Of a DNA stretch of 64,000 nt, positions 1-64,000 are shown in pieces. Position 1 is the stretch's first letter. Each line of letters opens with the position of its first letter. The position numbers and the translations under genes were made by a program. The stretch is from Cellulomonas sp. Y8 (GTDB lineage Bacteria; Actinomycetota; Actinomycetes; Actinomycetales; Cellulomonadaceae), in NCBI RefSeq assembly GCF_008033115.1, contig NZ_CP041203.1, positions 3,782,001 to 3,846,000 on the forward strand, in the 5' to 3' direction. The notes beneath the pieces are model-generated. The model saw only the letters and a list, made by a program, of their open reading frames with translations. It did no database searches and was not told the origin of the DNA.

Positions 1-1
1 G

Positions 2-805
2 GTGACCGGCGCGGGGCCGCCCGGGGACGCGGCGCGGGCGGTGCGCGCCGGGCGGCCGGTGCGCGCCCGGCGGCCGGCGGGAGCACCGCGGCCCAGCGCC
101 GCGAGCGTCCGGCTCGGGCTGCTGTTCGGCCTCGGGTCGGTGTGCTTCGCCGTCGGGTCGCTGCCGCTGTACGCGGCGCGGGTCGCGCCCGCGGTGGCGG
201 CGTGGACGTTCGTGGTCGGGTCGGTGCTGTTCACCTCGGCGGCGGCGTTCCAGGTCGCGGGGACGCCGCGGGACGACCGCCTCGACCGCGCGGCGGCGCT
301 GGTGCAGCTGGTCGGCACGGTGTGCTTCAACGTCAGCACGTACGCGGCGACGCGGGACCTCGCGGCGCCGTCGGCCCGGCGCCTGGTGTGGGCGCCGGAC
401 GTGTACGGGTCGGTGTGCTTCCTCGTGGCGAGCGTCCTAGCTTGCGTGGCCGTGCGGCGAGCGGTGCGGCCGCGGGCGGTGCACGGCGTGCCGGGCTCCG
501 TGCCGGGCTCCGTGCCGGGCACCGCGACGGGCGAGCGGGGCGCGCCGGCGGCGCCGGGCGCGCGGGTCGCGTGGCGGCGCGGGTCCGTCGACTGGTGGGT
601 GGCGGCGCTGAACCTCGCCGGGTCGGTGGCGTTCGGCGCGGCGGCGGTCGCGGCGCGGTACGTCGCGGGCACCACCGAGGAGACGAACGTGGCGCTGGTG
701 AACGCCGGGACGTGCGCGGGGGCGGTGTGCTTCCTCGCCGGCGCGGCGCTGCTGCCGGTGGGGTCGGTCCGCGAGCGGTCGCGCGCCCGCGGCGCTGCTG
801 CGTAG
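2..805 (+). CDS. YrhK-domain-like multi-pass membrane protein (start may lie upstream of window)
   Basis: The frame opens with GTG at base 2 and encodes 267 residues, but it touches the window edge, so the true start may be further upstream. After a basic, Arg/Pro-rich N-terminus there are paired hydrophobic segments at about residues 35-58 and 62-85, two more around 90-155, and two near the C-terminus (about 195-255). The repeated pattern LGSVCF/AGSVAF/GSVCFLVAS resembles the two-helix YrhK domain; that assignment is by pattern only. No catalytic motif is visible, and the function is unknown. Its TAG stop shares bases with the 3' end of the convergent tRNA gene, so no terminator separates the two. 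Confidence 0.6.
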   Translation: MTGAGPPGDAARAVRAGRPVRARRPAGAPRPSAASVRLGLLFGLGSVCFAVGSLPLYAARVAPAVAAWTFVVGSVLFTSAAAFQVAGTPRDDRLDRAAALVQLVGTVCFNVSTYAATRDLAAPSARRLVWAPDVYGSVCFLVASVLACVAVRRAVRPRAVHGVPGSVPGSVPGTATGERGAPAAPGARVAWRRGSVDWWVAALNLAGSVAFGAAAVAARYVAGTTEETNVALVNAGTCAGAVCFLAGAALLPVGSVRERSRARGAAA

Positions 806-876
806 GCCAGGTGGGGCTTGAACCCACGACCGACGGATTATGAGTCCGCTGCTCTGACCGGCTGAGCTACTGGCCC
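803..876 (-). tRNA. tRNA with CAT anticodon (tRNA-Ile2 or elongator tRNA-Met)
   Basis: A 74-nt cloverleaf is readable on the minus strand: acceptor stem GGGCCAG/CTGGCCT (G1-U72 wobble), D arm TAGCTCAG...GAGC, anticodon loop CTCATAA with anticodon CAT at 840-842, T arm GTGGGTTCAAGCCCCAC, discriminator A at 803; CCA is not encoded. CTCATAA loops occur in elongator Met and in lysidine-modified Ile2. The acceptor pairs C4-G69 and C5-G68 are the pairs E. coli TilS uses to recognise tRNA-Ile2, so Ile2 is the likelier identity. The last three bases overlap the TAG stop of the convergent membrane protein gene. Confidence 0.93.
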
Positions 877-939
877 TCGTCGACCCCCGAGGCTACCAGC
901 GGGCCCCGAGCGCCCTGACCTGCGGGTCCCCGGGTCGCG

Positions 940-987
940 TTGACACCTCCGCGCGCCCCGCACTAGCGTCTGCGGAAACCGGTTGCG
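940..987 (+). promoter_or_regulatory. Promoter with LacI-family operator for the sugar ABC operon
   Basis: A perfect TTGACA (-35) is at 940-945 and TAGCGT (-10) at 964-969, spaced 18 bp. Directly downstream, at 974-987, is GAAACCGGTTGCGA, whose AACCGGTT core (977-984) is the central-CG palindrome typical of LacI-family operators. It covers the expected start site, so bound repressor would block transcription. A LacI-family gene lies at the end of this operon. No similar site was seen in front of that regulator gene. Confidence 0.72.
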
Positions 988-1015
988 AAACACCGATCTA
1001 GCAAGGGAGCTAGCC

Positions 1016-2329
1016 ATGTTCAGCACACCTCGGTGGTCCCGGGGCCTCACGGCGGCCGCGGTCCTCGGCACCGCGGGCCTGGCCCTGACCGCCTGCGCGC
1101 CGTCGGCGCCCGCCCCGTCGGGCGCGGGCTCCGGCGCGTCCGGCGACGCCACCAGCATCACCGTCGGCATGGAGGCCGGGTCCCCGCACGAGGCCTTCTA
1201 CCGGGAGCTGGCGGCGGAGTTCACGGAGGAGACCGGCATCGACGTCGAGATCCTCGGCGTCCCGCACGACACCATGCACCAGCAGTTCCTCTCGGACGCG
1301 ATCGCCGGCGGCGGCGCCTACGACGTCCTGACCGTCGACCAGCCGTGGATCGCCGAGTTCGCCGAGAACGGGTACCTGTCCCCGCTGGGAGACCGGCTCG
1401 AGGACGCGGACCGCGACGACTTCGTCGAGCACACGCTGGACACGGTGAGCTACGACGGCGAGCTCTACGGCCTGCCGTTCCTCGTGCACAACCTGGTCAC
1501 GTACTACCGCCCGAGCCTGCTCGAGGCCGCCGGGCTCGACGGCCCGCCGACGACGTGGGAGGAGTACCGGGCGGCCGCGGCCGCGACGACGGATCCCGCC
1601 GCGGGCGTCTACGGGACGATGGTGCCGGGCAACCGGGACGGCGAGGTCGCGACCCGGTTCGAGAGCTACGTCCAGCAGACCGGCGGCGACATCGTCGACG
1701 AGGACGGCGCGCCCACCATCGACACCCCGGAGGCGCGCGACGCCTTCGACCTCATGACCGGGATCCAGTTCGAGGACCAGTCGAGCCCGCAGGGGCTGCA
1801 CGACCTGTCCGCGATGCAGGGCCAGTTCCTCGAGGGCAAGGTCGCCATGATCTCCATCTGGCCGTACCTCTGGGCGCAGGCCTCCGACCCGGCGCAGTCG
1901 AAGATCGCCGACGACGTCGCGGTGGCCCTCAACCCGGGCGACCCGGACCAGGTCAGCACGACGTTCTCCTGGGGCTTCGGCGTCTCGGCGTCCTCGGACG
2001 CGCAGGACGCCGCGTGGCAGTGGGTGAGCTGGGCGACCAGCAGCGACGTCCTGGCGCGCAAGGCGATCGAGCAGCTGTCCCCGGCGCCCCGCACGTCGTC
2101 GATGGAGACGCTCGCCGCGTCCGACGAGCTGTCGCAGGCCGACCGCGACGCGCTGGCGGTGTTCTCCGAGTCCGTCGAGGCGAGCACCACGATGCCGATG
2201 ACCCCGGCGTACGCGCAGTACCAGACGGCGATCGCGGAGGCCGTGTCCGCCGTCATGTCGCAGCAGCAGACGCCCGACGAGGCCCTCGCCGCGGCGCAGT
2301 CCGAGATGGAGCGGGCAGCTGGCCGCTGA
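1016..2329 (+). CDS. Sugar ABC transporter substrate-binding lipoprotein
   Basis: This is a 437-residue extracellular solute-binding protein (family 1, MalE/MsmE-like), predicted to capture an oligosaccharide outside the membrane for the two permeases downstream. The N-terminus has basic residues, a hydrophobic stretch and the lipobox LTAC, so the protein should be lipid-anchored at Cys 22 or so. The mature part shows family features such as 'DVLTVDQPWIAEFAENGYL' and 'EGKVAMISIWPYLWAQ'. ATG 1016 follows AAGGGAG with proper spacing; an upstream in-frame start would delay the signal peptide. First gene of the LacI-controlled operon. The substrate cannot be read from sequence. Confidence 0.93.
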   Translation: MFSTPRWSRGLTAAAVLGTAGLALTACAPSAPAPSGAGSGASGDATSITVGMEAGSPHEAFYRELAAEFTEETGIDVEILGVPHDTMHQQFLSDAIAGGGAYDVLTVDQPWIAEFAENGYLSPLGDRLEDADRDDFVEHTLDTVSYDGELYGLPFLVHNLVTYYRPSLLEAAGLDGPPTTWEEYRAAAAATTDPAAGVYGTMVPGNRDGEVATRFESYVQQTGGDIVDEDGAPTIDTPEARDAFDLMTGIQFEDQSSPQGLHDLSAMQGQFLEGKVAMISIWPYLWAQASDPAQSKIADDVAVALNPGDPDQVSTTFSWGFGVSASSDAQDAAWQWVSWATSSDVLARKAIEQLSPAPRTSSMETLAASDELSQADRDALAVFSESVEASTTMPMTPAYAQYQTAIAEAVSAVMSQQQTPDEALAAAQSEMERAAGR

Positions 2330-2387
2330 CCTGCGTGGTGGCGGCCGGCCGGGGACGCCCGCCCGCCACCACGCACCGGCCGGCCCC

Positions 2388-3317
2388 GTGGTCGCCGACC
2401 CCGGGACGCCCGGGCGCCGCGCCACGGTCCGCAGGGGCGGCCTGCTCGCCGGGCGCCGGCGCGCCGGCGTGCTGCTGACCCTCCCCGCCCTGCTCGCGCT
2501 CGCCGCGACCGCGCTGTACCCGCTGCTGTGGACCGTGTCCCTCAGCCTGCAGGAGTTCAGCGTGGCGGTCGGTGGGCCCGCGCCCTCGTTCGCGGGGCTC
2601 GACAACTACGCCCGGGTGCTCGGCTCGCCGGCCTTCTGGACGGCGCTCACGCAGACGCTGGGCTACGTCGTCACCACGCTCGTCGTCGAGCTGGCGATCG
2701 GCATCCCGATCGCCCTGCTCCTGCAACGCGAGACGCGCGGCCGCAAGGTGCTGCGCCTCGTGCTGGCCCTGCCGCTGATGATCGCGCCCGTCGTGGCGTC
2801 GATGGCGTGGAAGTTCCTGTTCTCGCCGGGCTACGGCCTGGTCAACGAGGGGCTCGCGCTCGTCGGGATCACCGGGCCCGCCTGGTTCGCCGACCCGTGG
2901 TTCGCGCGGACGACGATCCTGGTCACCAACGCCTGGCTCGCGGTGCCGTTCGTCGTGCTGGTGCTCCTCGCGGGCCTGGCCAACATCCCCGGCGAGCTCA
3001 AGGAGGCCGCCCGGACGGACGGCGCCTCGCCGTGGCAGACCTTCTGGCGGATCACGCTGCCGCTGCTGCGGCCCTCGATCCTCATCATCCTCGTGATCCG
3101 GCTCGCCGACGCCTTCCGGGTGTTCGACGCGGTGTACGTGATGACGGGCGGCGGTCCGGGCTCGTCGACGGAGGTGCTGAGCACCTTCCTGTACCGGCAG
3201 ATGTTCACCGCCACCGACTTCGGCGGCGGGGCGGCCACATCGGTGCTGTTCGTGATCGTCATCGGCGTCACCGCCGGTGCGGTCTTCCTCTGGCTGCGCC
3301 CGCGAGGTGAGCGATGA
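2388..3317 (+). CDS. Sugar ABC transporter permease (MalF-type)
   Basis: 309-residue inner-membrane subunit with six predicted transmembrane helices. The ABC-permease EAA loop is clear near residue 205 (EAARTDGASPWQTFWRITLP), the cytoplasmic contact for the ATPase. It starts at GTG 2388, 58 nt after the binding protein, and its stop overlaps the next permease start by 4 nt (ATGA at 3314-3317), indicating translational coupling. It forms the heterodimeric channel with the following gene. No Shine-Dalgarno sequence is obvious, so the start is less sure than the gene itself. Confidence 0.93.
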   Translation: MVADPGTPGRRATVRRGGLLAGRRRAGVLLTLPALLALAATALYPLLWTVSLSLQEFSVAVGGPAPSFAGLDNYARVLGSPAFWTALTQTLGYVVTTLVVELAIGIPIALLLQRETRGRKVLRLVLALPLMIAPVVASMAWKFLFSPGYGLVNEGLALVGITGPAWFADPWFARTTILVTNAWLAVPFVVLVLLAGLANIPGELKEAARTDGASPWQTFWRITLPLLRPSILIILVIRLADAFRVFDAVYVMTGGGPGSSTEVLSTFLYRQMFTATDFGGGAATSVLFVIVIGVTAGAVFLWLRPRGER

Positions 3318-4180
3318 CCACCCTGACCCTGCCCGCCCGCGGGCCGCGGACCACCCGGCGGGTCGCCCGCGGCACCGCCACCGGGCTCGTCGCCGCGGCC
3401 GCGTCGTTCCTGTTCCTGCTGCCCGTCGTCTGGGTGGTCGCGACGTCGCTGAAGCCGGACGTCGAGATCTTCGCGATCCCGCCCACCGTGCTGCCGGAGT
3501 CCCCGACCACGACGCACTTCGCGTCGGTCCTCGGGAACGAGACCGTCCTGCAGTTCTTCCGGAACAGCCTGCTCGCGGCGGGCGGGGCGACGGCCGTCGG
3601 GCTGCTGCTCGGGGTGCCCGCCGCCTTCGGCTTCGCGAAGTTCCGCTACCGGTTCTCCGGCGTCCTGCTGGGGTCGGTGCTGGTCACCCGGATGTTCCCG
3701 CCCGTGGCGCTGGCGCTGCCGTTCTTCCTGCAGTTCCGCCAGCTCGGGCTGATCGACAGCCCGCTCGGCCTGGCGATCGCGTACCTGCCGATCGTGCTGC
3801 CGCTGATCATCTGGATGCTCGAGGGCTTCTTCCGCGAGCTCCCCGAGGAGCTGCTGGAGGCGGCGCGGCTGGACGGCGCCGGCACCCTCGGCACCATCGG
3901 GCGGATCGTGCTGCCGATCTCGACCCCCGCCGTCGCGGTCGCGGCCCTGTTCGGGTTCCTCGCGGCGTGGAACGAGCTCGTCATCGCCCTGTCGCTCACC
4001 CGGACCCCCGCCGCGCAGACCATGCCGGTCGGCATCTCCGGGTACATCACCCAGTTCCAGACGCTGTGGGGCGACATGACCGCGGCCGCGGTCGTCTACC
4101 TGCTGCCCGTCCTCGTCCTGACGCTGCTGTGCCAGCGGGGCATCATCTCCGGCCTCACCGCGGGCGCCACCAAGGGCTGA
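3314..4180 (+). CDS. Sugar ABC transporter permease (MalG-type)
   Basis: 288-residue second permease with six predicted helices and an EAA loop near residue 185 ([20 protein letters not shown]). The ATG overlaps the previous stop. Together the two permeases and the lipoprotein make a carbohydrate-uptake importer of the CUT1 type. No ATP-binding subunit is encoded here or anywhere nearby; in actinobacteria such importers commonly share a distant MsmK/MsiK-type ATPase, which I infer here. Confidence 0.94.
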
Positions 4181-4266
4181 GCCGCCCGCCCGCCGCACGC
4201 ACCCTCCCGCACCGCCCCCCGACGGCGCGCCCCCGAGCGCGCCCCGAGCACCACCAGGAGCACCCC

Positions 4267-6588
4267 GTGATCGAGATCCGCACCTCCGGCCCCGACGGCG
4301 CCCACGGCGTCGAGCTCTGGTCCGCCCCGGACGCCGGCGCCGAGCGCCTGCTCGCGAGCCCCGCGCCCGCCGTCGTCGAGGTCCACACCGGCGACCCGGC
4401 CGACTGGCGGGGGGAGCGCGTGCCCGCGCCCTACGCCGAGGTCGTCCGCGACGGCGACGCCCTGCTCGCCACCGCCCGGGCCCGGACCGCCGCCGGCGAG
4501 GTCGTGGTCGTGGACCGCTGGGCGCCCGAGGGCGACGGCGTCCGCGTCGACCGCCGGGTGCGGGTGCCCGCTCCGGTGCCCGGGACCGCGGTGCGCGCCG
4601 TCCTCGACCTCGACGTGGTCGGTACCGGGTTCGACGAGCGGGCCCAGGTGTTCGCGCCGCCCGCGCTGTACGACCTGAACGACGTCGACGGCGACGGCGT
4701 CGAGGACTACCTCGACACCCGCGAGCTCGTGTTCCGGGACGACCGGCTCACCGGCCTCGCCGTTCTCGCGTACGCCCCGGGCCGGGGGCTCGGGGTCTGG
4801 CTGTCCCGCCAGGACGTCCCGGCGCACGACGACGCCCCGGACCGCGCCCGCGGTCAGCAGGCCTTCGCTCAGCGCACGGACATCGGCTCGCTCGGCCTGC
4901 TGGACCGGCCCGGCGGCTGGTCGCTGTCGGCGGCGTACCCCTTCGTGGAGCGGGCGCGCTCGCACGCGCTGACGGCCCGGGACCGGGAGCCGTGGGGCGC
5001 GTTCTGGCCCGTCGACGACGCCACCGACCTCACCGTGTCCTACGGCGTCGGCGTGGTGCGCGGCGCGACGGCGACCGACGCGCTGTGGCACCTCTGGGGT
5101 GCCCGGGTGGCGCACCTGCGGCCGAGGCGCGTCGAGCTGCCGGTGCCCGTCGAGGACCTCACCGCCCTGCGCCTCGACGCGCTGCTGCCGTACTACCGGG
5201 AGAACGCCACGACGGCGGGGTTCGTGACGAACTGCCACCCGCAGGACGGGCGCCAGCTCGGCGACGTGCTGCAGTACGGCTTCACGGGGCAGACCGTGCT
5301 CAACGCCCTGCACGTGCTGAACCACGCCCCCCAGATCGCGGACCCGGCGGCGCGCGACAAGGCGCTGCGGGCGGTCGAGAGCTTCGTCCGGCGGGCCGGT
5401 GGCTCGCCGCTGGGCCTGGTGCACACGCTCTACGACTTCGACTCCGAGCGGGACGCGAGCTGGTGGAGCGGGCTGCTGCTGCCGCTGGCGTACGCGGAGG
5501 AGGGTGCCGACCTGCGGGACCTCATGGGCCCGGTGCTGGAGCACATGGCCTACGCGGTGGACGCGCTGTCGGGCGCGCCGGACGGCACGTACCTGCGGTG
5601 CGTCGCCGAGGAGCACCACGCCCTGCTCCGCGCCTACGCCGCGGAGCGCGAACGCGGCACGGTGCACGAGGAGTGGCTCGCGGTCGCGCGGTCCTTCGGG
5701 GAGTTCCTGCTCGGGGCGCAGGAGGAGGACGGGTCCTGGCGCCGCGCCTACGCCTTCGACGGGTCGGCGCTCGTCGAGCCGCGCGCGTGGTTCGGCCGGG
5801 CGGAGCTCAACCAGAAGTCGTCGACCGCGACCGCGGTGCCGTTCCTCCACGAGCTCTTCCAGGCGACCGGCGACCCGCGCTGGCGGGACGCCGCGGTGCG
5901 CGCGGCCGGGTTCGTCGCCGAGCACTTCGTCCGGGGGCTCAAGTTCAACGGCGGCATCCACGACTCGATCTACGCCCGGGCCCAGCTCGTCGACTCCGAG
6001 AGCATCCTGTTCTCGCTGCGGGCCTGCCTCGCCGCCGCCGAGCTCACCGGCGACGACGACCTGCGCGCGGCCGCGGTGGACGCGGCGCGCGTGCTGGCCA
6101 CCTGGGTCTACCTCTGGGACGTGCCGCTGCCGCCCGGGAGCACGATGGCCGGGTACGGGTTCCGCAGCACCGGCTGGAGCGCCTGCGACACCGCGGGCGC
6201 CGGCTACATCCACCCGTACGAGCTGCACGCCGTGCCCGACCTGTTCGAGGCCGCCCTGATCGGCGACGACGACGTGCTCGCCGAGGTCGCGGACCTGGTG
6301 CTGCACGGCTCGAACGAGACCGTCGCCACCCCCGGGCGCGACTGGGGGTACGCCCGGCCCGGGCTCCAGGAGGAGGGGCTGCTGGTCAGCTGGTGGCTGA
6401 TCGACGACCCGATGTTCGTGGACACCGGCTTCGGCGGTCGCGGCAAGGGCGAGGGCAACAAGACCTGCCTGCCGTGGATCTCGGCCGTCGGCATCGACGC
6501 CACCGACGAGGTCCTGCGGCGCTTCGGCACCACCGACCTGCGGACGTGCTGGCAGGACCGCCGTCGCGCCGCCGTCGCGTCCCGCTAG
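4267..6588 (+). CDS. Large cytosolic protein with (alpha/alpha)6-barrel glycosidase-like features, unknown function
   Basis: 773 residues from GTG 4267, preceded by AGGAG at 4256-4260. There is no signal peptide, so it probably acts in the cytosol on what the importer brings in. The N-terminal third is beta-rich; near residue 139 the segment [12 protein letters not shown] looks like an EF-hand/dockerin-type Ca loop. The C-terminal two-thirds is helical, with repeated Trp/Gly-rich turns such as [20 protein letters not shown] and [19 protein letters not shown], which recall six-hairpin glycosidases or lyases. I cannot assign a GH family. Operon position between the importer and its LacI regulator argues for glycan degradation. 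The catalytic acids are not identified. Confidence 0.8.
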
Positions 6589-6681
6589 GGTCGGCGGACA
6601 CAGGTGGTGGACGTCACGACCGCCCCGCCCGGGTCGACCGGGCGGGGCGGCGACGCCGGGGACGACGGGAGCGCGCGGGCG

Positions 6682-7731
6682 ATGGGTCGGGAGAGCGGCG
6701 ACGTCGTGCAGCAGCGCCCGGCCGCCCGCGCCACGCTCGCGGACGTCGCGCGGCGTGCCGGGGTGTCGAAGGGCACCGCGTCCAAGGCGCTCAACGGGCG
6801 CGGCGAGATCCGGCCCGAGACGCGTCAGCGCGTGCTGGAGGCGGCCGACGCGCTGTCGTTCACGCCGTCGGTGCTCGCCCAGAACCTCGCCAACGGCCGC
6901 ACCGGCACCGTCGGGGTCCTGACCAACGACCTCGAGGGCCGGTTCGTCATCCCGATCCTCATGGGCGCGGAGGACGCGCTCGGGGCCGGCCGCATCTCGG
7001 TGATCCTCACCGACGCGCGCGGGGACGCCATCCGCGAGCAGCAGCAGCTGCGCACCCTGCTCGAGCGGCAGATCGACGGGCTGATCGTCGTCGGCGGCCC
7101 GCGCACGGACCCGCGCCCCTCGCTCGGGCAGGACCTCCCGGTGCCGGTGGTCTACGCCTACGCACCCTCCGAGGACCCGCAGGACCTGTCGCTGGCCGCC
7201 GACAACGTCCAGGCCGGCCGCATCGCCGCCGAGCACCTCTGGGACCTCGGCCGCCGCCGGATCGCCTACGTCGGCGGCGATCCCACGTACGCCGCGTCCC
7301 GGGAGCGCGAGGCGGGCGCGGCGGCAGCGCTCGCGGAGCACGGCGCGACCCTGCTCGGCACGGGCTCCGGCTCCGGGAACTGGAGCGAGCGCTGGGGCCG
7401 CGCGGCGACCACGCGCCTGCTCTCGCAGCACCCCGACCTGGACGCGGTCGTCGCCGCGTCGGACCAGCTCGCGCGCGCCGCGCTCGACATCCTGCGGGAC
7501 CACGGCCGCCGGGTGCCGGAGGACGTGGCGGTGGTGGGCCACGACAACTGGTCGCTCGTCGTGACCAACACCCGGCCGGAGCTGACCAGCGTCGACACCC
7601 GGCTCGAGCTCCTCGGGCGGACCGCCGCCAGCCGGCTGTTCGCCGCGCTCTCGGGGGACGAGCTGGGGGCCGGGGTGGAGCTGCTGCCGGTCGAGCTCGC
7701 GGTGCGCGGCTCGACCGTCGCGGACGGCTGA
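6682..7731 (+). CDS. LacI-family transcriptional regulator
   Basis: 349 residues from ATG 6682 (GGGAG at 6667-6671); an in-frame GTG at 6604 would add 26 residues but has no convincing ribosome site and would put the helix-turn-helix unusually far in. The HTH and hinge helix are clear ([20 protein letters not shown], about residues 19-38), followed by a periplasmic-binding-protein-like sensor domain with LacI motifs ('GLIVVGGP', '[21 protein letters not shown]', '[20 protein letters not shown]'). Last gene of the importer operon; it most likely represses the promoter at 940-987 until a sugar ligand is bound. Confidence 0.92.
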
Positions 7732-7799
7732 GCCGCGGCGGTACGGGCGCCGGTGGGTCCGGGGTCCGGTCGCCCGGGATCCGGCTACGGTGGGTCACC

Positions 7800-8315
7800 G
7801 TGCCGCTCTTCTCCCGCCGCCACGCCCTGCCCGACGACGTGCGCCGCGCCCTCGACCTCCCGGCGGGCGACCGGGTGCTCGCCGTCGCCGCGTCGGGCGA
7901 CCGGTGGCTCGCCGCCACCCGGCAGGCGCTCTACGTCGCCGGCGGGCCTGCCGACGCGCCGGTGCGCCGGCACCCGTGGTCGGACGTCGACCGGGCATCG
8001 TTCGCGCCCGAGCCGCCCGCCATCACCGTGCACTGGGTGACCGGTTCGGTCGAGGTGCTGCCGCTGGACCCGCCCGTGCCGGTCGCGTTCGCGCAGACCC
8101 TGCGGGAGCGGGTGCAGTCCTCGGTCGTGCACGTCGAGACCGTCACCGTGCCGGGCGCCGGGCCGGTCCGGGTCGCGCTGCGCCGCGGGGACGGCGGGGA
8201 GCTGTTCACGCAGGTCATCGGCACGGGGCGCGTCGACCTCGCCGACCCGGGCGTGGCCGCACTGCTCGACGCCGCGGAGGCCCGGGTGCGCGCGGCGGCC
8301 GGCCTGCGCGCGTGA
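7800..8315 (+). CDS. Conserved hypothetical actinobacterial protein
   Basis: 171 residues from GTG 7800. It begins with [17 protein letters not shown] and continues as an all-beta fold with a motif like [20 protein letters not shown], ending in a short helix ([16 protein letters not shown]). No signal peptide, membrane segment or catalytic motif is seen. Similar short proteins occur upstream of the tRNA-Asn gene in related actinobacteria to my memory, but function is unknown. It stands alone, and the hairpin at 8353-8372 probably ends its transcript. Confidence 0.78.
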
Positions 8316-8352
8316 TCCCGGCGGTGACCGGGACCACGCGGGACGTGTCAGG

Positions 8353-8372
8353 AGCAGCCCCGGAGGGCTGCT
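8353..8372 (+). terminator. Hairpin between hypothetical gene and tRNA-Asn
   Basis: Perfect 8-bp stem AGCAGCCC/GGGCTGCT with loop CGGA, followed by AGAGTTCTT. It lies 37 nt after the upstream stop codon and 18 nt before the tRNA, so it could be a weak intrinsic terminator or a processing stem. Confidence 0.5.
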
Positions 8373-8390
8373 AGAGTTCTTCCCGCACGA

Positions 8391-8463
<73 letters not shown>

Positions 8464-8471
8464 CAACCACG

Positions 8472-8508
8472 ACGGCCCGCCCCCTGCATCGCGCAGGAGG
8501 TGGGCCGT
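8472..8508 (+). terminator. Terminator after tRNA-Asn
   Basis: ACGGCCC...GGGCCGT arms (8472-8478, 8502-8508) with a second inner stem CCTGC/GCAGG and loop ATCGC, followed by TCG. It sits 8 nt after the tRNA and can also stop the convergent GAF gene's antisense transcription. Confidence 0.65.
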
Positions 8509-8553
8509 TCGCGTGCCCGGGGTGCGGGTGCGCACCAGGGCCGGGCGATGTCG

Positions 8554-8979
8554 TCACGTGCCCTGCTCGCGCAGCGTCGTCGCCAGCTCCTGGACGTACA
8601 GGTCGATCCGGATGACCTCGTCGCGCGTCCACGCGGCGGGCAGACGGCTGTAGGCGTTCAGCGCGACGGTGGTGACCTCGTCGACGTATCCCGGCAGTGC
8701 GACGAAGGAGCGGTAGCCGTGGACCCGTGCGCGCCGGTTCCACCGGGGCCAGCGCCTGTCGACGTCGAGATCGTCCACGACCACGCTGCTCAGCTGTCGG
8801 ATCGCCTCGAGGCAGGGGCCGGCCCCGTCGTCCACCTCGAGCTGGTCGCACGCCGCGGCGGCGGGATCGCTGCTCGCGACCTGGTCGAACCGGTCGCCGG
8901 TGCGCAGGATGACGCTGCAGGCGGGGACCCCGGTCCGTGAGGGTGCCGCAACGGCGAACGCGTCGAGGATCTCGTGCAC
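8554..8979 (-). CDS. Small GAF-domain sensor protein
   Basis: Reading from GTG 8979 gives 141 residues that fit a single GAF domain of the kind found in front of ANTAR or PP2C domains: 'CSVILRTGDRFDQVASSDPA', 'LEVDDGAGPCLEAIR', 'DRRWPRWNRRARVHGYRSF'. The frame stays open to a GTG at 9216, but the extra 79 residues are Arg/Pro-rich and not domain-like, and would run into the divergent promoter, so I prefer the short form. No output domain is attached. The neighbouring ATPase and ANTAR genes carry domains that usually partner GAF sensors. Confidence 0.65.
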   Translation of the reverse strand: MHEILDAFAVAAPSRTGVPACSVILRTGDRFDQVASSDPAAAACDQLEVDDGAGPCLEAIRQLSSVVVDDLDVDRRWPRWNRRARVHGYRSFVALPGYVDEVTTVALNAYSRLPAAWTRDEVIRIDLYVQELATTLREQGT

Positions 8980-9228
8980 GATCTCACCGGCTCTCGGGCG
9001 CGACCCGCGCCACGGCCGGCGAGGGAACGCCCCGGTGGGCGCCTGGTCGACTCCGACCTCGCCAGTGTGGCACGGACCGGGCCGAGAACCGATGGCCGCG
9101 CGACAGGACGGATCGAACCGGGCGTGCGATGCTGGAGCTGTACCGTCGCCAGCCTCGACGACTCCCGGCGGTCGCGCCTCGGTCCGGATCGGGCATCGCA
9201 GCGCGCGCCGGGACACAAGGGGTCACCG

Positions 9229-9705
9229 TTGAGCAGCGACGCATACGAGGTGCACGTCCTGCTGCAGGACCTCGACGGCGGACGCCCGCGGTGGTGGCGC
9301 GAGCGTTCCGGGGCCGGGCCGCCGAGGACGGTCCTGGAGCTGCACGTCCCCCCGCGCCGCGGTGCGGTGTGGATCGCCCGGCACTGGGCGAGCGACCGAG
9401 CCCGCGAGTCGGGGGTCCCCGACGGGTCCCTGCCCGACATCGAGCTGCTGACGAGCGAGCTCGTCGCCAACGCGATCGTCCACGGGACCGGGGGCGAGGT
9501 CGAGGTGCGGTTCAGCGTCGACGGCGACTGCGTCCGGGTCGAGGTCTCGGACACCAGCGCCGGCCGGCCGCGGGTCCGGCCCCCGGACCCGGGCACGCCC
9601 GGTGGGCAGGGGCTGCGGCTGGTGTCGATGCTCGCGACCGAGTGGGGCCACGGCCGCCGCACCGGCCGGACCGGCAACACCGTGTGGTTCACCATCTCGA
9701 TCTGA
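9229..9705 (+). CDS. Anti-sigma/RsbW-like histidine-kinase-type ATPase
   Basis: 158 residues from a TTG start with AAGGGG seven bases upstream. The C-terminal 100 residues form an HATPase_c fold: N box 'ELLTSELVANAIVHG', G1 box 'VEVSDTSAGRPRVRPP', G2 'GGQGLRLVSMLATEWG', and the closing 'GNTVWFTISI'. Such stand-alone ATPases act as serine/threonine anti-sigma or regulatory kinases in actinobacteria. No DHp domain is present. It is transcribed divergently from the GAF gene. No sigma factor or anti-anti-sigma gene lies nearby. Confidence 0.82.
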   Translation: MSSDAYEVHVLLQDLDGGRPRWWRERSGAGPPRTVLELHVPPRRGAVWIARHWASDRARESGVPDGSLPDIELLTSELVANAIVHGTGGEVEVRFSVDGDCVRVEVSDTSAGRPRVRPPDPGTPGGQGLRLVSMLATEWGHGRRTGRTGNTVWFTISI

Positions 9706-9782
9706 CCGCCCGACGGTCGGGCGGGCGAGACGCTCAGCCGCCGGCGGCACCGACGTCCACCGCGACCGACGGGTCCGCTGCC

Positions 9783-9995
9783 CTACAGCTCGCGCAGCAC
9801 CCGCAGCGCCTCGGCGTGCACCGTGACGTCCCGCTCGATCGAGCCGACGACGAGCACGCGCATCGCCGCCCAGTAGTCGCACCGGTCGGTCTCCATCAGG
9901 ACGCAGATCGCACGGTCGACGGTCGAGCGGTGGTCGAGCAGTGCGCTCAACGCCTCCCGGTCCTCGGCACCCTCGTCGCCTCGATGCTGACGCAC
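9783..9995 (-). CDS. Stand-alone ANTAR-domain protein
   Basis: A 70-residue frame from GTG 9995. Residues about 15-68 follow the ANTAR RNA-binding pattern: STVDRAICVLMETDRCDYWA, then MRVLVVGSIERDVTVHAEAL. ANTAR domains are RNA antiterminators usually fused to a response-regulator or GAF domain; this one has neither, so it is either a minimal ANTAR protein or a truncated GAF-ANTAR remnant. The Shine-Dalgarno sequence is weak. Convergent with the ATPase gene. Confidence 0.6.
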   Translation of the reverse strand: MRQHRGDEGAEDREALSALLDHRSTVDRAICVLMETDRCDYWAAMRVLVVGSIERDVTVHAEALRVLREL

Positions 9996-10072
9996 AGGGC
10001 GAACGTACCGCGCGATCCCGACGGGCGGTCGGAGCTCCGGTACGTGCTCCGAGCGGGCCTAGGGTGTGCGCC

Positions 10073-10951
10073 GTGGGACTGTTCAGCCGCAGGTCGCGAG
10101 AGCACGAGCCGGTCCAGCCGGGGGCCGGTGCGTCGCCCGGCCAGGAGCCGCCGTCGGCGCCTGCAGCCGCACCGCCCGCCGCCGAGCCCGGCTCCGGCGT
10201 GCGCCACGACCGTGTCCGCGAGGCGCTCGGCACCTGGGCGGAGCGCAAGGACGCCCGGACGTTCGCCGACGTGCTCCGCCGCGCGGTGTCCGGCGAGCTC
10301 CTGCTCGACGTCACCGACTCCCGGCTCGCCGACCCCGCCCGGGGGTTCCAGCAGGGCGACACGCTGGCGATCGCGTCGACCCGGGACAACGCCGGCGCCG
10401 ACCTGCTCGTCGCGTTCACCGGTCACGACGAGCTGCAGCGGATGCGGCAGGCGGCAGGGCGGTCGCTCGTGCAGCCCGCCGCGGCGGTGCTGGCGCAGGC
10501 GGTGCGCGACCACCAGGGCATCGTGATCGACGGCCGCGCGCCGGGCGCGTTCATCGCGTACGCGGCGGAGATCCGGCAGCACCTCACCGAGGAGCCCGAG
10601 GCGGTCGCCCGGCTGACCGAGGCGACGACGACGCGGTCGCTGCCGTTCGCGCAGTACGTCGAGGCGCTGGCGGCGGGGCCGCTGTTCGTCCCCGTCGCGG
10701 CCGGGGCCGAGGACGGGTCCGACGGGTCCGACGGGCCTGCCGGGCCCGCCGCCACCGGTCCGGACGGCGGCGCGTACACCGTGGTGGGGACGTCGCCCGC
10801 GGAGGTGTGGGCGTGGCGGCCCGGCGGGGAGGTCCGGCGGGTCGGCCTGGGGGAGGTCGCCGCGGCGACGCTCGCCGCGGCGCGGGCCGGGATCGTGGTC
10901 AACCCCGCCGGCCCGCCGGTCGTGGTCCCGGCCGCCGCGCTCCCGCGCTGA
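10073..10951 (+). CDS. SseB N-terminal-domain family protein
   Basis: 292 residues from GTG 10073. A Pro/Ala-rich linker (about residues 10-45) precedes an SseB-like domain: 'SGELLLDVTDSRLADPARGFQQGDTLAIASTRDNAGADLLVAFTGHDELQR' region with the buried segment 'GIVIDGRAPGAFIAYAAEI'. A second partial SseB-like unit follows (FVPVAAG..., AYTVVGTSPAEVWAW). Upstream in-frame codons exist but lie in the divergent intergenic region with the ANTAR gene. The cellular role in actinobacteria is unknown. Confidence 0.78.
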   Translation: MGLFSRRSREHEPVQPGAGASPGQEPPSAPAAAPPAAEPGSGVRHDRVREALGTWAERKDARTFADVLRRAVSGELLLDVTDSRLADPARGFQQGDTLAIASTRDNAGADLLVAFTGHDELQRMRQAAGRSLVQPAAAVLAQAVRDHQGIVIDGRAPGAFIAYAAEIRQHLTEEPEAVARLTEATTTRSLPFAQYVEALAAGPLFVPVAAGAEDGSDGSDGPAGPAATGPDGGAYTVVGTSPAEVWAWRPGGEVRRVGLGEVAAATLAAARAGIVVNPAGPPVVVPAAALPR

Positions 10952-11055
10952 CGGGCGCGGACACGCCCGCGGGACCAACGGCCCGCCGTCGTCGCGCCCG
11001 CCGTCTGGCAAGATGCCCCGGTTCGTCTGAATCGCCGCAGCAGGAAGTCAGGGTC

Positions 11056-11193
11056 ATGCGCAGGATCGCCGTCGCCGGCATCGTGGGAGTCGTCGCACTC
11101 GGTCTCGTCGGGTGCGGGGAGCTCTCGGTCCACCGGACCGGGTCGCCCGACGCCCAGGAGATCGCCGAGGCCCGGGCGGCGCAGAGCGAGTAG
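11056..11193 (+). CDS. 45-residue lipoprotein
   Basis: A short gene preceded by AGGAAGTCAGGG. It encodes a complete lipoprotein signal: basic MRRI, a hydrophobic core AVAGIVGVVALGL and lipobox LVGC with the acceptor Cys near residue 18, then 27 polar residues ending DAQEIAEARAAQSE. It is 104 nt downstream of the SseB-type gene in the same direction. No function can be assigned; small membrane-tethered lipoproteins of this size are common but poorly studied. Confidence 0.7.
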   Translation: MRRIAVAGIVGVVALGLVGCGELSVHRTGSPDAQEIAEARAAQSE

Positions 11194-11208
11194 CGCCGGC
11201 GTGCCGGG

Positions 11209-11718
11209 TCAGTCCGCCGCCTCCGGCGGCCACACCACCCGGAACCGCTCCAGCACGATCTCGTCCTGCTCGCTCCACACCGCGCCGCGCGCCGCGCAGG
11301 TGCGCTCCCAGTAGATCCGGTGCTGCTCCCGCCAGCTGCGCAGGCTGCGGTCGTCCTCGCCCTCGTCGAACGCGAAGTCGGCGTCGACCTCCCGGAACGG
11401 GGCGATCCGCAGCTCGGTCGTCCGCAGCACCAGCTGCGGCCTGCCCCGGCCGTCGCACGCCACCCAGTGCGCGCCGATGCGGGGGAGCGCCTCGCCGCGG
11501 TACGCGAACTCGGCCACGAGCTCGGCGGTCGCGCGCTTGGTGCCGTACCGGACGATGCCGAGGAGCTCGTCGCTCAGCTCGACGGAGTCGCCGAACCGGT
11601 CGACGACGTACTCGTCGCCGGCGGCGACCGCCTCGGGGTGGGCGGAGACGTAGGCGCTCCAGAGCGCGGCGGCCGCGTCGGTGTCGAGCGGGCCGGGCGG
11701 GGTGCGGTGGCTGGTCAC
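11209..11718 (-). CDS. ASCH-domain protein
   Basis: 169 residues with the ASCH (PUA-like) fold: 'LLGIVRYGTKRATAELV' carries the G-x-K-R/T motif of the binding cleft, followed by 'RIGAHWVACDGRGRPQLVL' and the C-terminal helix 'WREQHRIYWERTCAARG'. ASCH proteins are thought to bind RNA or nucleobases; some are amidohydrolases acting on modified cytidines. Starts ATG 11718; divergent from the maltokinase-cap gene, with a palindromic element between them. Confidence 0.85.
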   Translation of the reverse strand: MTSHRTPPGPLDTDAAAALWSAYVSAHPEAVAAGDEYVVDRFGDSVELSDELLGIVRYGTKRATAELVAEFAYRGEALPRIGAHWVACDGRGRPQLVLRTTELRIAPFREVDADFAFDEGEDDRSLRSWREQHRIYWERTCAARGAVWSEQDEIVLERFRVVWPPEAAD

Positions 11719-11767
11719 CCGGACATCCTGCCGCCCGGCGCGCTCGACGCCGAGCGGATACGGGACG

Positions 11768-11820
11768 CGTCGAGCGCCTACCCACGGGATAGGCGCTCGA
11801 CGTGTCGGGTAGGCGCTCGG
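11768..11820. repeat. Palindromic element with three arms in a divergent intergenic region
   Basis: A perfect 13-bp stem pairs 11768-11780 (CGTCGAGCGCCTA) with 11790-11802, and a second copy of the right arm, GGGTAGGCGCTCG at 11807-11819, can pair instead with 11771-11783. The two structures are mutually exclusive. It lies in the 178-bp space between the divergent ASCH and maltokinase-cap genes, so it is not a simple terminator between convergent genes. Confidence 0.75.
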
Positions 11821-11896
11821 CGGCGTCCGGCGGCCGGCGGGGCCAGCGAGACCGCGGCGTGCCGTGGGCGGGTCCGCCCCCCGCTACCGTGGCGGC

Positions 11897-12469
11897 ATGG
11901 CGATCATCCACCGGGCCACCCTCGTCCCGACCAAGGCCGAGCTCATCGCCGCCTGGCTCCCCGCGCAGCCGTGGTGCGGCGGCGCGGCCGCCGAGGTGGT
12001 GCCGGTGGGCGCGTACCGGTTCGACGACCCCGAGGGCGAGGTCGGCATCGAGTCGCACCTGGTCGAGGCCGGCGGCCGGCTGCTGCACGTCCCGCTGACC
12101 TACCGCGGGGCCCCGCTGCCGGACGCCGAGGAGTGGCTGGTCGGCACGATGGAGCACTCGGTGCTCGGCACCCGCTGGGTGTACGACGGCCCCGGTGACC
12201 CCGTCTACCGGGACGAGCTCGCCCGGGTGGTCCGCGAGGCCGACACCCAGGTGCGGATGTGGGTCGAGACGCCCGACGGCCGGGAGGAGCGCGAGCCGAC
12301 GGTGCGGGTCCGGGGGAGCGGCGCCGCCGACGCGGACGCGACGGACGCGACCCCGGAGGTCGTCGTCGTGCGCGAGCCCCGCCCGGGCCTCACCGCGCCG
12401 ACGGCCCGGACGCTCGTCGGCACGTGGGCGGGCCAGGACGAGCCGGTCGTGCTGGCGTACCTCGCCTGA
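11897..12469 (+). CDS. Maltokinase N-terminal-cap-like protein
   Basis: 190 residues from ATG 11897. It matches the N-terminal cap domain of actinobacterial maltokinase: starts MAIIHRATLVPTKAELIAAW, then 'GAYRFDDPEGEVGIESHL', 'VPLTYRGAPLP' and 'LVGTMEHSVLGTRWVYDG'. The kinase part is absent, so this is a stand-alone cap protein of unknown role, possibly in trehalose/glucan metabolism by family association. A long hairpin 16 nt after the stop ends the gene. Confidence 0.83.
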   Translation: MAIIHRATLVPTKAELIAAWLPAQPWCGGAAAEVVPVGAYRFDDPEGEVGIESHLVEAGGRLLHVPLTYRGAPLPDAEEWLVGTMEHSVLGTRWVYDGPGDPVYRDELARVVREADTQVRMWVETPDGREEREPTVRVRGSGAADADATDATPEVVVVREPRPGLTAPTARTLVGTWAGQDEPVVLAYLA

Positions 12470-12485
12470 CCCGCGACCTCCGGTC

Positions 12486-12520
12486 GCCCCGCGTGAGGTC
12501 GGCACGACCTCACGCGGGGC
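12486..12520. terminator. Bidirectional terminator between maltokinase-cap gene and efeB
   Basis: Perfect 16-bp stem (12486-12501 with 12505-12520) and a 3-nt loop GCA, placed between two convergent genes whose stops are at 12469 and 12527. GC-only stem without a clear T tract on either side. Confidence 0.75.
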
Positions 12521-12526
12521 CCGCGG

Positions 12527-13864
12527 CTACGCGAACAGCGCCTGACCCACGAACGGCCCGTCGTCGGCGAGCGCCGGCGTCCCGTCCGGCCCGGTCGGCA
12601 GCGTCCCGTCGGTCACGCCCGGCGGCACGGCGTACAGCCCCGAGCCGGTGTGCACGAGGTACTCCATCAGCCCGTCCTGGGACGACAGCCGGGTCTGCAT
12701 CGGCACGAAGTGCGTGCGCGGGTCGACGACGAACGCGAGGAAGAACAGCCCCGCGTCCAGCCGGCCGAGCGCGTCGTTGCCGTCGGTGAAGTTGTACCCG
12801 CGGCGCAGCATCCGGACGCCGTCGTTCTGGGTCGGGTGCGCGAGGCGGACGTGCGAGTCGAGCGCGACGAGCGGCTTGCCGTCGCCGCCGGTGGCGTCGA
12901 GGTCGGGCTCGGTGAACTCGGTGCCGCCGGACAGCGGCGCGCCCTCGCCCTTGTTCCGCCCGACCAGGGCCTCCTGCTCGCGCAGCGACGACCGGTCCCA
13001 GGTCTCGATGTGCATCCGGATCCGGCGCGCGACGAGGTACGTGCCGCCGGTGAGCCAGGCCGCGTCGCTGCCGCCCTCGGTCGCCGCGGCCGCGGGCACC
13101 CACACGTGCGCCTCGACGTCGGCGGTCTCCTCGGCCTTGAGGTTGGCGGTGCCGTCCTTGAAACCGAACAGGTTCCGGGGCGTCTTCTGCGCGGTGCTGG
13201 TGGAGGAGGTCCGGCCGTAGCCGAGCTGGGTCCACCGGATGCGGGCGGTGCCGAACGCGGCGCGCGACAGGTTCCGCACGGCGTGCACGGCGACCTGGGG
13301 GTCGTCGGCGCAGGCCTGGACGACGAGGTCGCCGTCGCTGCGGGCGGGGTCGAGGTCGTCGCCGGCGAAGTGCGGCAGCTCGACCAGGCCCGGCGGCAGC
13401 CGCCCCCCGAGCCCGAACCGGTCGGCCTCGGCGCCGGGCGCCCCGACGAACAGCGACCGCCCGAAGCCGAACGTGATCGTGAGCCCCGCGGCGGGCAGGT
13501 CGGCGGCCTCGCCGGTGTCGTCCGGCGGCGCGTCGTAGGGCCCGGAGGCGGGGGCGAACTGCCCGGCGGGCAGGCCCTGCGTCATCCGGGCGGCCATCAC
13601 GGTCCACCGGCGCAGCAGGTCGACGAGCGCGTCCCGGTCCGTGGTCGTCACGTCGAACGCGGCGAGGTAGAGCCGGTCCTGCGCCGGGGTGACGATCCCC
13701 GCCTGGTGCGCGCCGGTGAACGGGTAGGTGCGGTCGGCGCCGGACGGCGACGCGGCGGGCGCGGGGGACCGGGCGGCGTCCACCGCGACGGCTCCCGCGG
13801 CCCCGGCGGCGGCCGCGCCCGCGACGAGGCCGCCGCCGAGCCCGAGCAGCGCGCGGCGGGACAT
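12527..13864 (-). CDS. efeB: EfeB, Tat-exported DyP-type heme peroxidase of the ferrous iron uptake system
   Basis: 445 residues. The N-terminus has a twin-arginine signal (MSRRALLGLGGGLVAG). The DyP signature GxxDG is present as GFKDG at residues 234-238, and a conserved His occurs in 'DSHVRLAHP'. In EfeUOB systems this secreted peroxidase handles iron or heme outside the membrane. ATG 13864 is the only start codon in frame after the preceding stop, which fixes the N-terminus. Third gene after efeU and efeO with a 91-nt spacer; length fits the family. Confidence 0.95.
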   Translation of the reverse strand: MSRRALLGLGGGLVAGAAAAGAAGAVAVDAARSPAPAASPSGADRTYPFTGAHQAGIVTPAQDRLYLAAFDVTTTDRDALVDLLRRWTVMAARMTQGLPAGQFAPASGPYDAPPDDTGEAADLPAAGLTITFGFGRSLFVGAPGAEADRFGLGGRLPPGLVELPHFAGDDLDPARSDGDLVVQACADDPQVAVHAVRNLSRAAFGTARIRWTQLGYGRTSSTSTAQKTPRNLFGFKDGTANLKAEETADVEAHVWVPAAAATEGGSDAAWLTGGTYLVARRIRMHIETWDRSSLREQEALVGRNKGEGAPLSGGTEFTEPDLDATGGDGKPLVALDSHVRLAHPTQNDGVRMLRRGYNFTDGNDALGRLDAGLFFLAFVVDPRTHFVPMQTRLSSQDGLMEYLVHTGSGLYAVPPGVTDGTLPTGPDGTPALADDGPFVGQALFA

Positions 13865-13955
13865 CCCGCGCCGGGCACCCGCGCCGTCCCCGGGCGCGAC
13901 CTCCCCGGGCGCGGCGTCCCCCGCCGCGCCCGGGACCCGGTCCTGCGCGTCCGTG

Positions 13956-15155
13956 TCAGGCCCCCGTCACGGTCGTGGTCAGCCGGGACAGCGGCTCGGA
14001 CAGCGCGTCCACCGCGGCGGCCAGCTCCGTGACCTGCGCGTCGGTGAGGTCGGTGTACGGGGCGAAGCCCGCCTCGACGGACCCCTGCGCGGCGAGCAGC
14101 GCCTCGAGGTCGGTGAACCGCTGGTCGAGGTCGGCGGCCAGGTCGGGGTCCTGCTCGGTGACGACGTCCTGGAGCACCTCGTACGCGACCCGGGCGCCGT
14201 CGACGTTGGCCTGGAAGTCCCAGAGGTCCGTGTGCGACCAGATCTCCTCCTCGCCGGTGACCTTGCCGGTGGCGACCTCGTCGAGCAGGCCCTTGGCGCC
14301 GTTGGCGATCTGGAAGGCCTCGAAGGTGAAGCCGTCGGCGGTGACCTGGTCGACGAGCTTCTGGGTGTTCGCGACGAGGTCGTCCGCGGCGGCGGCGCGC
14401 TCGTCGGCGGTCAGCGGCACGTAGGTCGCACCGCCGTTCGCGTCGGGGGCGGGCTGCCACAGGTCCTTCTCGATCAGGTGCCAGCCGGTCCAGGCCTGGC
14501 CGTCCTCGAGGTCGGCCTCGCGCAGGTCGAGGGCGGGGTCGAGGTCACCGAACGACTCGGCCACCGGCTCGACGCGCTCCCAGTGCACCCGGGTCGCGGC
14601 GTACAGGTCGCGCGCCCGGTCGTCGTCGCCCGCGGCGTACGCGTCGGCGAACTCCTGGGTCCCGGCGATCAGCGAGCCGACCTGGTCCTTCACGTACGCG
14701 ACGTAGGACGTCTCGGCGGCGGCCAGCTGGTCGGCGGTGTCGCCCGTCGGGCCGACGTCCTGGCCGGAGTCGGTGACGGTGAACGCGGCGCGGATGCCGT
14801 CGCCGACCATGCCGGGCTTGCACGCCGTGTAGTAGTCGCCGGGCGCGGCCTGGACGACGAGGTCGCGGGAGATGCCGGGGCCGATGTTCTCGATCTCGGA
14901 CACGATCCGCAGCCCGTCGTCGGCCAGCAGGTAGAACTCGGTGACGTCGCTGCCGTCGTTCGTGACGGAGAAGGTCAGGGTGCCGCTGGGAGCGCTGTCG
15001 GCGGAGACCTCGCAGGCGTCGGCGGTCGAGCTCACGGTCAGCGCGCCGGGTGCGTCGCTGCTCGCAGTGCCGCCGGCGGGGTCGTTCGGGACGCACGCCG
15101 CGAGCAGCGGCAGCAGGGCGACCGCGGCGGCGGCGCTCCAGGAGGTGCGGGACAT
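13956..15155 (-). CDS. efeO: EfeO, iron-binding lipoprotein with cupredoxin and M75 imelysin domains
   Basis: 399 residues from ATG 15155, chosen because AGGAG lies 5 nt upstream and the lipobox LLAAC then falls at residue 21. Residues about 35-130 form a cupredoxin-like domain; the rest is the M75 helical bundle with the metal-binding HxxE motif HLIE (His 226, Glu 229). It is the extracytosolic iron-binding component that feeds the EfeU permease. 72 nt downstream of efeU. Lipid anchoring is the usual form in Gram-positives. Confidence 0.95.
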   Translation of the reverse strand: MSRTSWSAAAAVALLPLLAACVPNDPAGGTASSDAPGALTVSSTADACEVSADSAPSGTLTFSVTNDGSDVTEFYLLADDGLRIVSEIENIGPGISRDLVVQAAPGDYYTACKPGMVGDGIRAAFTVTDSGQDVGPTGDTADQLAAAETSYVAYVKDQVGSLIAGTQEFADAYAAGDDDRARDLYAATRVHWERVEPVAESFGDLDPALDLREADLEDGQAWTGWHLIEKDLWQPAPDANGGATYVPLTADERAAAADDLVANTQKLVDQVTADGFTFEAFQIANGAKGLLDEVATGKVTGEEEIWSHTDLWDFQANVDGARVAYEVLQDVVTEQDPDLAADLDQRFTDLEALLAAQGSVEAGFAPYTDLTDAQVTELAAAVDALSEPLSRLTTTVTGA

Positions 15156-15227
15156 CGGGGCTCCTTCTCGGGGCACGGGTCGACGAGCCGGGGCGGCGGC
15201 GGGGGCGCCGCGCGCGGTGCTCGGGGG

Positions 15228-16106
15228 TCAGGCGGCAGGCAGGGGGGAGGTCGTGCTCGGCGCCGGCGCGGCGGGGCGCGCGGGCGGGCGGCGGAAGGCG
15301 GTCCGCACGAAGAACGTCATGGTCGGGACCACGTAGGCGGTCCACGCGATCGCCTGGAGCCAGGTGGTCGCGGGCGTGAAGTTCAGGACGCCCTTGAGGA
15401 GCGTGCCGTACCAGCTGGTCGGCGGGACGGCGGCCGAGACGTCGAACGCCAGGCTGTGCAGGCCGGGCAGGATGCCGGCCTCCTGCAGGTCGTGGACGCC
15501 GTACGACAGCACCCCGGCGGCGACGAGCACGAGGAACGCGCCGGTCCACGCGAAGAACTTCTGCAGGTCCAGCCGCATGACGCCGCGGTAGAGCGCCCAC
15601 GCGACGAGCACCGCGGTGGCGAGGCCGAGCGCGGCGCCCAGCAGGGGGGCGCCGGTGCCGCCGCGGGCGCCGGTGCTCGCGGTCGCCTGGGCGCTCGCCC
15701 ACAGGAACAGCGCGGTCTCCAGGCCCTCGCGGCCGACGGCGAGGCAGGCCATCACGACGACGGCCCGGCGGCCGGCCGCGGCGGCGTCGTCCAGCCGGTG
15801 CTGCAGGTCGCCCTTGAGGTGCCGGGCGGTGCGCGCCATCCAGAAGATCATCCAGGTCACGAGCCCGACGGCGACGATCGACAGCGAGCCGCCGATCGCC
15901 TCCTGCGCGGTGAACGACAGCCCCTGCGGCCCGAAGGTCAGCAGCGCGCCGAACCCGAGGGACACCGCGACGGCCACGCCCACCCCGGCCCACAGCGCGG
16001 GCAGCAGGTCGCGGCGCGCGGTGCGCACCAGGTAGGCGATGAGGATGCTGACGACGAGGGCGGCCTCGAGGCCCTCACGCAGGCCGATCAGGTAGTTCGC
16101 GACCAT
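15228..16106 (-). CDS. efeU: EfeU, ferrous/ferric iron permease (FTR1 family)
   Basis: 292 residues with about seven hydrophobic helices. Both Fe-binding RExxE motifs of FTR1 permeases are intact: REGLE at residues 10-14 and again at 126-130. First gene of the efeUOB operon; expression is likely iron-controlled by the iron box at 16184-16202, 78 bp upstream of the ATG. The leader between box and gene has a GC palindrome around 16148-16163. Confidence 0.96.
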   Translation of the reverse strand: MVANYLIGLREGLEAALVVSILIAYLVRTARRDLLPALWAGVGVAVAVSLGFGALLTFGPQGLSFTAQEAIGGSLSIVAVGLVTWMIFWMARTARHLKGDLQHRLDDAAAAGRRAVVVMACLAVGREGLETALFLWASAQATASTGARGGTGAPLLGAALGLATAVLVAWALYRGVMRLDLQKFFAWTGAFLVLVAAGVLSYGVHDLQEAGILPGLHSLAFDVSAAVPPTSWYGTLLKGVLNFTPATTWLQAIAWTAYVVPTMTFFVRTAFRRPPARPAAPAPSTTSPLPAA

Positions 16107-16183
16107 CGGGCGGCTCCGACGCGGGTGGTGGTGGACGGCACGGGGGTGCCCCGCCGGCGGGGCGCCGCGAGGGGCTCCGCCGG

Positions 16184-16202
16184 TAAGGCGAGGCGAACCT
16201 TA
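16184..16202 (-). promoter_or_regulatory. IdeR/DtxR iron box upstream of efeUOB
   Basis: TAAGGCGAGGCGAACCTTA matches 14 of 19 positions of the mycobacterial/corynebacterial IdeR-DtxR consensus and keeps the palindromic GTAAGG/CCTTAC ends. Its place directly upstream of an iron uptake operon supports repression when iron is plentiful. Confidence 0.8.
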
Positions 16203-16626
16203 CTCGCGCCGCCGGGTGCCGCGGAACACCGTCCCGGGCGGCGATCGCGCGGCGCGGGGGTCCCGGCGGAAGTCGTCGCACGTCATCGGGGCAAATCGGG
16301 ACTTTCGTCCCTGCGGGTCGGCCGGGGTCGCGTGGCCCGGTGCTGCCGCGGCGGTGCGCGCGCACGAACGGCTCACGCCGGGCCCCGGTGTCACCGCAAG
16401 GAGCCCCGCCGCCCGCCGGTGCCGCCGCCGTCGGCACGCAATCGGTGCCCCCGGCCCCCTGAATGGCTTTTCCGTCTCCCCGAACCGCATTTCGGCCGCG
16501 GGTGCCCGGAATGCCGCCGCGCGCAACGAAACCGCAGGTCAGGACCGGTTTTGCGCTGGCCGGAGCGCTCCGGTTGAAATGGTTGTCACCTGTCCGGTGA
16601 TCGATTCAGCAGCAGCAGGAGGTGCA
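16203..16626. other. Intergenic region between efe promoter and conservon/pilus operon
   Basis: About 420 bp with no convincing gene. It contains a patch less GC-rich than its surroundings (about 16460-16610) with TTGAAA at 16574-16579, which may belong to the promoter of the long operon starting at 16627. The -10 element is not clear. The frame of the downstream kinase stays open through this region, but its translation is not protein-like and the good ribosome site is at 16617-16622. Confidence 0.5.
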
Positions 16627-18648
16627 GTGCTCTCTCGTCCCGGGGCGACGTCCCTCCTGCCGTTCGAGGCGGACCCCACCACGCTCGGCCTCGTGCTCGC
16701 GGCGGCGGGCGTGCTCGCCGCCCTCGCGCTCCTGGTGCTGCTCCGGACGCGCCGTCGCCGGGCGGCCCGTCGCCGCGCCGCCGCCGGCGACGCCACCGTG
16801 CCGGACCCGGCGACCGCCGCGCCGGGGCCGGCACCCGCCGGGTCGGGGGTCGCCCCCGAGGCCCCCGGCCCGGACCGGGTCGTGCCCGCGTTCGTCCCGA
16901 CGCCCGCGGCGGGGGTGCTCCTCGCCGGCGGCCCGCCGCCCTTGGACCCGTCGGCGCACCCGGCCACGCCGCCCGCGGACCCGCTCGCCGCGTCCTCGGC
17001 GGCGTTCGCCGTCGCCGCCCGCCGCGACATCTCCCTGCTCAACCGGCAGCTCCAGGCGCTCGACGAGCTCGAGCAGACCGAGACCGACCCCGACACGCTG
17101 CAGCAGCTGTTCCTGCTCGACAACCTCACGATGCGGCTGCGCCGGGGCGCGGAGTCGCTGCTGGTGCTCGCCGGGAGCCCGCCCGGCCGCCGGGTGCGGG
17201 ACGCCACCCCGGTCTCGGACGTCGTCCGCACGGCCAGCGCGCAGATCGAGGCCTACGAGCGCGTCCGGGTCGACCTCACGGACGACCCGCCCCTGGCGGC
17301 GGTGCACGTCGTCCCGGTCGCGCACCTGCTCGCCGAGCTGCTCGAGAACGCCACGGTGTTCTCGCCCCCGGACACCGTGGTCGACGTCGTCGGGCTGTGC
17401 GACCCCGAGGCGATGCACGTCACCGTCCGCGACAGCGGGCTGGGCATGACCGCGGCGGAGCTCGACCGCGCGCACGCCGCCCTCGGGTCGCGGGCCGGCG
17501 TCACCGCGGCGACCGACCGGCTCGGCCTCGTGGTGGTCGGCCGCCTCGCGGACCGGCTCGGCATCGGCGTGACGCTCGCGCCGCGCCCCGACGGGCAGGG
17601 CACCGAGGTGACGCTCCGGCTGGCCCGCGAGCTGTTCGACGTCGCCGGCCCCGACGACGAGGGCGACGCGCCCGTCGACAGCGCGCCGGTGCTGCCCGAG
17701 CCCGTCCTGCTGCCGCCGGTGCTGGACCCGGACACGCTGGCGCCGGTCGCCGGCGGCGACGGGCCCGGCGGGCCGGTGCCGGCCGCGGCGCCGTACGTCC
17801 CGGAGCGCACGGTCCTCGACGAGCCGGGCCGGCCCGCCGGCGTCCCCGGCCCGCGCCGCAGCGCGAGGTCGCGGGCGCACGCGGCCGACGGGCCGCCCGG
17901 CGCACCGGTGGGGACGTCGCCCGAGCACGCCGCGCTGCCGTCGTTCGACGCGATCCTCGCCGGGACCCCGGTCGGGGGCGTCCCGGGCGGACCCGGAGCG
18001 CCCGCCACGTCGCCCGCACCGGACCTGCCGGCGGACCCGCCGGTCTACGGGTTCGTGCAGCACCACCCCGAGGTGCCGCACGCCCCGGGCTCGCGCCGGC
18101 ACGCCGCGCGCGCCGCCACCCAGCCGGTCGCGGTCGCGGCGCACCCCGCGACCCCGGTCGCCGCCCCGGCGCCGCCGACCCCCGCCGCCGGCGTCCCCGG
18201 GCCGACCGGCGCCGCCCCCGTCGCGGCCGGGCGCACGTTCCTGCCCCAGGAGCCCGCCGACGCGCCGTCCTGGTCGCCGCAGGGCGGGCCTGCCGCGCCG
18301 GGGTGGACCGGCGAGCAGTCGCCCCTCGCGGAGCGCGCGTCCCTCCAGCAGCAGGCGCTCGCCGCGCTCAGCTCGATGTCGTCCTACCGGCCCCAGGTCG
18401 CCGAGGCGGGCGCCCCGACGCTCACCCGGCGGCTGCCCGCGGCCGTCGACGCCGCCTCCGACCCGGCGGAGGAGGCGATCGTGCGCGACGCCGAGGCCCT
18501 GCGCGCCCGCCTGACGGCGTTCCGCGCCGCGACCCGGCGGGCCCGCGAGGACGGCGCCGCCGACCCGGTCCACCGCGCCACCCCGACCGCCACCCCGACA
18601 GCCACCCCGACCCCCGCCCCGACCCCGTTCGCCGAGGAGATGCGATGA
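16627..18648 (+). CDS. Conservon histidine-kinase-like ATPase (CvnA type)
   Basis: 673 residues from GTG 16627 with AGGAGG at 16617-16622. A single transmembrane helix (about 17-40) is followed by a basic stretch, a proline-rich linker, a dimerisation helix ('ISLLNRQLQALDELEQTE') and an HATPase_c domain: N box 'AELLENATVFSPPDTV', G1 'VRDSGLGMT', G2 'LGLVVVGRLADRLG'. The large extracellular sensor seen in many CvnA proteins is missing. The C-terminal 250 residues are Pro/Ala-rich and low-complexity. In Streptomyces conservons the kinase recruits the roadblock, DUF742 and GTPase partners, here encoded next. Confidence 0.9.
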   Translation: MLSRPGATSLLPFEADPTTLGLVLAAAGVLAALALLVLLRTRRRRAARRRAAAGDATVPDPATAAPGPAPAGSGVAPEAPGPDRVVPAFVPTPAAGVLLAGGPPPLDPSAHPATPPADPLAASSAAFAVAARRDISLLNRQLQALDELEQTETDPDTLQQLFLLDNLTMRLRRGAESLLVLAGSPPGRRVRDATPVSDVVRTASAQIEAYERVRVDLTDDPPLAAVHVVPVAHLLAELLENATVFSPPDTVVDVVGLCDPEAMHVTVRDSGLGMTAAELDRAHAALGSRAGVTAATDRLGLVVVGRLADRLGIGVTLAPRPDGQGTEVTLRLARELFDVAGPDDEGDAPVDSAPVLPEPVLLPPVLDPDTLAPVAGGDGPGGPVPAAAPYVPERTVLDEPGRPAGVPGPRRSARSRAHAADGPPGAPVGTSPEHAALPSFDAILAGTPVGGVPGGPGAPATSPAPDLPADPPVYGFVQHHPEVPHAPGSRRHAARAATQPVAVAAHPATPVAAPAPPTPAAGVPGPTGAAPVAAGRTFLPQEPADAPSWSPQGGPAAPGWTGEQSPLAERASLQQQALAALSSMSSYRPQVAEAGAPTLTRRLPAAVDAASDPAEEAIVRDAEALRARLTAFRAATRRAREDGAADPVHRATPTATPTATPTPAPTPFAEEMR

Positions 18649-19091
18649 CCGACCCGACACCGCGCCGGCGGGAGTTCGTCTGGCTCCTCGACGAGTTCGT
18701 GCGCTCCACGCCCGGGACGACGTTCGCCCTCGTCGTGTCCGCCGACGGCCTCCTGATGACCATGTCGCAGGGGGTCGACCGGACCCGCGGCGACCAGCTC
18801 GCGGCGATCGTCTCCGGCATCTCCAGCCTGACCCGGGGCGCGGCGCGCGAGCTGGGCGGCCGCCAGGTCGCGCAGTGCGTCGTGGAGCTGGACTCCGGCT
18901 TCCTGGTCCTCATGCACGTGTCCGGCGGCTCGGTGCTCGCCGTCGCCGCGGACACCACCTGCGACGTGGGCGTCGTCGGCTACGAGATGGCGATGCTCGC
19001 CAGCCGCGCGCAGACGACCCTCACCCCGCAGCTCGTGTCCGACCTGCGGCGCGAGCTCCCGGTGGACAGCCCCGCACGGACGGAGGCCTGA
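18645..19091 (+). CDS. Roadblock/LC7 domain protein (CvnB type)
   Basis: 148 residues; ATG overlaps the kinase stop by 4 nt. The roadblock/LC7 fold is evident from 'WLLDEFVRSTPGTTFALVVS', 'DGLLMTMSQGVDR' and 'GFLVLMHVSGGSVLAVAADT'. Roadblock proteins regulate small GTPases (MglB in Myxococcus is the classic example), and CvnB is the second member of every conservon. It likely acts on the GTPase two genes downstream. Confidence 0.94.
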   Translation: MTDPTPRRREFVWLLDEFVRSTPGTTFALVVSADGLLMTMSQGVDRTRGDQLAAIVSGISSLTRGAARELGGRQVAQCVVELDSGFLVLMHVSGGSVLAVAADTTCDVGVVGYEMAMLASRAQTTLTPQLVSDLRRELPVDSPARTEA

Positions 19092-19095
19092 CGCC

Positions 19096-19488
19096 GTGAC
19101 CGACCCCCGCCGCGAGCGCCGCGCCGCGCCCGAGGTCCGCCCGTACGTCATCACGGGCGGCCGCACCCGGGCGGAGGGCGATGACGTGCGCCTGGACACG
19201 CTCGTGCAGGCGGACGGCTCGGCGCACCCCGCGCTCACCTCGGAGCAGCGGGCGGTCCTCGCCGGGCTGGCGGGCACCTACCTGACCGTGGCCGAGGTCG
19301 CCGCCCGGATCGAGGTGCCGCTCGGCGTCGCCCGGATCCTCGTCGCCGACCTGGTCCGGGCCGGGGCCGTGCGGGTGCACGACCCGGCCGTGCCCGGGCT
19401 CGACGCCGCCGCGGCGACCGACCAGGAGCAGCGCTACCTCATCCTCGACGTCCTGGAGAGTGTCTACGATGGCATTTCCGCCCTCTGA
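19096..19488 (+). CDS. DUF742 protein (CvnC type)
   Basis: 130 residues from GTG 19096, four bases after the previous stop. Starts with the family's 'VRPYVITGGRTRAEGDDVRLDTLV' region and ends in a winged-helix-like segment ('YLTVAEVAARIEVPLGVARI', then 'LVADLVRAGAVRVH'). DUF742 proteins are obligate conservon members of unknown biochemical role. Its 3' end overlaps the GTPase gene by 20 nt. Confidence 0.94.
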   Translation: MTDPRRERRAAPEVRPYVITGGRTRAEGDDVRLDTLVQADGSAHPALTSEQRAVLAGLAGTYLTVAEVAARIEVPLGVARILVADLVRAGAVRVHDPAVPGLDAAAATDQEQRYLILDVLESVYDGISAL

Positions 19489-20158
19489 GGGCCCCGGCCC
19501 GCTGGGTCCGGAGCAGCCCGTGGTGCCGGCCGGCGCCCCCGCCGCGCGCGCGGACGGGCACGCCGCCGCCCACGCGAACGGGCACGCCGCCGCCCACCGG
19601 GCGGAGGCGCCGACGGTCGTGAAGATCGTCGTGGCGGGCGGGTTCGCCGTCGGCAAGACGACGTTCATCGGGTCGATCTCCGACATCGAGCCGCTGAACA
19701 CCGAGGCCGCGATGACCGAGCACTCGCTCGGGGTGGACGACGCGGGCGGCCGGACCGCCGCGAAGACCGCCACGACGGTCGCGATGGACTTCGGGCGCAT
19801 CGCGCTGCCGGGGTCGCTGTGGCTGTACCTGTTCGGCACCCCGGGCCAGGACCGGTTCCTGTTCATGTGGGACGACCTGGTGCGCGGCGCGATCGGCGCC
19901 GTCGTGCTCGTCGACACCGACCGCCTGGACCAGTGCTTCCCCGCGGTGGACTACTTCGAGTCCCGGGGTGTGCCGTTCGTCGTCGGCGTGAACTGCTTCG
20001 ACGGCGTCGCCAAGCACCGGCTCGAGGACGTCCGCGCCGCGCTCGCCATCCCCGCGCACGTGCCGGTGCTGTACACCGACGCCCGGTCGCGCAGCGCCAC
20101 CAAGCAGGCGCTGCTCACGCTGGTGCGCCTCGCGATGGAGGGGCTGCGCCGTGGCTGA
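19469..20158 (+). CDS. Ras-like small GTPase (CvnD type)
   Basis: 229 residues from ATG 19469 (GGAGAG eight bases upstream; GTG 19460 is an alternative). After a His/Ala-rich N-terminal tail with two copies of GHAAAH, the G domain has P-loop GGFAVGKT, G3 region 'LFGTPGQDRF' and G4-like 'NCFD'. As in MglA/CvnD, G3 lacks the usual DxxG aspartate start (FGTPGQ). It overlaps the following PAS gene by 8 nt, coupling the conservon to the pilus genes. Confidence 0.94.
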   Translation: MAFPPSEGPGPLGPEQPVVPAGAPAARADGHAAAHANGHAAAHRAEAPTVVKIVVAGGFAVGKTTFIGSISDIEPLNTEAAMTEHSLGVDDAGGRTAAKTATTVAMDFGRIALPGSLWLYLFGTPGQDRFLFMWDDLVRGAIGAVVLVDTDRLDQCFPAVDYFESRGVPFVVGVNCFDGVAKHRLEDVRAALAIPAHVPVLYTDARSRSATKQALLTLVRLAMEGLRRG

Positions 20159-21542
20159 GCACGTCGAGCCCACCGGGGCGGTCCGCGCGGTCGGCGCGCG
20201 CGACCTCATCTTCTCCACAACCGACGGCCGCGGGGTCATCGAGAGCGCGAACCAGGGGTTCACCCGCGTCGCCGCGCACCCGTGGGCCGACCTGGTCGGG
20301 GCGCCGCACAACATCATCCGGCACCCGCAGATGCCGGCCGGGGCGTTCAAGCTGATGTGGGACACCCTGCAGGCGGGGCGGCCGTTCTCGGCCTACGTGC
20401 AGAACCTCGCCGGCGACGGCGCGGCGTACTGGGTGTTCGCGACCGTCACCCCGCTGGGCGACGGCTACCTGTCCGTGCGGATCGCGCCCGGCGTCGAGGC
20501 GTTCTGGAGCGCCGCCGCCGGCGCCTACGCCGACGTGCTCGTGGCCGAGCGGCAGGCGCGGGCCGAGGGCCTGGGCGGCGTCGCGGTGGCCGAGGCCGGG
20601 TGCGCGCGGCTCGCGGAGCGGATCGGCCAGCTCGGCTTCGCCGACGCCGAGGAGTTCATGCACACGGTCCTGCCGGCGGAGGTGGTCGCGATGGCGGAGC
20701 GGCGGCGACCCGTCGACCCCGCCGAGCAGCACGCGGGCCCGGTCGGCAGCGTGCTCGCCACCTGCGTCGCCGTCGACCGCGAGGTCGCCGGCCTGATGGC
20801 GCGGCTCGACGGGCTGCACGCGCTCGCCGGGCGGCTCCAGGAGGTCGAGCGGGACGCGCTGGCCGCCGTGGCCGCGCTCGCCGAGGTCACCGAGCTGGCG
20901 CAGCACGCGTCCGCGACCGTCTCGCAGGCCGCTCCCGTCCTGCTCAGCACCGCGGGCGCCATGTCGACGCTGGGCGACGAGGTCGGGGAGATGCTCGCCG
21001 ACCTCGCGCCGGAGCTCGGGGCGGCGCGGCGGGCCGTGCTGCGCGTCCGGTTCCGGATCGCGCTCGCGCGGCTGCACGGCGACGCGGTGGTCGACGCGGC
21101 GCGCGAGATCGACCGCGGCAGCGCCCAGCTCGGCCCCGAGCACCTGGCGCAGCTGTGCGCCTGCCTGCGCGACGACCTGGCGACCGCGAGCCGGGACCTG
21201 GCGGACGGCGGCGCCGTGCTGCGGCGGGTGGGTGCGGGGCTGGAGGTCGCGCACGAGCGGCTGCGCCGCACCGACCGGTTCCTCGCGACCTGGCGGGTGC
21301 AGGTGCCGCGCTATCAGGTGTCCCGGCAGCTGGCCCCGTACGTGTCGCCCATCGACGGCCGGCTGCGGATGAGCCACGAGCAGCTCGCCGCCCTGCGCGA
21401 CCTGGCGGACCGGTGCGCGGCCGAGGCGCAGCCGTTCGACGACGGGCCGCTGCGCGTGCTGGTCGACCGGGTGGCCGCCGCCGCGCGCGGGCTCGCGCCC
21501 GCCGGGGTGCCGCCGCTCAGCCCGACGGGGGGCCCGCTGTGA
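20151..21542 (+). CDS. PAS-domain (Aer-like) signalling protein with helical C-terminus
   Basis: 463 residues from GTG 20151. Residues about 15-115 form a PAS domain with the Aer-type block 'NIIRHPQMPAGAFKLMW', a pattern seen in flavin-binding redox PAS sensors of chemotaxis receptors. The remaining 330 residues are mostly helical and probably coiled coil, with no methyl-accepting, kinase or cyclase motif and no membrane span. It starts inside the GTPase gene and its stop overlaps pilB by 4 nt, so it is a plausible input for both the conservon and the pilus. FAD binding is an inference. Confidence 0.8.
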   Translation: MAEHVEPTGAVRAVGARDLIFSTTDGRGVIESANQGFTRVAAHPWADLVGAPHNIIRHPQMPAGAFKLMWDTLQAGRPFSAYVQNLAGDGAAYWVFATVTPLGDGYLSVRIAPGVEAFWSAAAGAYADVLVAERQARAEGLGGVAVAEAGCARLAERIGQLGFADAEEFMHTVLPAEVVAMAERRRPVDPAEQHAGPVGSVLATCVAVDREVAGLMARLDGLHALAGRLQEVERDALAAVAALAEVTELAQHASATVSQAAPVLLSTAGAMSTLGDEVGEMLADLAPELGAARRAVLRVRFRIALARLHGDAVVDAAREIDRGSAQLGPEHLAQLCACLRDDLATASRDLADGGAVLRRVGAGLEVAHERLRRTDRFLATWRVQVPRYQVSRQLAPYVSPIDGRLRMSHEQLAALRDLADRCAAEAQPFDDGPLRVLVDRVAAAARGLAPAGVPPLSPTGGPL

Positions 21543-23209
21543 AGCAGCTCGCGGAGATCCTGCTCGAGCGGGGCCTCGTCGACGAGGACCAGCTGCTCGC
21601 CGCGCTGGACGCGCAGGTCGCGACGCGCGCGCCGCTGGGCCCGGCCCTCGTGGCCTCGGGCGCGCTCACCGAGGAGCAGCTGGTCGGGGCGCTCGCCGAG
21701 CAGGCGGGCATGGCGTACGTCGACCTCGACACCGCCGACCTCGACCCGGCCGCGGTCGCGCTCGTCCCCGGGCCGGTGTGCCGGCGGCACGTGGTGCTCC
21801 CGGTGCGGACCGAGGACGGCGCTCTCCTGGTCGCGATGGCCGACCCGGGCAACGTGCTCGCGCTCGACGACCTGCGCTCGCTCACCGGCCGGCCCGTGCG
21901 GCCGGTCGTGGCCTCGCGGCGCGCGCTGGAGGCGGCCCTCGACCGCTGGGTGCGTGCCGACTCGGAGATCGCGGACCTCAGCCAGTCGATGCAGGAGACC
22001 CAGACCACGACCGGGGAGATCGCCGAGATCGGCGACGTCCTCGACGCCGACACCCCCGTGGTGCGCTGGGTGAACCTGCTCGTCACGCAGGGGATCGCCG
22101 ACCGCGCCTCGGACATCCACGTCGAGCCGGCCGAGCACGAGCTGCGGGTGCGGTACCGCATCGACGGGGTGCTCAAGGAGCAGCAGCCCGCCCCCAAGGG
22201 CATGCAGGCCGCGATCCTCTCCCGGATCAAGGTCATGTCGGACATCGACATCGCCGAGCGGCGCAAGCCCCAGGACGGCCGGATGTCCGTGGTGCACCAG
22301 GGCCAGAAGATCGACCTCCGCGTCGCGTGCCTGCCGACCGTCTGGGGCGAGAAGATCGTCATGCGGGTGCTGGACAACTCGACCGCGCGGCTCGCCCTGC
22401 GCGACCTGTCGTTCTCCGAGCGCAGCTTCGAGGTCTACCACCGCGCGTACTCCAAGCCCTACGGGATGATCCTGGTCACCGGCCCGACCGGCTCGGGCAA
22501 GTCGACGACGCTCTACGCGACGGTGAACGCGGTCTCGAAGCCGGAGATCAACGTCATCACGGTCGAGGACCCGGTCGAGTACCGGCTGCCCGGCATCAAC
22601 CAGGTCCAGGTCAACCCCAAGGCCGGGCTCACGTTCGCGGGCGCCCTCCGGTCGATCCTGCGGTCCGACCCGGACGTCGTGCTGCTCGGCGAGATCCGCG
22701 ACCACGAGACGGCGCAGATCGCGGTCGAGGCGGCGCTCACCGGGCACCTCGTGCTCTCGACCCTGCACACCAACGACGCCGCCTCGGCCGTCACCCGGCT
22801 CGTCGAGATGGGCATCGAGCCGTTCCTGGTCGGGTCCGCGCTGGACGCCGTCGTCGCCCAGCGGCTCGCCCGGCGGCTGTGCACGAAGTGCCGCGAGCCC
22901 TACGAGCCCGCCCCGGCCGAGCTGCGGTCCGCGGGCTTCACCTGGCCCGACCCGACGCGGCCGGTCGAGCTGTTCCGGCCCGTCGGCTGCCCGGCGTGCT
23001 CCGGCACCGGGTACCGCGGCCGGCTGGCGCTGCACGAGGTCATGGAGGTCTCCGAGCCGATCGAGCGGCACGCCGTCGCCCGCTCGTCCGCGCAGGAGGT
23101 CGCCGCCACCGCGCACGCCGAGGGCATGGTCTCGCTGCGCGAGGACGGGTGGCAGAAGGTCTGCGAGGGTCGCACCTCGCTCGAGGAGCTGCTGCGGGTG
23201 GTCGTGTGA
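21539..23209 (+). CDS. pilB: PilB, type IV pilus extension ATPase
   Basis: 556 residues from GTG 21539. The N-terminal GSPII_E/MshEN-like domain (ELLERG-LVDEDQLLAAL, about 5-110) precedes the motor: Walker A GPTGSGKS at about 315-322, Asp box 'ITVEDPVEYRLPGINQVQVN', Walker B 'DPDVVLLGEIRD', His box 'TGHLVLSTLHTNDA', and the zinc tetracysteine (CTKC ... CPAC) of PilB/GspE. It powers pilin polymerisation. The N-terminal MshEN-type region binds c-di-GMP in some PilB proteins; whether this one does is not visible. Confidence 0.96.
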   Translation: MKQLAEILLERGLVDEDQLLAALDAQVATRAPLGPALVASGALTEEQLVGALAEQAGMAYVDLDTADLDPAAVALVPGPVCRRHVVLPVRTEDGALLVAMADPGNVLALDDLRSLTGRPVRPVVASRRALEAALDRWVRADSEIADLSQSMQETQTTTGEIAEIGDVLDADTPVVRWVNLLVTQGIADRASDIHVEPAEHELRVRYRIDGVLKEQQPAPKGMQAAILSRIKVMSDIDIAERRKPQDGRMSVVHQGQKIDLRVACLPTVWGEKIVMRVLDNSTARLALRDLSFSERSFEVYHRAYSKPYGMILVTGPTGSGKSTTLYATVNAVSKPEINVITVEDPVEYRLPGINQVQVNPKAGLTFAGALRSILRSDPDVVLLGEIRDHETAQIAVEAALTGHLVLSTLHTNDAASAVTRLVEMGIEPFLVGSALDAVVAQRLARRLCTKCREPYEPAPAELRSAGFTWPDPTRPVELFRPVGCPACSGTGYRGRLALHEVMEVSEPIERHAVARSSAQEVAATAHAEGMVSLREDGWQKVCEGRTSLEELLRVVV

Positions 23210-24417
23210 CGACGCCCTGGTACCAGTCGACGGCCGTCCGGCCCGGTGCGCCGGTCACGGCGGAGCCCGTCGCGCCCGAGCCGGTCGCGTACCGGCCCGC
23301 GCCCGAGCCGGTCGCCCCGGCCGACCCGCTGACCGCCGTCGTCCAGGAGGGCATCGGGCTCGACGCGTCCGACATCCACCTCGCCGCCGACCACCCGCCG
23401 CTGCTCCGCGTGCACGGCGAGCTCCGGCCGTCGCGGGTCGTGGGCGTGCTCGCCGACGCCGCGGTCCGGGCGGTCGTCGAGCAGATGGCGACCCGCGAGC
23501 AGCTCGCGCGGTACGACGCCGACCACGAGCTCGACTTCTCCCACGAGGTCGCCGCCGGGTACGCCGCGCGGGTCAACGTGTACCGGCAGAGCGGCAGGAC
23601 GGCGGTCGCCATGCGGTTGATCCCGGACCGGATCAAGGGCCTGGAGCAGCTGGGCCTGCCCCCGGTCGTCGCGTCGTTCGCGTCGATGCCGCGCGGGCTC
23701 GTGCTCGTCACCGGCCCGACCGGCTCCGGCAAGTCCATGACCCTCGCCGGCATCCTCGACCTGGCCAACCGCACCCGTCCCGACCACATCCTCACGGTCG
23801 AGGACCCCATCGAGTACCGGCACCGGTCCCAGCGGTGCCTCATCACCCAGCGCGAGATCGGCGACGACACCGACTCGTTCGCCGCCTCGCTCCGGCACGC
23901 GCTGCGGCAGGACCCCGACATCATCCTCATCGGCGAGATGCGCGACCCGGAGACCATCCAGACCGCGCTCACCGCCGCCGAGACCGGGCACCTCGTGTTC
24001 GCGACCCTGCACACCCAGGACGCCGCCCGCAGCGTCGAGCGCATCGTCGACTCGTTCCCCGCCGACGGCCGGGAGCTGGTCCGCACCCAGCTCGCCGGCA
24101 CCCTGCGCGGGATCGTCTCGCAGACCCTGTGCCGCCGTGCCGACGGCAGCGGCCGGGTGCCCGCGGTCGAGGTCCTCATCACCACGCCGGCGGTGCGCGC
24201 GCTCATCCGCGAGGGTCGGCAGCACCAGCTCTACTCGACCATCCACTCCGGCGGCGACGTCGGCATGCAGACGCTCGACCAGGCGCTGTCCGCCCTGGTG
24301 CTGCAGGGGCTCATCACCTACGAGGCCGGGCTCGACAAGGCCCGCGACGTCGAGGCGTTCGAGCGGCTCTGCGGGCGCGGCGCCGGCGGCTACGGCACCG
24401 GGGCGGGGGTGCGCTGA
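23206..24417 (+). CDS. pilT: PilT, type IV pilus retraction ATPase
   Basis: 403 residues; GTG overlaps pilB stop. A proline-rich N-terminal 40 residues precede the PilT core: 'GLDASDIHLAADHPPLLRVHG', Walker A GPTGSGKS at about 170, Asp box 'TVEDPIEYRH', Walker B 'DPDIILIGEMRD', His box 'TGHLVFATLHTQDA', and the C-terminal retraction motif region 'VRALIREGRQHQLYSTI'. Retraction capability implies twitching or DNA uptake rather than a static fimbria. Confidence 0.96.
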   Translation: MTTPWYQSTAVRPGAPVTAEPVAPEPVAYRPAPEPVAPADPLTAVVQEGIGLDASDIHLAADHPPLLRVHGELRPSRVVGVLADAAVRAVVEQMATREQLARYDADHELDFSHEVAAGYAARVNVYRQSGRTAVAMRLIPDRIKGLEQLGLPPVVASFASMPRGLVLVTGPTGSGKSMTLAGILDLANRTRPDHILTVEDPIEYRHRSQRCLITQREIGDDTDSFAASLRHALRQDPDIILIGEMRDPETIQTALTAAETGHLVFATLHTQDAARSVERIVDSFPADGRELVRTQLAGTLRGIVSQTLCRRADGSGRVPAVEVLITTPAVRALIREGRQHQLYSTIHSGGDVGMQTLDQALSALVLQGLITYEAGLDKARDVEAFERLCGRGAGGYGTGAGVR

Positions 24418-25637
24418 TGGCCGGCGGGATGAAGACGTTCGAGTACGCCGTCGTCGGGCCGGACGGCCGCCAGGTCACCGGCCGCATCGAGGCGTCGACC
24501 GAGCGCGCGGTCGCCACCCGGCTGCGCGAGCTGAACCTCGTGCCGACCTCGATCGCCGAGGTCGCGAGCTCCGGGATGAACAAGGAGCTGTCGCTCGGCG
24601 GCAAGAAGATCAAGCCGGCCGACGTCGCGATGGTCGTGCGGCAGCTCGCCACGATGGTCCGCGCGGGCCTGCCGCTGCCGCGGGCGCTCAACGTGCTGGC
24701 CGAGCAGTCCGAGAAGCCCGCGCTGACCGAGGTGCTCCGCGACCTGAACACGCAGGTCGGCGGAGGTGCCTCGCTCGGCGAGGCCGTGGACCGGCACGCC
24801 GCGGTGTTCCCGCCCGTGGCCCGCGCGCTGATCGCGGCCGGCGAGGTCGGCGGCTTCCTCGACGAGGCGCTGGCGTCGGCCGCCGCGGGGATGGAGTCGG
24901 ACCTGAAGCTCCGGCGGACCATCAAGGGGGCGATGGTCTACCCCTACGTGGTGCTCGGGATCGCGGTGCTGGCGACCGTGGTGATGCTGGCGTTCATCGT
25001 CCCGGTGTTCGCGTCGATCTTCGAGGGCCTGGACGCGGAGCTGCCCGCCCCCACGCAGGCGCTGGTCGTCATGTCCGACGTGCTGACGGTCGCCGCGCTC
25101 CCGCTGACCGCCGCCGGCGGGGCGTTCGCCTGGTGGTGGAAGCGGCACCGCCGGGACCTGAAGGTCCGCGAGGCCGTGGAGCCGCGGCTGCTCCGCGCCC
25201 CGCTGGTCGGGTCGCTCATGCGCAAGCTCGCCATCGCCCGGTTCACGCGGAGCCTGTCGACGATGGTGAGCTGCGGCGTCGCCCTGGCCCGCGCGCTGGA
25301 GGTCGTCGGACCGACCAGCGGCAACATCGTGATCGAGCAGGCGGCCGCGCAGGCGGGGGAGTCCGTGCGCGGCGGCGAGTCCTTCGCCGAGAGCCTCGAG
25401 CGCACCGGGGTGCTGCCGTCCCTCGTGGTGCAGATGGTCACCGTCGGCGAGGACGCCGGCGACCTCGACGGGATGTTGAAGCACGTCGCGGACTTCTACG
25501 ACGACGAGGTCATGAAGGGCACCGAGGCGCTGACGAGCGCGCTCGAGCCGCTGCTGCTCGTGCTCATCGGCGGCATCGTCGGCGGAATGCTGCTCGCCCT
25601 GTACATGCCCATTCTGACCGTGACCAGCAATATGTGA
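24417..25637 (+). CDS. pilC: PilC, type IV pilus platform protein
   Basis: 406 residues from ATG 24417 (one base shared with pilT stop). Two T2SF domains are present, each with conserved 'ATMVRAGLPLPRALNVLAEQ' / 'STMVSCGVALARALEVV' segments, and three transmembrane helices (about 175-200, 225-245, 375-400). It anchors the motor ATPases under the pilus base. Confidence 0.96.
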   Translation: MAGGMKTFEYAVVGPDGRQVTGRIEASTERAVATRLRELNLVPTSIAEVASSGMNKELSLGGKKIKPADVAMVVRQLATMVRAGLPLPRALNVLAEQSEKPALTEVLRDLNTQVGGGASLGEAVDRHAAVFPPVARALIAAGEVGGFLDEALASAAAGMESDLKLRRTIKGAMVYPYVVLGIAVLATVVMLAFIVPVFASIFEGLDAELPAPTQALVVMSDVLTVAALPLTAAGGAFAWWWKRHRRDLKVREAVEPRLLRAPLVGSLMRKLAIARFTRSLSTMVSCGVALARALEVVGPTSGNIVIEQAAAQAGESVRGGESFAESLERTGVLPSLVVQMVTVGEDAGDLDGMLKHVADFYDDEVMKGTEALTSALEPLLLVLIGGIVGGMLLALYMPILTVTSNM

Positions 25638-26227
25638 TGGAAATGGTGATGACAATGAGAGCAATGCGACGTCCGGAAGAGTGCGACGACGGCTTCACCC
25701 TGACCGAGCTCCTGGTCGTGATCGTGATCATCGGCATCCTCGCCGCGGTCGCGGTCCCGCTGTACATCAACCAGCAGTCGCGGGCGCGGGACTCGGCAGC
25801 CCAGACCGACGTCTCGGGTCTCGGCCGGGAGATCCAGGCGCAGCTCGTCACTGCGGACGCGACGAGGATCCGTGTGGGGTACGGCCCGCTGGTCGCCGGA
25901 GGCACGTCCGGCGTGACCTACCGGATCTCCACGGAGAACGGGGCATCAGGGTCGTGGGAAGGCCTCGGTCGGGTCTCGGCCCACGTCTTCCTCGCCCAGG
26001 CGAGCGGCGCGGCCCAGAGCAAGGGCGGCACCTTCATCACGAGCCCGGAGGGCAGCTGGACGGGCTTCCCGCTCGTCGTCCACGACCCGATCAACCCGAC
26101 GGCGACCGTCCTGACCGAGACCAACTGGTGCGTGCACGTGTCGGTGGACAACGGCAAGACGCCCTGGGGCACGTGGCGGTACTCCGCGATGCGCGGGCTC
26201 GAGGACGGCCGCTGCGGTCAGTACTGA
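25637..26227 (+). CDS. pilA: Type IV pilin (major-type), first of a tandem pair
   Basis: 196 residues if started at ATG 25637; further in-frame ATGs at 25643, 25649, 25655 and 25664 make the start uncertain. The prepilin cleavage site is G|FTLTE in ECDDGFTLTELLVV, with Glu at +5, followed by the hydrophobic alpha-1 helix. The leader is therefore at most 19 residues. The C-terminal half is globular with two Cys (NWCVHV and GRCGQY) likely forming the D-loop disulfide. The first 55 mature residues are nearly identical to the next gene. Confidence 0.93.
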   Translation: MEMVMTMRAMRRPEECDDGFTLTELLVVIVIIGILAAVAVPLYINQQSRARDSAAQTDVSGLGREIQAQLVTADATRIRVGYGPLVAGGTSGVTYRISTENGASGSWEGLGRVSAHVFLAQASGAAQSKGGTFITSPEGSWTGFPLVVHDPINPTATVLTETNWCVHVSVDNGKTPWGTWRYSAMRGLEDGRCGQY

Positions 26228-26360
26228 GCGCCGGCGGACGCACAGACCTGCCGTCGAAGCCGCCCGCACCGGTGCCCCACGCGGCGACGGATGAGGACGC
26301 GACACCGGATCGCGACCTCGCACCCTGCACCACCTGAAACCGAACACGGAGGACAGAGAC

Positions 26361-26873
26361 ATGTCTGCACGTCTCAGGCGAGCACGTGAGGACGAGAGCG
26401 GCTTCACCCTCACCGAGCTGCTCGTCGTCATCGTCATCATCGGGATCCTGGCCGCGGTCGCGGTCCCGCTGTACATCAACCAGCAGGCGCGGGCCCGCGA
26501 CTCGGCCGCCCAGACGGACGTGTCCGGCATCGGGCGGGAGATCCAGACCCAGCTGGTCACCGGCGACCCGACGAGGATCCGGGTCGGGATGAAGTTCGAC
26601 GCCGCCGGTGACCCGGTGAACTACTGGATCGCCGAGGCCCCCGGAGGGACGCAGGAGGACCTGGGAGCGGTGTCGGGGACCGTCAGGCTCCGGACCGGCG
26701 CCGGGGGCGCGGTCGCCGACGCGACGGTCGAGGTCGCGCTGGTGCCGCACCCCGACTCCTCCGACCCGGTCAACCAGCACAACTGGTGCGTGAACGTCCA
26801 GACGGACGCCGGCAAGGAGAAGGACTTCCGCTACTCCGCGCAGCGGGGCCTCGAGCCGGGCACGTGCGCGTGA
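26361..26873 (+). CDS. pilA: Type IV pilin, second of a tandem pair
   Basis: 170 residues from ATG 26361 behind GGAGG. Leader MSARLRRAREDESG is cleaved before FTLTELLVV. Residues up to QQARARDSAAQTDVSG match the first pilin almost exactly, while the globular parts differ, so this is an old tandem duplication with diverged heads. Two Cys (NWCVNV, GTCA) again flank the end. Lies 133 nt after the first pilin and is followed by a strong hairpin. Confidence 0.94.
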   Translation: MSARLRRAREDESGFTLTELLVVIVIIGILAAVAVPLYINQQARARDSAAQTDVSGIGREIQTQLVTGDPTRIRVGMKFDAAGDPVNYWIAEAPGGTQEDLGAVSGTVRLRTGAGGAVADATVEVALVPHPDSSDPVNQHNWCVNVQTDAGKEKDFRYSAQRGLEPGTCA

Positions 26874-26930
26874 CCGACGGCCGGTGACCGCCGGGGAGAG
26901 CATCCCCGGACCCGCAGGGGGCAGCACGAC

Positions 26931-26972
26931 CGCCACCCGTCCCCGGAGCACGCGCTCCGGGGACGGGTGGCG
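26931..26972 (+). terminator. Strong hairpin after the pilin pair (partial terminator)
   Basis: Perfect 19-bp stem (26931-26949 with 26954-26972), loop ACGC, located in the only sizeable gap (127 nt) between the pilins and pilM. No T tract follows. In a co-directional operon this position suggests partial termination or 3'-end protection that gives pilin mRNA in excess over assembly genes. Confidence 0.7.
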
Positions 26973-27000
26973 GCCCCCAGGCAGCAGAGAGGGACCACAC

Positions 27001-28011
27001 GTGACACAGCGACGCATCGGCGTCGACCTCGGCCGCACCGCCGTCCGGGTCGCCGAGGTCGACGGCGCGCCCGGCAAGCGGCTGCGGCTGCTGCGGTTCG
27101 GCGAGCACCCCCTGCCCCCGGGCTGCGTGGAGCGCGCGGAGGTGATCGACCCCCGCCGGGTGTCCGCGGCGGTGCGTCGCGCGTGCAAGACCGCCGGGGT
27201 GCGCAGCCGGGACGTCGTGCTCGGCGTCGCGGGGGAGCACGCGATCGTCCGCCCGATGACGCTGCCCGCGGCGAGCCGCGAGCAGATGCGCGCGTCCCTG
27301 CCGTTCCTGGTGCAGGAGAGCCTGCCCGTGCCGGTGGCGGACTGCGTGCTCGACTTCTACCCGATCCGCCGCGACGGTCAGCAGGTCGAGGGCCTGCTGG
27401 TCGCGGTGCCGGACGCGGCGACCGCCGCGGCGGTGCAGGCGGTCGAGCAGGCCGGGCTGCGCGTCGTGGGGGTGGACCTCGCGGCGTTCGCACTGGTCCG
27501 GGCCGTGGTCGTGCCGAGCGGCCCGCACGCCGTGGTCGCCGTCGTCGACGTGGGTGCCGACGGCATGCAGATCGTGGTCGCCGAGCACGGCGTGCCGCAG
27601 CTCGTGCGGTTCGGCGCGGTCGCCGGCGCGGCGCTGGTGGCGGAGCTCGCGCGGATCCTGCAGGTGGACCCGGACACCGCCGAGCAGGCGCTGCGCGACG
27701 ACCGCGCGCTGCACGGCGACCTCGCGCCGGTGGTCGCCGGGCACACCGAGCGGATGGCCGCGACCGTCGCCGAGACGCTCGCGTTCCACGCGCAGAGCGG
27801 CAACCGCCCCGTCGAGGCGGTGCTGCTGACCGGCCGCGGCGCGGGTCTGCCCGGGTTCGGCCAGTACCTCGCGACCTTCGCGCGCGTCCCGGTGTCGCTG
27901 CCCCGGGCGGACGGGGTGTTCGCGGTGGGCGGCAGGGCGGAGCGCGCCTGCGACGGGAGCCTGCCCGCCTGGGCGGTCGCCGCCGGGCTCGCCGTGGGTG
28001 GTGCCGCGTGA
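27001..28011 (+). CDS. pilM: PilM, actin-like pilus assembly ATPase
   Basis: 336 residues from GTG 27001 preceded by GAGAGGGA. It opens with the PilM signature RRIGVDLGRTAVRVAEV and keeps actin-fold blocks ('AVVAVVDVGADGMQIVV', 'AVLLTGRGAGLPGFGQYLA'). PilM is the cytoplasmic ring of the alignment complex and binds the PilN N-terminus. Stop overlaps pilN by 4 nt. Confidence 0.93.
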   Translation: MTQRRIGVDLGRTAVRVAEVDGAPGKRLRLLRFGEHPLPPGCVERAEVIDPRRVSAAVRRACKTAGVRSRDVVLGVAGEHAIVRPMTLPAASREQMRASLPFLVQESLPVPVADCVLDFYPIRRDGQQVEGLLVAVPDAATAAAVQAVEQAGLRVVGVDLAAFALVRAVVVPSGPHAVVAVVDVGADGMQIVVAEHGVPQLVRFGAVAGAALVAELARILQVDPDTAEQALRDDRALHGDLAPVVAGHTERMAATVAETLAFHAQSGNRPVEAVLLTGRGAGLPGFGQYLATFARVPVSLPRADGVFAVGGRAERACDGSLPAWAVAAGLAVGGAA

Positions 28012-28730
28012 GCCCGCTGCTCCAGCGAGGACGTGCGCCGGAGAGGGGAGCTGCGCGAGCACCGTCGGGCGCACGACCGGTCGTCGACCTGCTCCCCGAC
28101 GGCGTGCGGAACCGCCGCGCGCTGCGCGCCGTGCGGGTCCGCTGCGTCGCGCTGCTGCTCGCGGTGGTGCTGGCCCTGGTCGGGGCGCTCGCCTGGGGGT
28201 GGAGCACGCGGTCGTCGGCGCAGTCGCGGCACACAGCGGCGCGGGCGGAGTCGGACACGCTCGCCGCGCAGCTCGCGACGTACTCGGATCTCGTGAACCT
28301 CCGGTCGGAGATCACGGCGGTGCGGTCCGCGATCGCGGACGGGATGCGCAACGAGGTGCTCTGGGCGGACCTCGTCGTGCGCCTCGTCCTCAGCGTGCCG
28401 CCCTGGGCGGACCTGGAGAGCATGGCGATCCTCATCGTCTTCGAGACGGAGTACGAGACCCGCGCGGACGACGACCCGTTCGACCCCGGCGGCGCGATCG
28501 GCACCGTGACGTGGGTGGCGCACGTGCCGACCCTGGAGCAGAGCGGAGCGCTGCTCAGCGCCCTCGACGCCTCCGACGGGCTGTTCGGTGCGACGTTCAC
28601 CTCCGTCGACCTCGACGAGCAGACCGGCTGGCACAAGGTCTCGGGGACCGTCCGCCTCGACGACTCGGTCCGGTCCCACCGGTACGACGACGACGGTGAC
28701 GGCGACGACGCGCAGGAGGAGGCGGCATGA
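28008..28730 (+). CDS. pilN: PilN-like pilus assembly protein
   Basis: 240 residues from GTG 28008. The cytoplasmic N-terminus contains the PilM-binding-type segment 'PVVDLLPDGVRNRRALRAV', then one transmembrane helix (about 45-65), a coiled coil and an extracytosolic ferredoxin-like domain. It ends in an acidic Asp/Glu tail. Order pilM-pilN-pilO is the standard alignment cluster. Confidence 0.9.
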   Translation: MSPLLQRGRAPERGAARAPSGARPVVDLLPDGVRNRRALRAVRVRCVALLLAVVLALVGALAWGWSTRSSAQSRHTAARAESDTLAAQLATYSDLVNLRSEITAVRSAIADGMRNEVLWADLVVRLVLSVPPWADLESMAILIVFETEYETRADDDPFDPGGAIGTVTWVAHVPTLEQSGALLSALDASDGLFGATFTSVDLDEQTGWHKVSGTVRLDDSVRSHRYDDDGDGDDAQEEAA

Positions 28731-29332
28731 CGGGGGCGCGCAGGCTCTGGTGGGCGGCGACCGTCGCGGTCGCGCTGCTGCTCACCGCCGGGTGCTGGTT
28801 CCTCGCGCTCTCCCCGGTGCTGGACGAGGCTCAGGAGGCGCGTGCAGCGGCGGACCGGGCCGAGCAGACCAACGAGGACCGGCGGCTCGAGATCGCGCGC
28901 CTCGCGGCGGAGCGGGAGAACCAGCCGGCGCTGGAGGCCGAGCTGGTCGAGCTGCGCCGGAGCTTCCCGACGACCCTGGAGCTCGAGCCGTTCGTGCAGC
29001 GGCTCGCGGACCTCGCCGCCCGGTCGGGTGCGGTCGTGCGGTCCGTCTCGCGCGCGGATCCCGCGGCGAGCGAGGTCGGCGGCGGCCGGCTGTACGAGGT
29101 GCGGGTGAGCCTCGACGTCGAGGGCGCGATCGAGCAGAAGCTCCAGTACCTGAGCGACCTGCAGTCGATGGACGACCGGCTGTTCCTGGTCACCGAGTGG
29201 AGCAACCCCGGCGACGACCAGAGCATGACGATCACCGGCTACACCTTCGTCCTGGTCGACGCCGACGCGGTCCCCGCGGCCGACGCCCCCGCCGAGGAGG
29301 CCGCCGACCCCGACGGCGAGGCGTCCCCGTGA
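28727..29332 (+). CDS. pilO: PilO-like pilus assembly protein
   Basis: 201 residues; ATG overlaps pilN. One N-terminal transmembrane helix (about 7-28), a coiled coil (about 35-80: [20 protein letters not shown] region) and a C-terminal alpha/beta domain ending in an Asp/Ala-rich tail. Pairs with PilN in the alignment complex. Confidence 0.9.
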   Translation: MTGARRLWWAATVAVALLLTAGCWFLALSPVLDEAQEARAAADRAEQTNEDRRLEIARLAAERENQPALEAELVELRRSFPTTLELEPFVQRLADLAARSGAVVRSVSRADPAASEVGGGRLYEVRVSLDVEGAIEQKLQYLSDLQSMDDRLFLVTEWSNPGDDQSMTITGYTFVLVDADAVPAADAPAEEAADPDGEASP

Positions 29333-31197
29333 CCCGCCGTCCCGCCCGGTGGCGCCGCGCCCGCGACGAGGGCTTCACCCTCGTCGAGTCCGTCGTCGCC
29401 ACCACGCTGTTCGGCATCTTCGCCGCGACGCTGCTCACGTTCGTGATGGGCACGTTCCGGATGTCGGTGGAGACGCAGCGCCGGCTGACCGCGACGCACC
29501 TCGCGTCGGGCTCCGTCGCGGAGGCCCGGGAGCTCGCCGCGCGCCCCGCGGTCGTCGCCGGCGGGCCGGCCGCCCCCTCGATCGACCTGACGTTCCTGGA
29601 CGGCACGAGCGTCGTCGACGTGGGCGGCACGCCGTTCCAGGTGACGCGGACGAGCCGCGCGGTGACGGCGGCCGGCGACGACGTGTGCGAGGCCGGGCTG
29701 TCCGGCGCCGCCGCGGCGGCCGCGCTGGTGGAGGTGACCGTCGAGGTGTCGTGGTCGACGGGGTCCGCGCCGGTGCGGCTGGTCGAGCGTGCGGCGCTCG
29801 CGGGACACTCCTTCGTCGTGGTGCGGGTGCACGACGAGACGGCTCCGGTCGCGGGCGTGAAGGTCGAGCTGCTGACGTCGGCCCAGCGCACGGGCGGCAC
29901 GCCCACGGCCTCCTCGACGACGACCAGCGCCGGCGGCTGCGCCGTGTTCGAGGTCGACCCCGCCGCCGACCCCGCGCCGTACTACTGGTACGCGGTGCAG
30001 GCGGGCGACGCCTCGTCGGCCTCGGCGCAGTACGTGACCGCGGACGGGCGGTTCAGCACGGGGGCGCAGTACCTCGGCCGGGCCGAGGCCGGGATCGTGC
30101 GGTCCGCCGTCGTCGAGGTGCGCCGGGAGGCGACGCTGCGGTTCACGGTGCTGGACGCGGCCGGCGACGTCCTGACGGGCGAGCCGGACGACATCGAGGT
30201 CACGCTGGTCGCCACCGACGGGCACGCGGGCCGGGCCGAGCAGGTCCGGTCCACCGCCGAGACCGCCGAGACCCCGGTGGCCGACGACCGCTCGCAGGCG
30301 TCGTGGCGGTACCCGATGCGGCACCGGGACGTGGCCACGGAGGTCCCCTGGTGGGAGGGCGGGGGCACGCCCGTGGTGTCGCCCTCCGCGGTGACGATCA
30401 CGACGCACCCCGTCGACCAGGAGGTCGAGCCCGGCGGGACGGCGACGTTCGACGTCGAGGCGACCGGTGACGGGACGCTGCACGTGCTGTGGCAGGTGTC
30501 GAGCACGGGCGGCTACTCCTGGTACGACCTCGACCAGGGCGACGAGCTGACCCAGGTGCAGCTCGCGCCCGGTCTCGTGCTGCCGGACGGCACCGCCGAC
30601 CTGGGCAGGATGTCCGTGCGCGCCGTGGTGTCGAACGAGCTCGGCCACGCGGTGTCGCTGACCGCGCGCGTGCTGCTGACCGGTGCCGAGGAGGAGGACG
30701 AGGAGGAGGACCGGGCCGATCCCACGGTGATCACGGTGCCGCCGACCGACCAGGACGCGTCCGTGGGCGACGCGGTGGTCCTCGAGGTCGCCGCCGAGGG
30801 CGAGGGCCCCTTCGACGTGGTGTGGCAGTGCTCGTCCGACCGCGGCCTGACGTGGACCGACGTCGCCGCCGAGGTGGACATGTGGACCTGGACCACGCCG
30901 GCGCTGACGGCCGGTCAGCACCTGATGTGGTGCCGGGCGGTCGTCATCGGGACGGGCGGGATCGCCGTCTCGCCGCCGGCGACCATCTCCCTGTTCGCCG
31001 GGACGCGCGAGTTCGTGCTGCGCGCGCTCTGGCCGGCGGACTACACGCTCTGGATCGGCTCGCGGCCGGGGGCGCTGGTCCCGGTGCCGCTGCAGCCCGG
31101 CCGCGGCGTCGACGTGCTGCTGCACCAGGACGGCAGCGTGCTGGCGGTCCGCGACGCCGACGGCGTCGTCACGACGTCGGGGGACGGTGCGCCGTGA
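29329..31197 (+). CDS. Large minor-pilin-like protein with Ig-like domains
   Basis: 622 residues from GTG 29329, overlapping pilO. A class III prepilin-type leader (MTRRPARWRRARDEG) is followed by FTLVESVVATTLFGIFAATL with Glu +5, so it enters the pilus like a PilV-type minor pilin. The next 350 residues include beta-rich domains such as 'FVVVRVHDETAPVAGVKVEL', and the C-terminal part has two Ig-like units ('TTHPVDQEVEPGGTATF' and 'VPPTDQDASVGDAVVLEV', each with a Trp: LHVLWQVSS, FDVVWQCSS). Far larger than usual minor pilins; an adhesive tip role is inferred. Confidence 0.85.
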   Translation: MTRRPARWRRARDEGFTLVESVVATTLFGIFAATLLTFVMGTFRMSVETQRRLTATHLASGSVAEARELAARPAVVAGGPAAPSIDLTFLDGTSVVDVGGTPFQVTRTSRAVTAAGDDVCEAGLSGAAAAAALVEVTVEVSWSTGSAPVRLVERAALAGHSFVVVRVHDETAPVAGVKVELLTSAQRTGGTPTASSTTTSAGGCAVFEVDPAADPAPYYWYAVQAGDASSASAQYVTADGRFSTGAQYLGRAEAGIVRSAVVEVRREATLRFTVLDAAGDVLTGEPDDIEVTLVATDGHAGRAEQVRSTAETAETPVADDRSQASWRYPMRHRDVATEVPWWEGGGTPVVSPSAVTITTHPVDQEVEPGGTATFDVEATGDGTLHVLWQVSSTGGYSWYDLDQGDELTQVQLAPGLVLPDGTADLGRMSVRAVVSNELGHAVSLTARVLLTGAEEEDEEEDRADPTVITVPPTDQDASVGDAVVLEVAAEGEGPFDVVWQCSSDRGLTWTDVAAEVDMWTWTTPALTAGQHLMWCRAVVIGTGGIAVSPPATISLFAGTREFVLRALWPADYTLWIGSRPGALVPVPLQPGRGVDVLLHQDGSVLAVRDADGVVTTSGDGAP

Positions 31198-31850
31198 CCG
31201 CGCTCCGAGGTCGCGCGGGCCGGTCCGCTGCCGACGCCGGCGTCACCCTCACCGAGCTGATCGTCGCCATGGCCGTGTTCGCGATCGTCCTGGTCGGCGT
31301 GGCGGCGCTCACCGCGGGCATCCAGCGCTCCGACCGCGCGGCGTGGGACCGGGTCGACGACGTCGAGGAGGGCCGGTACGCCCTCATGCAGCTGTCCCGG
31401 GTGATCGGGCGCGCGGTGGTGCCGACGACGGTCGGCGGGCGGGAGCGGGCCGCGTTCGCCGACCTCGCGCCGGACGCGCTCACCGTGTACGCGGACCTCG
31501 ACAACCCGGGCGGCGGGGCCGGGCCGTCGCGGGTGGAGTACGCGGTGGCCGACGGGGCGCTGACCCAGACCACCCGGCGCGCCGTGGCGGGCGACCGGGC
31601 CACCTACTGCGCGGACGACGAGGCGACGCCGGAGTGCGAGGGACGGGTGCAGGCCGTCGTCCTCGCGCGCGCCCTCCGGGACGGCGGCGACCCGCTGTTC
31701 ACCTACCTCGACGCCGCGGGGGACGAGACCGACGCCCCGCACCTCGTCCGCACGGTGCTGGTCTCGCTCGCCCTCCAGCAGGACCCCACCACCGGCGACG
31801 AGCCGACCCGGTTCACCGACCGCCTGACACCCTCGGGACTGCTGCCATGA
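31194..31850 (+). CDS. PilW-like minor pilin
   Basis: 218 residues from GTG 31194. The prepilin-type motif is DAGVTLTELIVAMAVFAIVL, with V instead of F at +1 and Glu at +5, followed by a helix ending in 'IQRSDRAAWDRVDDVEEGRYALMQL', typical of PilW-family N-termini. Two Cys (TYCADDEATPEC) in the head. Position between the PilV-like and PilX-like genes matches minor-pilin order. Confidence 0.87.
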   Translation: MTALRGRAGRSAADAGVTLTELIVAMAVFAIVLVGVAALTAGIQRSDRAAWDRVDDVEEGRYALMQLSRVIGRAVVPTTVGGRERAAFADLAPDALTVYADLDNPGGGAGPSRVEYAVADGALTQTTRRAVAGDRATYCADDEATPECEGRVQAVVLARALRDGGDPLFTYLDAAGDETDAPHLVRTVLVSLALQQDPTTGDEPTRFTDRLTPSGLLP

Positions 31851-33853
31851 CCCGCCGCCGCCGGCCCGACGCCGGCCTGTCCAGCGTGACCGTGCTGTTC
31901 ACGTTCCTGGCGCTCACCGCGCTGGCGATGGTCACGGCCGTGTACGCGGCGAACGCCGTCCGGCCCGCTGCCCGGCAGGCGCACTGGACGCAGGCGGGCG
32001 CCGCCGCCGAGGCCGGTGCCGCCGACTACCAGCAGCGCCTGCTCGCGGACCCCGCGTCCTGGCTGGACGTGGACTGCGACGACCCGGCGCTCGTGGGCCA
32101 GGACCCGGACGTGGTGCCGCACGCCTGCGCGTGGGCCGCCGGCGAGACGGGCTGGGCGCCCGTGACCGAGGGCGACGACCCGGCCTCGTCGCCCGCGTAC
32201 CACTACGAGGTGACGACTGCTCCCGACGAGCTCGACGACCTGTGGGCGACCTCGCTCACCCTGACGGTCACCGGCCGGTCCGGCTCGGTGGAGCGGGTGC
32301 TCGAGGTCCGGTTCGCCCGGGCGTCGACGGCCGACCACGCCCTGCACCAGGCCACGGACCTGGTCGAGCCGACGACCTGGGCGGAGGGCCGGCGCGCGCT
32401 GGGGCTGCCGACGGACCTGGCCGACGGCTGCGGCGCCGGCACGCTGCTCCTCGCGGCCGACCGGCCCGACGACTGCGCGAACCTCGCGACGCTCGCGGCC
32501 GGCGACGCGATCACCGGGAGCGTCCTGACGCGGGACCGGCTGGCGGTCGGCGGCACGGACCCGACGGCCGACGCCCCGCTGGTGGACGGCGAGTACGCCA
32601 CCGCGGACGCCGCCTGCGAGCCGGTCGACGGGGACCCCGCCACCTGGACGGCGTGCGTCGGCACGGCCTCCGGCGGGGACGCGTCGGCGGCCGAGGCCGA
32701 GGCGCTGCTCGGCGGCTGGGCGCCGGTGCAGCGGACCTGGACCGCGCTGCCGACGAGCACCGCGACGCTGTACGCCGACGTGCCGGGCTGCCACTACTAC
32801 GGCGCCACCCGGATCGTCGGCGAGGGCAGGGCCATGCGCGTCTGGTCGCCCGGGACCGCCGCCGCGGCGGCGCGGGGCGCGACGGTCGCGGTCGCCGGCC
32901 CCGACGGGGTGACGCCGACCTGCGGCACCGGGACGGTCGAGGTCCCGGACGGGCTCGCGGTCGTCGTCTGGACCACGCCGCAGGAGCACGCCGGCCCGGC
33001 CGGCACCTGGACCGTCGACACCCCGCTGGACACCGTCACCCGGGAGATCGGCGGCGACGGCCCCTACGGCCGGCTGCCCATCGGGAGCTACGGACCGACC
33101 CCCGATCCCGCGCTCGGCGCCGGGTGGCTGACCGGCGCGATCGACCCCGAGACGACCCGCACCACCAAGTGGGCCCGGTACGGCAACCTCTACCTGGAGG
33201 GGCAGTTCTCGCCCGGCGCCGACGACGGCGGCGGCGGGCTGACGTTCGTCGCGCAGGAGTCGGTCGTCGTCACCGGCGACGTGCTCCGCACCGGCGCCGG
33301 GCCGGGCGACGGCTGCGCCGACGTCGGCACCGAGTGCCTGCTCGGGATCGTGGCGGGGCGGGACGTCGAGGTGCTGAACCCCGTGGTCGCCGACCTCGTC
33401 GGGTCGGGCACGGACGCGGACGACGCCCGCTGGGAGTTCGGCCTCGAGATCGGGGCCACCACGGTGCGGGCGCCCACCGAGGCCGAGAGCCGCGTCGGGG
33501 ACTGGTTCGACTCCTGGCCGCACCGGTACAGCGACTACCGGACCGGGCTGACCCACCCCGAGAAGGACGCCGGCCCCGGGCTGCAGATCCAGGCCGCCGT
33601 GCAAGCCCTGTCCGGGACGCTGCGGGTGCAGCACCACTGGACCGCGGACCCCGGCTTCGACGTGGTGGTGCACGGCTCGCTCGCGCAGCGGTACGCCGGG
33701 GCGGTCGGACGGGCGGCCGTCGACGGCGACGGCGGGCACTACCCGACGATCGTGCACGACCCCGCGCTCACGAGCGGGACGCCGCCGTACCTCGCGCCGC
33801 TGCTCGGCGAGGCGTGGGAGGTGCGGGCGGTGACGGAGCTCGGGGCGCGCTGA
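31847..33853 (+). CDS. Large PilX-like pilus operon protein
   Basis: 668 residues from ATG 31847. The N-terminus (MTRRRRPDAGLSSVTVLFTF, then LALTALAMVTAVYA) is a hydrophobic helix like that of PilX-family proteins but without a clear G-FxxxE cleavage site. Hundreds of residues of beta-rich, Cys-containing sequence follow ('PGCHYYGATRIVGEGRAMRV', 'GRDVEVLNPVVADLVGSG'). Last gene of the pilus operon and about three times the size of ordinary PilX. Function beyond pilus association is unknown. Confidence 0.83.
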   Translation: MTRRRRPDAGLSSVTVLFTFLALTALAMVTAVYAANAVRPAARQAHWTQAGAAAEAGAADYQQRLLADPASWLDVDCDDPALVGQDPDVVPHACAWAAGETGWAPVTEGDDPASSPAYHYEVTTAPDELDDLWATSLTLTVTGRSGSVERVLEVRFARASTADHALHQATDLVEPTTWAEGRRALGLPTDLADGCGAGTLLLAADRPDDCANLATLAAGDAITGSVLTRDRLAVGGTDPTADAPLVDGEYATADAACEPVDGDPATWTACVGTASGGDASAAEAEALLGGWAPVQRTWTALPTSTATLYADVPGCHYYGATRIVGEGRAMRVWSPGTAAAAARGATVAVAGPDGVTPTCGTGTVEVPDGLAVVVWTTPQEHAGPAGTWTVDTPLDTVTREIGGDGPYGRLPIGSYGPTPDPALGAGWLTGAIDPETTRTTKWARYGNLYLEGQFSPGADDGGGGLTFVAQESVVVTGDVLRTGAGPGDGCADVGTECLLGIVAGRDVEVLNPVVADLVGSGTDADDARWEFGLEIGATTVRAPTEAESRVGDWFDSWPHRYSDYRTGLTHPEKDAGPGLQIQAAVQALSGTLRVQHHWTADPGFDVVVHGSLAQRYAGAVGRAAVDGDGGHYPTIVHDPALTSGTPPYLAPLLGEAWEVRAVTELGAR

Positions 33854-33908
33854 GCGGCCGCCGTGCGGTGCCGCCGTTGCGGCGTCCCCTCGGGCCCGAG
33901 CGAGTACT

Positions 33909-33953
33909 CGACGCGTCGAGCGAGCAGTCGCCGACTGCTCGCTCGACGCGTCG
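33909..33953. terminator. Very long perfect palindrome between convergent pilus genes
   Basis: Arms 33909-33930 and 33932-33953 are perfect 22-nt inverted repeats around a single central C. Flanking half-copies (CGAGCGAGTACTCG on the left, CCCGCTCG on the right) extend the symmetry. It lies between the convergent ends at 33853 and 34019, fitting a bidirectional terminator. Confidence 0.8.
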
Positions 33954-34018
33954 GTTGCCCGCTCGCGGGGCGGGCGCGCCGGGCGGGCGTGGCCGGGGGC
34001 GACCGGGGCCGCGCCCGG

Positions 34019-34810
34019 CTACGCCAGCAGGCCCAGGTACCAGGCGCCGAGCCGCCCGCCCACCGCGATCCCGAGCCAGGCCCCGGCGAGCATCCACGGC
34101 CCGAACGGGATCCCCGACCGGCGGCCCGCGCGGCCGGCGAGCACGAGCCCGACGGCGTACAGCCCGCCCAGGAGGAACGCCGCGAACCCGCCGACGAGCA
34201 GCACGTCCCAGCCGAACCACGCCAGGCACAGCCCGAGCACGCCCGCGAGCTTCACGTCGCCGAGCCCCATCCCGCCCGGATACGCGAGGGCGGCCGCGAG
34301 GTAGAACGCGAGCAGCGCCGCGCCGCCGACCGCCGCCCGGCCGAGCGCCGCCCAGTCCGCCTCGCCGCCCGGGTTCCAGGACGCCAGCGCGAGCAGCGCC
34401 GCGCACACCGGGTACGCGGGCAGCACGAGCACGTCGGGGAGCCGGTGGACGTCCAGGTCGATGAGCGTGAGCGCCACCGAGAGCGCCGCCAGGTACAGCA
34501 GGACGGGCAGCGTCCACGCGACGCCGGCGGACGCGGCGACGACCGCGAACAGCAGCCCCGTGCCCGCCTCCACCAGCGGGTACCGGCGCGCGATCGGCGC
34601 GTCGCAGTCGCGGCACCGCCCCCGCAGCAGCAGCCAGGACAGCACCGGGACGTTGTCCCGCGCGCGGATCCGGTGGCTGCAGCGCGGGCACGCCGACGGC
34701 GGCCGGGCGACCGACCCGCCGCGCGGCACGCGCCAGACGACGACGTTGAGGAACGAGCCGATCGCGAGGCCGAGCACGGCGGTGGTGAGGACGAGCGGGG
34801 CAGCGGGCAC
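34019..34810 (-). CDS. pilD: PilD, prepilin peptidase / N-methyltransferase
   Basis: 263 residues, polytopic. The N-terminal zinc-binding region is intact (CPRC ... CRDC, about residues 40-70). The two catalytic aspartates of A24 peptidases occur in 'LIDLDVHRLPDVL' and 'GMGLGDVKLAG'. It processes the prepilins of the convergent operon. No promoter was recognised in the 137-nt upstream gap, which holds a small tandem repeat. Confidence 0.95.
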   Translation of the reverse strand: MPAAPLVLTTAVLGLAIGSFLNVVVWRVPRGGSVARPPSACPRCSHRIRARDNVPVLSWLLLRGRCRDCDAPIARRYPLVEAGTGLLFAVVAASAGVAWTLPVLLYLAALSVALTLIDLDVHRLPDVLVLPAYPVCAALLALASWNPGGEADWAALGRAAVGGAALLAFYLAAALAYPGGMGLGDVKLAGVLGLCLAWFGWDVLLVGGFAAFLLGGLYAVGLVLAGRAGRRSGIPFGPWMLAGAWLGIAVGGRLGAWYLGLLA

Positions 34811-34911
34811 GGGGCTCCTCGCGGGTGCGGGGTGGGGCGGGACGTACGTCGGAGGACCGGTGCGGCGGTGCGCACGCGCGGAGGTCCGGGCGGCGGGCGG
34901 TCCTGGTGCAG

Positions 34912-34959
34912 GTCGTCAGGCGTGCTGGTCGTCAGGCGTGCGGGTCGTTAGGCGTGCGG
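34912..34959. repeat. Three 16-bp tandem repeats
   Basis: GTCGTCAGGCGTGCTG, GTCGTCAGGCGTGCGG and GTCGTTAGGCGTGCGG in direct succession. The third copy supplies the TAA stop (minus strand) of the Lsr2-domain gene; the other copies would supply TGA in other frames. Confidence 0.8.
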
Positions 34960-35574
34960 GTGGGTGGCGAGGTAGGCGGCCACGATCGCGGCCGGGAGGC
35001 GTCCCCGGTCGGCGACGCGCAGGCCGCGCTCGCGCGCCCAGGCGCGGACCCGCACGGGGTCCACGACCCGGCGGCAGTGCCGGCACCCGCGCTCTGCGGG
35101 GCCGGACGGCGGGGCCGGGTCGGCCGCCGGGCCAGCTGCAGGGTCGGTCCCGGGGTCGGCTCCGGGGGCGGTCGGGGCCCCGGCCGCCGGTGCGTCGCCG
35201 GGCGGGGACGGTGGTACCGGGTCGGGTGGCGTCCCGGTCCCGCCGGGGCGGTCGGTGTCCGCCCCGTCGACCGCGTCGACGGCGTGGTCCGCGGCGTCCG
35301 GACCGCCGGACCCGCACACCACCGTCCCGCCCGAGCGCAGCCAGCGGGTCAGCGTGTCCAGGGCCGCCTGCACGGCGGCCGGTTCCGGCAGGCCGGGGTC
35401 GTCGGGCGGTGGGTCCGCGCGGGTGTCCTCGGGCGGGCTCGCCGGCGGGTCCGGCGGTGGGTCCGGCGGCCGGTGGTCGGCGCGGTCCGGCGGCGGGCTG
35501 GGCGGCGGGCCGGCGGGCAGGGGCAGCCAGCCGCACGTGGCCCGGTCGGTCGGGAGGGCGGTCAGGTCGGTCAT
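34948..35574 (-). CDS. Protein with C-terminal Lsr2-type DNA-binding domain and proline-rich linker
   Basis: 208 residues from ATG 35574 (GGAG upstream); a longer frame from TTG 35760 is less likely. The last 35 residues, VRVRAWARERGLRVADRGRL followed by PAAIVAAYLATHP, match the Lsr2 C-terminal domain that inserts an RGR-type loop into the AT-rich minor groove (here DRGRL). In front lie a short CxxC motif (RGCRHCRRVV) and a 130-residue Pro/Asp/Gly-rich linker. The Lsr2 dimerisation domain is missing. A xenogeneic-silencer-like role is an inference. Confidence 0.72.
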   Translation of the reverse strand: MTDLTALPTDRATCGWLPLPAGPPPSPPPDRADHRPPDPPPDPPASPPEDTRADPPPDDPGLPEPAAVQAALDTLTRWLRSGGTVVCGSGGPDAADHAVDAVDGADTDRPGGTGTPPDPVPPSPPGDAPAAGAPTAPGADPGTDPAAGPAADPAPPSGPAERGCRHCRRVVDPVRVRAWARERGLRVADRGRLPAAIVAAYLATHPHA

Positions 35575-35906
35575 CGGGCGCTCCGGTGCATCGGTGGGGA
35601 GGCGCGTCCCCGGCGCCGGGTCGGTGGCCGGCGTCGGGGGAGCCGCGCCGCCGCCGCCCGGGCTCGCGGGTTCACCGGTGCAGGTCCGGCGTGGCGCACG
35701 TCCTGCTTCCAGGGGTACCCGCACCGGAACCGCGCGCAAATGGCGGCCATACCTACTCAAATGGCTTGTTCGCGCGGATGCGTCGGGTGCTGGGCCCCGG
35801 GTCCCGAGGGCGGCGCGCGGGTTGCGGTTAGCCTCGACGTGCGATCGCGGGCGACAGCCTCAGCGCGGGACCGCACGTCACAGCAGCCGACGATCGGAGT
35901 GCAGCC
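35575..35906. other. Divergent intergenic region of the Lsr2-domain and lipoprotein genes
   Basis: 332 bp without a gene. An unusually AT-rich patch at about 35735-35775 carries two direct copies of CAAATGGC (35738-35745 and 35759-35766), 21 bp apart. TAGCCT at 35829-35834 may be the -10 of the rightward lipoprotein gene. No -35 is convincing. Confidence 0.5.
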
Positions 35907-36497
35907 ATGGCCCCTCGACCGACGACCCACGACCGTGCCGCGACCCGCGCGGCGGACGGCTCTCCGCAGGCCACGCGCCCGGCGAGGCAGGTGTCCCGAC
36001 GCTGGCGCGGCCTGGGCGCCGCCGGTGCCGTCGTGCTCCTCGCGGCGTGCGCCTCCGGGCCCGGTTCCGCGGGCGACGCCGAGTCGCCCACGACCGGGCC
36101 CGCGACGCAGTCGCCGACCCCCGTCCTCGCGCTCGTCGCGGGGTCGTCGGTGGTGGGCCTGCCCGACGGCCTCGACGCGCCGCCGGTGGACGCCGTGGCC
36201 GGCGCGGCACGGACGGAGGACGACACGCTGCTCTACGTCGTCACCTACGGGTCGGGCAGCTGCCCGGGCGTCGCCGACGCCACGACGACCGACCCCGGGG
36301 ACGGGACCGTCGCGGTGACCTTCCCCGAGCCCGGGGACGGGCCGTGCACGATGGACTGGGTCCCGGCGACGACGGTGGTCGCGCTGCCGGACGGCGTCGC
36401 GTCGGACGGCGAGCTCACCGTGCAGGTCGGGGACCTCGGGCAGGTCACGCTGCCGGCCGGGTCCGACGAGCCCGCGTGGGTGCTGTCGGAGCGCTGA
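35907..36497 (+). CDS. Secreted lipoprotein of unknown function
   Basis: 196 residues. A long basic N-terminus precedes a hydrophobic stretch and lipobox LLAAC (Cys about 50); an internal start would shorten the n-region but no Met is available. The mature domain has two Cys (GSCPGV, GPCTMDW) likely forming a disulfide and a beta-rich pattern ('GDGTVAVTFPEPG', 'GELTVQVGDLGQVTL'). The family is not recognised. Confidence 0.75.
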   Translation: MAPRPTTHDRAATRAADGSPQATRPARQVSRRWRGLGAAGAVVLLAACASGPGSAGDAESPTTGPATQSPTPVLALVAGSSVVGLPDGLDAPPVDAVAGAARTEDDTLLYVVTYGSGSCPGVADATTTDPGDGTVAVTFPEPGDGPCTMDWVPATTVVALPDGVASDGELTVQVGDLGQVTLPAGSDEPAWVLSER

Positions 36498-36627
36498 GCC
36501 CCGGGGCGACGGGACACGCCGGGCTGCGTCCCCAGGGTGGGACGCGGGCTGGCGGCGGGACGGGGCGGGCTCGCTAGAGTCGGTGGCTCAGCCGCGCACG
36601 ACCGTCCCCGACCCGGGAGCACCACCG

Positions 36628-37692
36628 ATGCGCGCACGCCCCGACAGCCCGCCGCCCCGCGCGGCCCACGACCACCCCGCCCCGCCCCGTGCCGGTGAGG
36701 CGGGCTCCGATCCGCCCCCGCCCGGTGCGGCATCCGCAGGGCGCCGTCGCGCCGCACGGGTCGTCTCCGTCCTGCTCGTGGCGGTCGTCGCGGCGGGCTG
36801 GGGTGTCCTGCGCGAGCGCGACGCGCGGGCGGCCGAGGCGCACGACCAGGCCACGGCGGCGCTCGCGGTGGCGGCGGGGCTGCTCCGCGACGCGCGGCAC
36901 GAGGGCCGGACCGCGCTCGCGGGCTCGGCCGGGCGCGTGGCCCACAACGCGGTGCGGACCCACCTCGCCGCGCTGCTCGTCGACCTGCCCGCGACCGCGC
37001 CCGACCCCGACCTGCCGCGCGCCGCGGCGACCACGTGGGCCCTCGCGCAGTCCGAGGCCGCGACCCACCGCGCGGGTCTGATCTCGGAGGCGGCCTCGGC
37101 CGCACGGTCGGCGCAGGACGCGTGGGAGCACGACCGCGCGCGCGGCGCGCACGCCGAGGCGGTGCAGGCGCTGTCGCGCCTCGCGGACGAGGCTCGCGCG
37201 GCGCTGGCGGCGTCCGAGGGTCGCGTGCTCGACGACGCCGTCCGGGAGGTGCTCGCGGCGGCGCTCGCGGAGGCGGACGAGGCGCTCGGCTCGCCGGTCC
37301 CCGAGGGCACGGCGGAGCTGGACGCCGCGGCCGGCACCGCCCGGGGCTGTGCCGACGCGCTCGCGGCCGCGCGGGCGGACGTCGCGTCTGCCGAGGAGGC
37401 GTGGCAGGCGGAGCAGGACCGGCTCGCGGCGGAGCGCGCCGCGGCCGCCCGGGCGCAGGCGTCGTCGTCGGCCGGGACGCGCGGGACGGCGGACACCGCG
37501 TCCGGCGGGACGCGGTCCGCCGGCGGGTCCTCCGGCGGCTCGACGACCGGGACGGGCGGCGGCCGCTACGACGGCTGGCTGTCCCGCTGGTCGCCGGGCG
37601 ACCCCGTGCCGGACGGCTGGACCGTGGTCGTCGAGACCGAGGGCGGCGGCTGGGGCGGCGACGAGTTCGGCAACGTCTGGGAGCTCGAGTGA
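36628..37692 (+). CDS. Single-span membrane protein with coiled coil and Gly/Trp-rich C-terminus
   Basis: 354 residues from ATG 36628 (GGGAG ten bases upstream; an upstream ATG at 36583 is possible). Proline-rich cytoplasmic N-terminus, one membrane helix (about 46-66: RVVSVLLVAVVAAGWGVL), then about 220 residues of Ala/Glu-rich helix, probably coiled coil, a Ser/Gly linker and a compact terminus 'YDGWLSRWSPGDPVPDGWTV' with four Trp. No known domain is recognised. Monocistronic, ended by a hairpin. Confidence 0.7.
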   Translation: MRARPDSPPPRAAHDHPAPPRAGEAGSDPPPPGAASAGRRRAARVVSVLLVAVVAAGWGVLRERDARAAEAHDQATAALAVAAGLLRDARHEGRTALAGSAGRVAHNAVRTHLAALLVDLPATAPDPDLPRAAATTWALAQSEAATHRAGLISEAASAARSAQDAWEHDRARGAHAEAVQALSRLADEARAALAASEGRVLDDAVREVLAAALAEADEALGSPVPEGTAELDAAAGTARGCADALAAARADVASAEEAWQAEQDRLAAERAAAARAQASSSAGTRGTADTASGGTRSAGGSSGGSTTGTGGGRYDGWLSRWSPGDPVPDGWTVVVETEGGGWGGDEFGNVWELE

Positions 37693-37772
37693 CCGGCGCG
37701 CACCCGGGGAGGCGCCGCTGAGCACAGCCTGACCCCGACGAGACGACGCACGACCGACCGCACCCAGCGGAG

Positions 37773-37800
37773 AGGGCCCGGTGCTGGCACACCGGACCCT
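37773..37800 (+). terminator. Hairpin after coiled-coil membrane protein gene
   Basis: AGGGCCCGGTG / CACCGGACCCT arms (37773-37783, 37790-37800) with one mismatch and loop CTGGCA. It lies 34 nt before the next start codon. Confidence 0.55.
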
Positions 37801-37834
37801 CGCGCCCGCTCGACAGTTCCTCAGGAGACCTGAC

Positions 37835-40516
37835 ATGCAAGCACGGCCATCTTGGCATGCCCGCCGCGCCACCTCGGCGCTGCTCGCCGCCACCCTCGCA
37901 GCGGGGGCGGGCCTCGCCCTGCTGCTCGCCCCCGCCCCGGCACCGGCCGCCGCGGCGGTGCCGGCGACCGGCATCAGCATCACCCCGTCCGGCTACGGGC
38001 CCGTCCAGCTCGGCCCGCTCGACGGGCCGGCCGGGTCCGACGAGCACGGGTACTGCGTCCAGGCGCGGGTGACCGCGTCCGGACCCGCCGACACCGTCCG
38101 CGGCGCGACCCACGTGGACGACCCGCAGCTGGCGGCCGCGCTCGCCCGGCACCGCTGGTCGACGGACGACCTGACCCAGGCGGCGCTCGGTTACGAGGTG
38201 CACCAGCGGCACCAGCGCCCCGGCACGATGGCGGGCGGCGACGTCGATGCCGTCCGCGGCCTGCTCGCGGCCGCGACCCCGCAGACGGTGAAGGACCGGG
38301 CCGCGCAGATCATGGCCCAGGCGGCGGCTGAGGCCGGGCCGTGGACCGGCGTCGCCGGGGCGGTCACCGGGGAGGGCACCCGGACCGGCGAGATCCGTGG
38401 CATCCACCTGCGGTCCGCGTCGGGCCGGCTGGTCGCCGGGGTCCCGTTCACGGTCACCCTGAGCGGTCCGGCGACCCTGGACGCCTCCGGCACCCGCACC
38501 TACTCCGGCACGACCACGGCGGCGCCGATCACGCTGGGCTGGACCGCGACCGGCAACGGCACGGTGACGTACCAGGTCCGGTTCCCCGACGCCTGGCGCA
38601 CGACGCTTACCGTGCTCGAGCTGGCCGCGAACCGCCAGGACCAGCTCACCTACGGCAACCGGCCCGGGCACGACCCGGCGGAGGTGACGGTCCCCGGGGA
38701 GCCGTTCGAGGTGGTCCGGGACTTCCGCCCGCGCGCGACGACCACCGTGCGCGACGTCGTGGTCGGCGCCGGGGACCCGCTCGTCGACGTGGTGACGTTC
38801 GCCGCGGCGCCCGGGGACCAGTGGGCCGTGCTCGACGGCGTCCCGGTCGCCCTGCCCGCGGACGTCACCTGGTACGGGCCGTACGACAGCCCGCAGCCGC
38901 AGGCCGCGGCACCGCCCGCGGGCGCGCCGGTCGCCGGGGTCGAGCGGGTCGTCGCCGAGGGCCCGGGCACGGTCAGCACCGCGGGCACGGTGCGCGCGAG
39001 CGGGCCGGGCTTCTACACCGCGGTCGTCACGATCCGCCGGGCCGACGCGGGTCCGTTCGCCGACTACGTCCGCGAGGACTTCGCGGCACCCTGGTTCGAG
39101 GAGGTGGAGACGGCGGTCGACCGGTTCGACCTCGTGCACGAGTCGGAGGTCCGGGAGTACAACGTCGCGCCGGGCGGCCGGGCGTTCGACCGCATCACGA
39201 TCAGCGGCTACCCCGACGACCACGGCCAGTTCGGCGGGCTCGGCGGCTGGGCGCCCGACCTCGGGGAGGCGACCGTCACGGTCTACGGCCCGCTGGCGGC
39301 GGCGCCCGACGGCCCGGAGGTCCCCGAGGACGCCCCGGTGCACTGGACGGACACGCTCGCGGCGGTGGACGGCGTGTTCGAGGTCGGCTACGACGACGCC
39401 CACCCGGTGCTCGCGCCGGTGCGGGCCACCCACCCCGGCGGCGACTACTTCGTGTTCGTCTACGCCTTCGCCGGGGACGACCGGGTCGAGGCCTACGTCA
39501 GCCCGTTCGACGACGTGCGGGAGGTGTTCTACGTGCCCGGCCCGCCCGAGGTCGTGGTGCCGCCGTCCGTCGTGACCCGGGCGCAGCCGTCCGCCGCTGC
39601 GGGTGCGACGATCCACGACGTCGCCCTGGTCACCGGCACGACAGACCCCGGCGACCACCTGGTGTTCCGGGCCTACGGCCCGCAGGACCCGGAGGCCGAG
39701 GCGGTGTGCGACGAGGACACGCTCCTGTGGACGTCCGAGGCGGTGCCGGTACCGGGGGCCGGCCTCTACGACTCCGGCAGCGCGCCGGCCCCCGACCGGG
39801 AAGGTGCCGTCTACTGGGTCGAGACGCTGCACGCCGCGGACGGGTCCGTCCGGCACGCCGGCGTCTGCGGGCTGCCCTACGAGACCACGCTCGTGACCGC
39901 GGACCTGGCGGTCCGGACGCAGGCGCGCTCCGGTGCGCAGGAGGGCTCGGTCGCGCCTGACGCCGGTGGCGACGGGCTGCAGGGCTCGGCCGCGCCCGAG
40001 GGCTCCGGCGAGCCCGACGTGGGCGGCGACGGGCCGGTCGTCGGCGACGCGCTCTGGGACGTCGTGGTCGTCAGCGGGACGGTCCCGGCGGGGGCGACCA
40101 CGGTCGTCGACCTGTTCCACGCGCCGGAGGGCGAGCCGCTCGACTGCGCCGAACCGGTCTGGACGTCGGCGCCGATCCCGCTGGCCGACGGCCCGGGGGA
40201 GTACGTCACGGGCCGGTACCCGACGACCGAGCCCGGCACCTACGGGTACGTCGAGCGCACCACCGCCGCGGACGGCACCGTGCTGTCGACCGGGGAGTGC
40301 GGCGACCCCGCCGAGACGCTGACCGTCGCGGCGCCCGCGCCCGAGGCCGCACCGGAGCCGGAGCAGCCGCTCGCGGTCACGGGCGCGGACGCGGCGCTCC
40401 TCGGCGGGGCGGCGCTGCTCCTCGTCGCGGGCGGGGTGGCCGTGGCGGTGCACCGGGCGCGACTGCGGCGCGCGCTCGACGCGACGGCCGCCGACGAGGG
40501 GTGGCCCGCGCCGTGA
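37835..40516 (+). CDS. Cell-wall-anchored surface protein with LAVTG sorting signal
   Basis: 893 residues from ATG 37835 (AGGAG at 37823-37827). Sec signal peptide (about 1-40, ending APAAAA). The N-terminal domain contains 'GYCVQA' and 'DLTQAALGYEV', which resemble the Cys and Gln motifs of thioester domains. The middle is beta-rich. Two related repeats near the C-terminus (around 'VALVTGTTDPGDHLVF' and 'VVVVSGTVPAGATTVV', each ending with a Cys-x-DP/P motif) precede LAVTG, a hydrophobic helix and a basic tail. LAxTG is the class E sortase motif of actinobacteria. Thioester adhesin function is inferred. Confidence 0.83.
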   Translation: MQARPSWHARRATSALLAATLAAGAGLALLLAPAPAPAAAAVPATGISITPSGYGPVQLGPLDGPAGSDEHGYCVQARVTASGPADTVRGATHVDDPQLAAALARHRWSTDDLTQAALGYEVHQRHQRPGTMAGGDVDAVRGLLAAATPQTVKDRAAQIMAQAAAEAGPWTGVAGAVTGEGTRTGEIRGIHLRSASGRLVAGVPFTVTLSGPATLDASGTRTYSGTTTAAPITLGWTATGNGTVTYQVRFPDAWRTTLTVLELAANRQDQLTYGNRPGHDPAEVTVPGEPFEVVRDFRPRATTTVRDVVVGAGDPLVDVVTFAAAPGDQWAVLDGVPVALPADVTWYGPYDSPQPQAAAPPAGAPVAGVERVVAEGPGTVSTAGTVRASGPGFYTAVVTIRRADAGPFADYVREDFAAPWFEEVETAVDRFDLVHESEVREYNVAPGGRAFDRITISGYPDDHGQFGGLGGWAPDLGEATVTVYGPLAAAPDGPEVPEDAPVHWTDTLAAVDGVFEVGYDDAHPVLAPVRATHPGGDYFVFVYAFAGDDRVEAYVSPFDDVREVFYVPGPPEVVVPPSVVTRAQPSAAAGATIHDVALVTGTTDPGDHLVFRAYGPQDPEAEAVCDEDTLLWTSEAVPVPGAGLYDSGSAPAPDREGAVYWVETLHAADGSVRHAGVCGLPYETTLVTADLAVRTQARSGAQEGSVAPDAGGDGLQGSAAPEGSGEPDVGGDGPVVGDALWDVVVVSGTVPAGATTVVDLFHAPEGEPLDCAEPVWTSAPIPLADGPGEYVTGRYPTTEPGTYGYVERTTAADGTVLSTGECGDPAETLTVAAPAPEAAPEPEQPLAVTGADAALLGGAALLLVAGGVAVAVHRARLRRALDATAADEGWPAP

Positions 40517-40550
40517 GCCGGCGCCCGCGGCGCGCGGTCCGGCCGCGCGC

Positions 40551-40783
40551 CGCGGGCGCTGCTCGGCCGCGCGCCGCGGGCGCTGCTCGGCCCTGTGCCG
40601 CGGGCGCTGCTTGGCCGTGTGCCGCGGGCGCTGCTTGGCCGTGTGCCGCGGGCGCTGCTCGGCCGTGTGCCACGGGCGCTGCTCGGCCGTGTGCCGCGGG
40701 CGCTGCTCGGCGCTGTGCCGCGGGCGCTGCTCGGCCCGGTGCCGCGGGCGATACCCGGGCCCGTGCCGCGGGCGCTCCTTGGG
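40551..40783. repeat. 24-bp tandem repeat array, about ten copies
   Basis: The unit CGCGGGCGCTGCTCGGCCGT plus GTGC recurs at 40551, 40575, 40599, 40623, 40647, 40671, 40695, 40719, 40743 and 40767, always 24 bp apart, with occasional substitutions. All frames stay open because 24 is a multiple of 3, giving artificial 8-residue repeats on both strands. The array fills most of the 434-bp gap between the surface protein and kdpD. Confidence 0.9.
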
Positions 40784-40950
40784 CCCCACGGCGCGGTGCT
40801 CGGCGTGCGCCGCGGCGCGATGCCCAGCCGCAGGTCACCGCCCCCGGGGGGGCTACGATCACGGCAGGGACCTGGAGCGCCCCGGGACGCGGCGGCGGCG
40901 GTCGTCGCACCGCCCGGACCTCGCCCTCGACGACCAGGAGGGGTGAGCGG

Positions 40951-43488
40951 ATGACCCGGGGCCGGCTGCGCGTGCTGCTCGGGGCGGCGCCCGGTGTGGG
41001 CAAGACCTACGCCATGCTCGAGGCGGGCCGCGACCTGCGCACCGACGGCCGCGACGTGGTCGTCGCCGTCGTCGAGACCCACGGCCGCGCCGCCACGGCC
41101 GCGCTGGTCGAGGGCCTGGAGGTCGTGCCGCGCGCCCGCGTCGAGCACCGCGGCATCGCGCTGACCGAGCTCGACCTCGACGCGGTGCTCGCCCGCCGCC
41201 CGCAGGTCGCGCTCGTCGACGAGTACGCGCACACGAACGCCCCCGGCTCCCGGAACGACAAGCGCTGGCAGGACGTCGCGGAGCTCCTCCACGCCGGCAT
41301 CGACGTGCTGACCACGGTGAACATCCAGCACATCGCGTCGCTCAACGACGTCGTCCGCACCATCACCGGCGTCCCGCAGCGGGAGACCGTCCCGGACGCG
41401 GTGCTCCGGGCGGCGGACCAGATCGAGCTCGTCGACCTCGCCCCGCAGTCCCTGCGCGACCGCCTCGCCGAGGGCAACGTCTACCCGGCGGAGCGCGTCG
41501 ACGCGGCGCTGTCGAACTACTTCCGGCTCGGCAACCTCACGGCGCTGCGCGAGCTCGCGCTGCTGTGGCTCGCCGACGAGGTCGACTCCGCGCTGCGCTC
41601 CTACCGTGCCGAGCACGCGATCGACGCGCCCTGGGAGGCGCGCGAGCGCGTCGTCGTCGCGCTGACCGGCGGGCCCGAGGGGGAGACGCTGCTGCGCCGC
41701 GGCGCCCGGATCGCGGCCCGGTCGGCCGGCGGGGAGCTGCTGGCCGTGCACGTCAGCGCCCAGACCGGCCTGCGGGACACCGACCCCGGGGCGCTCGCGG
41801 CCCAGGCGGCGCTCGCCGAGCAGCTCGGCGGCACCTACCACCAGGTGGTGGGGGAGGACGTGCCGACCGCGCTGGTCGAGTTCGCCCGCGCGCGGGACGC
41901 GACGCAGCTCGTCATCGGGCTGAGCCGACGCGGCTGGCTCAAGGCCGCGCTCACCGGCCCGGGCATCGGCGCCACGGTGATCCGGCAGGCCGGACCGATC
42001 GACGTCCACATCGTCAACCACGCGGCGGCGGCCGGCGCGCGGCTGCCGCTGCCCCGGGTGACGGGCGCGCTGACCGTCCGGCGGCGGCTGCTCGGGTTCG
42101 CGCTGTGCGTGCTGCTCGGCCCGCTCCTCACCTGGTGGCTGGTCGCGGCCAAGAGCGTCGACTCGCTCGCCAGCGACGTGCTCGCGTACCAGCTGCTCGT
42201 CGTGGTGATCGCGCTGGTCGGCGGCCTGTGGCCCGCGCTGCTGACCGCCCTGCTGTCCGGGCTGACGCTGAACTACCTGTTCGTCGCGCCGACCCACACC
42301 GTCACGGTCAGCGAGCCCGTGCACGCCCTCGCCCTGGCCCTGTACGTCGTCAACGGCGCGCTGGTCGCCGCGGTGGTCGACCTCGCGGCGCGCCGCACCC
42401 GCGCCGCGCACCGCGCCCGGGCGGAGTCCGAGCTGCTCGCCACGGTGGCCGGCGGCGTGCTGCGCGGCCAGGACGCGCTCGGTGCGCTGATCGAGCGCGC
42501 GCGGGAGGCCTTCGGGCTGGCGGGCGTGCGGCTGCGCGCGGACGACGAGGTGCTCGCGGAGTCGGGCACCGTCCGGCCGGGGTCGCCGCACGTCCCGGTG
42601 GACGAGCACACGGTGCTGGACCTCGACCGCGGCGACGGCGTCCCGCGCGGCACCGACTCCGCCGTGCCGGACGTCGACGGCGCGGACAACCGCCTGCTCG
42701 GCGTCGTCGTCGCGCAGGTCGCCGCCGCCCTCGACCACCAGCGGCTGAGCCGCACCGCCGACGCCATCGGCCCGCTGCGCGAGACCGACCAGGTGCGCAG
42801 CGCGCTGCTCTCCGCGGTCAGCCACGACCTGCGCCGCCCGCTCACGGCCGCCACGACCGCCGTCGGCAGCCTGCGGTCCCAGGACGTCGACTGGTCGCCG
42901 GCCGACCGCGAGGAGCTCCTCGCGACCGCGGACGAGAGCCTGGCGACCCTGACCGGCCTCGTCACGGACCTGCTGGACGTCAGCCGGCTGCAGGCGGGCG
43001 TGCTCGGTGTCTCTGTGCGTCCCACGGACGTCGACGACGTCATCCTGCCCGCGCTCGACGAGCTGGGCCTCGGGCCCGACGACGTGCACCTGGAGCTCGA
43101 CCCGGCCCTGCCGCCCGTAGAGGCCGACCCCGCGCTGCTCCGCCGCGTGATCGTCAACGTCCTCGCGAACGCCGTGCACGCGAGCCCCGCGGGCGTGCCG
43201 GTGCGCGTGCAGACGAGCGCGTTCGCCGACCGGGTGGAGATCCGCGTCGTCGACCACGGCCCCGGCGTCCCCGCCGGCCGGCGGGCGGACCTGTTCGTGC
43301 CGTTCCAGCGGCTCGGCGACACGGACAACGCCACCGGCCTCGGGCTCGGCCTGGCGCTCTCGCGCGGGTTCGCCGAGGGGATGGGCGGGACCCTCGGGCC
43401 GGAGGACACCCCCGGCGGCGGGCTGACCATGGTGATCGCGCTGCGCCAGGCCGGCGCCGCGCCCGGCCCGGGGGAGCGCGCGGCGTGA
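40951..43488 (+). CDS. kdpD: KdpD, osmosensitive K+ channel sensor histidine kinase
   Basis: 845 residues from ATG 40951 behind AGGAGGGG. Full KdpD architecture: KdpD domain with Walker A GAAPGVGKT (11-19) and 'ALVDEYAHTN', universal stress protein domain ('RVVVALTGGPEGETLLRRGA'), four membrane helices (about 375-475), GAF-like region, DHp domain with phosphoacceptor His 625 (SHDLRRPL) and HATPase ('NVLANAVHASP', 'GLGLGLALSRGF'). Stop overlaps kdpE. The KdpFABC pump is not in the window. Confidence 0.96.
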   Translation: MTRGRLRVLLGAAPGVGKTYAMLEAGRDLRTDGRDVVVAVVETHGRAATAALVEGLEVVPRARVEHRGIALTELDLDAVLARRPQVALVDEYAHTNAPGSRNDKRWQDVAELLHAGIDVLTTVNIQHIASLNDVVRTITGVPQRETVPDAVLRAADQIELVDLAPQSLRDRLAEGNVYPAERVDAALSNYFRLGNLTALRELALLWLADEVDSALRSYRAEHAIDAPWEARERVVVALTGGPEGETLLRRGARIAARSAGGELLAVHVSAQTGLRDTDPGALAAQAALAEQLGGTYHQVVGEDVPTALVEFARARDATQLVIGLSRRGWLKAALTGPGIGATVIRQAGPIDVHIVNHAAAAGARLPLPRVTGALTVRRRLLGFALCVLLGPLLTWWLVAAKSVDSLASDVLAYQLLVVVIALVGGLWPALLTALLSGLTLNYLFVAPTHTVTVSEPVHALALALYVVNGALVAAVVDLAARRTRAAHRARAESELLATVAGGVLRGQDALGALIERAREAFGLAGVRLRADDEVLAESGTVRPGSPHVPVDEHTVLDLDRGDGVPRGTDSAVPDVDGADNRLLGVVVAQVAAALDHQRLSRTADAIGPLRETDQVRSALLSAVSHDLRRPLTAATTAVGSLRSQDVDWSPADREELLATADESLATLTGLVTDLLDVSRLQAGVLGVSVRPTDVDDVILPALDELGLGPDDVHLELDPALPPVEADPALLRRVIVNVLANAVHASPAGVPVRVQTSAFADRVEIRVVDHGPGVPAGRRADLFVPFQRLGDTDNATGLGLGLALSRGFAEGMGGTLGPEDTPGGGLTMVIALRQAGAAPGPGERAA

Positions 43489-44207
43489 AGATCCTCATCG
43501 CGGACGACGACCCGCAGATCCTGCGCGCCCTGCGCATCACGCTGCGGGCCCGCGGCTACGAGATCCTCGTCGCCACCGACGGGGTGTCGGCGCTGAACCA
43601 GGCGATCGAGCACAAGCCCGACCTGTACCTCATCGACCTCGGGATGCCGCACCTCGACGGCGTGGAGGTGATCCAGGGGCTCCGCGGCTGGACGACGGCG
43701 CCGGTCCTCGTGCTGTCCGGGCGCACCGGCTCCGCCGACAAGGTCGAGGCGCTGGACGCGGGCGCCGACGACTACGTGACCAAGCCGTTCGGAGTCGACG
43801 AGCTGTTGGCCCGGATCCGCGCCCTCACCCGGCGCGCCTCGGGTGGCCCCGATGCCGAGCCGCTGGTCCGCATCGGCGACGTGACCGTCGACCTTACCGC
43901 GACCACCGTGACCCGGGACGGCACGCCGCCCGAGCCGGTGCGGCTCACGCCGACGGAGTGGCGGATCCTCGAGATGCTGGTGCGCAACGCCGGCCGCCTG
44001 GTCACCCGGCAGACCCTGCTCTCCGACATCTGGGGCTCGGAGCACATCACGGACACCGGCTACCTGCGGCTGTACCTGTCGCAGCTGCGCAAGAAGCTCG
44101 AGCTGGACCCGGCCGCGCCGCGGTACCTCCTGACGGAGCCGGGCATGGGCTACCGCTTCGACCCGACGGGCGGCAGCGGCCCGTCGGGGACCGGCGCGGC
44201 GGTCTGA
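43485..44207 (+). CDS. kdpE: KdpE, OmpR-family response regulator
   Basis: 240 residues from GTG 43485. Receiver domain with acidic pocket DDD (residues 7-9), phosphoacceptor Asp 51 (LIDLGMP), Thr/Ser (LSG) and Lys (KPFG); C-terminal winged helix ('RLTPTEWRILEMLVRNAG', 'GYRFDP'). Partner of the adjacent kinase. Its usual target, kdpFABC, must lie elsewhere or be absent. Confidence 0.96.
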   Translation: MKILIADDDPQILRALRITLRARGYEILVATDGVSALNQAIEHKPDLYLIDLGMPHLDGVEVIQGLRGWTTAPVLVLSGRTGSADKVEALDAGADDYVTKPFGVDELLARIRALTRRASGGPDAEPLVRIGDVTVDLTATTVTRDGTPPEPVRLTPTEWRILEMLVRNAGRLVTRQTLLSDIWGSEHITDTGYLRLYLSQLRKKLELDPAAPRYLLTEPGMGYRFDPTGGSGPSGTGAAV

Positions 44208-44285
44208 CCCTCGGGCCGTCGCGCCGCCCCGCCGTGCCGCCCCGCCGCCGCGCCGCCCGTCGGGCTGCTCATCCCTTTCGACCGA

Positions 44286-44359
44286 CCTGATCCCCACCCG
44301 ATCGTCGCCCAGCACCCCGAACGATCCGGTGGCGGGGAGACTTCTCGCTGGGGATCAGG
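44286..44359. other. Structured element downstream of kdpE
   Basis: Outer perfect 11-bp stem (CCTGATCCCCA at 44286-44296 with 44349-44359) encloses an inner stem (44296-44305 with 44321-44330: ACCcGATCGT/ACGATCcGGT, one C-C mismatch). Coupled nested stems in a noncoding region suggest an RNA structure, either the kdpE terminator or a small RNA. No known family is recognised. Confidence 0.4.
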
Positions 44360-44581
44360 AGCGAGCGGCCCCGGCCGCGCGAGCCCGGCGGGCGTGGCGA
44401 GGGTGGTCCGGGCGTCCGCGACGGCCTGCGAGTCCGCCCGCCCGGGTGAACCTGCGCATCGTCCGGCTGACCCCGGTGGCGGTCCCGACGCCGCGCTGGT
44501 AGCCGCGGGCCGGTCGGCACCCGTCCGCGATGTGAACGCGCACACCGCTGACCTGCGGTTCTGTCCGCTCTCGGGTGGTAC

Positions 44582-44609
44582 TTGCCGTTCTGTCCGATTT
44601 CTGTATAGT
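44582..44609 (+). promoter_or_regulatory. Promoter of the riboswitch-bldC transcript
   Basis: TTGCCG (-35, 44582-44587) and TATAGT (-10, 44604-44609) with 16-bp spacing; the -10 is close to consensus. Transcription should start near 44616-44618, directly before the riboswitch. Two direct repeats GTTCTGTCCG (44558-44567 and 44587-44596) flank and overlap the -35 region. Confidence 0.7.
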
Positions 44610-44616
44610 TCTCCTC

Positions 44617-44699
44617 GTTGAGCGACAACGGCAAACCCGCTGCAAGGCGGGGACGCAAAGCCACGGGTCCCAAGGGGACAGCCGGGCTACCGAACCGAC
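44617..44699 (+). promoter_or_regulatory. Cyclic di-GMP-I (GEMM) riboswitch upstream of bldC
   Basis: The conserved GEMM core is present in order: GGCAAACC (44630-44637), a P2 stem CCCGCT/GGCGGG capped by GNRA loop GCAA, GGGACGCAAAGCC (44650-44662), a P3 stem GTCCC/GGGAC, and GCCGGGCTACCGA (44681-44693). Base identities around the core (ACGGCAAA) keep the guanine expected for c-di-GMP rather than the adenine of cGAMP-type variants, judged by alignment to Vc2 from memory. GTTG (44617-44620) can pair with CGAC (44696-44699) to close P1, immediately before the Shine-Dalgarno AGGAG at 44701-44705. No terminator lies between it and the gene, so control of translation is likely. Confidence 0.9.
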
Positions 44700-44710
44700 T
44701 AGGAGTCACC

Positions 44711-44935
44711 ATGACGTACCCCCTCGAGGCCCAGATCCCGACCCAGGCCTCCGCCTCCCTGCTCACGCCGGGTGAGGTCGCGGTCATGTTCCGGGTCGAC
44801 CCGAAGACGGTCACCCGCTGGGCCCAGGCCGGCAAGCTCTCCGCCGTCCGCACCCTCGGCGGCCACCGCCGGTTCCTCGAGTCCGAGGTCATGGAGCTGC
44901 TCGGCGGCGTGCCGCAGCAGGCCGGCCGCCTCTGA
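44711..44935 (+). CDS. bldC: BldC-type MerR-family developmental regulator
   Basis: 74 residues from ATG 44711 with AGGAG five bases upstream. It is nearly the whole BldC signature: LLTPGEVAVMFRVDPKTVTR, then WAQAGKLSAVRTLGGHRRFL, ending with an 'IP/VPQQ'-like tail. BldC is a small winged-HTH protein that binds direct repeats as head-to-tail filaments and controls development timing in Streptomyces. A frame open to TTG 44618 would overlap the riboswitch and is rejected. Translation is expected to respond to c-di-GMP through the upstream riboswitch. Confidence 0.95.
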   Translation: MTYPLEAQIPTQASASLLTPGEVAVMFRVDPKTVTRWAQAGKLSAVRTLGGHRRFLESEVMELLGGVPQQAGRL

Positions 44936-44958
44936 GGCGCAGCACCCCGCAGCATCGC

Positions 44959-44994
44959 GAACGGGCCCCCGAGCACACGCTCGGGGGCCCGTTC
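44959..44994. terminator. Terminator after bldC
   Basis: Perfect 16-bp stem (44959-44974 with 44979-44994), loop ACAC, followed by CGCGTTCC. First of two consecutive palindromes between bldC and the convergent TetR gene. Confidence 0.85.
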
Positions 44995-45024
44995 CGCGTT
45001 CCGGGGAGGACCGACCGCGGGTCG

Positions 45025-45077
45025 GGTGGAAGGTCTGGCCCGACACGCGCGCGGCGTGTCCGGCCAGATGGTCCACC
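45025..45077. terminator. Second, imperfect palindrome between bldC and TetR gene
   Basis: Arms TCTGGCCcGACACGC / GCGTGTCcGGCCAGA pair with one C-C mismatch, extended by GGTGGA/TCCACC after a 3-nt internal loop. It lies 20 nt past the TetR stop on the minus strand, so it probably terminates that operon. Confidence 0.7.
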
Positions 45078-45097
45078 GGACGTGCCCCGCCCGGACC

Positions 45098-45712
45098 TCA
45101 GCCCGGCAGCGGGTCGAGCACCGTCGCCAGGACCGCGCGCCGGACGTCCGCCGCCGGCCGGTCGGGCTGGAACGCCAGCCACTCCAGCCCGGCGACGAGC
45201 GTCGCCCCGAACATCGCCGCGGCGGTGAGCGAGGGGTCCCGGTGCGGCCAGGACGCCTCGACGACCTCGGCGAACACCGCGAACGACTCGTCGCGCACCT
45301 GCCGGATCGAGTCCTGCCAGTCGCGCCCGGTGCGGAACACCTCGGCCACCAGCACCTTCGCGAAGTCGGGGTGCCCCTGGATCTGCGCGAGCAGCTCGTG
45401 CACCAGCGCGCCGACCGCGTCCCGGCCCTCGCGCCCCTCGGCGGCGCCGCGGAGCGCGGTCGTCAGAGCCTGCTGGCCCTCGGTGAGCACGGTCTCGAAC
45501 AGCGCGCCCTTGGACCCGAAGTTGTAGTAGACGCTGCCCTTGGCGACTCCGGCGCGGTCGGCGATGTCGTCGACCGAGGTGGCGGAGAACCCGCGGTCGG
45601 CGATGAGCGCGACGGTCGCCGTGATGATGGCCCGGCGGGTGTCGCGCCGGCCGGTGCCGGGGGAGTCGACGGCCCCGGAGGGCGCGGGGACGGCGTCGGC
45701 GGCGGCTGGCAT
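45098..45712 (-). CDS. TetR-family transcriptional regulator
   Basis: 204 residues from ATG 45712. N-terminal HTH about residues 38-60 ('TSVDDIADRAGVAKGSVYYN' followed by FGSKGALFETVL), then a ligand-binding helical domain with the typical 'LVAGLEWLAFQPDRP' region. Last gene of the three-gene operon with the YhgE-like permease and ABC ATPase, 13 nt after the permease. The palindrome ACTGACTGGTCAGT at 48761-48774 in front of the operon is its probable operator. Confidence 0.92.
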   Translation of the reverse strand: MPAAADAVPAPSGAVDSPGTGRRDTRRAIITATVALIADRGFSATSVDDIADRAGVAKGSVYYNFGSKGALFETVLTEGQQALTTALRGAAEGREGRDAVGALVHELLAQIQGHPDFAKVLVAEVFRTGRDWQDSIRQVRDESFAVFAEVVEASWPHRDPSLTAAAMFGATLVAGLEWLAFQPDRPAADVRRAVLATVLDPLPG

Positions 45713-45725
45713 GGGACCCAGCCTC

Positions 45726-47882
45726 TCAGATCGACAGGGCGGGGTGCAGACGGGACAGTGTCCACGTGCGCTGCCGCGCTGCGCGCCACGAGGTGATCGC
45801 GAGCGAGCCGAGCAGGAACGCCGCCAGCGCCGCGACCGAGGTCCACAGCCGCGCGTCGGTGCCGCCGGTGGTGAGCTCGCGCAGGCCGGTGACGGCGTAG
45901 GTCATCGGCAGCGCGGGGTGCAGCGCCCGGAAGAACGCGGGCGTCGTCTCGACCGGGTAGGTGCCCGAGGCGGCGGTGAGCTGCAGCATCAGCAGCGCGA
46001 TGATCGCGACCTTGCCCGCCGCGGCGCCCAGCACCGCGATGAGCATCTGCTGCACGGCCAGGAACGCGCCCGCGACCAGCACCGTGAACGCGGCGGTGCC
46101 GAGCGCCGTCGACCAGCCGAGGCCGAGCCCGAAGTGCACGACGGTCAGCAGGATCACGACCTGGCCGACGCCGATCGCCAGCGCCGGCAGGTAGCCGGCG
46201 AGCGCGATCCGCCAGCCGCGGGCGGGGGTCGCGAGGCCGCGCGGCGGCAGCGGGCGGAGCAGCAGCCACGTGATCAGCCCGCCGACGAACAGCGCGAGCG
46301 GCACGAAGAAGGGCGCGAAGCCCTCGCCGTAGCCGTCGGCCGCGGCGACGTCGGTGCTCGACAGCCCGACGGGGGTGCTCAGGGCGCTCGCCCGGTCGGA
46401 CCGGGTCGCGTCGGAGTCGTCCGGGATCTGCGCGGCGCCGTCGGCCAGCTTGTCGGCGAGCTCCTGGCTGCCGTCGCCGAGCTGGTCGGAGCCGTCGGCG
46501 ACCTGGGTCGCGCCCGAGGCGAGGGTGCCGGTGCCGGACGCGAGGTCGGCGGCGCCGGACGCGAGCGTGCGCGCGCCGGAGTCGAGGTCGGACGCGCCGG
46601 AGGCGAGGGTGCCCGCGCCGCCCGCGAGGTCGGACGCGCCGGCGGCGACCTGCGCGGTCCCGGACGCGAGGGTGCCGGCGCCGGACGCGAGCTCCGCCGT
46701 CGACGAGGACAGCGTGCCGAGGCCGGACGACAGGGCGGCGGAGCCGTCCCGGAGGTCGTGGGCGCCGGTGACGAGCGCCTGGAGGTCGGCCGCGGCCTTC
46801 GTCTGGCCGTCGGCGGTCGTGGGCAGGCCGAGGTCGGCGAGGGTCGTCTGCATCGCCTGGAGCTGGGCCTGGATCCGATGCGCGGCGTCGGTGTCGCCCG
46901 CGGCGGCCTGCTCCTGCGCGAGCGCGGTCAGGTTCGTGGCGACGGACCCGAGCCCCGTGCTCGCGCCGGACAGGCGGCCGAGGGTCGTGGCCGCCTTGTC
47001 GACGCCGTCGCTCAGCTGCTGCGCGCCCGCCGCCAGCAGCCCCGACTTCGTCGCCGCGTCGGACGCGCCCGCGGCCAGCCGCTGCGCGCCGTCCGCCAGG
47101 TCCGCCGCGCCCGAGGCCGCGGTGCCCGCGCCCGACGACAGCGTGCCCGCGCCGCTCGCCAGCGTCGCGGCCCCCGAGTCCAGCCGGCCGGCGCCGCTCG
47201 CGAGGTCCGCGGCCCCCGACGACAGCCGGGCCGCGCCGTCGGCGGCCGAGGTGGCCCCGTCGGCGACCTGGTGCGCGCCGGTCGACAGGTCGCCGCTCGC
47301 GGCGGTGAGCGTCAGGGCGCCGTCGGACGCCTGGGCGAAGCCGTCCCGCGCCGAGCCGAGCCCGACGAGCACCTGGTCCGCGGCCTGCTCGCCGATGGTG
47401 GCGGACACCGCGGCGCGGATCTGCGTCATCGCGCTGCGGCCCAGGGTCGAGGCCAGGTAGGAGTTGGCGTCGTTGTAGGTGACGTCGATCTCCGCGGACG
47501 TCGGGGCGTCGCCGCCGATCGACGCGATGTCGGTCGAGAAGTCCCCGGGCAGCGTCACCGCGAAGTAGTAGGTGCCGTCGGTGACGCCCGCGGCGGCCTG
47601 GTCGGCGTCGACCTGCCGCCAGTCGAGGGCGTCGGAGCCGAGGAGCTCGTCCACGACGTCGTCGCCGGCGCGCAGCGGCTCGCCGTCCCGGGTCGCCCCC
47701 TCGTCGGCGTTCACCAGGGCGACGGGCAGCCGGTCGAGGTTGCCGGTCGGGTCCCAGTAGGCCCAGAGGTAGAGCGCGCCGTAGAGCAGCGGGATGGCGA
47801 GCATCGCCACGACGGCGAGCTTCGGCAGCACGCCGCGGCGGAACCGGCGCAGCTCGGTGCCGGTCGACAGGGAGGAGAGCAT
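45726..47882 (-). CDS. YhgE/Pip-type ABC-2 membrane protein
   Basis: 718 residues from ATG 47882. One N-terminal membrane helix (about 20-40), the YhgE N-terminal domain ('LPVALVNADEGA', 'YYFAVTLPGDFS'), about 330 residues of Gly/Ala-rich repeats in which LxxGAxxL-like units recur every seven residues (for example ASGAGTLASGA), and five or six C-terminal helices of ABC-2 type. The Pip family includes phage receptors; in actinobacteria such proteins work with a dedicated ATPase, encoded just upstream. Substrate unknown. Confidence 0.9.
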   Translation of the reverse strand: MLSSLSTGTELRRFRRGVLPKLAVVAMLAIPLLYGALYLWAYWDPTGNLDRLPVALVNADEGATRDGEPLRAGDDVVDELLGSDALDWRQVDADQAAAGVTDGTYYFAVTLPGDFSTDIASIGGDAPTSAEIDVTYNDANSYLASTLGRSAMTQIRAAVSATIGEQAADQVLVGLGSARDGFAQASDGALTLTAASGDLSTGAHQVADGATSAADGAARLSSGAADLASGAGRLDSGAATLASGAGTLSSGAGTAASGAADLADGAQRLAAGASDAATKSGLLAAGAQQLSDGVDKAATTLGRLSGASTGLGSVATNLTALAQEQAAAGDTDAAHRIQAQLQAMQTTLADLGLPTTADGQTKAAADLQALVTGAHDLRDGSAALSSGLGTLSSSTAELASGAGTLASGTAQVAAGASDLAGGAGTLASGASDLDSGARTLASGAADLASGTGTLASGATQVADGSDQLGDGSQELADKLADGAAQIPDDSDATRSDRASALSTPVGLSSTDVAAADGYGEGFAPFFVPLALFVGGLITWLLLRPLPPRGLATPARGWRIALAGYLPALAIGVGQVVILLTVVHFGLGLGWSTALGTAAFTVLVAGAFLAVQQMLIAVLGAAAGKVAIIALLMLQLTAASGTYPVETTPAFFRALHPALPMTYAVTGLRELTTGGTDARLWTSVAALAAFLLGSLAITSWRAARQRTWTLSRLHPALSI

Positions 47883-47914
47883 TCGGGGTCCTCGGGAAGG
47901 AGAAGCGGGAGAAT

Positions 47915-48739
47915 TCAGGCGGCGGGCACGGCGTGCGGGCCGGTGGCGAGGTTCACGACCTCGGGGGCGGCCCACCAGCGCATCCGGGCGACCTCGTCCA
48001 GCGAGGCGACCGACGCGATCACGGTGGTGCCGGCGGCGGCGAGCGCCTCGAGCCGGGTCCACACCGTCTGCCGGCGGCCGGAGTCGTGCACCTGGTCGAC
48101 GTCGTCGACGACGAGCAGGTCGGGCTCCTGGGCCAGGGCGAGGGTGACCCGCAGCAGCATCGCGTCGACCTCGTCCAGGTCCCAGATCACGGTCTGCACG
48201 CGGGGGAGCGGGCGCTCGCCGAACACCGGCCCGGCCAGGTCGGCAAACCGCTCCTGGGAGACGCGGCCGGTCCAGCGGTACCAGGGTGACAGCCAGGCGA
48301 ACCGCTCGCGGACGACGTCGCCGACCGTCACGGAGTCGTCGAGCTCGTCGACCCCGGCGAAGCCGGCCACGGCGGCGCGGCGCTGCACGACGGACCGGCG
48401 GCGGGGCAGGTCCTCGCCGAGCACGGTGAGCTCGGTGCCGCGGTCGGGGACCATCCGGCCGGCGAGCGTGAGCAGCAGGCTGGACCGGCCGGCGCCCTGC
48501 GGGCCCTGGACGACGGTGAGCGCGCCGGTCGGCAGGTCGAGGTCGACCGGGCCGTAGACCGGGCCGCGGGTGCCGGTGAGCACGAGGCCGCGGGCGCGGA
48601 CGGCCGACGGGGGCGGGGTGGGCGCGACCTCGGGGTCCGGCGCGGCGGCGTCGGGCCGGGCGCCGGCCTGCTGCTCGGCGTGCGGGTGCGCGACGCGCTG
48701 CTGCTCGGCCTCGCGGGTCGGGGTGGGCTCCGAAGACAC
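47915..48739 (-). CDS. Atypical ABC ATPase partner of the YhgE-like protein
   Basis: 274 residues from GTG 48739. A disordered Pro/Ala-rich N-terminus of about 45 residues precedes the nucleotide-binding domain. The Walker A is GPQGAGRSS, with Arg replacing the normally invariant Lys; Walker B is LLVVDDVD with Asp in place of the catalytic Glu; the LSGGQ signature is not recognisable ('WDLDEVDAMLLRVTLALAQE' stands in that place). ATP hydrolysis may be slow or lost. First gene of the operon, 32 nt before the permease. Confidence 0.82.
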   Translation of the reverse strand: MSSEPTPTREAEQQRVAHPHAEQQAGARPDAAAPDPEVAPTPPPSAVRARGLVLTGTRGPVYGPVDLDLPTGALTVVQGPQGAGRSSLLLTLAGRMVPDRGTELTVLGEDLPRRRSVVQRRAAVAGFAGVDELDDSVTVGDVVRERFAWLSPWYRWTGRVSQERFADLAGPVFGERPLPRVQTVIWDLDEVDAMLLRVTLALAQEPDLLVVDDVDQVHDSGRRQTVWTRLEALAAAGTTVIASVASLDEVARMRWWAAPEVVNLATGPHAVPAA

Positions 48740-48760
48740 TGTCGCCTCTGATCGTTTCGC

Positions 48761-48774
48761 ACTGACTGGTCAGT
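48761..48774 (-). promoter_or_regulatory. Probable TetR operator
   Basis: ACTGAC-TG-GTCAGT palindrome, 21 nt upstream of the ATPase start. On the minus strand TTGTAC overlaps its upstream edge and AACGAT lies 16 nt further, so it sits in the spacer of a plausible promoter. The operon includes a TetR gene. Confidence 0.65.
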
Positions 48775-48941
48775 ACAAAGATAGGACGGCCGCCGCGTGG
48801 CGTCACGCCGGCACCGGCGTCTCGCGCGTCACACCGCGCCCGGCGCGGGCGGGCGGCAGGACGGCGGAGCGGCGACCGGAGCCGGACGGCCATGTCCGAT
48901 CGCCGCTGGACTCCCACACCGCCCAGGGGTGGGATGGGTCC

Positions 48942-49835
48942 ATGACCAGCACCTCGCACCCCGCCGCGCCCGTCCTCGACGCCCGGGCCCGCCGGCTGCA
49001 CGCGCTGCACGACCCGGCCGCGCCGCTCGCCCTCGCCAACGCGTGGGACGTCGCCAGCGCCCGGGTGGTGGAGGCGGCGGGCGCCCCCGCGGTCGCCACG
49101 ACGAGCGCGGGCGTCGCGTGGTCGCTCGGCCTGCCGGACGGGGACCGGCTCGACCGCGACGCGCTCCTGGCCGCCGTCGCCCGGATCGCCGGCGCGGTCG
49201 CGGTGCCCGTGACGGTGGACGCGGAGGGCGGGTTCGCCGCCGAGGCGGCCGACGTCGCGACGACCGTCGCCGGGCTGCTCGACGCGGGGGCGGTCGGCAT
49301 GAACATCGAGGACGGCGGGCGCGCGCCGGAGGAGCTCGCCGCTCGCGTCGCGGCGGCCCGCGCGGCCGCGGACCGGGCCGGCGTCGCGCTGTTCGTCAAC
49401 GCCCGCACGGACGTGTTCCTGCGCGGGCTCGGGGCTCCGGAGGGCCGCGGGGCCGAGGCCGTGGCCCGGGCCCGGCGGTACGTCGAGGCGGGCGCGAACG
49501 GGATCTTCGTGCCCGGGGTCGCCGACCCCGCGACGATCGCCGAGCTCGCCGCCGCGATCCCGGTGCCGCTCAACGTGATGGCGGTGCCGGGCCTGCCACC
49601 GGTCGCGGAGCTCGGCCGGCTCGGCGTCGCCAGGGTCAGCCTCGGGTCGTCCGTCGCCGAGGCGGCCTACGCGGTCGCGCGCCGGGCCGCCGTCGAGCTC
49701 GCGGGGCCGGGCACCTACGGCGTGCTCGCGGACGGCGTCGACTACCGGGAGCTCGACGCGCTGGTCGCCGCCGGCGCGGCGTCGTCGGACCGGTCGTCGG
49801 GCGCGGCGTCGTCGGGCGGGGCGGACCGGCCGTGA
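48942..49835 (+). CDS. Isocitrate lyase/PEP mutase superfamily protein
   Basis: 297 residues from ATG 48942. The TIM-barrel pattern of the oxaloacetate hydrolase/PEP mutase branch is clear: '[20 protein letters not shown]', '[11 protein letters not shown]' (Mg-binding acids), 'VGMNIEDGG', '[12 protein letters not shown]' and '[10 protein letters not shown]'. The KKCGH motif of isocitrate lyases is absent. The substrate is probably a 2-oxoacid or a related C-C bond substrate, but it is not predictable. Its stop overlaps the DNA-repair gene by 4 nt. Confidence 0.9.
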
Positions 49836-51547
49836 CCGAGGCCGCGCACGCGCGCTGGGCCCCCGGCGATCCCGGCTTCGAGGAGCGGTACCGGGCGATC
49901 GACGCGCGGGACACCCGGTTCGACGGGCAGTTCGTCACCGCGGTGTCGTCGACGGGCATCTACTGCCGCCCGTCCTGCCCCGCCCGCACCCCGCGGCGGG
50001 AGCACGTGACCTTCTACCGGACGTCCGCGGCGGCGCACGAGGCGGGCTACCGCGCCTGCAAGCGCTGCCTCCCTGAGGCCACGCCCGGCACGCCGGAGTG
50101 GGACCTGCGCCGCGATGCGGTGGGCCGCGCCATGCGGCTGATCGGCGACGGCCTGCTCGACCGCGGCGGGGTGGACGCGCTCGCCGCCGAGCTCGGGTAC
50201 ACGCCGCGGCACGTGCACCGGATGCTGGTCGCCGAGCTCGGGGCCGGACCGCAGGCGCTCGCGCGGGCGCGCCGCGCGCAGACCGCGCGGGCGCTGCTGG
50301 TCGGGACGACGCTGCCGGTGACCGACGTGGCGTTCGCGGCGGGGTTCGGCTCCGTCCGGCAGTTCAACGACACGATCCGCGAGGTGTTCGCGGTGCAACC
50401 GACCGAGCTCCGCGCCCGGGCGCGGCGGGCGGAGGGCGCGGCACTGCCCGCGGGTGCGGCCCGGGCACGGGCCGGGGCCGAGGGGTCGTCGGGGTCCGCG
50501 GGCGCCGCCGGGTCGCCGGGTGGCCCCGGCCGCGCACCGGGTGAGCGGGCCGGTGCGTCGGACGAGTCCGCCCGTGCGCTCGGGGTCGCCCCGCAGGTGC
50601 GGCTCGACCTCGCGCTGCCGGTCCGGCAGCCGTACGACGCGCGCGGGGTCCTCGGCTTCCTCGCGGTGCGCGCCGTCGACGGCGTCGAGGTGGCGGACCT
50701 GCCCGACGGCGGCCCGCTGCGGTACGCCCGCACGCTGTCGCTGCCGCACGGCCCCGGCGCGGTCGAGGTCGTGGCGACGCCCGACCGCCGCGGCGGGTGG
50801 CGGCTGTCCGCGCGGCTGGAGCTCGCCTCGCTCGCCGACGTCGGGACGGCGGTGGCGCGGGTGCGCCGGCTGCTCGACCTGGACGCGGACCCGACGGCGG
50901 TCGACGCCGCCCTGGGGCTGGACCCGGTGCTCGCCCCGATGGTCGCCGCGACGCCGGGGATCCGGGTGCCGGGCACCGTCGACCCCGCCGAGCTCGTCGT
51001 CCGGGCGATCGTCGGGCAGCAGATCTCCGTCGCCGCCGCGCGGGGCCACCTCGGGCGGCTCGCCGCCGTCGCGGGCGCCCCGTACGCGTCGGCGATCCCC
51101 GGGCTGGAGCGGCTGTTCCCGACGTCGAAGGAGGTGCTCGCCGCCGTCCCGGTGCCGGTCCCGGGCGCCGACCCCGACCCGGACCGGCCGCTGCGGCTCC
51201 CCGCGCGCCAGGTGGCCGCGGTGCTCGCGGCGGCGGAGGCGCTGGTCGACGGGTCGCTGCCCGCGCACGTCGGCGCCGACCCGGTGACGCTGCGGGAGCG
51301 GCTGGTCGCGCTGCCGGGCGTCGGCCCGTGGACCGCGGCGTACGTGGCGATGCGGGTGCTCGGGGACCCGGACGCGTGGCTCGCCGGTGACGTGGCGCTC
51401 GTGGCGGGCGCGACGGCGGCGGGCGCGCTCGACCCCGGCCTGCCCAAGCCGGCGGCGCACCGGGCCCTGGCGGCGCGCGCTGCCGCGTGGTCGCCCTGGC
51501 GCTCGTACGCCGCGATGCACCTCTGGCGGGCCGCCGCGGCGCGCTGA
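49832..51547 (+). CDS. alkA: Ada-type regulator fused to AlkA DNA glycosylase
   Basis: 571 residues from GTG 49832. Four parts: Ada zinc-binding domain with four Cys (YCRPSC ... ACKRC, about 47-80), AraC-type HTH ('[20 protein letters not shown]'), a low-complexity linker (about 205-250), then AlkA N-terminal and HhH-GPD domains with '[19 protein letters not shown]' and '[14 protein letters not shown]' and the catalytic-type Asp in '[10 protein letters not shown]'. The O6-methyltransferase domain of Ada is missing. It removes alkylated bases and likely regulates the alkylation response. Confidence 0.95.
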
Positions 51548-51613
51548 CCAGGCCGCCTCCGTGCCGCGCGCCCGGTCCGCGGATGCCGGTCGTGGCATGG
51601 AAGAATCGCGGGC

Positions 51614-52099
51614 ATGGCGATGAGAGAGATCCGCGTGGTGGGCGACCCGGTGCTGCGCACCCCGTGCGAGCCGGTGACCACGATCGACGCCCGCGTGAAG
51701 GGCCTGGTCGAGGACTTGCTCGAGACGGTCGACCACGAGGGTCGCGCGGGCCTGGCCGCGAACCAGATCGGCGTCGGCCTGCGGGCGTTCTCCTGGAACA
51801 TCGACGACGAGCTCGGCTACGTGCTGAACCCCACCATCGTCGAGCTGTCCGAGGACTACCAGGACGGCGACGAGGGCTGCCTGTCGGTGCCCGACCTGTG
51901 GTTCCCGACCAAGCGCGCCTGGTACGCGCGGGTCGTCGGCACGGACCTGGACGGCAAGGAGGTCGTCGTCGAGGGCGTCGAGCTCATGGCCCGCTGCCTG
52001 CAGCACGAGGTCGACCACCTGGACGGCCACCTCTACATCGACCGGCTGGACCGGTCCGTGCGGAAGAAGGCGATGCGCGCCATCCGCGAGACCCTCTGA
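51614..52099 (+). CDS. def: Peptide deformylase
   Basis: 161 residues from ATG 51614 (51620 is an alternative). All three deformylase motifs are present: [15 protein letters not shown] and HEVDH, supplying the Cys and two His that bind iron. It removes the formyl group from nascent proteins. Followed by a strong terminator; 66 nt separate it from the glycosylase gene. Confidence 0.97.
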
Positions 52100-52147
52100 C
52101 GGGTCGTCGGGGCGCCCGGAACCCGGACGATCCGGGCATCGAGCAGG

Positions 52148-52187
52148 TGATGAGGGCCGGAGCGCTGGTGCGCACCGGCCCTCATCA
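52148..52187 (+). terminator. Terminator after def
   Basis: Perfect 13-bp stem TGATGAGGGCCGG (52148-52160) with 52175-52187 and an inner palindrome in the loop. Lies 49 nt after the def stop. Confidence 0.8.
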
Positions 52188-52294
52188 GGCATGCTGTCCT
52201 CAGCACGCCGCGCGTGCAGGCTGTGGAGTCACGTGTCCGGTAGGGACGAGGTCGTTGGGGAAGGCGAACCTCGAGCCGATCCGGGAGGGATGAC

Positions 52295-52792
52295 ATGGCA
52301 GGTGCGATCACCCGCGGTGTTCTTTTCGTGCACTCCGCGCCGCGCGCGCTCTGCCCGCACCTCGAGTGGGCGGCGGGCAACGTGCTGGGCATCCGTCTGT
52401 CCATGGACTGGACGGAGCAGCCCGCCGCACCGGGGATGTTCCGTGCCGAGCACTCGTGGCAGGGGACCTCCGGCACTGGCGCGCGCCTCGCGTCGGCCCT
52501 GCGTGGCTGGACGCACCTGCGCTACGAGGTCACCGAGGACACGAGCCACGGCAGCGACGGCGCCCGGTGGAGCCACACGCCCGAGCTCGGGATCTTCCAC
52601 GCCCAGACCGACGTGCACGGCAACGTCGTGGTCCCCGAGGACCGCATCCGCGCGGCGCTCGAGCTGGCCGACGCGCGCGCCGTCCGCGAGGAGCTGGCGC
52701 TCGCGCTGGGGCAGGCGTGGGACGACGAGCTGGAGCCGTTCCGGTACGCGGGCGCAGGCGCGCCCGTGCGCTGGCTGCACCGCGTGGGCTGA
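52295..52792 (+). CDS. DUF3145 family protein
   Basis: 165 residues from ATG 52295 behind GGGAGGGATGAC. It begins 'ITRGVLFVHSAPRALCPHLEWAAG' and contains 'WTEQPAAPGMFRAEHSWQG' and 'ELGIFHAQTDVHGNVVVPEDRI', the conserved blocks of DUF3145, a family confined to actinobacteria. It is cytosolic and its function is unknown. Confidence 0.9.
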   Translation: MAGAITRGVLFVHSAPRALCPHLEWAAGNVLGIRLSMDWTEQPAAPGMFRAEHSWQGTSGTGARLASALRGWTHLRYEVTEDTSHGSDGARWSHTPELGIFHAQTDVHGNVVVPEDRIRAALELADARAVREELALALGQAWDDELEPFRYAGAGAPVRWLHRVG

Positions 52793-52860
52793 CGCGCCCG
52801 GGGTGCGGCGCGAGGGCGTGGCCCCACGGCGCCCGTGCCCCGGCGTGCGGTCACGCCCGC

Positions 52861-52928
52861 CGAGCGCGGTACCTCGCGTCGAGCGCGGTAGCTGGAGCGA
52901 CCGCGCTCGGCGCGAGCGACCGCGCTCG
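52861..52928. repeat. Multi-arm palindromic element between convergent genes
   Basis: Two left arms (CGAGCGCGGTACC at 52861-52873 and GTCGAGCGCGGTAGC at 52879-52893) and two right arms (GCGACCGCGCTCGGCG at 52897-52912 and 52916-52931) can pair in alternative ways, with one G-T wobble. It lies between stops at 52792 and 52976 and probably acts as a bidirectional terminator. Confidence 0.7.
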
Positions 52929-52975
52929 GCGCGGCCGCGGTCAGCCGTCGGCGGTCGGCGGGCCACGGTCAGCCG

Positions 52976-54529
52976 TCAGCGGTAGAAGCGCGCCGCGCGG
53001 TCGTACAGGTCCAGGACCTCGTCGCGGCGGGCCGCCGTGGGGAACCGGGCCGGCTCCGCGCGGGCGGCGGCCGCGAGGTCCGCGACCCAGCGGGCGAAGA
53101 ACGCGCGGTGCTCCGCGGCGTCCGGCCCGGGCCCCTCGACGTGCACGGGGCTCGTGTGGGCGAGCCGGATCGTCCGCGGGTCGGGCTGCCGGGCGCGCGC
53201 CGCGACCCACCCGGCGCCGCGCAGGTCGAGGACGGTGTCGAGCACCGGCCCGTCGGAGGCGGCGACGACCCGCCCGTCGACGACGAGCTCCACCCGCACG
53301 GGCCCGGGCGCCGACCCGCCGGTCGAGCCGCGCGCCGACGACCCTGCCGGTCCGCCCGGCGTCCCGCCCGCCGCCCCGCCCGGCGCCGTCCGGGCCACCG
53401 CCCGCACGCGGTGCCGCCCCGCGGGGACCGTCGCGCCCGGACCGACGCCGCCGACGCGAAGCGCGAGCAGCGGTCCGTTCGTCACCACCGACCGCCCGGC
53501 CCGCAGCCCGGCGTAGAAGCCGTCGACGGTGAGCGGCCCCGGCGCCTCGACGTAGACCCGGTCGTACCCGGGCTGTGCGGGCAGCACCCCCGACGCCGAC
53601 CCGGCCGACGCCGGCAGCCGCAGCCCCAGCCCGAGGTACCGGTACCAGAGCCCGAGCTGGTACCGGGCCGCGCCCTCCGGCCCGGGGTGCGCGGCACGGT
53701 CGCGCGGTCGGCCCCACGCCTCGTTGGCCAGCATCCCGCCGGGCACGAAGTGGTTGTTCAGCACGCCGACCGCGTCCGGGGCACCGGTCGCCACCAGCAC
53801 CGGGGCGTCCCACCAGGTCAGCTTCTCCGCGTCGACGAACGCGCCGGCGGCCCGCGCGGCGTCGATCAGGGTGCGCGCGGGCGGGGACCACCAGTCGTCG
53901 GCGCCGGTGCCGGGCAGGTCGGGCACGTCGACGCCGTGCAGCAGCACCGCGCCGCCGCCGCGCTCGTCCTCGGTCACGGGCGCGACCGCGTGCCGGTCGC
54001 CGTCGACGGTCAGCGCGGCCCGCGGCACCCCGCCGGCCCCTGTCGGCCGGCCGCCGACGGTCGCCGGCGCCTGCTCGTTCCACCGCGTGACGAACGCCCC
54101 CACGTGCAGGTCCTCCGCCCGCAGCACGGCCGCGGCGTCGGCGAGCGGCCGGTGCACGTGCAGGTCGCCCGACCACCACCCGTCGGCGGCCAGGTCGGCC
54201 CACCGCTCCGGCACGCACGCGACCCGCGCCCCGCCCGTCCTGACGTCGACGACCCGCTCGACGCGCCGGTGCTCCGGCCCGCGCTCGACGACCACGGAGC
54301 ACGTCCCGCGCGGCACGGGCACCTCGGCGGCTCCGTCGACGAGGAAGTGGGCGGTGTACCCGGGCTCGATCGCGGAGCCGTCCGTCGGGTCGAGGTCCAT
54401 CCCGAGCACGCCCGGGCGGTCGCTCGCCGTCCGGTCCCGGACGGCGTCCTCGGGCGCGTGCCACGCCCCGTCCGGCCCGTGCACGGTCACCCGCGCGGGC
54501 CTGCCGGTCTCGATGATCAGCGTCGGCAC
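52976..54529 (-). CDS. CehA/McbA-type PHP-like metallohydrolase
   Basis: 517 residues from GTG 54529; the longer frame to 54589 is less likely. An N-terminal beta domain (about 1-110) precedes the PHP-like metal site 'WWSGDLHVHRP' (Asp-x-His-x-His, about 119-130), with further candidates 'VDAEKLTWWDAPV' and 'NNHFVPGGMLANEAWG'. The C-terminal half includes a Gly/Ala/Pro-rich insertion around residues 395-425. CehA/McbA enzymes hydrolyse carbamate-type esters; the physiological substrate here is unknown. No signal peptide. Confidence 0.85.
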   Translation of the reverse strand: MPTLIIETGRPARVTVHGPDGAWHAPEDAVRDRTASDRPGVLGMDLDPTDGSAIEPGYTAHFLVDGAAEVPVPRGTCSVVVERGPEHRRVERVVDVRTGGARVACVPERWADLAADGWWSGDLHVHRPLADAAAVLRAEDLHVGAFVTRWNEQAPATVGGRPTGAGGVPRAALTVDGDRHAVAPVTEDERGGGAVLLHGVDVPDLPGTGADDWWSPPARTLIDAARAAGAFVDAEKLTWWDAPVLVATGAPDAVGVLNNHFVPGGMLANEAWGRPRDRAAHPGPEGAARYQLGLWYRYLGLGLRLPASAGSASGVLPAQPGYDRVYVEAPGPLTVDGFYAGLRAGRSVVTNGPLLALRVGGVGPGATVPAGRHRVRAVARTAPGGAAGGTPGGPAGSSARGSTGGSAPGPVRVELVVDGRVVAASDGPVLDTVLDLRGAGWVAARARQPDPRTIRLAHTSPVHVEGPGPDAAEHRAFFARWVADLAAAARAEPARFPTAARRDEVLDLYDRAARFYR

Positions 54530-54583
54530 GCGTCGACCGTAGCGAGCGCCCCGGGGCGTCCCGCAACATCGCCGTGACCAGAA

Positions 54584-54648
54584 GTTCACCGGATGATGAG
54601 CGCGTGCAGCGCTCGTTCCCAGGCCGTTCCCAGGATGCGTGCCTAGCG
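54584..54648 (+). promoter_or_regulatory. Promoter region with response-regulator-like direct repeats
   Basis: GTTCACC at 54584-54590 and two copies of CGTTCCCAGG at 54613-54622 and 54624-54633, the last pair spaced 11 bp, the helical spacing used by OmpR/PhoB-type regulators. TAGCGT at 54643-54648 is a plausible -10 for the flavin operon. No separate -35 is visible, as expected for an activator-dependent promoter. Confidence 0.5.
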
Positions 54649-54720
54649 TCGTCTGTCACACCCAATGTGATCGGATTCAACCAAGGGGTCCCGGGGGCCG
54701 GGACCAGGGGAGGACGACCC

Positions 54721-55224
54721 ATGGCGCACACCACCCGACGCCGCACGCTCGGCCTGATGTCCGGCCTGTCCGTCCTCGTGGCGCTGGCCGCCTGCAGCAA
54801 CGCGGACGCGGCCACCGAGGACGACGCGCAGTCGTCCGGCAGCACCCAGTCCGACGCCGGCTCCGGCAGCACCGCCGACGGGACGGCCGGCGCCGGCACC
54901 GACGGCACGGCCGGCTCGTCGTCCGGCGGGTTCGCCGACGGCACCTACACGGCCGAGGGCTCGTACTCGACGCCCGGCGGCGAGGAGTCGATCTCGGTCG
55001 ACCTGACCGTCGCCGACGGCGTCGTGACCGACGTGACCGTCACCCCGGAGGCGAGCGGCGGCAACGCGGCCCGGTTCCAGGACGAGTTCGCCTCGGGCAT
55101 CTCCGACGAGGTCGTGGGCCAGGAGCTCGCCGGGCTGTCGGTCGACAAGGTGTCCGGCTCGTCGCTGACCGGCGACGGGTTCAACGCGGCGCTCGACCAG
55201 ATCCGGGCCGATGCCGCGGCCTGA
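54721..55224 (+). CDS. FMN-binding (flavinylated) lipoprotein
   Basis: 167 residues from ATG 54721 behind GGGGAGG. Basic N-terminus, hydrophobic core and lipobox ALAAC (Cys about 25), then a 45-residue Ser/Gly/Asp/Thr linker and an FMN-binding domain: 'FADGTYTAEGSYSTPGGEES', 'VADGVVTDVTVTPEA', and 'DKVSGSSLTGDGF', the counterpart of the ApbE attachment motif DxxSGAT in which Thr receives FMN. ApbE is encoded next, overlapping by 14 nt, so covalent flavinylation outside the membrane is likely. Confidence 0.87.
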   Translation: MAHTTRRRTLGLMSGLSVLVALAACSNADAATEDDAQSSGSTQSDAGSGSTADGTAGAGTDGTAGSSSGGFADGTYTAEGSYSTPGGEESISVDLTVADGVVTDVTVTPEASGGNAARFQDEFASGISDEVVGQELAGLSVDKVSGSSLTGDGFNAALDQIRADAAA

Positions 55225-56113
55225 GGCCACCGCGGCCTTCGACGCCATCGGCACCCGCTGGACGATCGACAGCGCGGAGCCGCTGCCGGAGCCCGTCCTG
55301 CGCGCCGTGCGGGAGCGGATCGACCGGTTCGACCGGGACTGGTCCCGGTTCCGCGACGACTCCTGGGTGGCGGAGGTCGCCCGCGGCGGTCCCGGCGCGT
55401 ACCGGCTGCCCGACGACGCCGGGCCGCTGCTGGACGCCTACGACGCGGCGGCGCGGGCCACGGACGGCGCGGTCAGCGCGCTGGTCGGGCGCGCGCTGGA
55501 GGGGCTCGGCTACGACGCGGCGTACACGCTACGCCCGCGCCGGGACGCCGAGGGCGCCCTGCTCACGGCCCCGGCACCCGACTGGCGAGCCGCGGCCCGG
55601 CGGGACGGCGCGACGCTCACGCTGGACGAGCCCGCGCTCATCGACGTCGGCGCGGGCGGCAAGGGCTACCTGGTCGACCTGGTCTCGGGCGTGCTCGCGG
55701 CCCACGGGGTCGGGGAGCACGTGGTGGACGCGGGCGGGGACCTGCGCGTCGCCGGCCTGGGCGCCGCGACCGGAGCCCTGACCGTCGCGCTCGAGGACCC
55801 CCGGGACACCGGCCGCGCCGTCGGCGTGCTCCGGCTGTCCGAGGGCGCCCTGTGCGGGTCGGCGACCAACCGGCGCGCCTGGGGCGAGGGCCTGCACCAC
55901 GTCGTCGACGCCCGCACCGGCGCGCCGACCGCGGACGTGCTGGCCACCTGGGCGGTCGGCGGCTCGGCCCTGACCGCCGACGTCGCCGCGACCGCCCTGT
56001 TCTTCGCCGACCCGGACCTGGTCGCGTCCCGGTTCGGCGTTCGCTACGTGGTGCTGCGCGCCGACGGGAGCCTGCGCTGGTCCCTCGGCCTGGACGGGGA
56101 GGTGTTCGCGTGA
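55211..56113 (+). CDS. apbE: ApbE-type FAD:protein FMN transferase
   Basis: 300 residues from ATG 55211. ApbE motifs: N-terminal 'AFDAIGTRWTI', 'IDVGAGGKGYLVDLVSGVL', 'VVDAGGDLRVAG', 'HHVVDARTGAP' and 'ALTADVAATALFFADPD' (Mg-binding). No signal peptide or lipobox is evident at this start, so it may act in the cytosol or be exported by another route. It should attach FMN to the lipoprotein encoded upstream. Stop overlaps the oxidoreductase by 4 nt. Confidence 0.93.
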   Translation: MPRPEATAAFDAIGTRWTIDSAEPLPEPVLRAVRERIDRFDRDWSRFRDDSWVAEVARGGPGAYRLPDDAGPLLDAYDAAARATDGAVSALVGRALEGLGYDAAYTLRPRRDAEGALLTAPAPDWRAAARRDGATLTLDEPALIDVGAGGKGYLVDLVSGVLAAHGVGEHVVDAGGDLRVAGLGAATGALTVALEDPRDTGRAVGVLRLSEGALCGSATNRRAWGEGLHHVVDARTGAPTADVLATWAVGGSALTADVAATALFFADPDLVASRFGVRYVVLRADGSLRWSLGLDGEVFA

Positions 56114-57624
56114 GCGCGTTCGCGGGGCTGGACGAGCGGCTGGGCCGCGTGACGATGTACCGGCTGCTGACGCTGGGGCTGTCCGCCCTGGCGGTCGTGG
56201 CGCTGGTGCTGGCGGCGACGGACCGGATCTTCCTCGACCCCGGGGCGATGGTGGTGAGCGCGGCGGTGGCCGTGGCCGCGTCGGTCGCGAGCGCGTGGGG
56301 CGCCGCGTTGGCGTTCCGCACGCGCCCGCACACCGAGTCGGCGATCATCACCGGCCTGATCCTGTTCTTCCTGTTCTGGCCGACCCTCGACGCCCGGTAC
56401 CTCGGCACGCTGGCCCTGGCCGCCCTGCTGGCGAACGCGTCCAAGTACGTCCTGGCCTGGCGCGGCCGGCACCTGCTCAACCCCGCGGCCGTCGGCGCGC
56501 TGCTGGTCGGCCTCACGGGCTGGGACGCGACGACGTGGTGGGTCGCGGACCGCTGGCTGCTCGTGCCGGTGGCGCTGCTGACCCTCGTGGTCGTGGTCCG
56601 GACCCGGCGGTACGCGCTCGTCGGTACGTTCGTCGCCGTGGCGGTGCTGGCCGTCGCGGTGCGGCTGGTCGCCGAGGGCTCCGCCCCCGGGTCCGCGGTG
56701 TCGACCGCCCTGGTGTCGTACCCGATCCTGTTCCTCGGCGGCGTCATGCTGACCGAGCCGCTGACCCTGCCGCCGCGCCGGTGGCAGCAGCTGGTCGAGG
56801 CGGTCGTCGTCGGCGCGCTGATGGCTGTGTCGTACCACGTCGGCCCGCTGTACAGCACGCCCGAGGCGGCGCTGGTCGTGGGCAACCTCATCGGGTTCGC
56901 CTGGGGGCAGCGCGGGGCCGTGCGACTCACGCTGACCCGGTCGACCCGGCTCACCCCGCGCACCGTCGAGCTCGCGTTCCGCGCCGACCGCCCCGTGCGG
57001 TTCCGGCCCGGCCAGTACGTCGAGCTGACCGTCCCGCACGCCCGGCCGGACAGCCGCGGCACCCGGCGGGTGTTCAGCGTGTCCTCCGCGCCGTCCGCGG
57101 ACGAGCTGACCGTGGCGCTGACCGTCCCGGAGAAGGCGAGCACGTTCAAGCGGGCGCTCGGCGCCCTGCCGGTCGGGTCCCGGGTCCGGGCGACCGGCCT
57201 GGGCGGCGACTTCGTCCTGCCCGACGACGCGGCGCGGCCCCTGCTGCTCGTGGCGGGCGGCATCGGGATCACGCCGTTCGCGTCCCAGCTCGCGGCGCTG
57301 GCGGCCGCGGGGGAGCGGCGCGACGTGGTGCTGGTGCACGGGGTCACCGACCACGCGGACCTGGCCTACGCCGACGCGGCCCGGGCCGCTGGCGCGCGGG
57401 TGCTGGTGCTGTCCCCGACGCCGGACCTCGACAGCCTGCCGGCCGGGGCGGTGCACCTCGGCGAGGCCCGGCTGAGCGCCGAGCTGCTGACCGAGGCGGT
57501 GCCGGACCTGGACCAGCGGGACGCGTACGTCTCGGGGCCGCCGGCGATGGTCGACGGCACCCGGGCGCTGCTGCGGCGCGCCGGGGCGCGGCGGGTGCGG
57601 ACGGACGCGTTCAGCGGGTACTGA
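56110..57624 (+). CDS. Membrane RnfD/NqrB-like domain fused to ferredoxin-NADP reductase domain
   Basis: 504 residues from GTG 56110. Residues about 15-280 are an eight-helix NqrB/RnfD-type membrane domain ('LLNPAAVGALLVGLTGWDA'). Residues about 285-504 are a cytosolic FNR domain: flavin motif RRVFS after 'FRPGQYVELTVP', NAD(P)-binding 'LLLVAGGIGITPFASQL', and 'YVSGPPAMVDGTRALLRRAG'. Electrons from NAD(P)H could cross the membrane to the flavinylated lipoprotein. The final acceptor is unknown. Confidence 0.93.
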   Translation: MSAFAGLDERLGRVTMYRLLTLGLSALAVVALVLAATDRIFLDPGAMVVSAAVAVAASVASAWGAALAFRTRPHTESAIITGLILFFLFWPTLDARYLGTLALAALLANASKYVLAWRGRHLLNPAAVGALLVGLTGWDATTWWVADRWLLVPVALLTLVVVVRTRRYALVGTFVAVAVLAVAVRLVAEGSAPGSAVSTALVSYPILFLGGVMLTEPLTLPPRRWQQLVEAVVVGALMAVSYHVGPLYSTPEAALVVGNLIGFAWGQRGAVRLTLTRSTRLTPRTVELAFRADRPVRFRPGQYVELTVPHARPDSRGTRRVFSVSSAPSADELTVALTVPEKASTFKRALGALPVGSRVRATGLGGDFVLPDDAARPLLLVAGGIGITPFASQLAALAAAGERRDVVLVHGVTDHADLAYADAARAAGARVLVLSPTPDLDSLPAGAVHLGEARLSAELLTEAVPDLDQRDAYVSGPPAMVDGTRALLRRAGARRVRTDAFSGY

Positions 57625-57657
57625 GCTGCGTGAGGCGCGAGACGACAGGTCGGCAAG

Positions 57658-58329
57658 TCACGAGTGCTCGGCGCGCCGGATGAGTCCGTGAACCGTGACC
57701 AGGCCGGTGAGCGCTTCGACTGCGTTCGCGAGCTGCTCGGTCACGTACTTCACCTCGAGCGTGATCTCGGGCTGCCCATCGGGGCGGGTGTTCTCCCCGA
57801 ACGCGGAGAGGAACTCGTCAGGAACCCGCTGGTACATCGACCGCGCGGCGCGCAGCGCGGAGCGGGTCCACCGGCATCGAACACCCTCCACACCCGTTGT
57901 CGCGCGCAGTGCCGCGACGGGCGGGGTCTCATCGAACACGCACACCACGATGCGGCGCGTCGGCGTGCACTCGACGCGCCACGTCGCCAAGTGGCCGGAC
58001 GCCGCGAGGTGATCCACCGCGGTACGGACCCGATCCGGCACGCCGGGCGTCGTCGTCCCGATCGGTGTGGGATCAGGCGCAGCGGGCGAGTCGGACGCCG
58101 TGACCTCGCGGACCGCAATCCGATGCCCATCCCACAGGCCACGGACGTCGACCAGCTCCCCTTGTAGCCGTTCAGGCGTCGGCGGGGCGGTGCGAACCGC
58201 CCAGGGCAGGTCGAGGGTCGGGACGGGCTCCTACTGGGCGCCCTCTCGCCGCAGCACGAGCCCGTGTCCGTCTGGAGTGGTCAGCGGCCATCCCGAGGTG
58301 GTGACGAGGGTCCCGGGGATGACGTACAC
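57658..58329 (-). pseudogene. Hypothetical gene interrupted by an in-frame TAG codon
   Basis: A GTG at 58329 with GAGGAG five bases upstream starts a frame (VYVIPGTLVTTSGWPLTTPD) that hits TAG at 58231-58233 (codon 33) and then continues open in the same frame to 57658, 223 codons in all. The downstream part alone (127 residues from GTG 58041) lacks a ribosome site. The continuing reading is protein-like ('LPWAVRTAPPTPERLQGELV', 'YVTEQLANAVEALTG'), so the TAG looks recent, or is a sequencing error or readthrough site. No known domain is recognised. Confidence 0.6.
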
Positions 58330-58348
58330 AGCTGCTCCTCGCTCCGGA

Positions 58349-58635
58349 TCAGTAGTTCGTGCCGACCATGACCAGCCAGTAGTACGAGACCGGGCACGTG
58401 AGCGTGGCCCGACGCTCGCACTCCCAGCGGGTGATGTCCGGCCGCACGCTCTTCAGGTAGCTCTTGCGGCTCTCGCAGTTCGCAGCCGACGTGATCGTGA
58501 AGCTGTCCTATGGGGTCCAGGTCACCACCTGCGGCGGGACGTGCGCCGGCCATGACGAGGAGCAGGGCGAGCGCGAAGCCCGCCATGGCGATCTTGCTGC
58601 GCCGGCTCGAACGGATCAGAGATCGCGGATCTCAT
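58349..58635 (-). pseudogene. Frameshifted small secreted Cys-containing protein gene
   Basis: A ribosome site GAGGGGG precedes ATG 58635. A good signal peptide is readable from the region of 58586 (RSKIAMAGFALALLLVMAGA), but the plausible mature part (SFTITSAANCESRKSYLKSV ... TRWECERRATLTC ... YYWLVMVGTNY, with three Cys) is in another frame. One extra base in the GG at 58507-58508 would join them; a second shift near the start is needed if ATG 58635 is used. It ends 20 nt before the next broken gene, with which it forms an operon. Confidence 0.5.
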
Positions 58636-58983
58636 CTGTGTTGCCCCCTCAGCCCGAGGCGTGTGCGGACCTCATGCCCACGATCAACGCCCCCGACGGT
58701 CCCGGCTGCCGTCTCGTGTCCGAGGCTCTCGAACCCGCATGTGTGGGCCTCCTCTGGTGACGTCTGCTCGAGCCCGCGCTCTGCCCTCGGACGCATCATG
58801 CCCCTCCACCCGCGCGGTCGGCGCAGGCCGCTCACGACCCGGGCTGACGCCTCGCGCTTCGGACAGAAGTCCCCTTGTGGTCGCGAGATAGGTCACACGC
58901 GTTTCACCCGTAGATTGCTCCCGCGAGGAGCAGGCTGCATTCGGGCCTCACGAACGTCGCGAGGTCGAGAAGGGGGCTTTCCC
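58636..58983. other. Divergent region between broken operon and halocin-like gene
   Basis: About 350 bp, less GC-rich than the surroundings, with no convincing gene. TAGATT at 58911-58916 may be the -10 of the rightward gene; no clear -35 or operator was seen. Confidence 0.45.
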
Positions 58984-59943
58984 ATGACTCACGAAGGCCG
59001 GCGACGCCCACGCGCCGCTGCCGCACTTCTGCTGGCGACCTCGGCCTGTCTCCTCATCGGTGTCGCGGTCCCGGCGCTCAGGGCGTACCTCATCATCGCG
59101 GCGATTCTTTTCGCGGCCGGCGCTGTCGTGTCGGCGTGGCGCCATCGCAGCACTGATGTGCGCAAGTCTGGCGCGGCGCGTGTGACGGTGACCGCGCTCG
59201 CGCTCGCGCTGACTGCGACCGCGCTGGGGTCAGCGCACTGGACGAACAGCTCGACCACGTTCGAGGCTGCGGCGACCGGCGTCGCGGCGCCGACGAGGGC
59301 CCTCCAGACCGTGAGTGCCGCGGTCCCGGAGACGCAGGTGCTGGACGTCGACGAGCTGACCACCGACAGCCGGCTGCGTCCGGTCGTGCAGAAGGCGGCT
59401 GACGTGCAGCCCGTGAGCGACAGGGCGAGCGACAGCCGGATCGAGCTCGCCCAGGGGCTCGGGTACGAGCCTCAGAGCGGTCTGACCCTGGACTGGGCGA
59501 ACGCCGTCGCGCAGGACCTCGACGGCATCGAGGCCGTCACGGTGCCCCTCAGCGGCACAGACCTGCCGATGACGACGAAGGTCGCGTTCATGGCGACCGA
59601 GCAGGGCATGGGGATCGTCGAGATGGCCTCGTCGATGATCGACCCCGAGTCCGCCGGGATGAAGATCTGGCAGGACGGGACGCTCGTCAAGGACGTCGTC
59701 GTCACCACCTCGGACGAGGCGGAGTCCGATGGCACGTTCCACACGGTCGGATGGAGCATCAACAAGTTCAAGAAGTGCCTGAGCGACGCCGGGCTCGTCG
59801 GCGTGACGATCGGCCTGATCGCCGCGGCGTGCGGCGTCGTCTGCGCCGCCACCGCCGGAGCCGGGTGCCTCATCTGCGCCGCGGGCATCCTGGGCGGGAA
59901 CGTCGGCATGGTGGGGACCTGCGCCGTCAAGGCCCGCACCTGA
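58984..59943 (+). CDS. Halocin C8-like bacteriocin precursor-type membrane protein
   Basis: 319 residues from ATG 58984 (GAAGGGGG nine bases upstream). Two or three membrane helices lie in the first 95 residues (LLLATSACLLIGVAVPAL; LIIAAILFAAGAVVSAW; VTALALALTATALGSA), then a soluble domain of about 170 residues. The last 55 residues are Gly/Ala-rich and hydrophobic with five Cys: KKCL, AACGVVCAATAGAGCLICAA, GTCAV. This Cys spacing recalls the C-terminal peptide of halocin C8-type precursors, whose N-terminal part gives self-immunity. Not linked to a known exporter or protease here. Function inferred from pattern only. Confidence 0.72.
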   Translation: MTHEGRRRPRAAAALLLATSACLLIGVAVPALRAYLIIAAILFAAGAVVSAWRHRSTDVRKSGAARVTVTALALALTATALGSAHWTNSSTTFEAAATGVAAPTRALQTVSAAVPETQVLDVDELTTDSRLRPVVQKAADVQPVSDRASDSRIELAQGLGYEPQSGLTLDWANAVAQDLDGIEAVTVPLSGTDLPMTTKVAFMATEQGMGIVEMASSMIDPESAGMKIWQDGTLVKDVVVTTSDEAESDGTFHTVGWSINKFKKCLSDAGLVGVTIGLIAAACGVVCAATAGAGCLICAAGILGGNVGMVGTCAVKART

Positions 59944-59962
59944 CCGAGCGTTCCGCGAGCGT

Positions 59963-59997
59963 CGAGTGCCCCGTCCCTCCCCGGAACGGGGCACTCG
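59963..59997. terminator. Terminator after halocin-like gene
   Basis: Perfect 12-bp stem CGAGTGCCCCGT/ACGGGGCACTCG (59963-59974, 59986-59997) with an 11-nt loop, 20 nt after the stop codon and before the convergent RidA gene. Confidence 0.8.
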
Positions 59998-60096
59998 TGC
60001 GTCCGGGCGCAAGTCGGCGATCTGGCTCAGTGGGCTCGCTCGCGCGCGGAGGGGCGAGGCCGGGCCCGCGCCGGCGGTGCGGCGGGTCGCGCCCGC

Positions 60097-60453
60097 TCAG
60101 CCCGCCCGGTGCGCCACCGCGTCGAGCTGGAACCGCAGCCGCTCGTGCGCGAATGCCGTCTGGATCGACTTCCGCGCCGGGTAGCCCGCCACGAGCCGCT
60201 CGCGGAACACCGCCTCCATCGCCGGGATCTCCCAGATGTCCGCGAACAGCGCGTCGACCTGCACCACGTCGGCGAGCGACAGGCCGAGCGTGGCCAGCCG
60301 GGCCTCCAGGGTGTCGAGGGCGCCGTGCACCTGCTCGGTCGTCGTGCCGGTCGTGCTGCCGACGCAGGAGGAGACGAACACGAGGCCGCCGGCCTCGACC
60401 ATCCCGGCGTGCGCCCAGCCCTCGTGGATCTCGTGCCGGGTGATCGCGTCCAT
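60097..60453 (-). CDS. RidA/YjgF family protein
   Basis: 118 residues from ATG 60453; upstream in-frame codons add only a proline-rich stretch. The RidA fold is visible: 'VEAGGLVFVSSCVGS', 'HGALDTLEARLATLGLSLAD', 'VVQVDALFADIWEIPAMEAV', 'YPARKSIQTAFAHERLRFQL'. Family members deaminate reactive enamine/imine intermediates; the canonical catalytic Arg context (PARxT...) is altered to PARKSI, so this may belong to a non-RidA subgroup. Confidence 0.85.
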   Translation of the reverse strand: MDAITRHEIHEGWAHAGMVEAGGLVFVSSCVGSTTGTTTEQVHGALDTLEARLATLGLSLADVVQVDALFADIWEIPAMEAVFRERLVAGYPARKSIQTAFAHERLRFQLDAVAHRAG

Positions 60454-60612
60454 GGGAGTCGACGCTACGCACGGGCCCGGGGGACGGCGCGGGCCGAACG
60501 GCCCGGACCGCCCGCTCATCCGCGCGGGGTGACGCGCCCGCGCGCACCGCGCGGAGCCTGGGACCCGGCGTCGGTGCCGGCGCCGCCGGCAACCTCAGGG
60601 GGAGGGCCCGAC

Positions 60613-61503
60613 ATGTCGCCGAGCCAGGAAGGACCGGAGGGCGAGTTCCGCTCCTCCGACGACGTGCGCACCGCGTTCATCTCCGGCAACAACTTCCGCG
60701 CCCAGGTCGTCCGCTACGTCGACATCGACGGGGACGCGATCTTCGAGGGCGACATCGTGCTCGGCCCGGTCGACCAGGTGGAGCGCGAGTCCGAGCAGCT
60801 CAAGGCGGAGCTGCGCGGCGAGCTCGAGTCCGGCGTGATCATCACCGGCGACCAGTTCCGGTGGCCGGGGTGCCTGGTCCCGTACGACATCGACCCCACG
60901 CTGACCGACCAGGCGCGGGTCACCGAGGCGATCGCGCACTGGCAGCAGAACACCAACTTCAGGTTCGTGGAGCGCACCGCGGCGAACGCGGCGTCCCACC
61001 CGAACTGGGTCACGTTCCGGCCGGGCAGCGGGTGCTCGTCGTCGGTCGGGATGCGCGGGGGCCAGCAGTTCATCAACCTCGCGGGCGGGTGCGACCGGGG
61101 GCGGACGATCCACGAGATCGGGCACGCCGTCGGGCTGTGGCACGAGCAGTCCCGGGCCGACCGGGACGCCTTCGTGACGATCAACTGGGCCAACATCCAG
61201 GCGGGTTTCGAGCACAACTTCAACCAGCACATCACCGACGGCGACGACGTCGGCGCCTACGACTACGGCTCGATCATGCACTACCCGCGGGACGCGTTCG
61301 GCGTCGGGGGCGCGGAGACGATCACCCCCGTCGACCCCGCCGCGCAGATCGGCCAGCGGGTGGCCCTGAGCGCGGGCGACATCGCCGCGGCGAACGTGCT
61401 CTGCCCCGGGAAGTCGCCGGCCGAGACGCTCAAGGAGCTCGGCCCGGAGACGCTGAAGGAGCGGCTGCCGGAGACGCTCAAGGAGCTGCAGCCGGAGACC
61501 TGA
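60613..61503 (+). CDS. Astacin-family (M12A) metalloprotease, C-terminal tail cut by frameshift
   Basis: 296 residues from ATG 60613. The astacin zinc signature HEIGHAVGLWHEQSR starts at residue 167 and the Met-turn SIMHYPRD is at about 220. An N-terminal domain of about 85 residues with no signal peptide precedes the protease. The end consists of 8-residue repeats (ETLKELGP, ETLKERLP, ETLKELQP), and reading stops at TGA 61501-61503 because one base is missing at 61499-61500. The protein should continue in the next frame to 61898. Confidence 0.88.
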   Translation: MSPSQEGPEGEFRSSDDVRTAFISGNNFRAQVVRYVDIDGDAIFEGDIVLGPVDQVERESEQLKAELRGELESGVIITGDQFRWPGCLVPYDIDPTLTDQARVTEAIAHWQQNTNFRFVERTAANAASHPNWVTFRPGSGCSSSVGMRGGQQFINLAGGCDRGRTIHEIGHAVGLWHEQSRADRDAFVTINWANIQAGFEHNFNQHITDGDDVGAYDYGSIMHYPRDAFGVGGAETITPVDPAAQIGQRVALSAGDIAAANVLCPGKSPAETLKELGPETLKERLPETLKELQPET

Positions 61504-61634
61504 AGGAGCTCGCCCCGGAGACGCTGAAGGAACGCCTGCCGGAGACGCTCAAGGAGCTGCAGCCCGAGACCGTCAAGGAGCGCATCCCCGAGACGATCAA
61601 GGAACGGATCGAGACGATCCGGGAGAACCTCGGC
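61423..61634 (+). repeat. Coding 24-nt repeats (8-residue ETLKELxP units)
   Basis: Units begin at 61423, 61447, 61471, 61495, 61518, 61542, 61566 and 61590, then a shortened one at 61611. All are 24 nt except the 23-nt fourth unit, which carries the frameshift. The encoded units are ETLKE(L/R)xP, helical and rich in Thr, Lys and Glu. Confidence 0.9.
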
Positions 61635-61898
61635 GGCTTCACGCTGCAGGAGGGCGCGCTCCCCGGGCCGGGCGGGCGCGTCGTCGACCCGGGGCAGCTC
61701 GCGGGCCGCGTCCCGTTCGCCCTCGGCACGCCGCACGCGGGCACCCCGGGCGCCGCGGGCACCGCGGGCGCGTCCGACGCCGGGTCCCCGGACGTCCTGG
61801 CCCGGCTCGCCGCGCTCGAGGCGGCTGTCGACGCCCTCGCGGCCGAGCAGGCGGCGCTCGTCGACCAGGTCGTGCAGCTCGTCGACCCCGGGCAGTGA
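61500..61898 (+). pseudogene. Out-of-frame C-terminal continuation of the astacin gene
   Basis: Read from CTG 61500, this frame continues the same repeats (LKELAPETLKERLPETLKEL, then TVKERIP, TIKERI, TIRENL), then 'GGFTLQEGALPGPGGRVVDP', a Gly/Ala linker and a heptad coiled coil (LARLAALEAAVDALAAEQAA). It has no start codon of its own. Its TGA overlaps the GTG of the ATP-grasp gene by 4 nt (GTGA at 61895-61898), the coupling expected of an intact upstream gene. One inserted base restores a 428-residue protein. Confidence 0.8.
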
Positions 61899-62845
61899 GC
61901 GGGGTGATCGTCGTCGTCTCGCACCCCGCGGACGTCCATGCGACCGCCGTGGTCGGCCGGCTGGCGTCCTGGGGCCGGGAGACGTACCTGCTCGACTACG
62001 CGCGGTTCGGGCGCGACCTGACGCTCACCCTCGACCCCGCGGGCGCGGGTGGCCCGGCGGTGCGGGTGGCCGACGCGCGCGGCGTCACCGACCTCACGGA
62101 CGCGACCGCGGTGTGGTGGCGGCGCCCGCAGCTCGTCGACGTCGGCGGGATCGCCGACGACGACGCCCGGGGGTTCGCGTACGGGGAGTGGCACGCGGCG
62201 CTCGGCGGCCTGCACGAGCTGCTGCCGTGCCCGTGGATGAACCCGCCGCCGCTCGACGCCGCCGCGTCGCACAAGTCGACGCAGCTCGCGGTCGCCCGCG
62301 GGCTCGGGCTCCGGGTGCCGGAGACGATGATGACGTCCGACCCGGCGGAGGCCCGGGCGTTCGTCGAGCGGGTGGGCGTCGGGTCGGTGGTCTACAAGAT
62401 CTTCGCGGCGACCGAGCGGGTGTGGCGCGAGACCCGGCGGCTGCGCCCCGACGACCTCGCGCTCCTGGACTCGCTCCCGCTGGCGCCGGTGATCTTCCAG
62501 GAGTTCGTCCCCGCGCGCGCCGACCTCCGGGTGACCGTCGTCGGCGACCGGCTGTTCCCGCTCGCGATCGACAGCAGCGGCACGGGGTACGACGCGGACT
62601 TCCGGCTGCACCTCGCCCGCGCCCGCACCGGGGCCGCCGACCTGCCCGAGGACGTCGCCGACCGGCTGCGCGCGCTGATGAAGCGGTTCGGGCTGGTGTA
62701 CGGCGCGGTCGACCTCCGGCTCACGCCCGAGGGGGAGTACGTGTTCCTCGAGGTGAACCCGGCGGGCGAGTTCCTGTTCGCGGAGCACGGCTCGGGGCTG
62801 CCCCTCACGGACGCCGTCGCCGGCTGGCTGGCCGCGCCCGGCTAG
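61895..62845 (+). CDS. ATP-grasp ligase of the MvdD/graspetide-maturase type
   Basis: 316 residues from GTG 61895. Pre-ATP-grasp domain 'VIVVVSHPADVHATAVVGRL' with 'YLLDYARFGRDLTLTL' and the family-typical 'AVWWRRPQLVD'. ATP-grasp core: 'SHKSTQLAVARGLGLRVPET', ATP-binding Lys in VVYKIF, 'VIFQEFVPARADLRVTVVG' and Mg-binding 'VDLRLTPEGEYVFLEVNPAG'. Relatives form ester or amide links between Thr/Ser/Lys and Asp/Glu side chains in peptides. It is translationally coupled to the astacin/repeat gene, whose repeats are a possible substrate. Substrate not proven. Confidence 0.87.
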   Translation: MSGVIVVVSHPADVHATAVVGRLASWGRETYLLDYARFGRDLTLTLDPAGAGGPAVRVADARGVTDLTDATAVWWRRPQLVDVGGIADDDARGFAYGEWHAALGGLHELLPCPWMNPPPLDAAASHKSTQLAVARGLGLRVPETMMTSDPAEARAFVERVGVGSVVYKIFAATERVWRETRRLRPDDLALLDSLPLAPVIFQEFVPARADLRVTVVGDRLFPLAIDSSGTGYDADFRLHLARARTGAADLPEDVADRLRALMKRFGLVYGAVDLRLTPEGEYVFLEVNPAGEFLFAEHGSGLPLTDAVAGWLAAPG

Positions 62846-63189
62846 ATCGCGACGACCGGGAGGTCGACCTCGGGAGTCGCCGGGTCCCGCGGCACCGCCA
62901 CCGACTGCGTCGAGACCAGGTCCGCGTGCGAGGTGCGCTCGGCGCCGCTCACCGCGACGCGCGCCCAGACGACGAGGTCGGCCGTGCTCGCCAGGAGGTC
63001 GTCGGGGGCGTCCACGGCGACCGTCGCGATCGTCCGGGTGCCGTCGTCGACCGCCTCGGCGTCGACGCCCGCGACCAGCACGCTCGCCGCGTCCTGCTCG
63101 GTGACGTCCCGCACCTCGACCCGCACGGGGGTGCCCGGCGCCGGGCGGGGGCCCGCGCCGGCCGCGACGACGCGCACGGTCAGCTGCAC
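62842..63189 (-). CDS. YbaY-like domain protein
   Basis: 115 residues. The pattern 'GTPVRVEVRDVTEQDAASVL', 'DLVVWARVAVSG', 'SHADLVSTQSVAVP' resembles the YbaY/YscW beta-sandwich domain ('VRVEVRDTSLADA...', '...GDLLTTQSYPV'). There is no signal peptide or lipobox here. Convergent with the ATP-grasp gene: both stop codons share the palindrome CTAG at 62842-62845. Confidence 0.7.
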   Translation of the reverse strand: MQLTVRVVAAGAGPRPAPGTPVRVEVRDVTEQDAASVLVAGVDAEAVDDGTRTIATVAVDAPDDLLASTADLVVWARVAVSGAERTSHADLVSTQSVAVPRDPATPEVDLPVVAI

Positions 63190-63276
63190 GCCCGCGACGC
63201 TACACCCGGGGGTGCGCGGGGGCCCGGCACGCGCGCCCGCCCCTCGCGCCCGCCGCGGCCCACGAGCCCCGGGGTC

Positions 63277-64000
63277 TCACGACGCCCCCGCCCCGCCCGC
63301 CACCGGCACCCCGGCCACCGGGTAGGGCCGCCCGCCCCGGCGGTGCGCGCCGAGCGGCACCAGCGCCTCGGCGGACTCGGCGCCGAGCGACGTGCCGTCG
63401 ACCGTCACCACGTCGCGCGGGTCCGAGCGGTCGGCGAGCGTGGCGCGGAGCAGGTCGTCGAGCCGGTAGCGGTCCGGCCCGGCGAGGTCGACCGTGTCCT
63501 GGAGCGGCGCCCCCTGCGCGACGTCGGCGAGCAGCGCGACGACGTCCTCGACCGCGACGGGCTGCAGCAGCGTGCCGGTGGCCCGCACGGCGCCGTCGGC
63601 GGTCAGCCAGTCCGCGATCGTCGGGACGAAGTCGTGGAACTGCGTGGCGCGCACGATCGTGAACGGCACGTCGCCCTCCCGCACCGCGTCCTCCTGCGCG
63701 ACCTTGCCCGCGAAGTACCCGTTCGCCAGCGCGCGGTCGGCCCCGACGACGGAGAGCAGCACGTGGTGGCGGACACCGGTGCTGAGCTCCGCGGCGAGCA
63801 GGCGCTCCGTGGTGCCGCGGAAGAAGGCCGTCGCGGCCGCGGCGTCCATCTCGGGGGTGTTGAGCACGTCGACCACGACGTCGGCGCCCCGGACGGCGTC
63901 CCCGACGCCCGCGCCGGTCACCGGGTCGAACCCGTCGCGCCGCGACCCGACCACCACCTCGTGCCCGAGCTCCCGCAGCCGGGCCGTCAGCCGGCTCCCG
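63277..64000 (-). CDS. NAD(P)-binding Rossmann oxidoreductase (NmrA/SDR-like), 5' end outside window
   Basis: The frame stays open to the window edge (RLRELGHEVVVGSRR precedes the internal GTG 63957), so the N-terminal dinucleotide-binding Gly motif is missing from view. Visible family features: 'ADVVVDVLNTPEMDAAAATA', 'GVRHHVLLSVVGADRALANG', 'YFAGKVAQEDAVREGDVPFT' with Tyr/Lys, 'IVRATQFHDFV' and 'VAVEDVVALLADVA'. These match atypical SDRs of the NmrA type that bind NAD(P)H. Substrate unknown. Confidence 0.88.
   Translation of the reverse strand, partial: GSRLTARLRELGHEVVVGSRRDGFDPVTGAGVGDAVRGADVVVDVLNTPEMDAAAATAFFRGTTERLLAAELSTGVRHHVLLSVVGADRALANGYFAGKVAQEDAVREGDVPFTIVRATQFHDFVPTIADWLTADGAVRATGTLLQPVAVEDVVALLADVAQGAPLQDTVDLAGPDRYRLDDLLRATLADRSDPRDVVTVDGTSLGAESAEALVPLGAHRRGGRPYPVAGVPVAGGAGAS

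Follow-up and report, generated by a model that had tools for sequence, protein, structure and literature searches.

Class I c-di-GMP riboswitches and the Bld-type regulators of Streptomyces are the described systems closest to the locus reported here. The bases of the class I riboswitch that contact c-di-GMP are given as G20, A47 and C92 in the excerpted text of PMC4744006, where the effect of Vc1, which with Vc2 represents this class in V. cholerae, was tested on GbpA levels. In Streptomyces, c-di-GMP controls the Bld-type regulator BldD, and BldC of S. venezuelae directly activates cdgE, a predicted cyclase gene (both from the excerpt of PMC6428758). BldC contacts DNA through Arg30 and Lys36 (excerpt of PMC5859096); its gene is old in the phylum and has repeatedly been lost, and best hits well below 50% identity may be acquired paralogs (excerpt of PMC4255298). 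The aptamer described below has the contact bases of Vc1 and Vc2, which differ from the present system in host and target, and, as with BldD, c-di-GMP would control a Bld-type regulator. BldD itself is bound as a protein, whereas the control that we propose acts on the mRNA leader of a different regulator family.

The window is the whole stretch of DNA that was analysed, 64,000 nt of Cellulomonas sp. Y8 (G000:C1:3782001-3846000; genome 4.48 Mb, single contig). The genome has two c-di-GMP-I-GGC aptamers, one of them in the window. The features are as follows, in window coordinates except for the last line:

44582-44587, forward strand: -35 element TTGCCG, from the promoter scan (TTGCAC in many relatives)
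44604-44609, forward strand: -10 element TATAGT, from the promoter scan, 16 nt past the -35 element
44617-44620, forward strand: predicted transcription start G44617, placed by its spacing from the -10 element, and 5' strand GUUG of the P1 extension (P1b)
44621-44695, forward strand: c-di-GMP-I-GGC aptamer (RF03167), by Rfam covariance model, contact-base placement and alignment
44696-44699, forward strand: 3' strand CGAC of P1b, ending 1 nt before the Shine-Dalgarno sequence
44701-44705, forward strand: Shine-Dalgarno (SD) sequence AGGAG, read from the sequence
44711-44935, forward strand: BldC-family gene, 74 aa (ATG at 44711, stop at 44933-44935), by NCBIfam NF033787 and structure-chain matches
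44959-44994, forward strand: 16-bp perfect G+C-rich inverted repeat with a loop of 4 and without a T-run, 3' of the stop codon, read from the sequence
G000:C1:2057926-2058001, outside the window: second aptamer (L002, L116), preceding a 56-aa open reading frame

A preliminary description of this DNA had placed all core elements of a GEMM/c-di-GMP-I aptamer between a promoter and the SD of bldC. The covariance models bear this out: the aptamer matches RF03167 over the full model (positions 1-80 of 80) at 71.9 bits (cut-off 59, E 4.7e-15), and the search against the parent model RF01051 that had been proposed as a check gave 69.2 bits, above the cut-off of 35 rather than below threshold. The best Rfam match is therefore the GGC sub-family and not RF01051. 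In a gathering-threshold scan of the whole window it was the sole riboswitch; the Rfam scan also listed two tRNA genes, at 803-876 (reverse strand) and 8391-8463 (forward strand). The aptamer has the P2/P3 architecture and contact bases of RF03167/RF01051 riboswitches. Using a Vc2 sequence that we take to be the correct one for placing the numbering on the leader, G44630, A44657 and C44690 occupy positions G20, A47 and C92, and the interhelical base is C44654. By plain energy folding the leader was no more stable than shuffled sequences (z = -0.46), so the case for the aptamer is made by the covariance model, covariation and conservation. As an RNA, it is an ordinary member of a class that is already known.

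An A at the G20 position marks the class I aptamers that sense cGAMP (GEMM-Ib), and we considered whether this aptamer senses another dinucleotide such as 3',3'-cGAMP. Two leaders, L221 before bldC and L031 before a small-protein gene, do have A at this position, but the window has G44630, and G20, A47 and C92 are conserved in 53, 54 and 53 of 54 bldC leaders, respectively. The genome also encodes many GGDEF and EAL proteins (17 GGDEF matches, two of which are parts of one region, and 11 EAL matches), for which c-di-GMP signalling is to be expected. Hence, we regard a different ligand as very unlikely. One bldC leader, L022, has U at the C92 position; the variant bases in L221, L031 and L022 could reflect a shifted ligand preference or assembly errors.

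We examined the helices in an alignment (A1) of 54 of the 56 distinct bldC leaders, from which L068 and L073 were left out and in which L001 stands for L040. Paired cells amounted to 95.7%; shuffles gave 90.2% (sd 0.4), and sliding the partners gave no more than 41.3%. Seven pairs showed double changes, a number reached in 5 of 500 shuffles, while the slid versions gave at most 3. The three inner pairs of P1b (columns 19-21/100-102) form in all 54 leaders and a fourth pair in 44. The P1 extension is the most telling case. Most rows have GUC/GAC there, whereas the 9 rows of the window's clade have GUUG/CGAC, with both strands changed at two of the three inner pairs (C-G to G-C and G-C to U-A). 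The double changes in P1b stem from this one clade, apart from 4 further rows that contribute at the outermost pair. Since the clade's helix has one pair more, just which bases are exchanged hinges on how the rows are aligned. The Rfam P3 pair at columns 64/89 forms in just 11 of the 54 rows. Taken together, the aptamer helices are supported by covariation, and the P1 extension is kept by paired changes.

The spacing to the gene is kept as well. By script, the SD starts 0 nt after P1b in 29 of the 54 rows, 1 nt after it in 15 and 2 nt after it in 8; the remaining two rows, read by eye, have 0 nt (L022) and 2 nt (L052). A non-functional relic or an independent small RNA is a highly improbable reading of such an element: its geometry to the start codon is kept genus-wide, paired changes occur in P1b, and the aptamer has stayed in place before two target genes that are unrelated to each other.

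Upstream of the aptamer, TTGCCG-16-TATAGT at 44582-44609 was the one sigma-70-like site found in 44450-45100; 50 shuffles gave a mean of 0.0 such sites. From the -10 hexamer to the first base of P1b there are 7 nt in 64 leaders, 8 nt in 11 and 6 nt in 13, as counted by a script that allowed 5-9 nt and scored 88 of 89 leaders (55 bldC and 33 small-protein leaders; L047 was left out). Because of this spacing of 6-8 nt, transcription is predicted to begin at the first P1b base, which gives a leader of 94 nt. Scans and sequence thus agree on the arrangement first described, in which promoter, aptamer, SD and BldC-type gene follow one another with no gene intervening. A TGTCC block 5' of the -10 element (44588-44603 in the window) occurs in 41 of 55 bldC leaders and in 0 of 33 small-protein leaders, and is possibly an operator. 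At the other end, a terminator scan that required a T-run listed none at the locus. The G+C-rich inverted repeat after the stop codon is a possible transcript end, and with it the unit would probably consist of one gene.

We propose that a class I riboswitch controls the BldC-family gene at the mRNA level with c-di-GMP as an OFF signal, a reading to which we give about an even chance. The transcript would begin at the first P1b base, so that the leader is little more than the aptamer. Binding of c-di-GMP would close P1, and the closed, compact fold, flush with the SD, would hinder the 30S subunit; high c-di-GMP would then mean less of the BldC-type protein. With a leader that is essentially the aptamer, control can act solely at ribosome loading or RNA stability. 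Transcription termination was rejected as a candidate, since P1 and the SD have no sequence between them that could accommodate a terminator. Compared with other RF03167/RF01051 loci, the expression platform is reduced to P1 beside the SD. In relatives across the phylum, the SD often directly follows the CCGAA end of the aptamer (read by eye, uncounted), so this placement may be usual for the aptamer there.

Energy calculations bear on the sign of the switch. Closing P1b without ligand has a median cost of 4.7 kcal/mol (range 1.1-9.8; 53 leaders), as expected for a helix that needs its ligand. Scored over an identical set of four SD bases, 52 leaders had an SD accessibility of 0.33 when folding was free and of 0.31 when P1b was closed, and closure lowered it in only 31 of the 52; a looser definition of the SD gave an unpaired probability of 0.44 in the free ensemble (55 leaders). 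As accessibility hardly depends on the state of P1b, neither sign is supported by the energy model. The opposite sign, in which c-di-GMP turns the gene ON, is possible but rather doubtful, and this estimate covers two routes together: the ligand might draw the 5' end into a helix and so protect the RNA from 5'-end-dependent decay, or it might stop the SD region from pairing elsewhere. Transcripts that begin with P1b, as predicted for the 88 scored leaders, suit the first route, and an SD that is mostly paired in the free ensemble (the mean of 0.33 above) suits the second. However, when 55 bldC and 33 small-protein leaders were folded without constraints, no shared ligand-free alternative that hides the SD emerged, and closing P1b does not raise SD accessibility. 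For the OFF reading, hiding of the SD is likewise unsupported by the energies, so steric blocking is the mechanism that remains and the argument for this sign is purely geometric.

We note two further points on folding. In 42 of the 56 bldC leaders, the 5' end can fold into a local hairpin that would compete with P1b. Pairing of the SD within P1 is inconsistent; a version with the SD inside P1 was rejected, because the extra pairs, found in some leaders, need bases 5' of the predicted start. A script that had suggested P1 running into the SD in many leaders was set aside: it missed P1b in 11 bldC rows, yet every aligned row contains the inner pairs.

We turned to the regulated gene. The 74-aa protein scores 101 bits against NCBIfam HTH_BldC NF033787 (cut-off 77), has Pfam matches to HTH_17 and MerR-type domains only, and is a stand-alone winged helix-turn-helix protein without an effector domain. 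It matches the BldC crystal chains 6ama (E 8.1e-25) and 6amk (E 1.7e-24), which we take to be Streptomyces SCO4091. The protein belongs to the same family as Streptomyces BldC and keeps the DNA-contact residues: on what we take to be the matching residue numbers, Arg30 and Lys36 are present in all 27 aptamer-linked rows of our BldC alignment. A regulator with these residues should bind AT-rich direct repeats, and c-di-GMP would in this way be passed on to a transcription network.

The preliminary description had spoken of a riboswitch on bldC. A BldC-type regulator does lie directly downstream, but this gene does not correspond to Streptomyces bldC. A second BldC gene of the genome lies at G000:C1:1473200-1473391; it is 69% identical to the aptamer-linked gene and has no aptamer. 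When flanks were compared, large neighbours of this second copy recurred beside bldC in other Micrococcales genera, whereas none of them, among the matches listed, lay next to the aptamer-linked gene. Matches to glutamine amidotransferase, phosphoribosyltransferase and AIR synthase domains identify the neighbours as PurF and PurM. By tblastn, purM adjoins all 12 close aptamer-free copies in Cellulomonadaceae (one per genome), and purF or purM was found at 0 of 11 aptamer-linked loci with long flanks. In other families, purM is present at 7 of 9 BldC loci; the two that lack it are a 3-kb contig and a second copy in G049. The 44%-identical L312 is outside the purM count. Streptomyces bldC presumably also lies near purF-purM. 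Two genomes of the family without an aptamer-linked bldC, G604 and G470, both draft assemblies, have a single BldC match each, and it is purM-linked.

Synteny with other genera marks the purM-linked copy as the ortholog and the aptamer-linked gene as a paralog, also relative to Streptomyces BldC. A tree of 49 BldC rows, built on only 61 columns, has a branch that separates the 27 aptamer-linked rows from the rest (support 76/82; recovered in 78% of 200 bootstraps). The length of 74 aa, the score over the HTH_BldC cut-off and the strong 6ama match would all suit a riboswitch that controls the true ortholog. Nevertheless, we consider that extremely improbable, as the purF-purM flanks common to other genera belong to the other copy, the aptamer-linked gene shares none of them, and the tree, short as its alignment is, groups the aptamer-linked rows. 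Synteny contradicts the ortholog reading, though gene conversion between copies could blur it. The simplest account is a duplication of bldC in Cellulomonadaceae, with the new copy kept under a riboswitch.

The paralog comparison covered aptamer-linked and purM-linked copies; eleven Cellulomonas genomes (G002, G013, G014, G021, G023, G025, G026, G030, G031, G032 and G034) have three to five BldC-like matches each. In Cellulomonas uda NBRC 3747 (L037), the aptamer-linked bldC lacks an intact frame from the expected start, beside a C run, an apparent frameshift. At L267 (G544:C1:1537443-1537516) the gene behind the aptamer is BldC-like but looks decayed; the same genome has three more BldC genes with an aptamer.

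The arrangement is conserved in the genus. All 36 sampled Cellulomonas genomes have the aptamer before bldC, and the aptamer also precedes a BldC gene in the sister genera g255, g259, g262 (several per genome), g267 and g270. The single genome of g275, with one aptamer, has no BldC gene behind it. In a draw of 200 genomes of the family, 96 had an RF03167 match, across 7 of 25 genera; G604, of the same genus as the window, had none. Matches were found in 44 of 396 genomes (18 of 109 genera) of the order and in 157 of 396 genomes (101 of 237 genera) of the phylum, by which count the aptamer is common in the phylum. A strict aptamer-plus-bldC pattern, defined by an exact codon match to FRVDPKTVTRW (F, R or S in second place) and missing the sister genera, returned 53 loci in genome_contigs, all labelled as Cellulomonas bar one 'Micrococcales' MAG and one with the label Cellulosimicrobium cellulans DE0111. 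A BldC-like motif within about 500 nt behind the aptamer was found at 0 of 42 examined loci outside Cellulomonadaceae (13 from other Micrococcales families and 29 from the phylum draw, a subset of all matches); there, by eye, secreted-type and pilin-like proteins, response regulators and a DUF7793-like protein lie downstream instead. The conservation upstream of bldC that had been put forward as a check on relatives thus holds for the genus and five sister genera and not for Micrococcales in general; among the loci examined it is confined to Cellulomonadaceae.

The second target of the aptamer is an uncharacterised protein of 38-58 aa with a W-x-x-x-A ... P core, found behind it in 35 of 36 genomes of the genus (30 by a strict rule, with G003, G007, G016, G019 and G028 read individually). 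A profile search returned 115 homologs, none with a precomputed Pfam domain and all from Cellulomonas among the matches listed; no Pfam match was found in four sequences scanned. A structure model (mean pLDDT 70.1, pTM 0.31) has helices at 20-33 and 40-47 and is too weak for a fold search.

Other genes also occur behind the aptamer. At L188, L192, L215 and L185 (G008, G011, G006 and G013), a further aptamer precedes a secreted GH26-like protein, assigned by Pfam (GH26 and PKD domains) in L192 only and by likeness in the other three; three of these four aptamers have variant bases in the conserved core. DUF7793-type proteins follow the aptamer at L224 (G035, by Pfam) and L262 (G461, by likeness). 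In the sister genus g262, one aptamer precedes a GGDEF-motif gene (L282 in G544, by eye) and another an EAL gene (L280 in G456, by Pfam), which makes feedback plausible in that genus; no aptamer on a GGDEF or EAL gene was seen in the window's genome.

We found no link between a c-di-GMP riboswitch and BldC in the open-licence literature, and nothing apparently related to a c-di-GMP riboswitch in Cellulomonas. The excerpted texts of PMC4255298, PMC6428758 and PMC5859096 do not mention a riboswitch on bldC, and an excerpt in which the c-di-GMP-I-GGC model occurs gives no more than its name. What appears to be new here is the link to a duplicated BldC regulator together with the predicted parallel control of a small protein. 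On the sequence evidence, the aptamer is real and conserved and its target is unusual, with ligand binding and an effect on expression as predictions. To our knowledge, Cellulomonas does not sporulate.

These results suggest that bldC was duplicated in Cellulomonadaceae and that the new copy came under an old actinobacterial riboswitch, forming an RNA-level regulon in which c-di-GMP would dose a BldC-type regulator and a 38-58-aa protein in parallel; the GGDEF and EAL genes of the sister genus would close a feedback loop. We hold this wider account with middling confidence. If it is true, the arrow would run from c-di-GMP to BldC, as against BldC to cdgE in Streptomyces, and c-di-GMP would have a second, RNA-level entry into a Bld-type regulator beside Streptomyces BldD. 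It would also offer a small testable circuit, consisting of a 94-nt leader and a 74-aa regulator, an unstudied small-protein family under the same predicted control, and insight into how duplicated genes come under riboswitch control.
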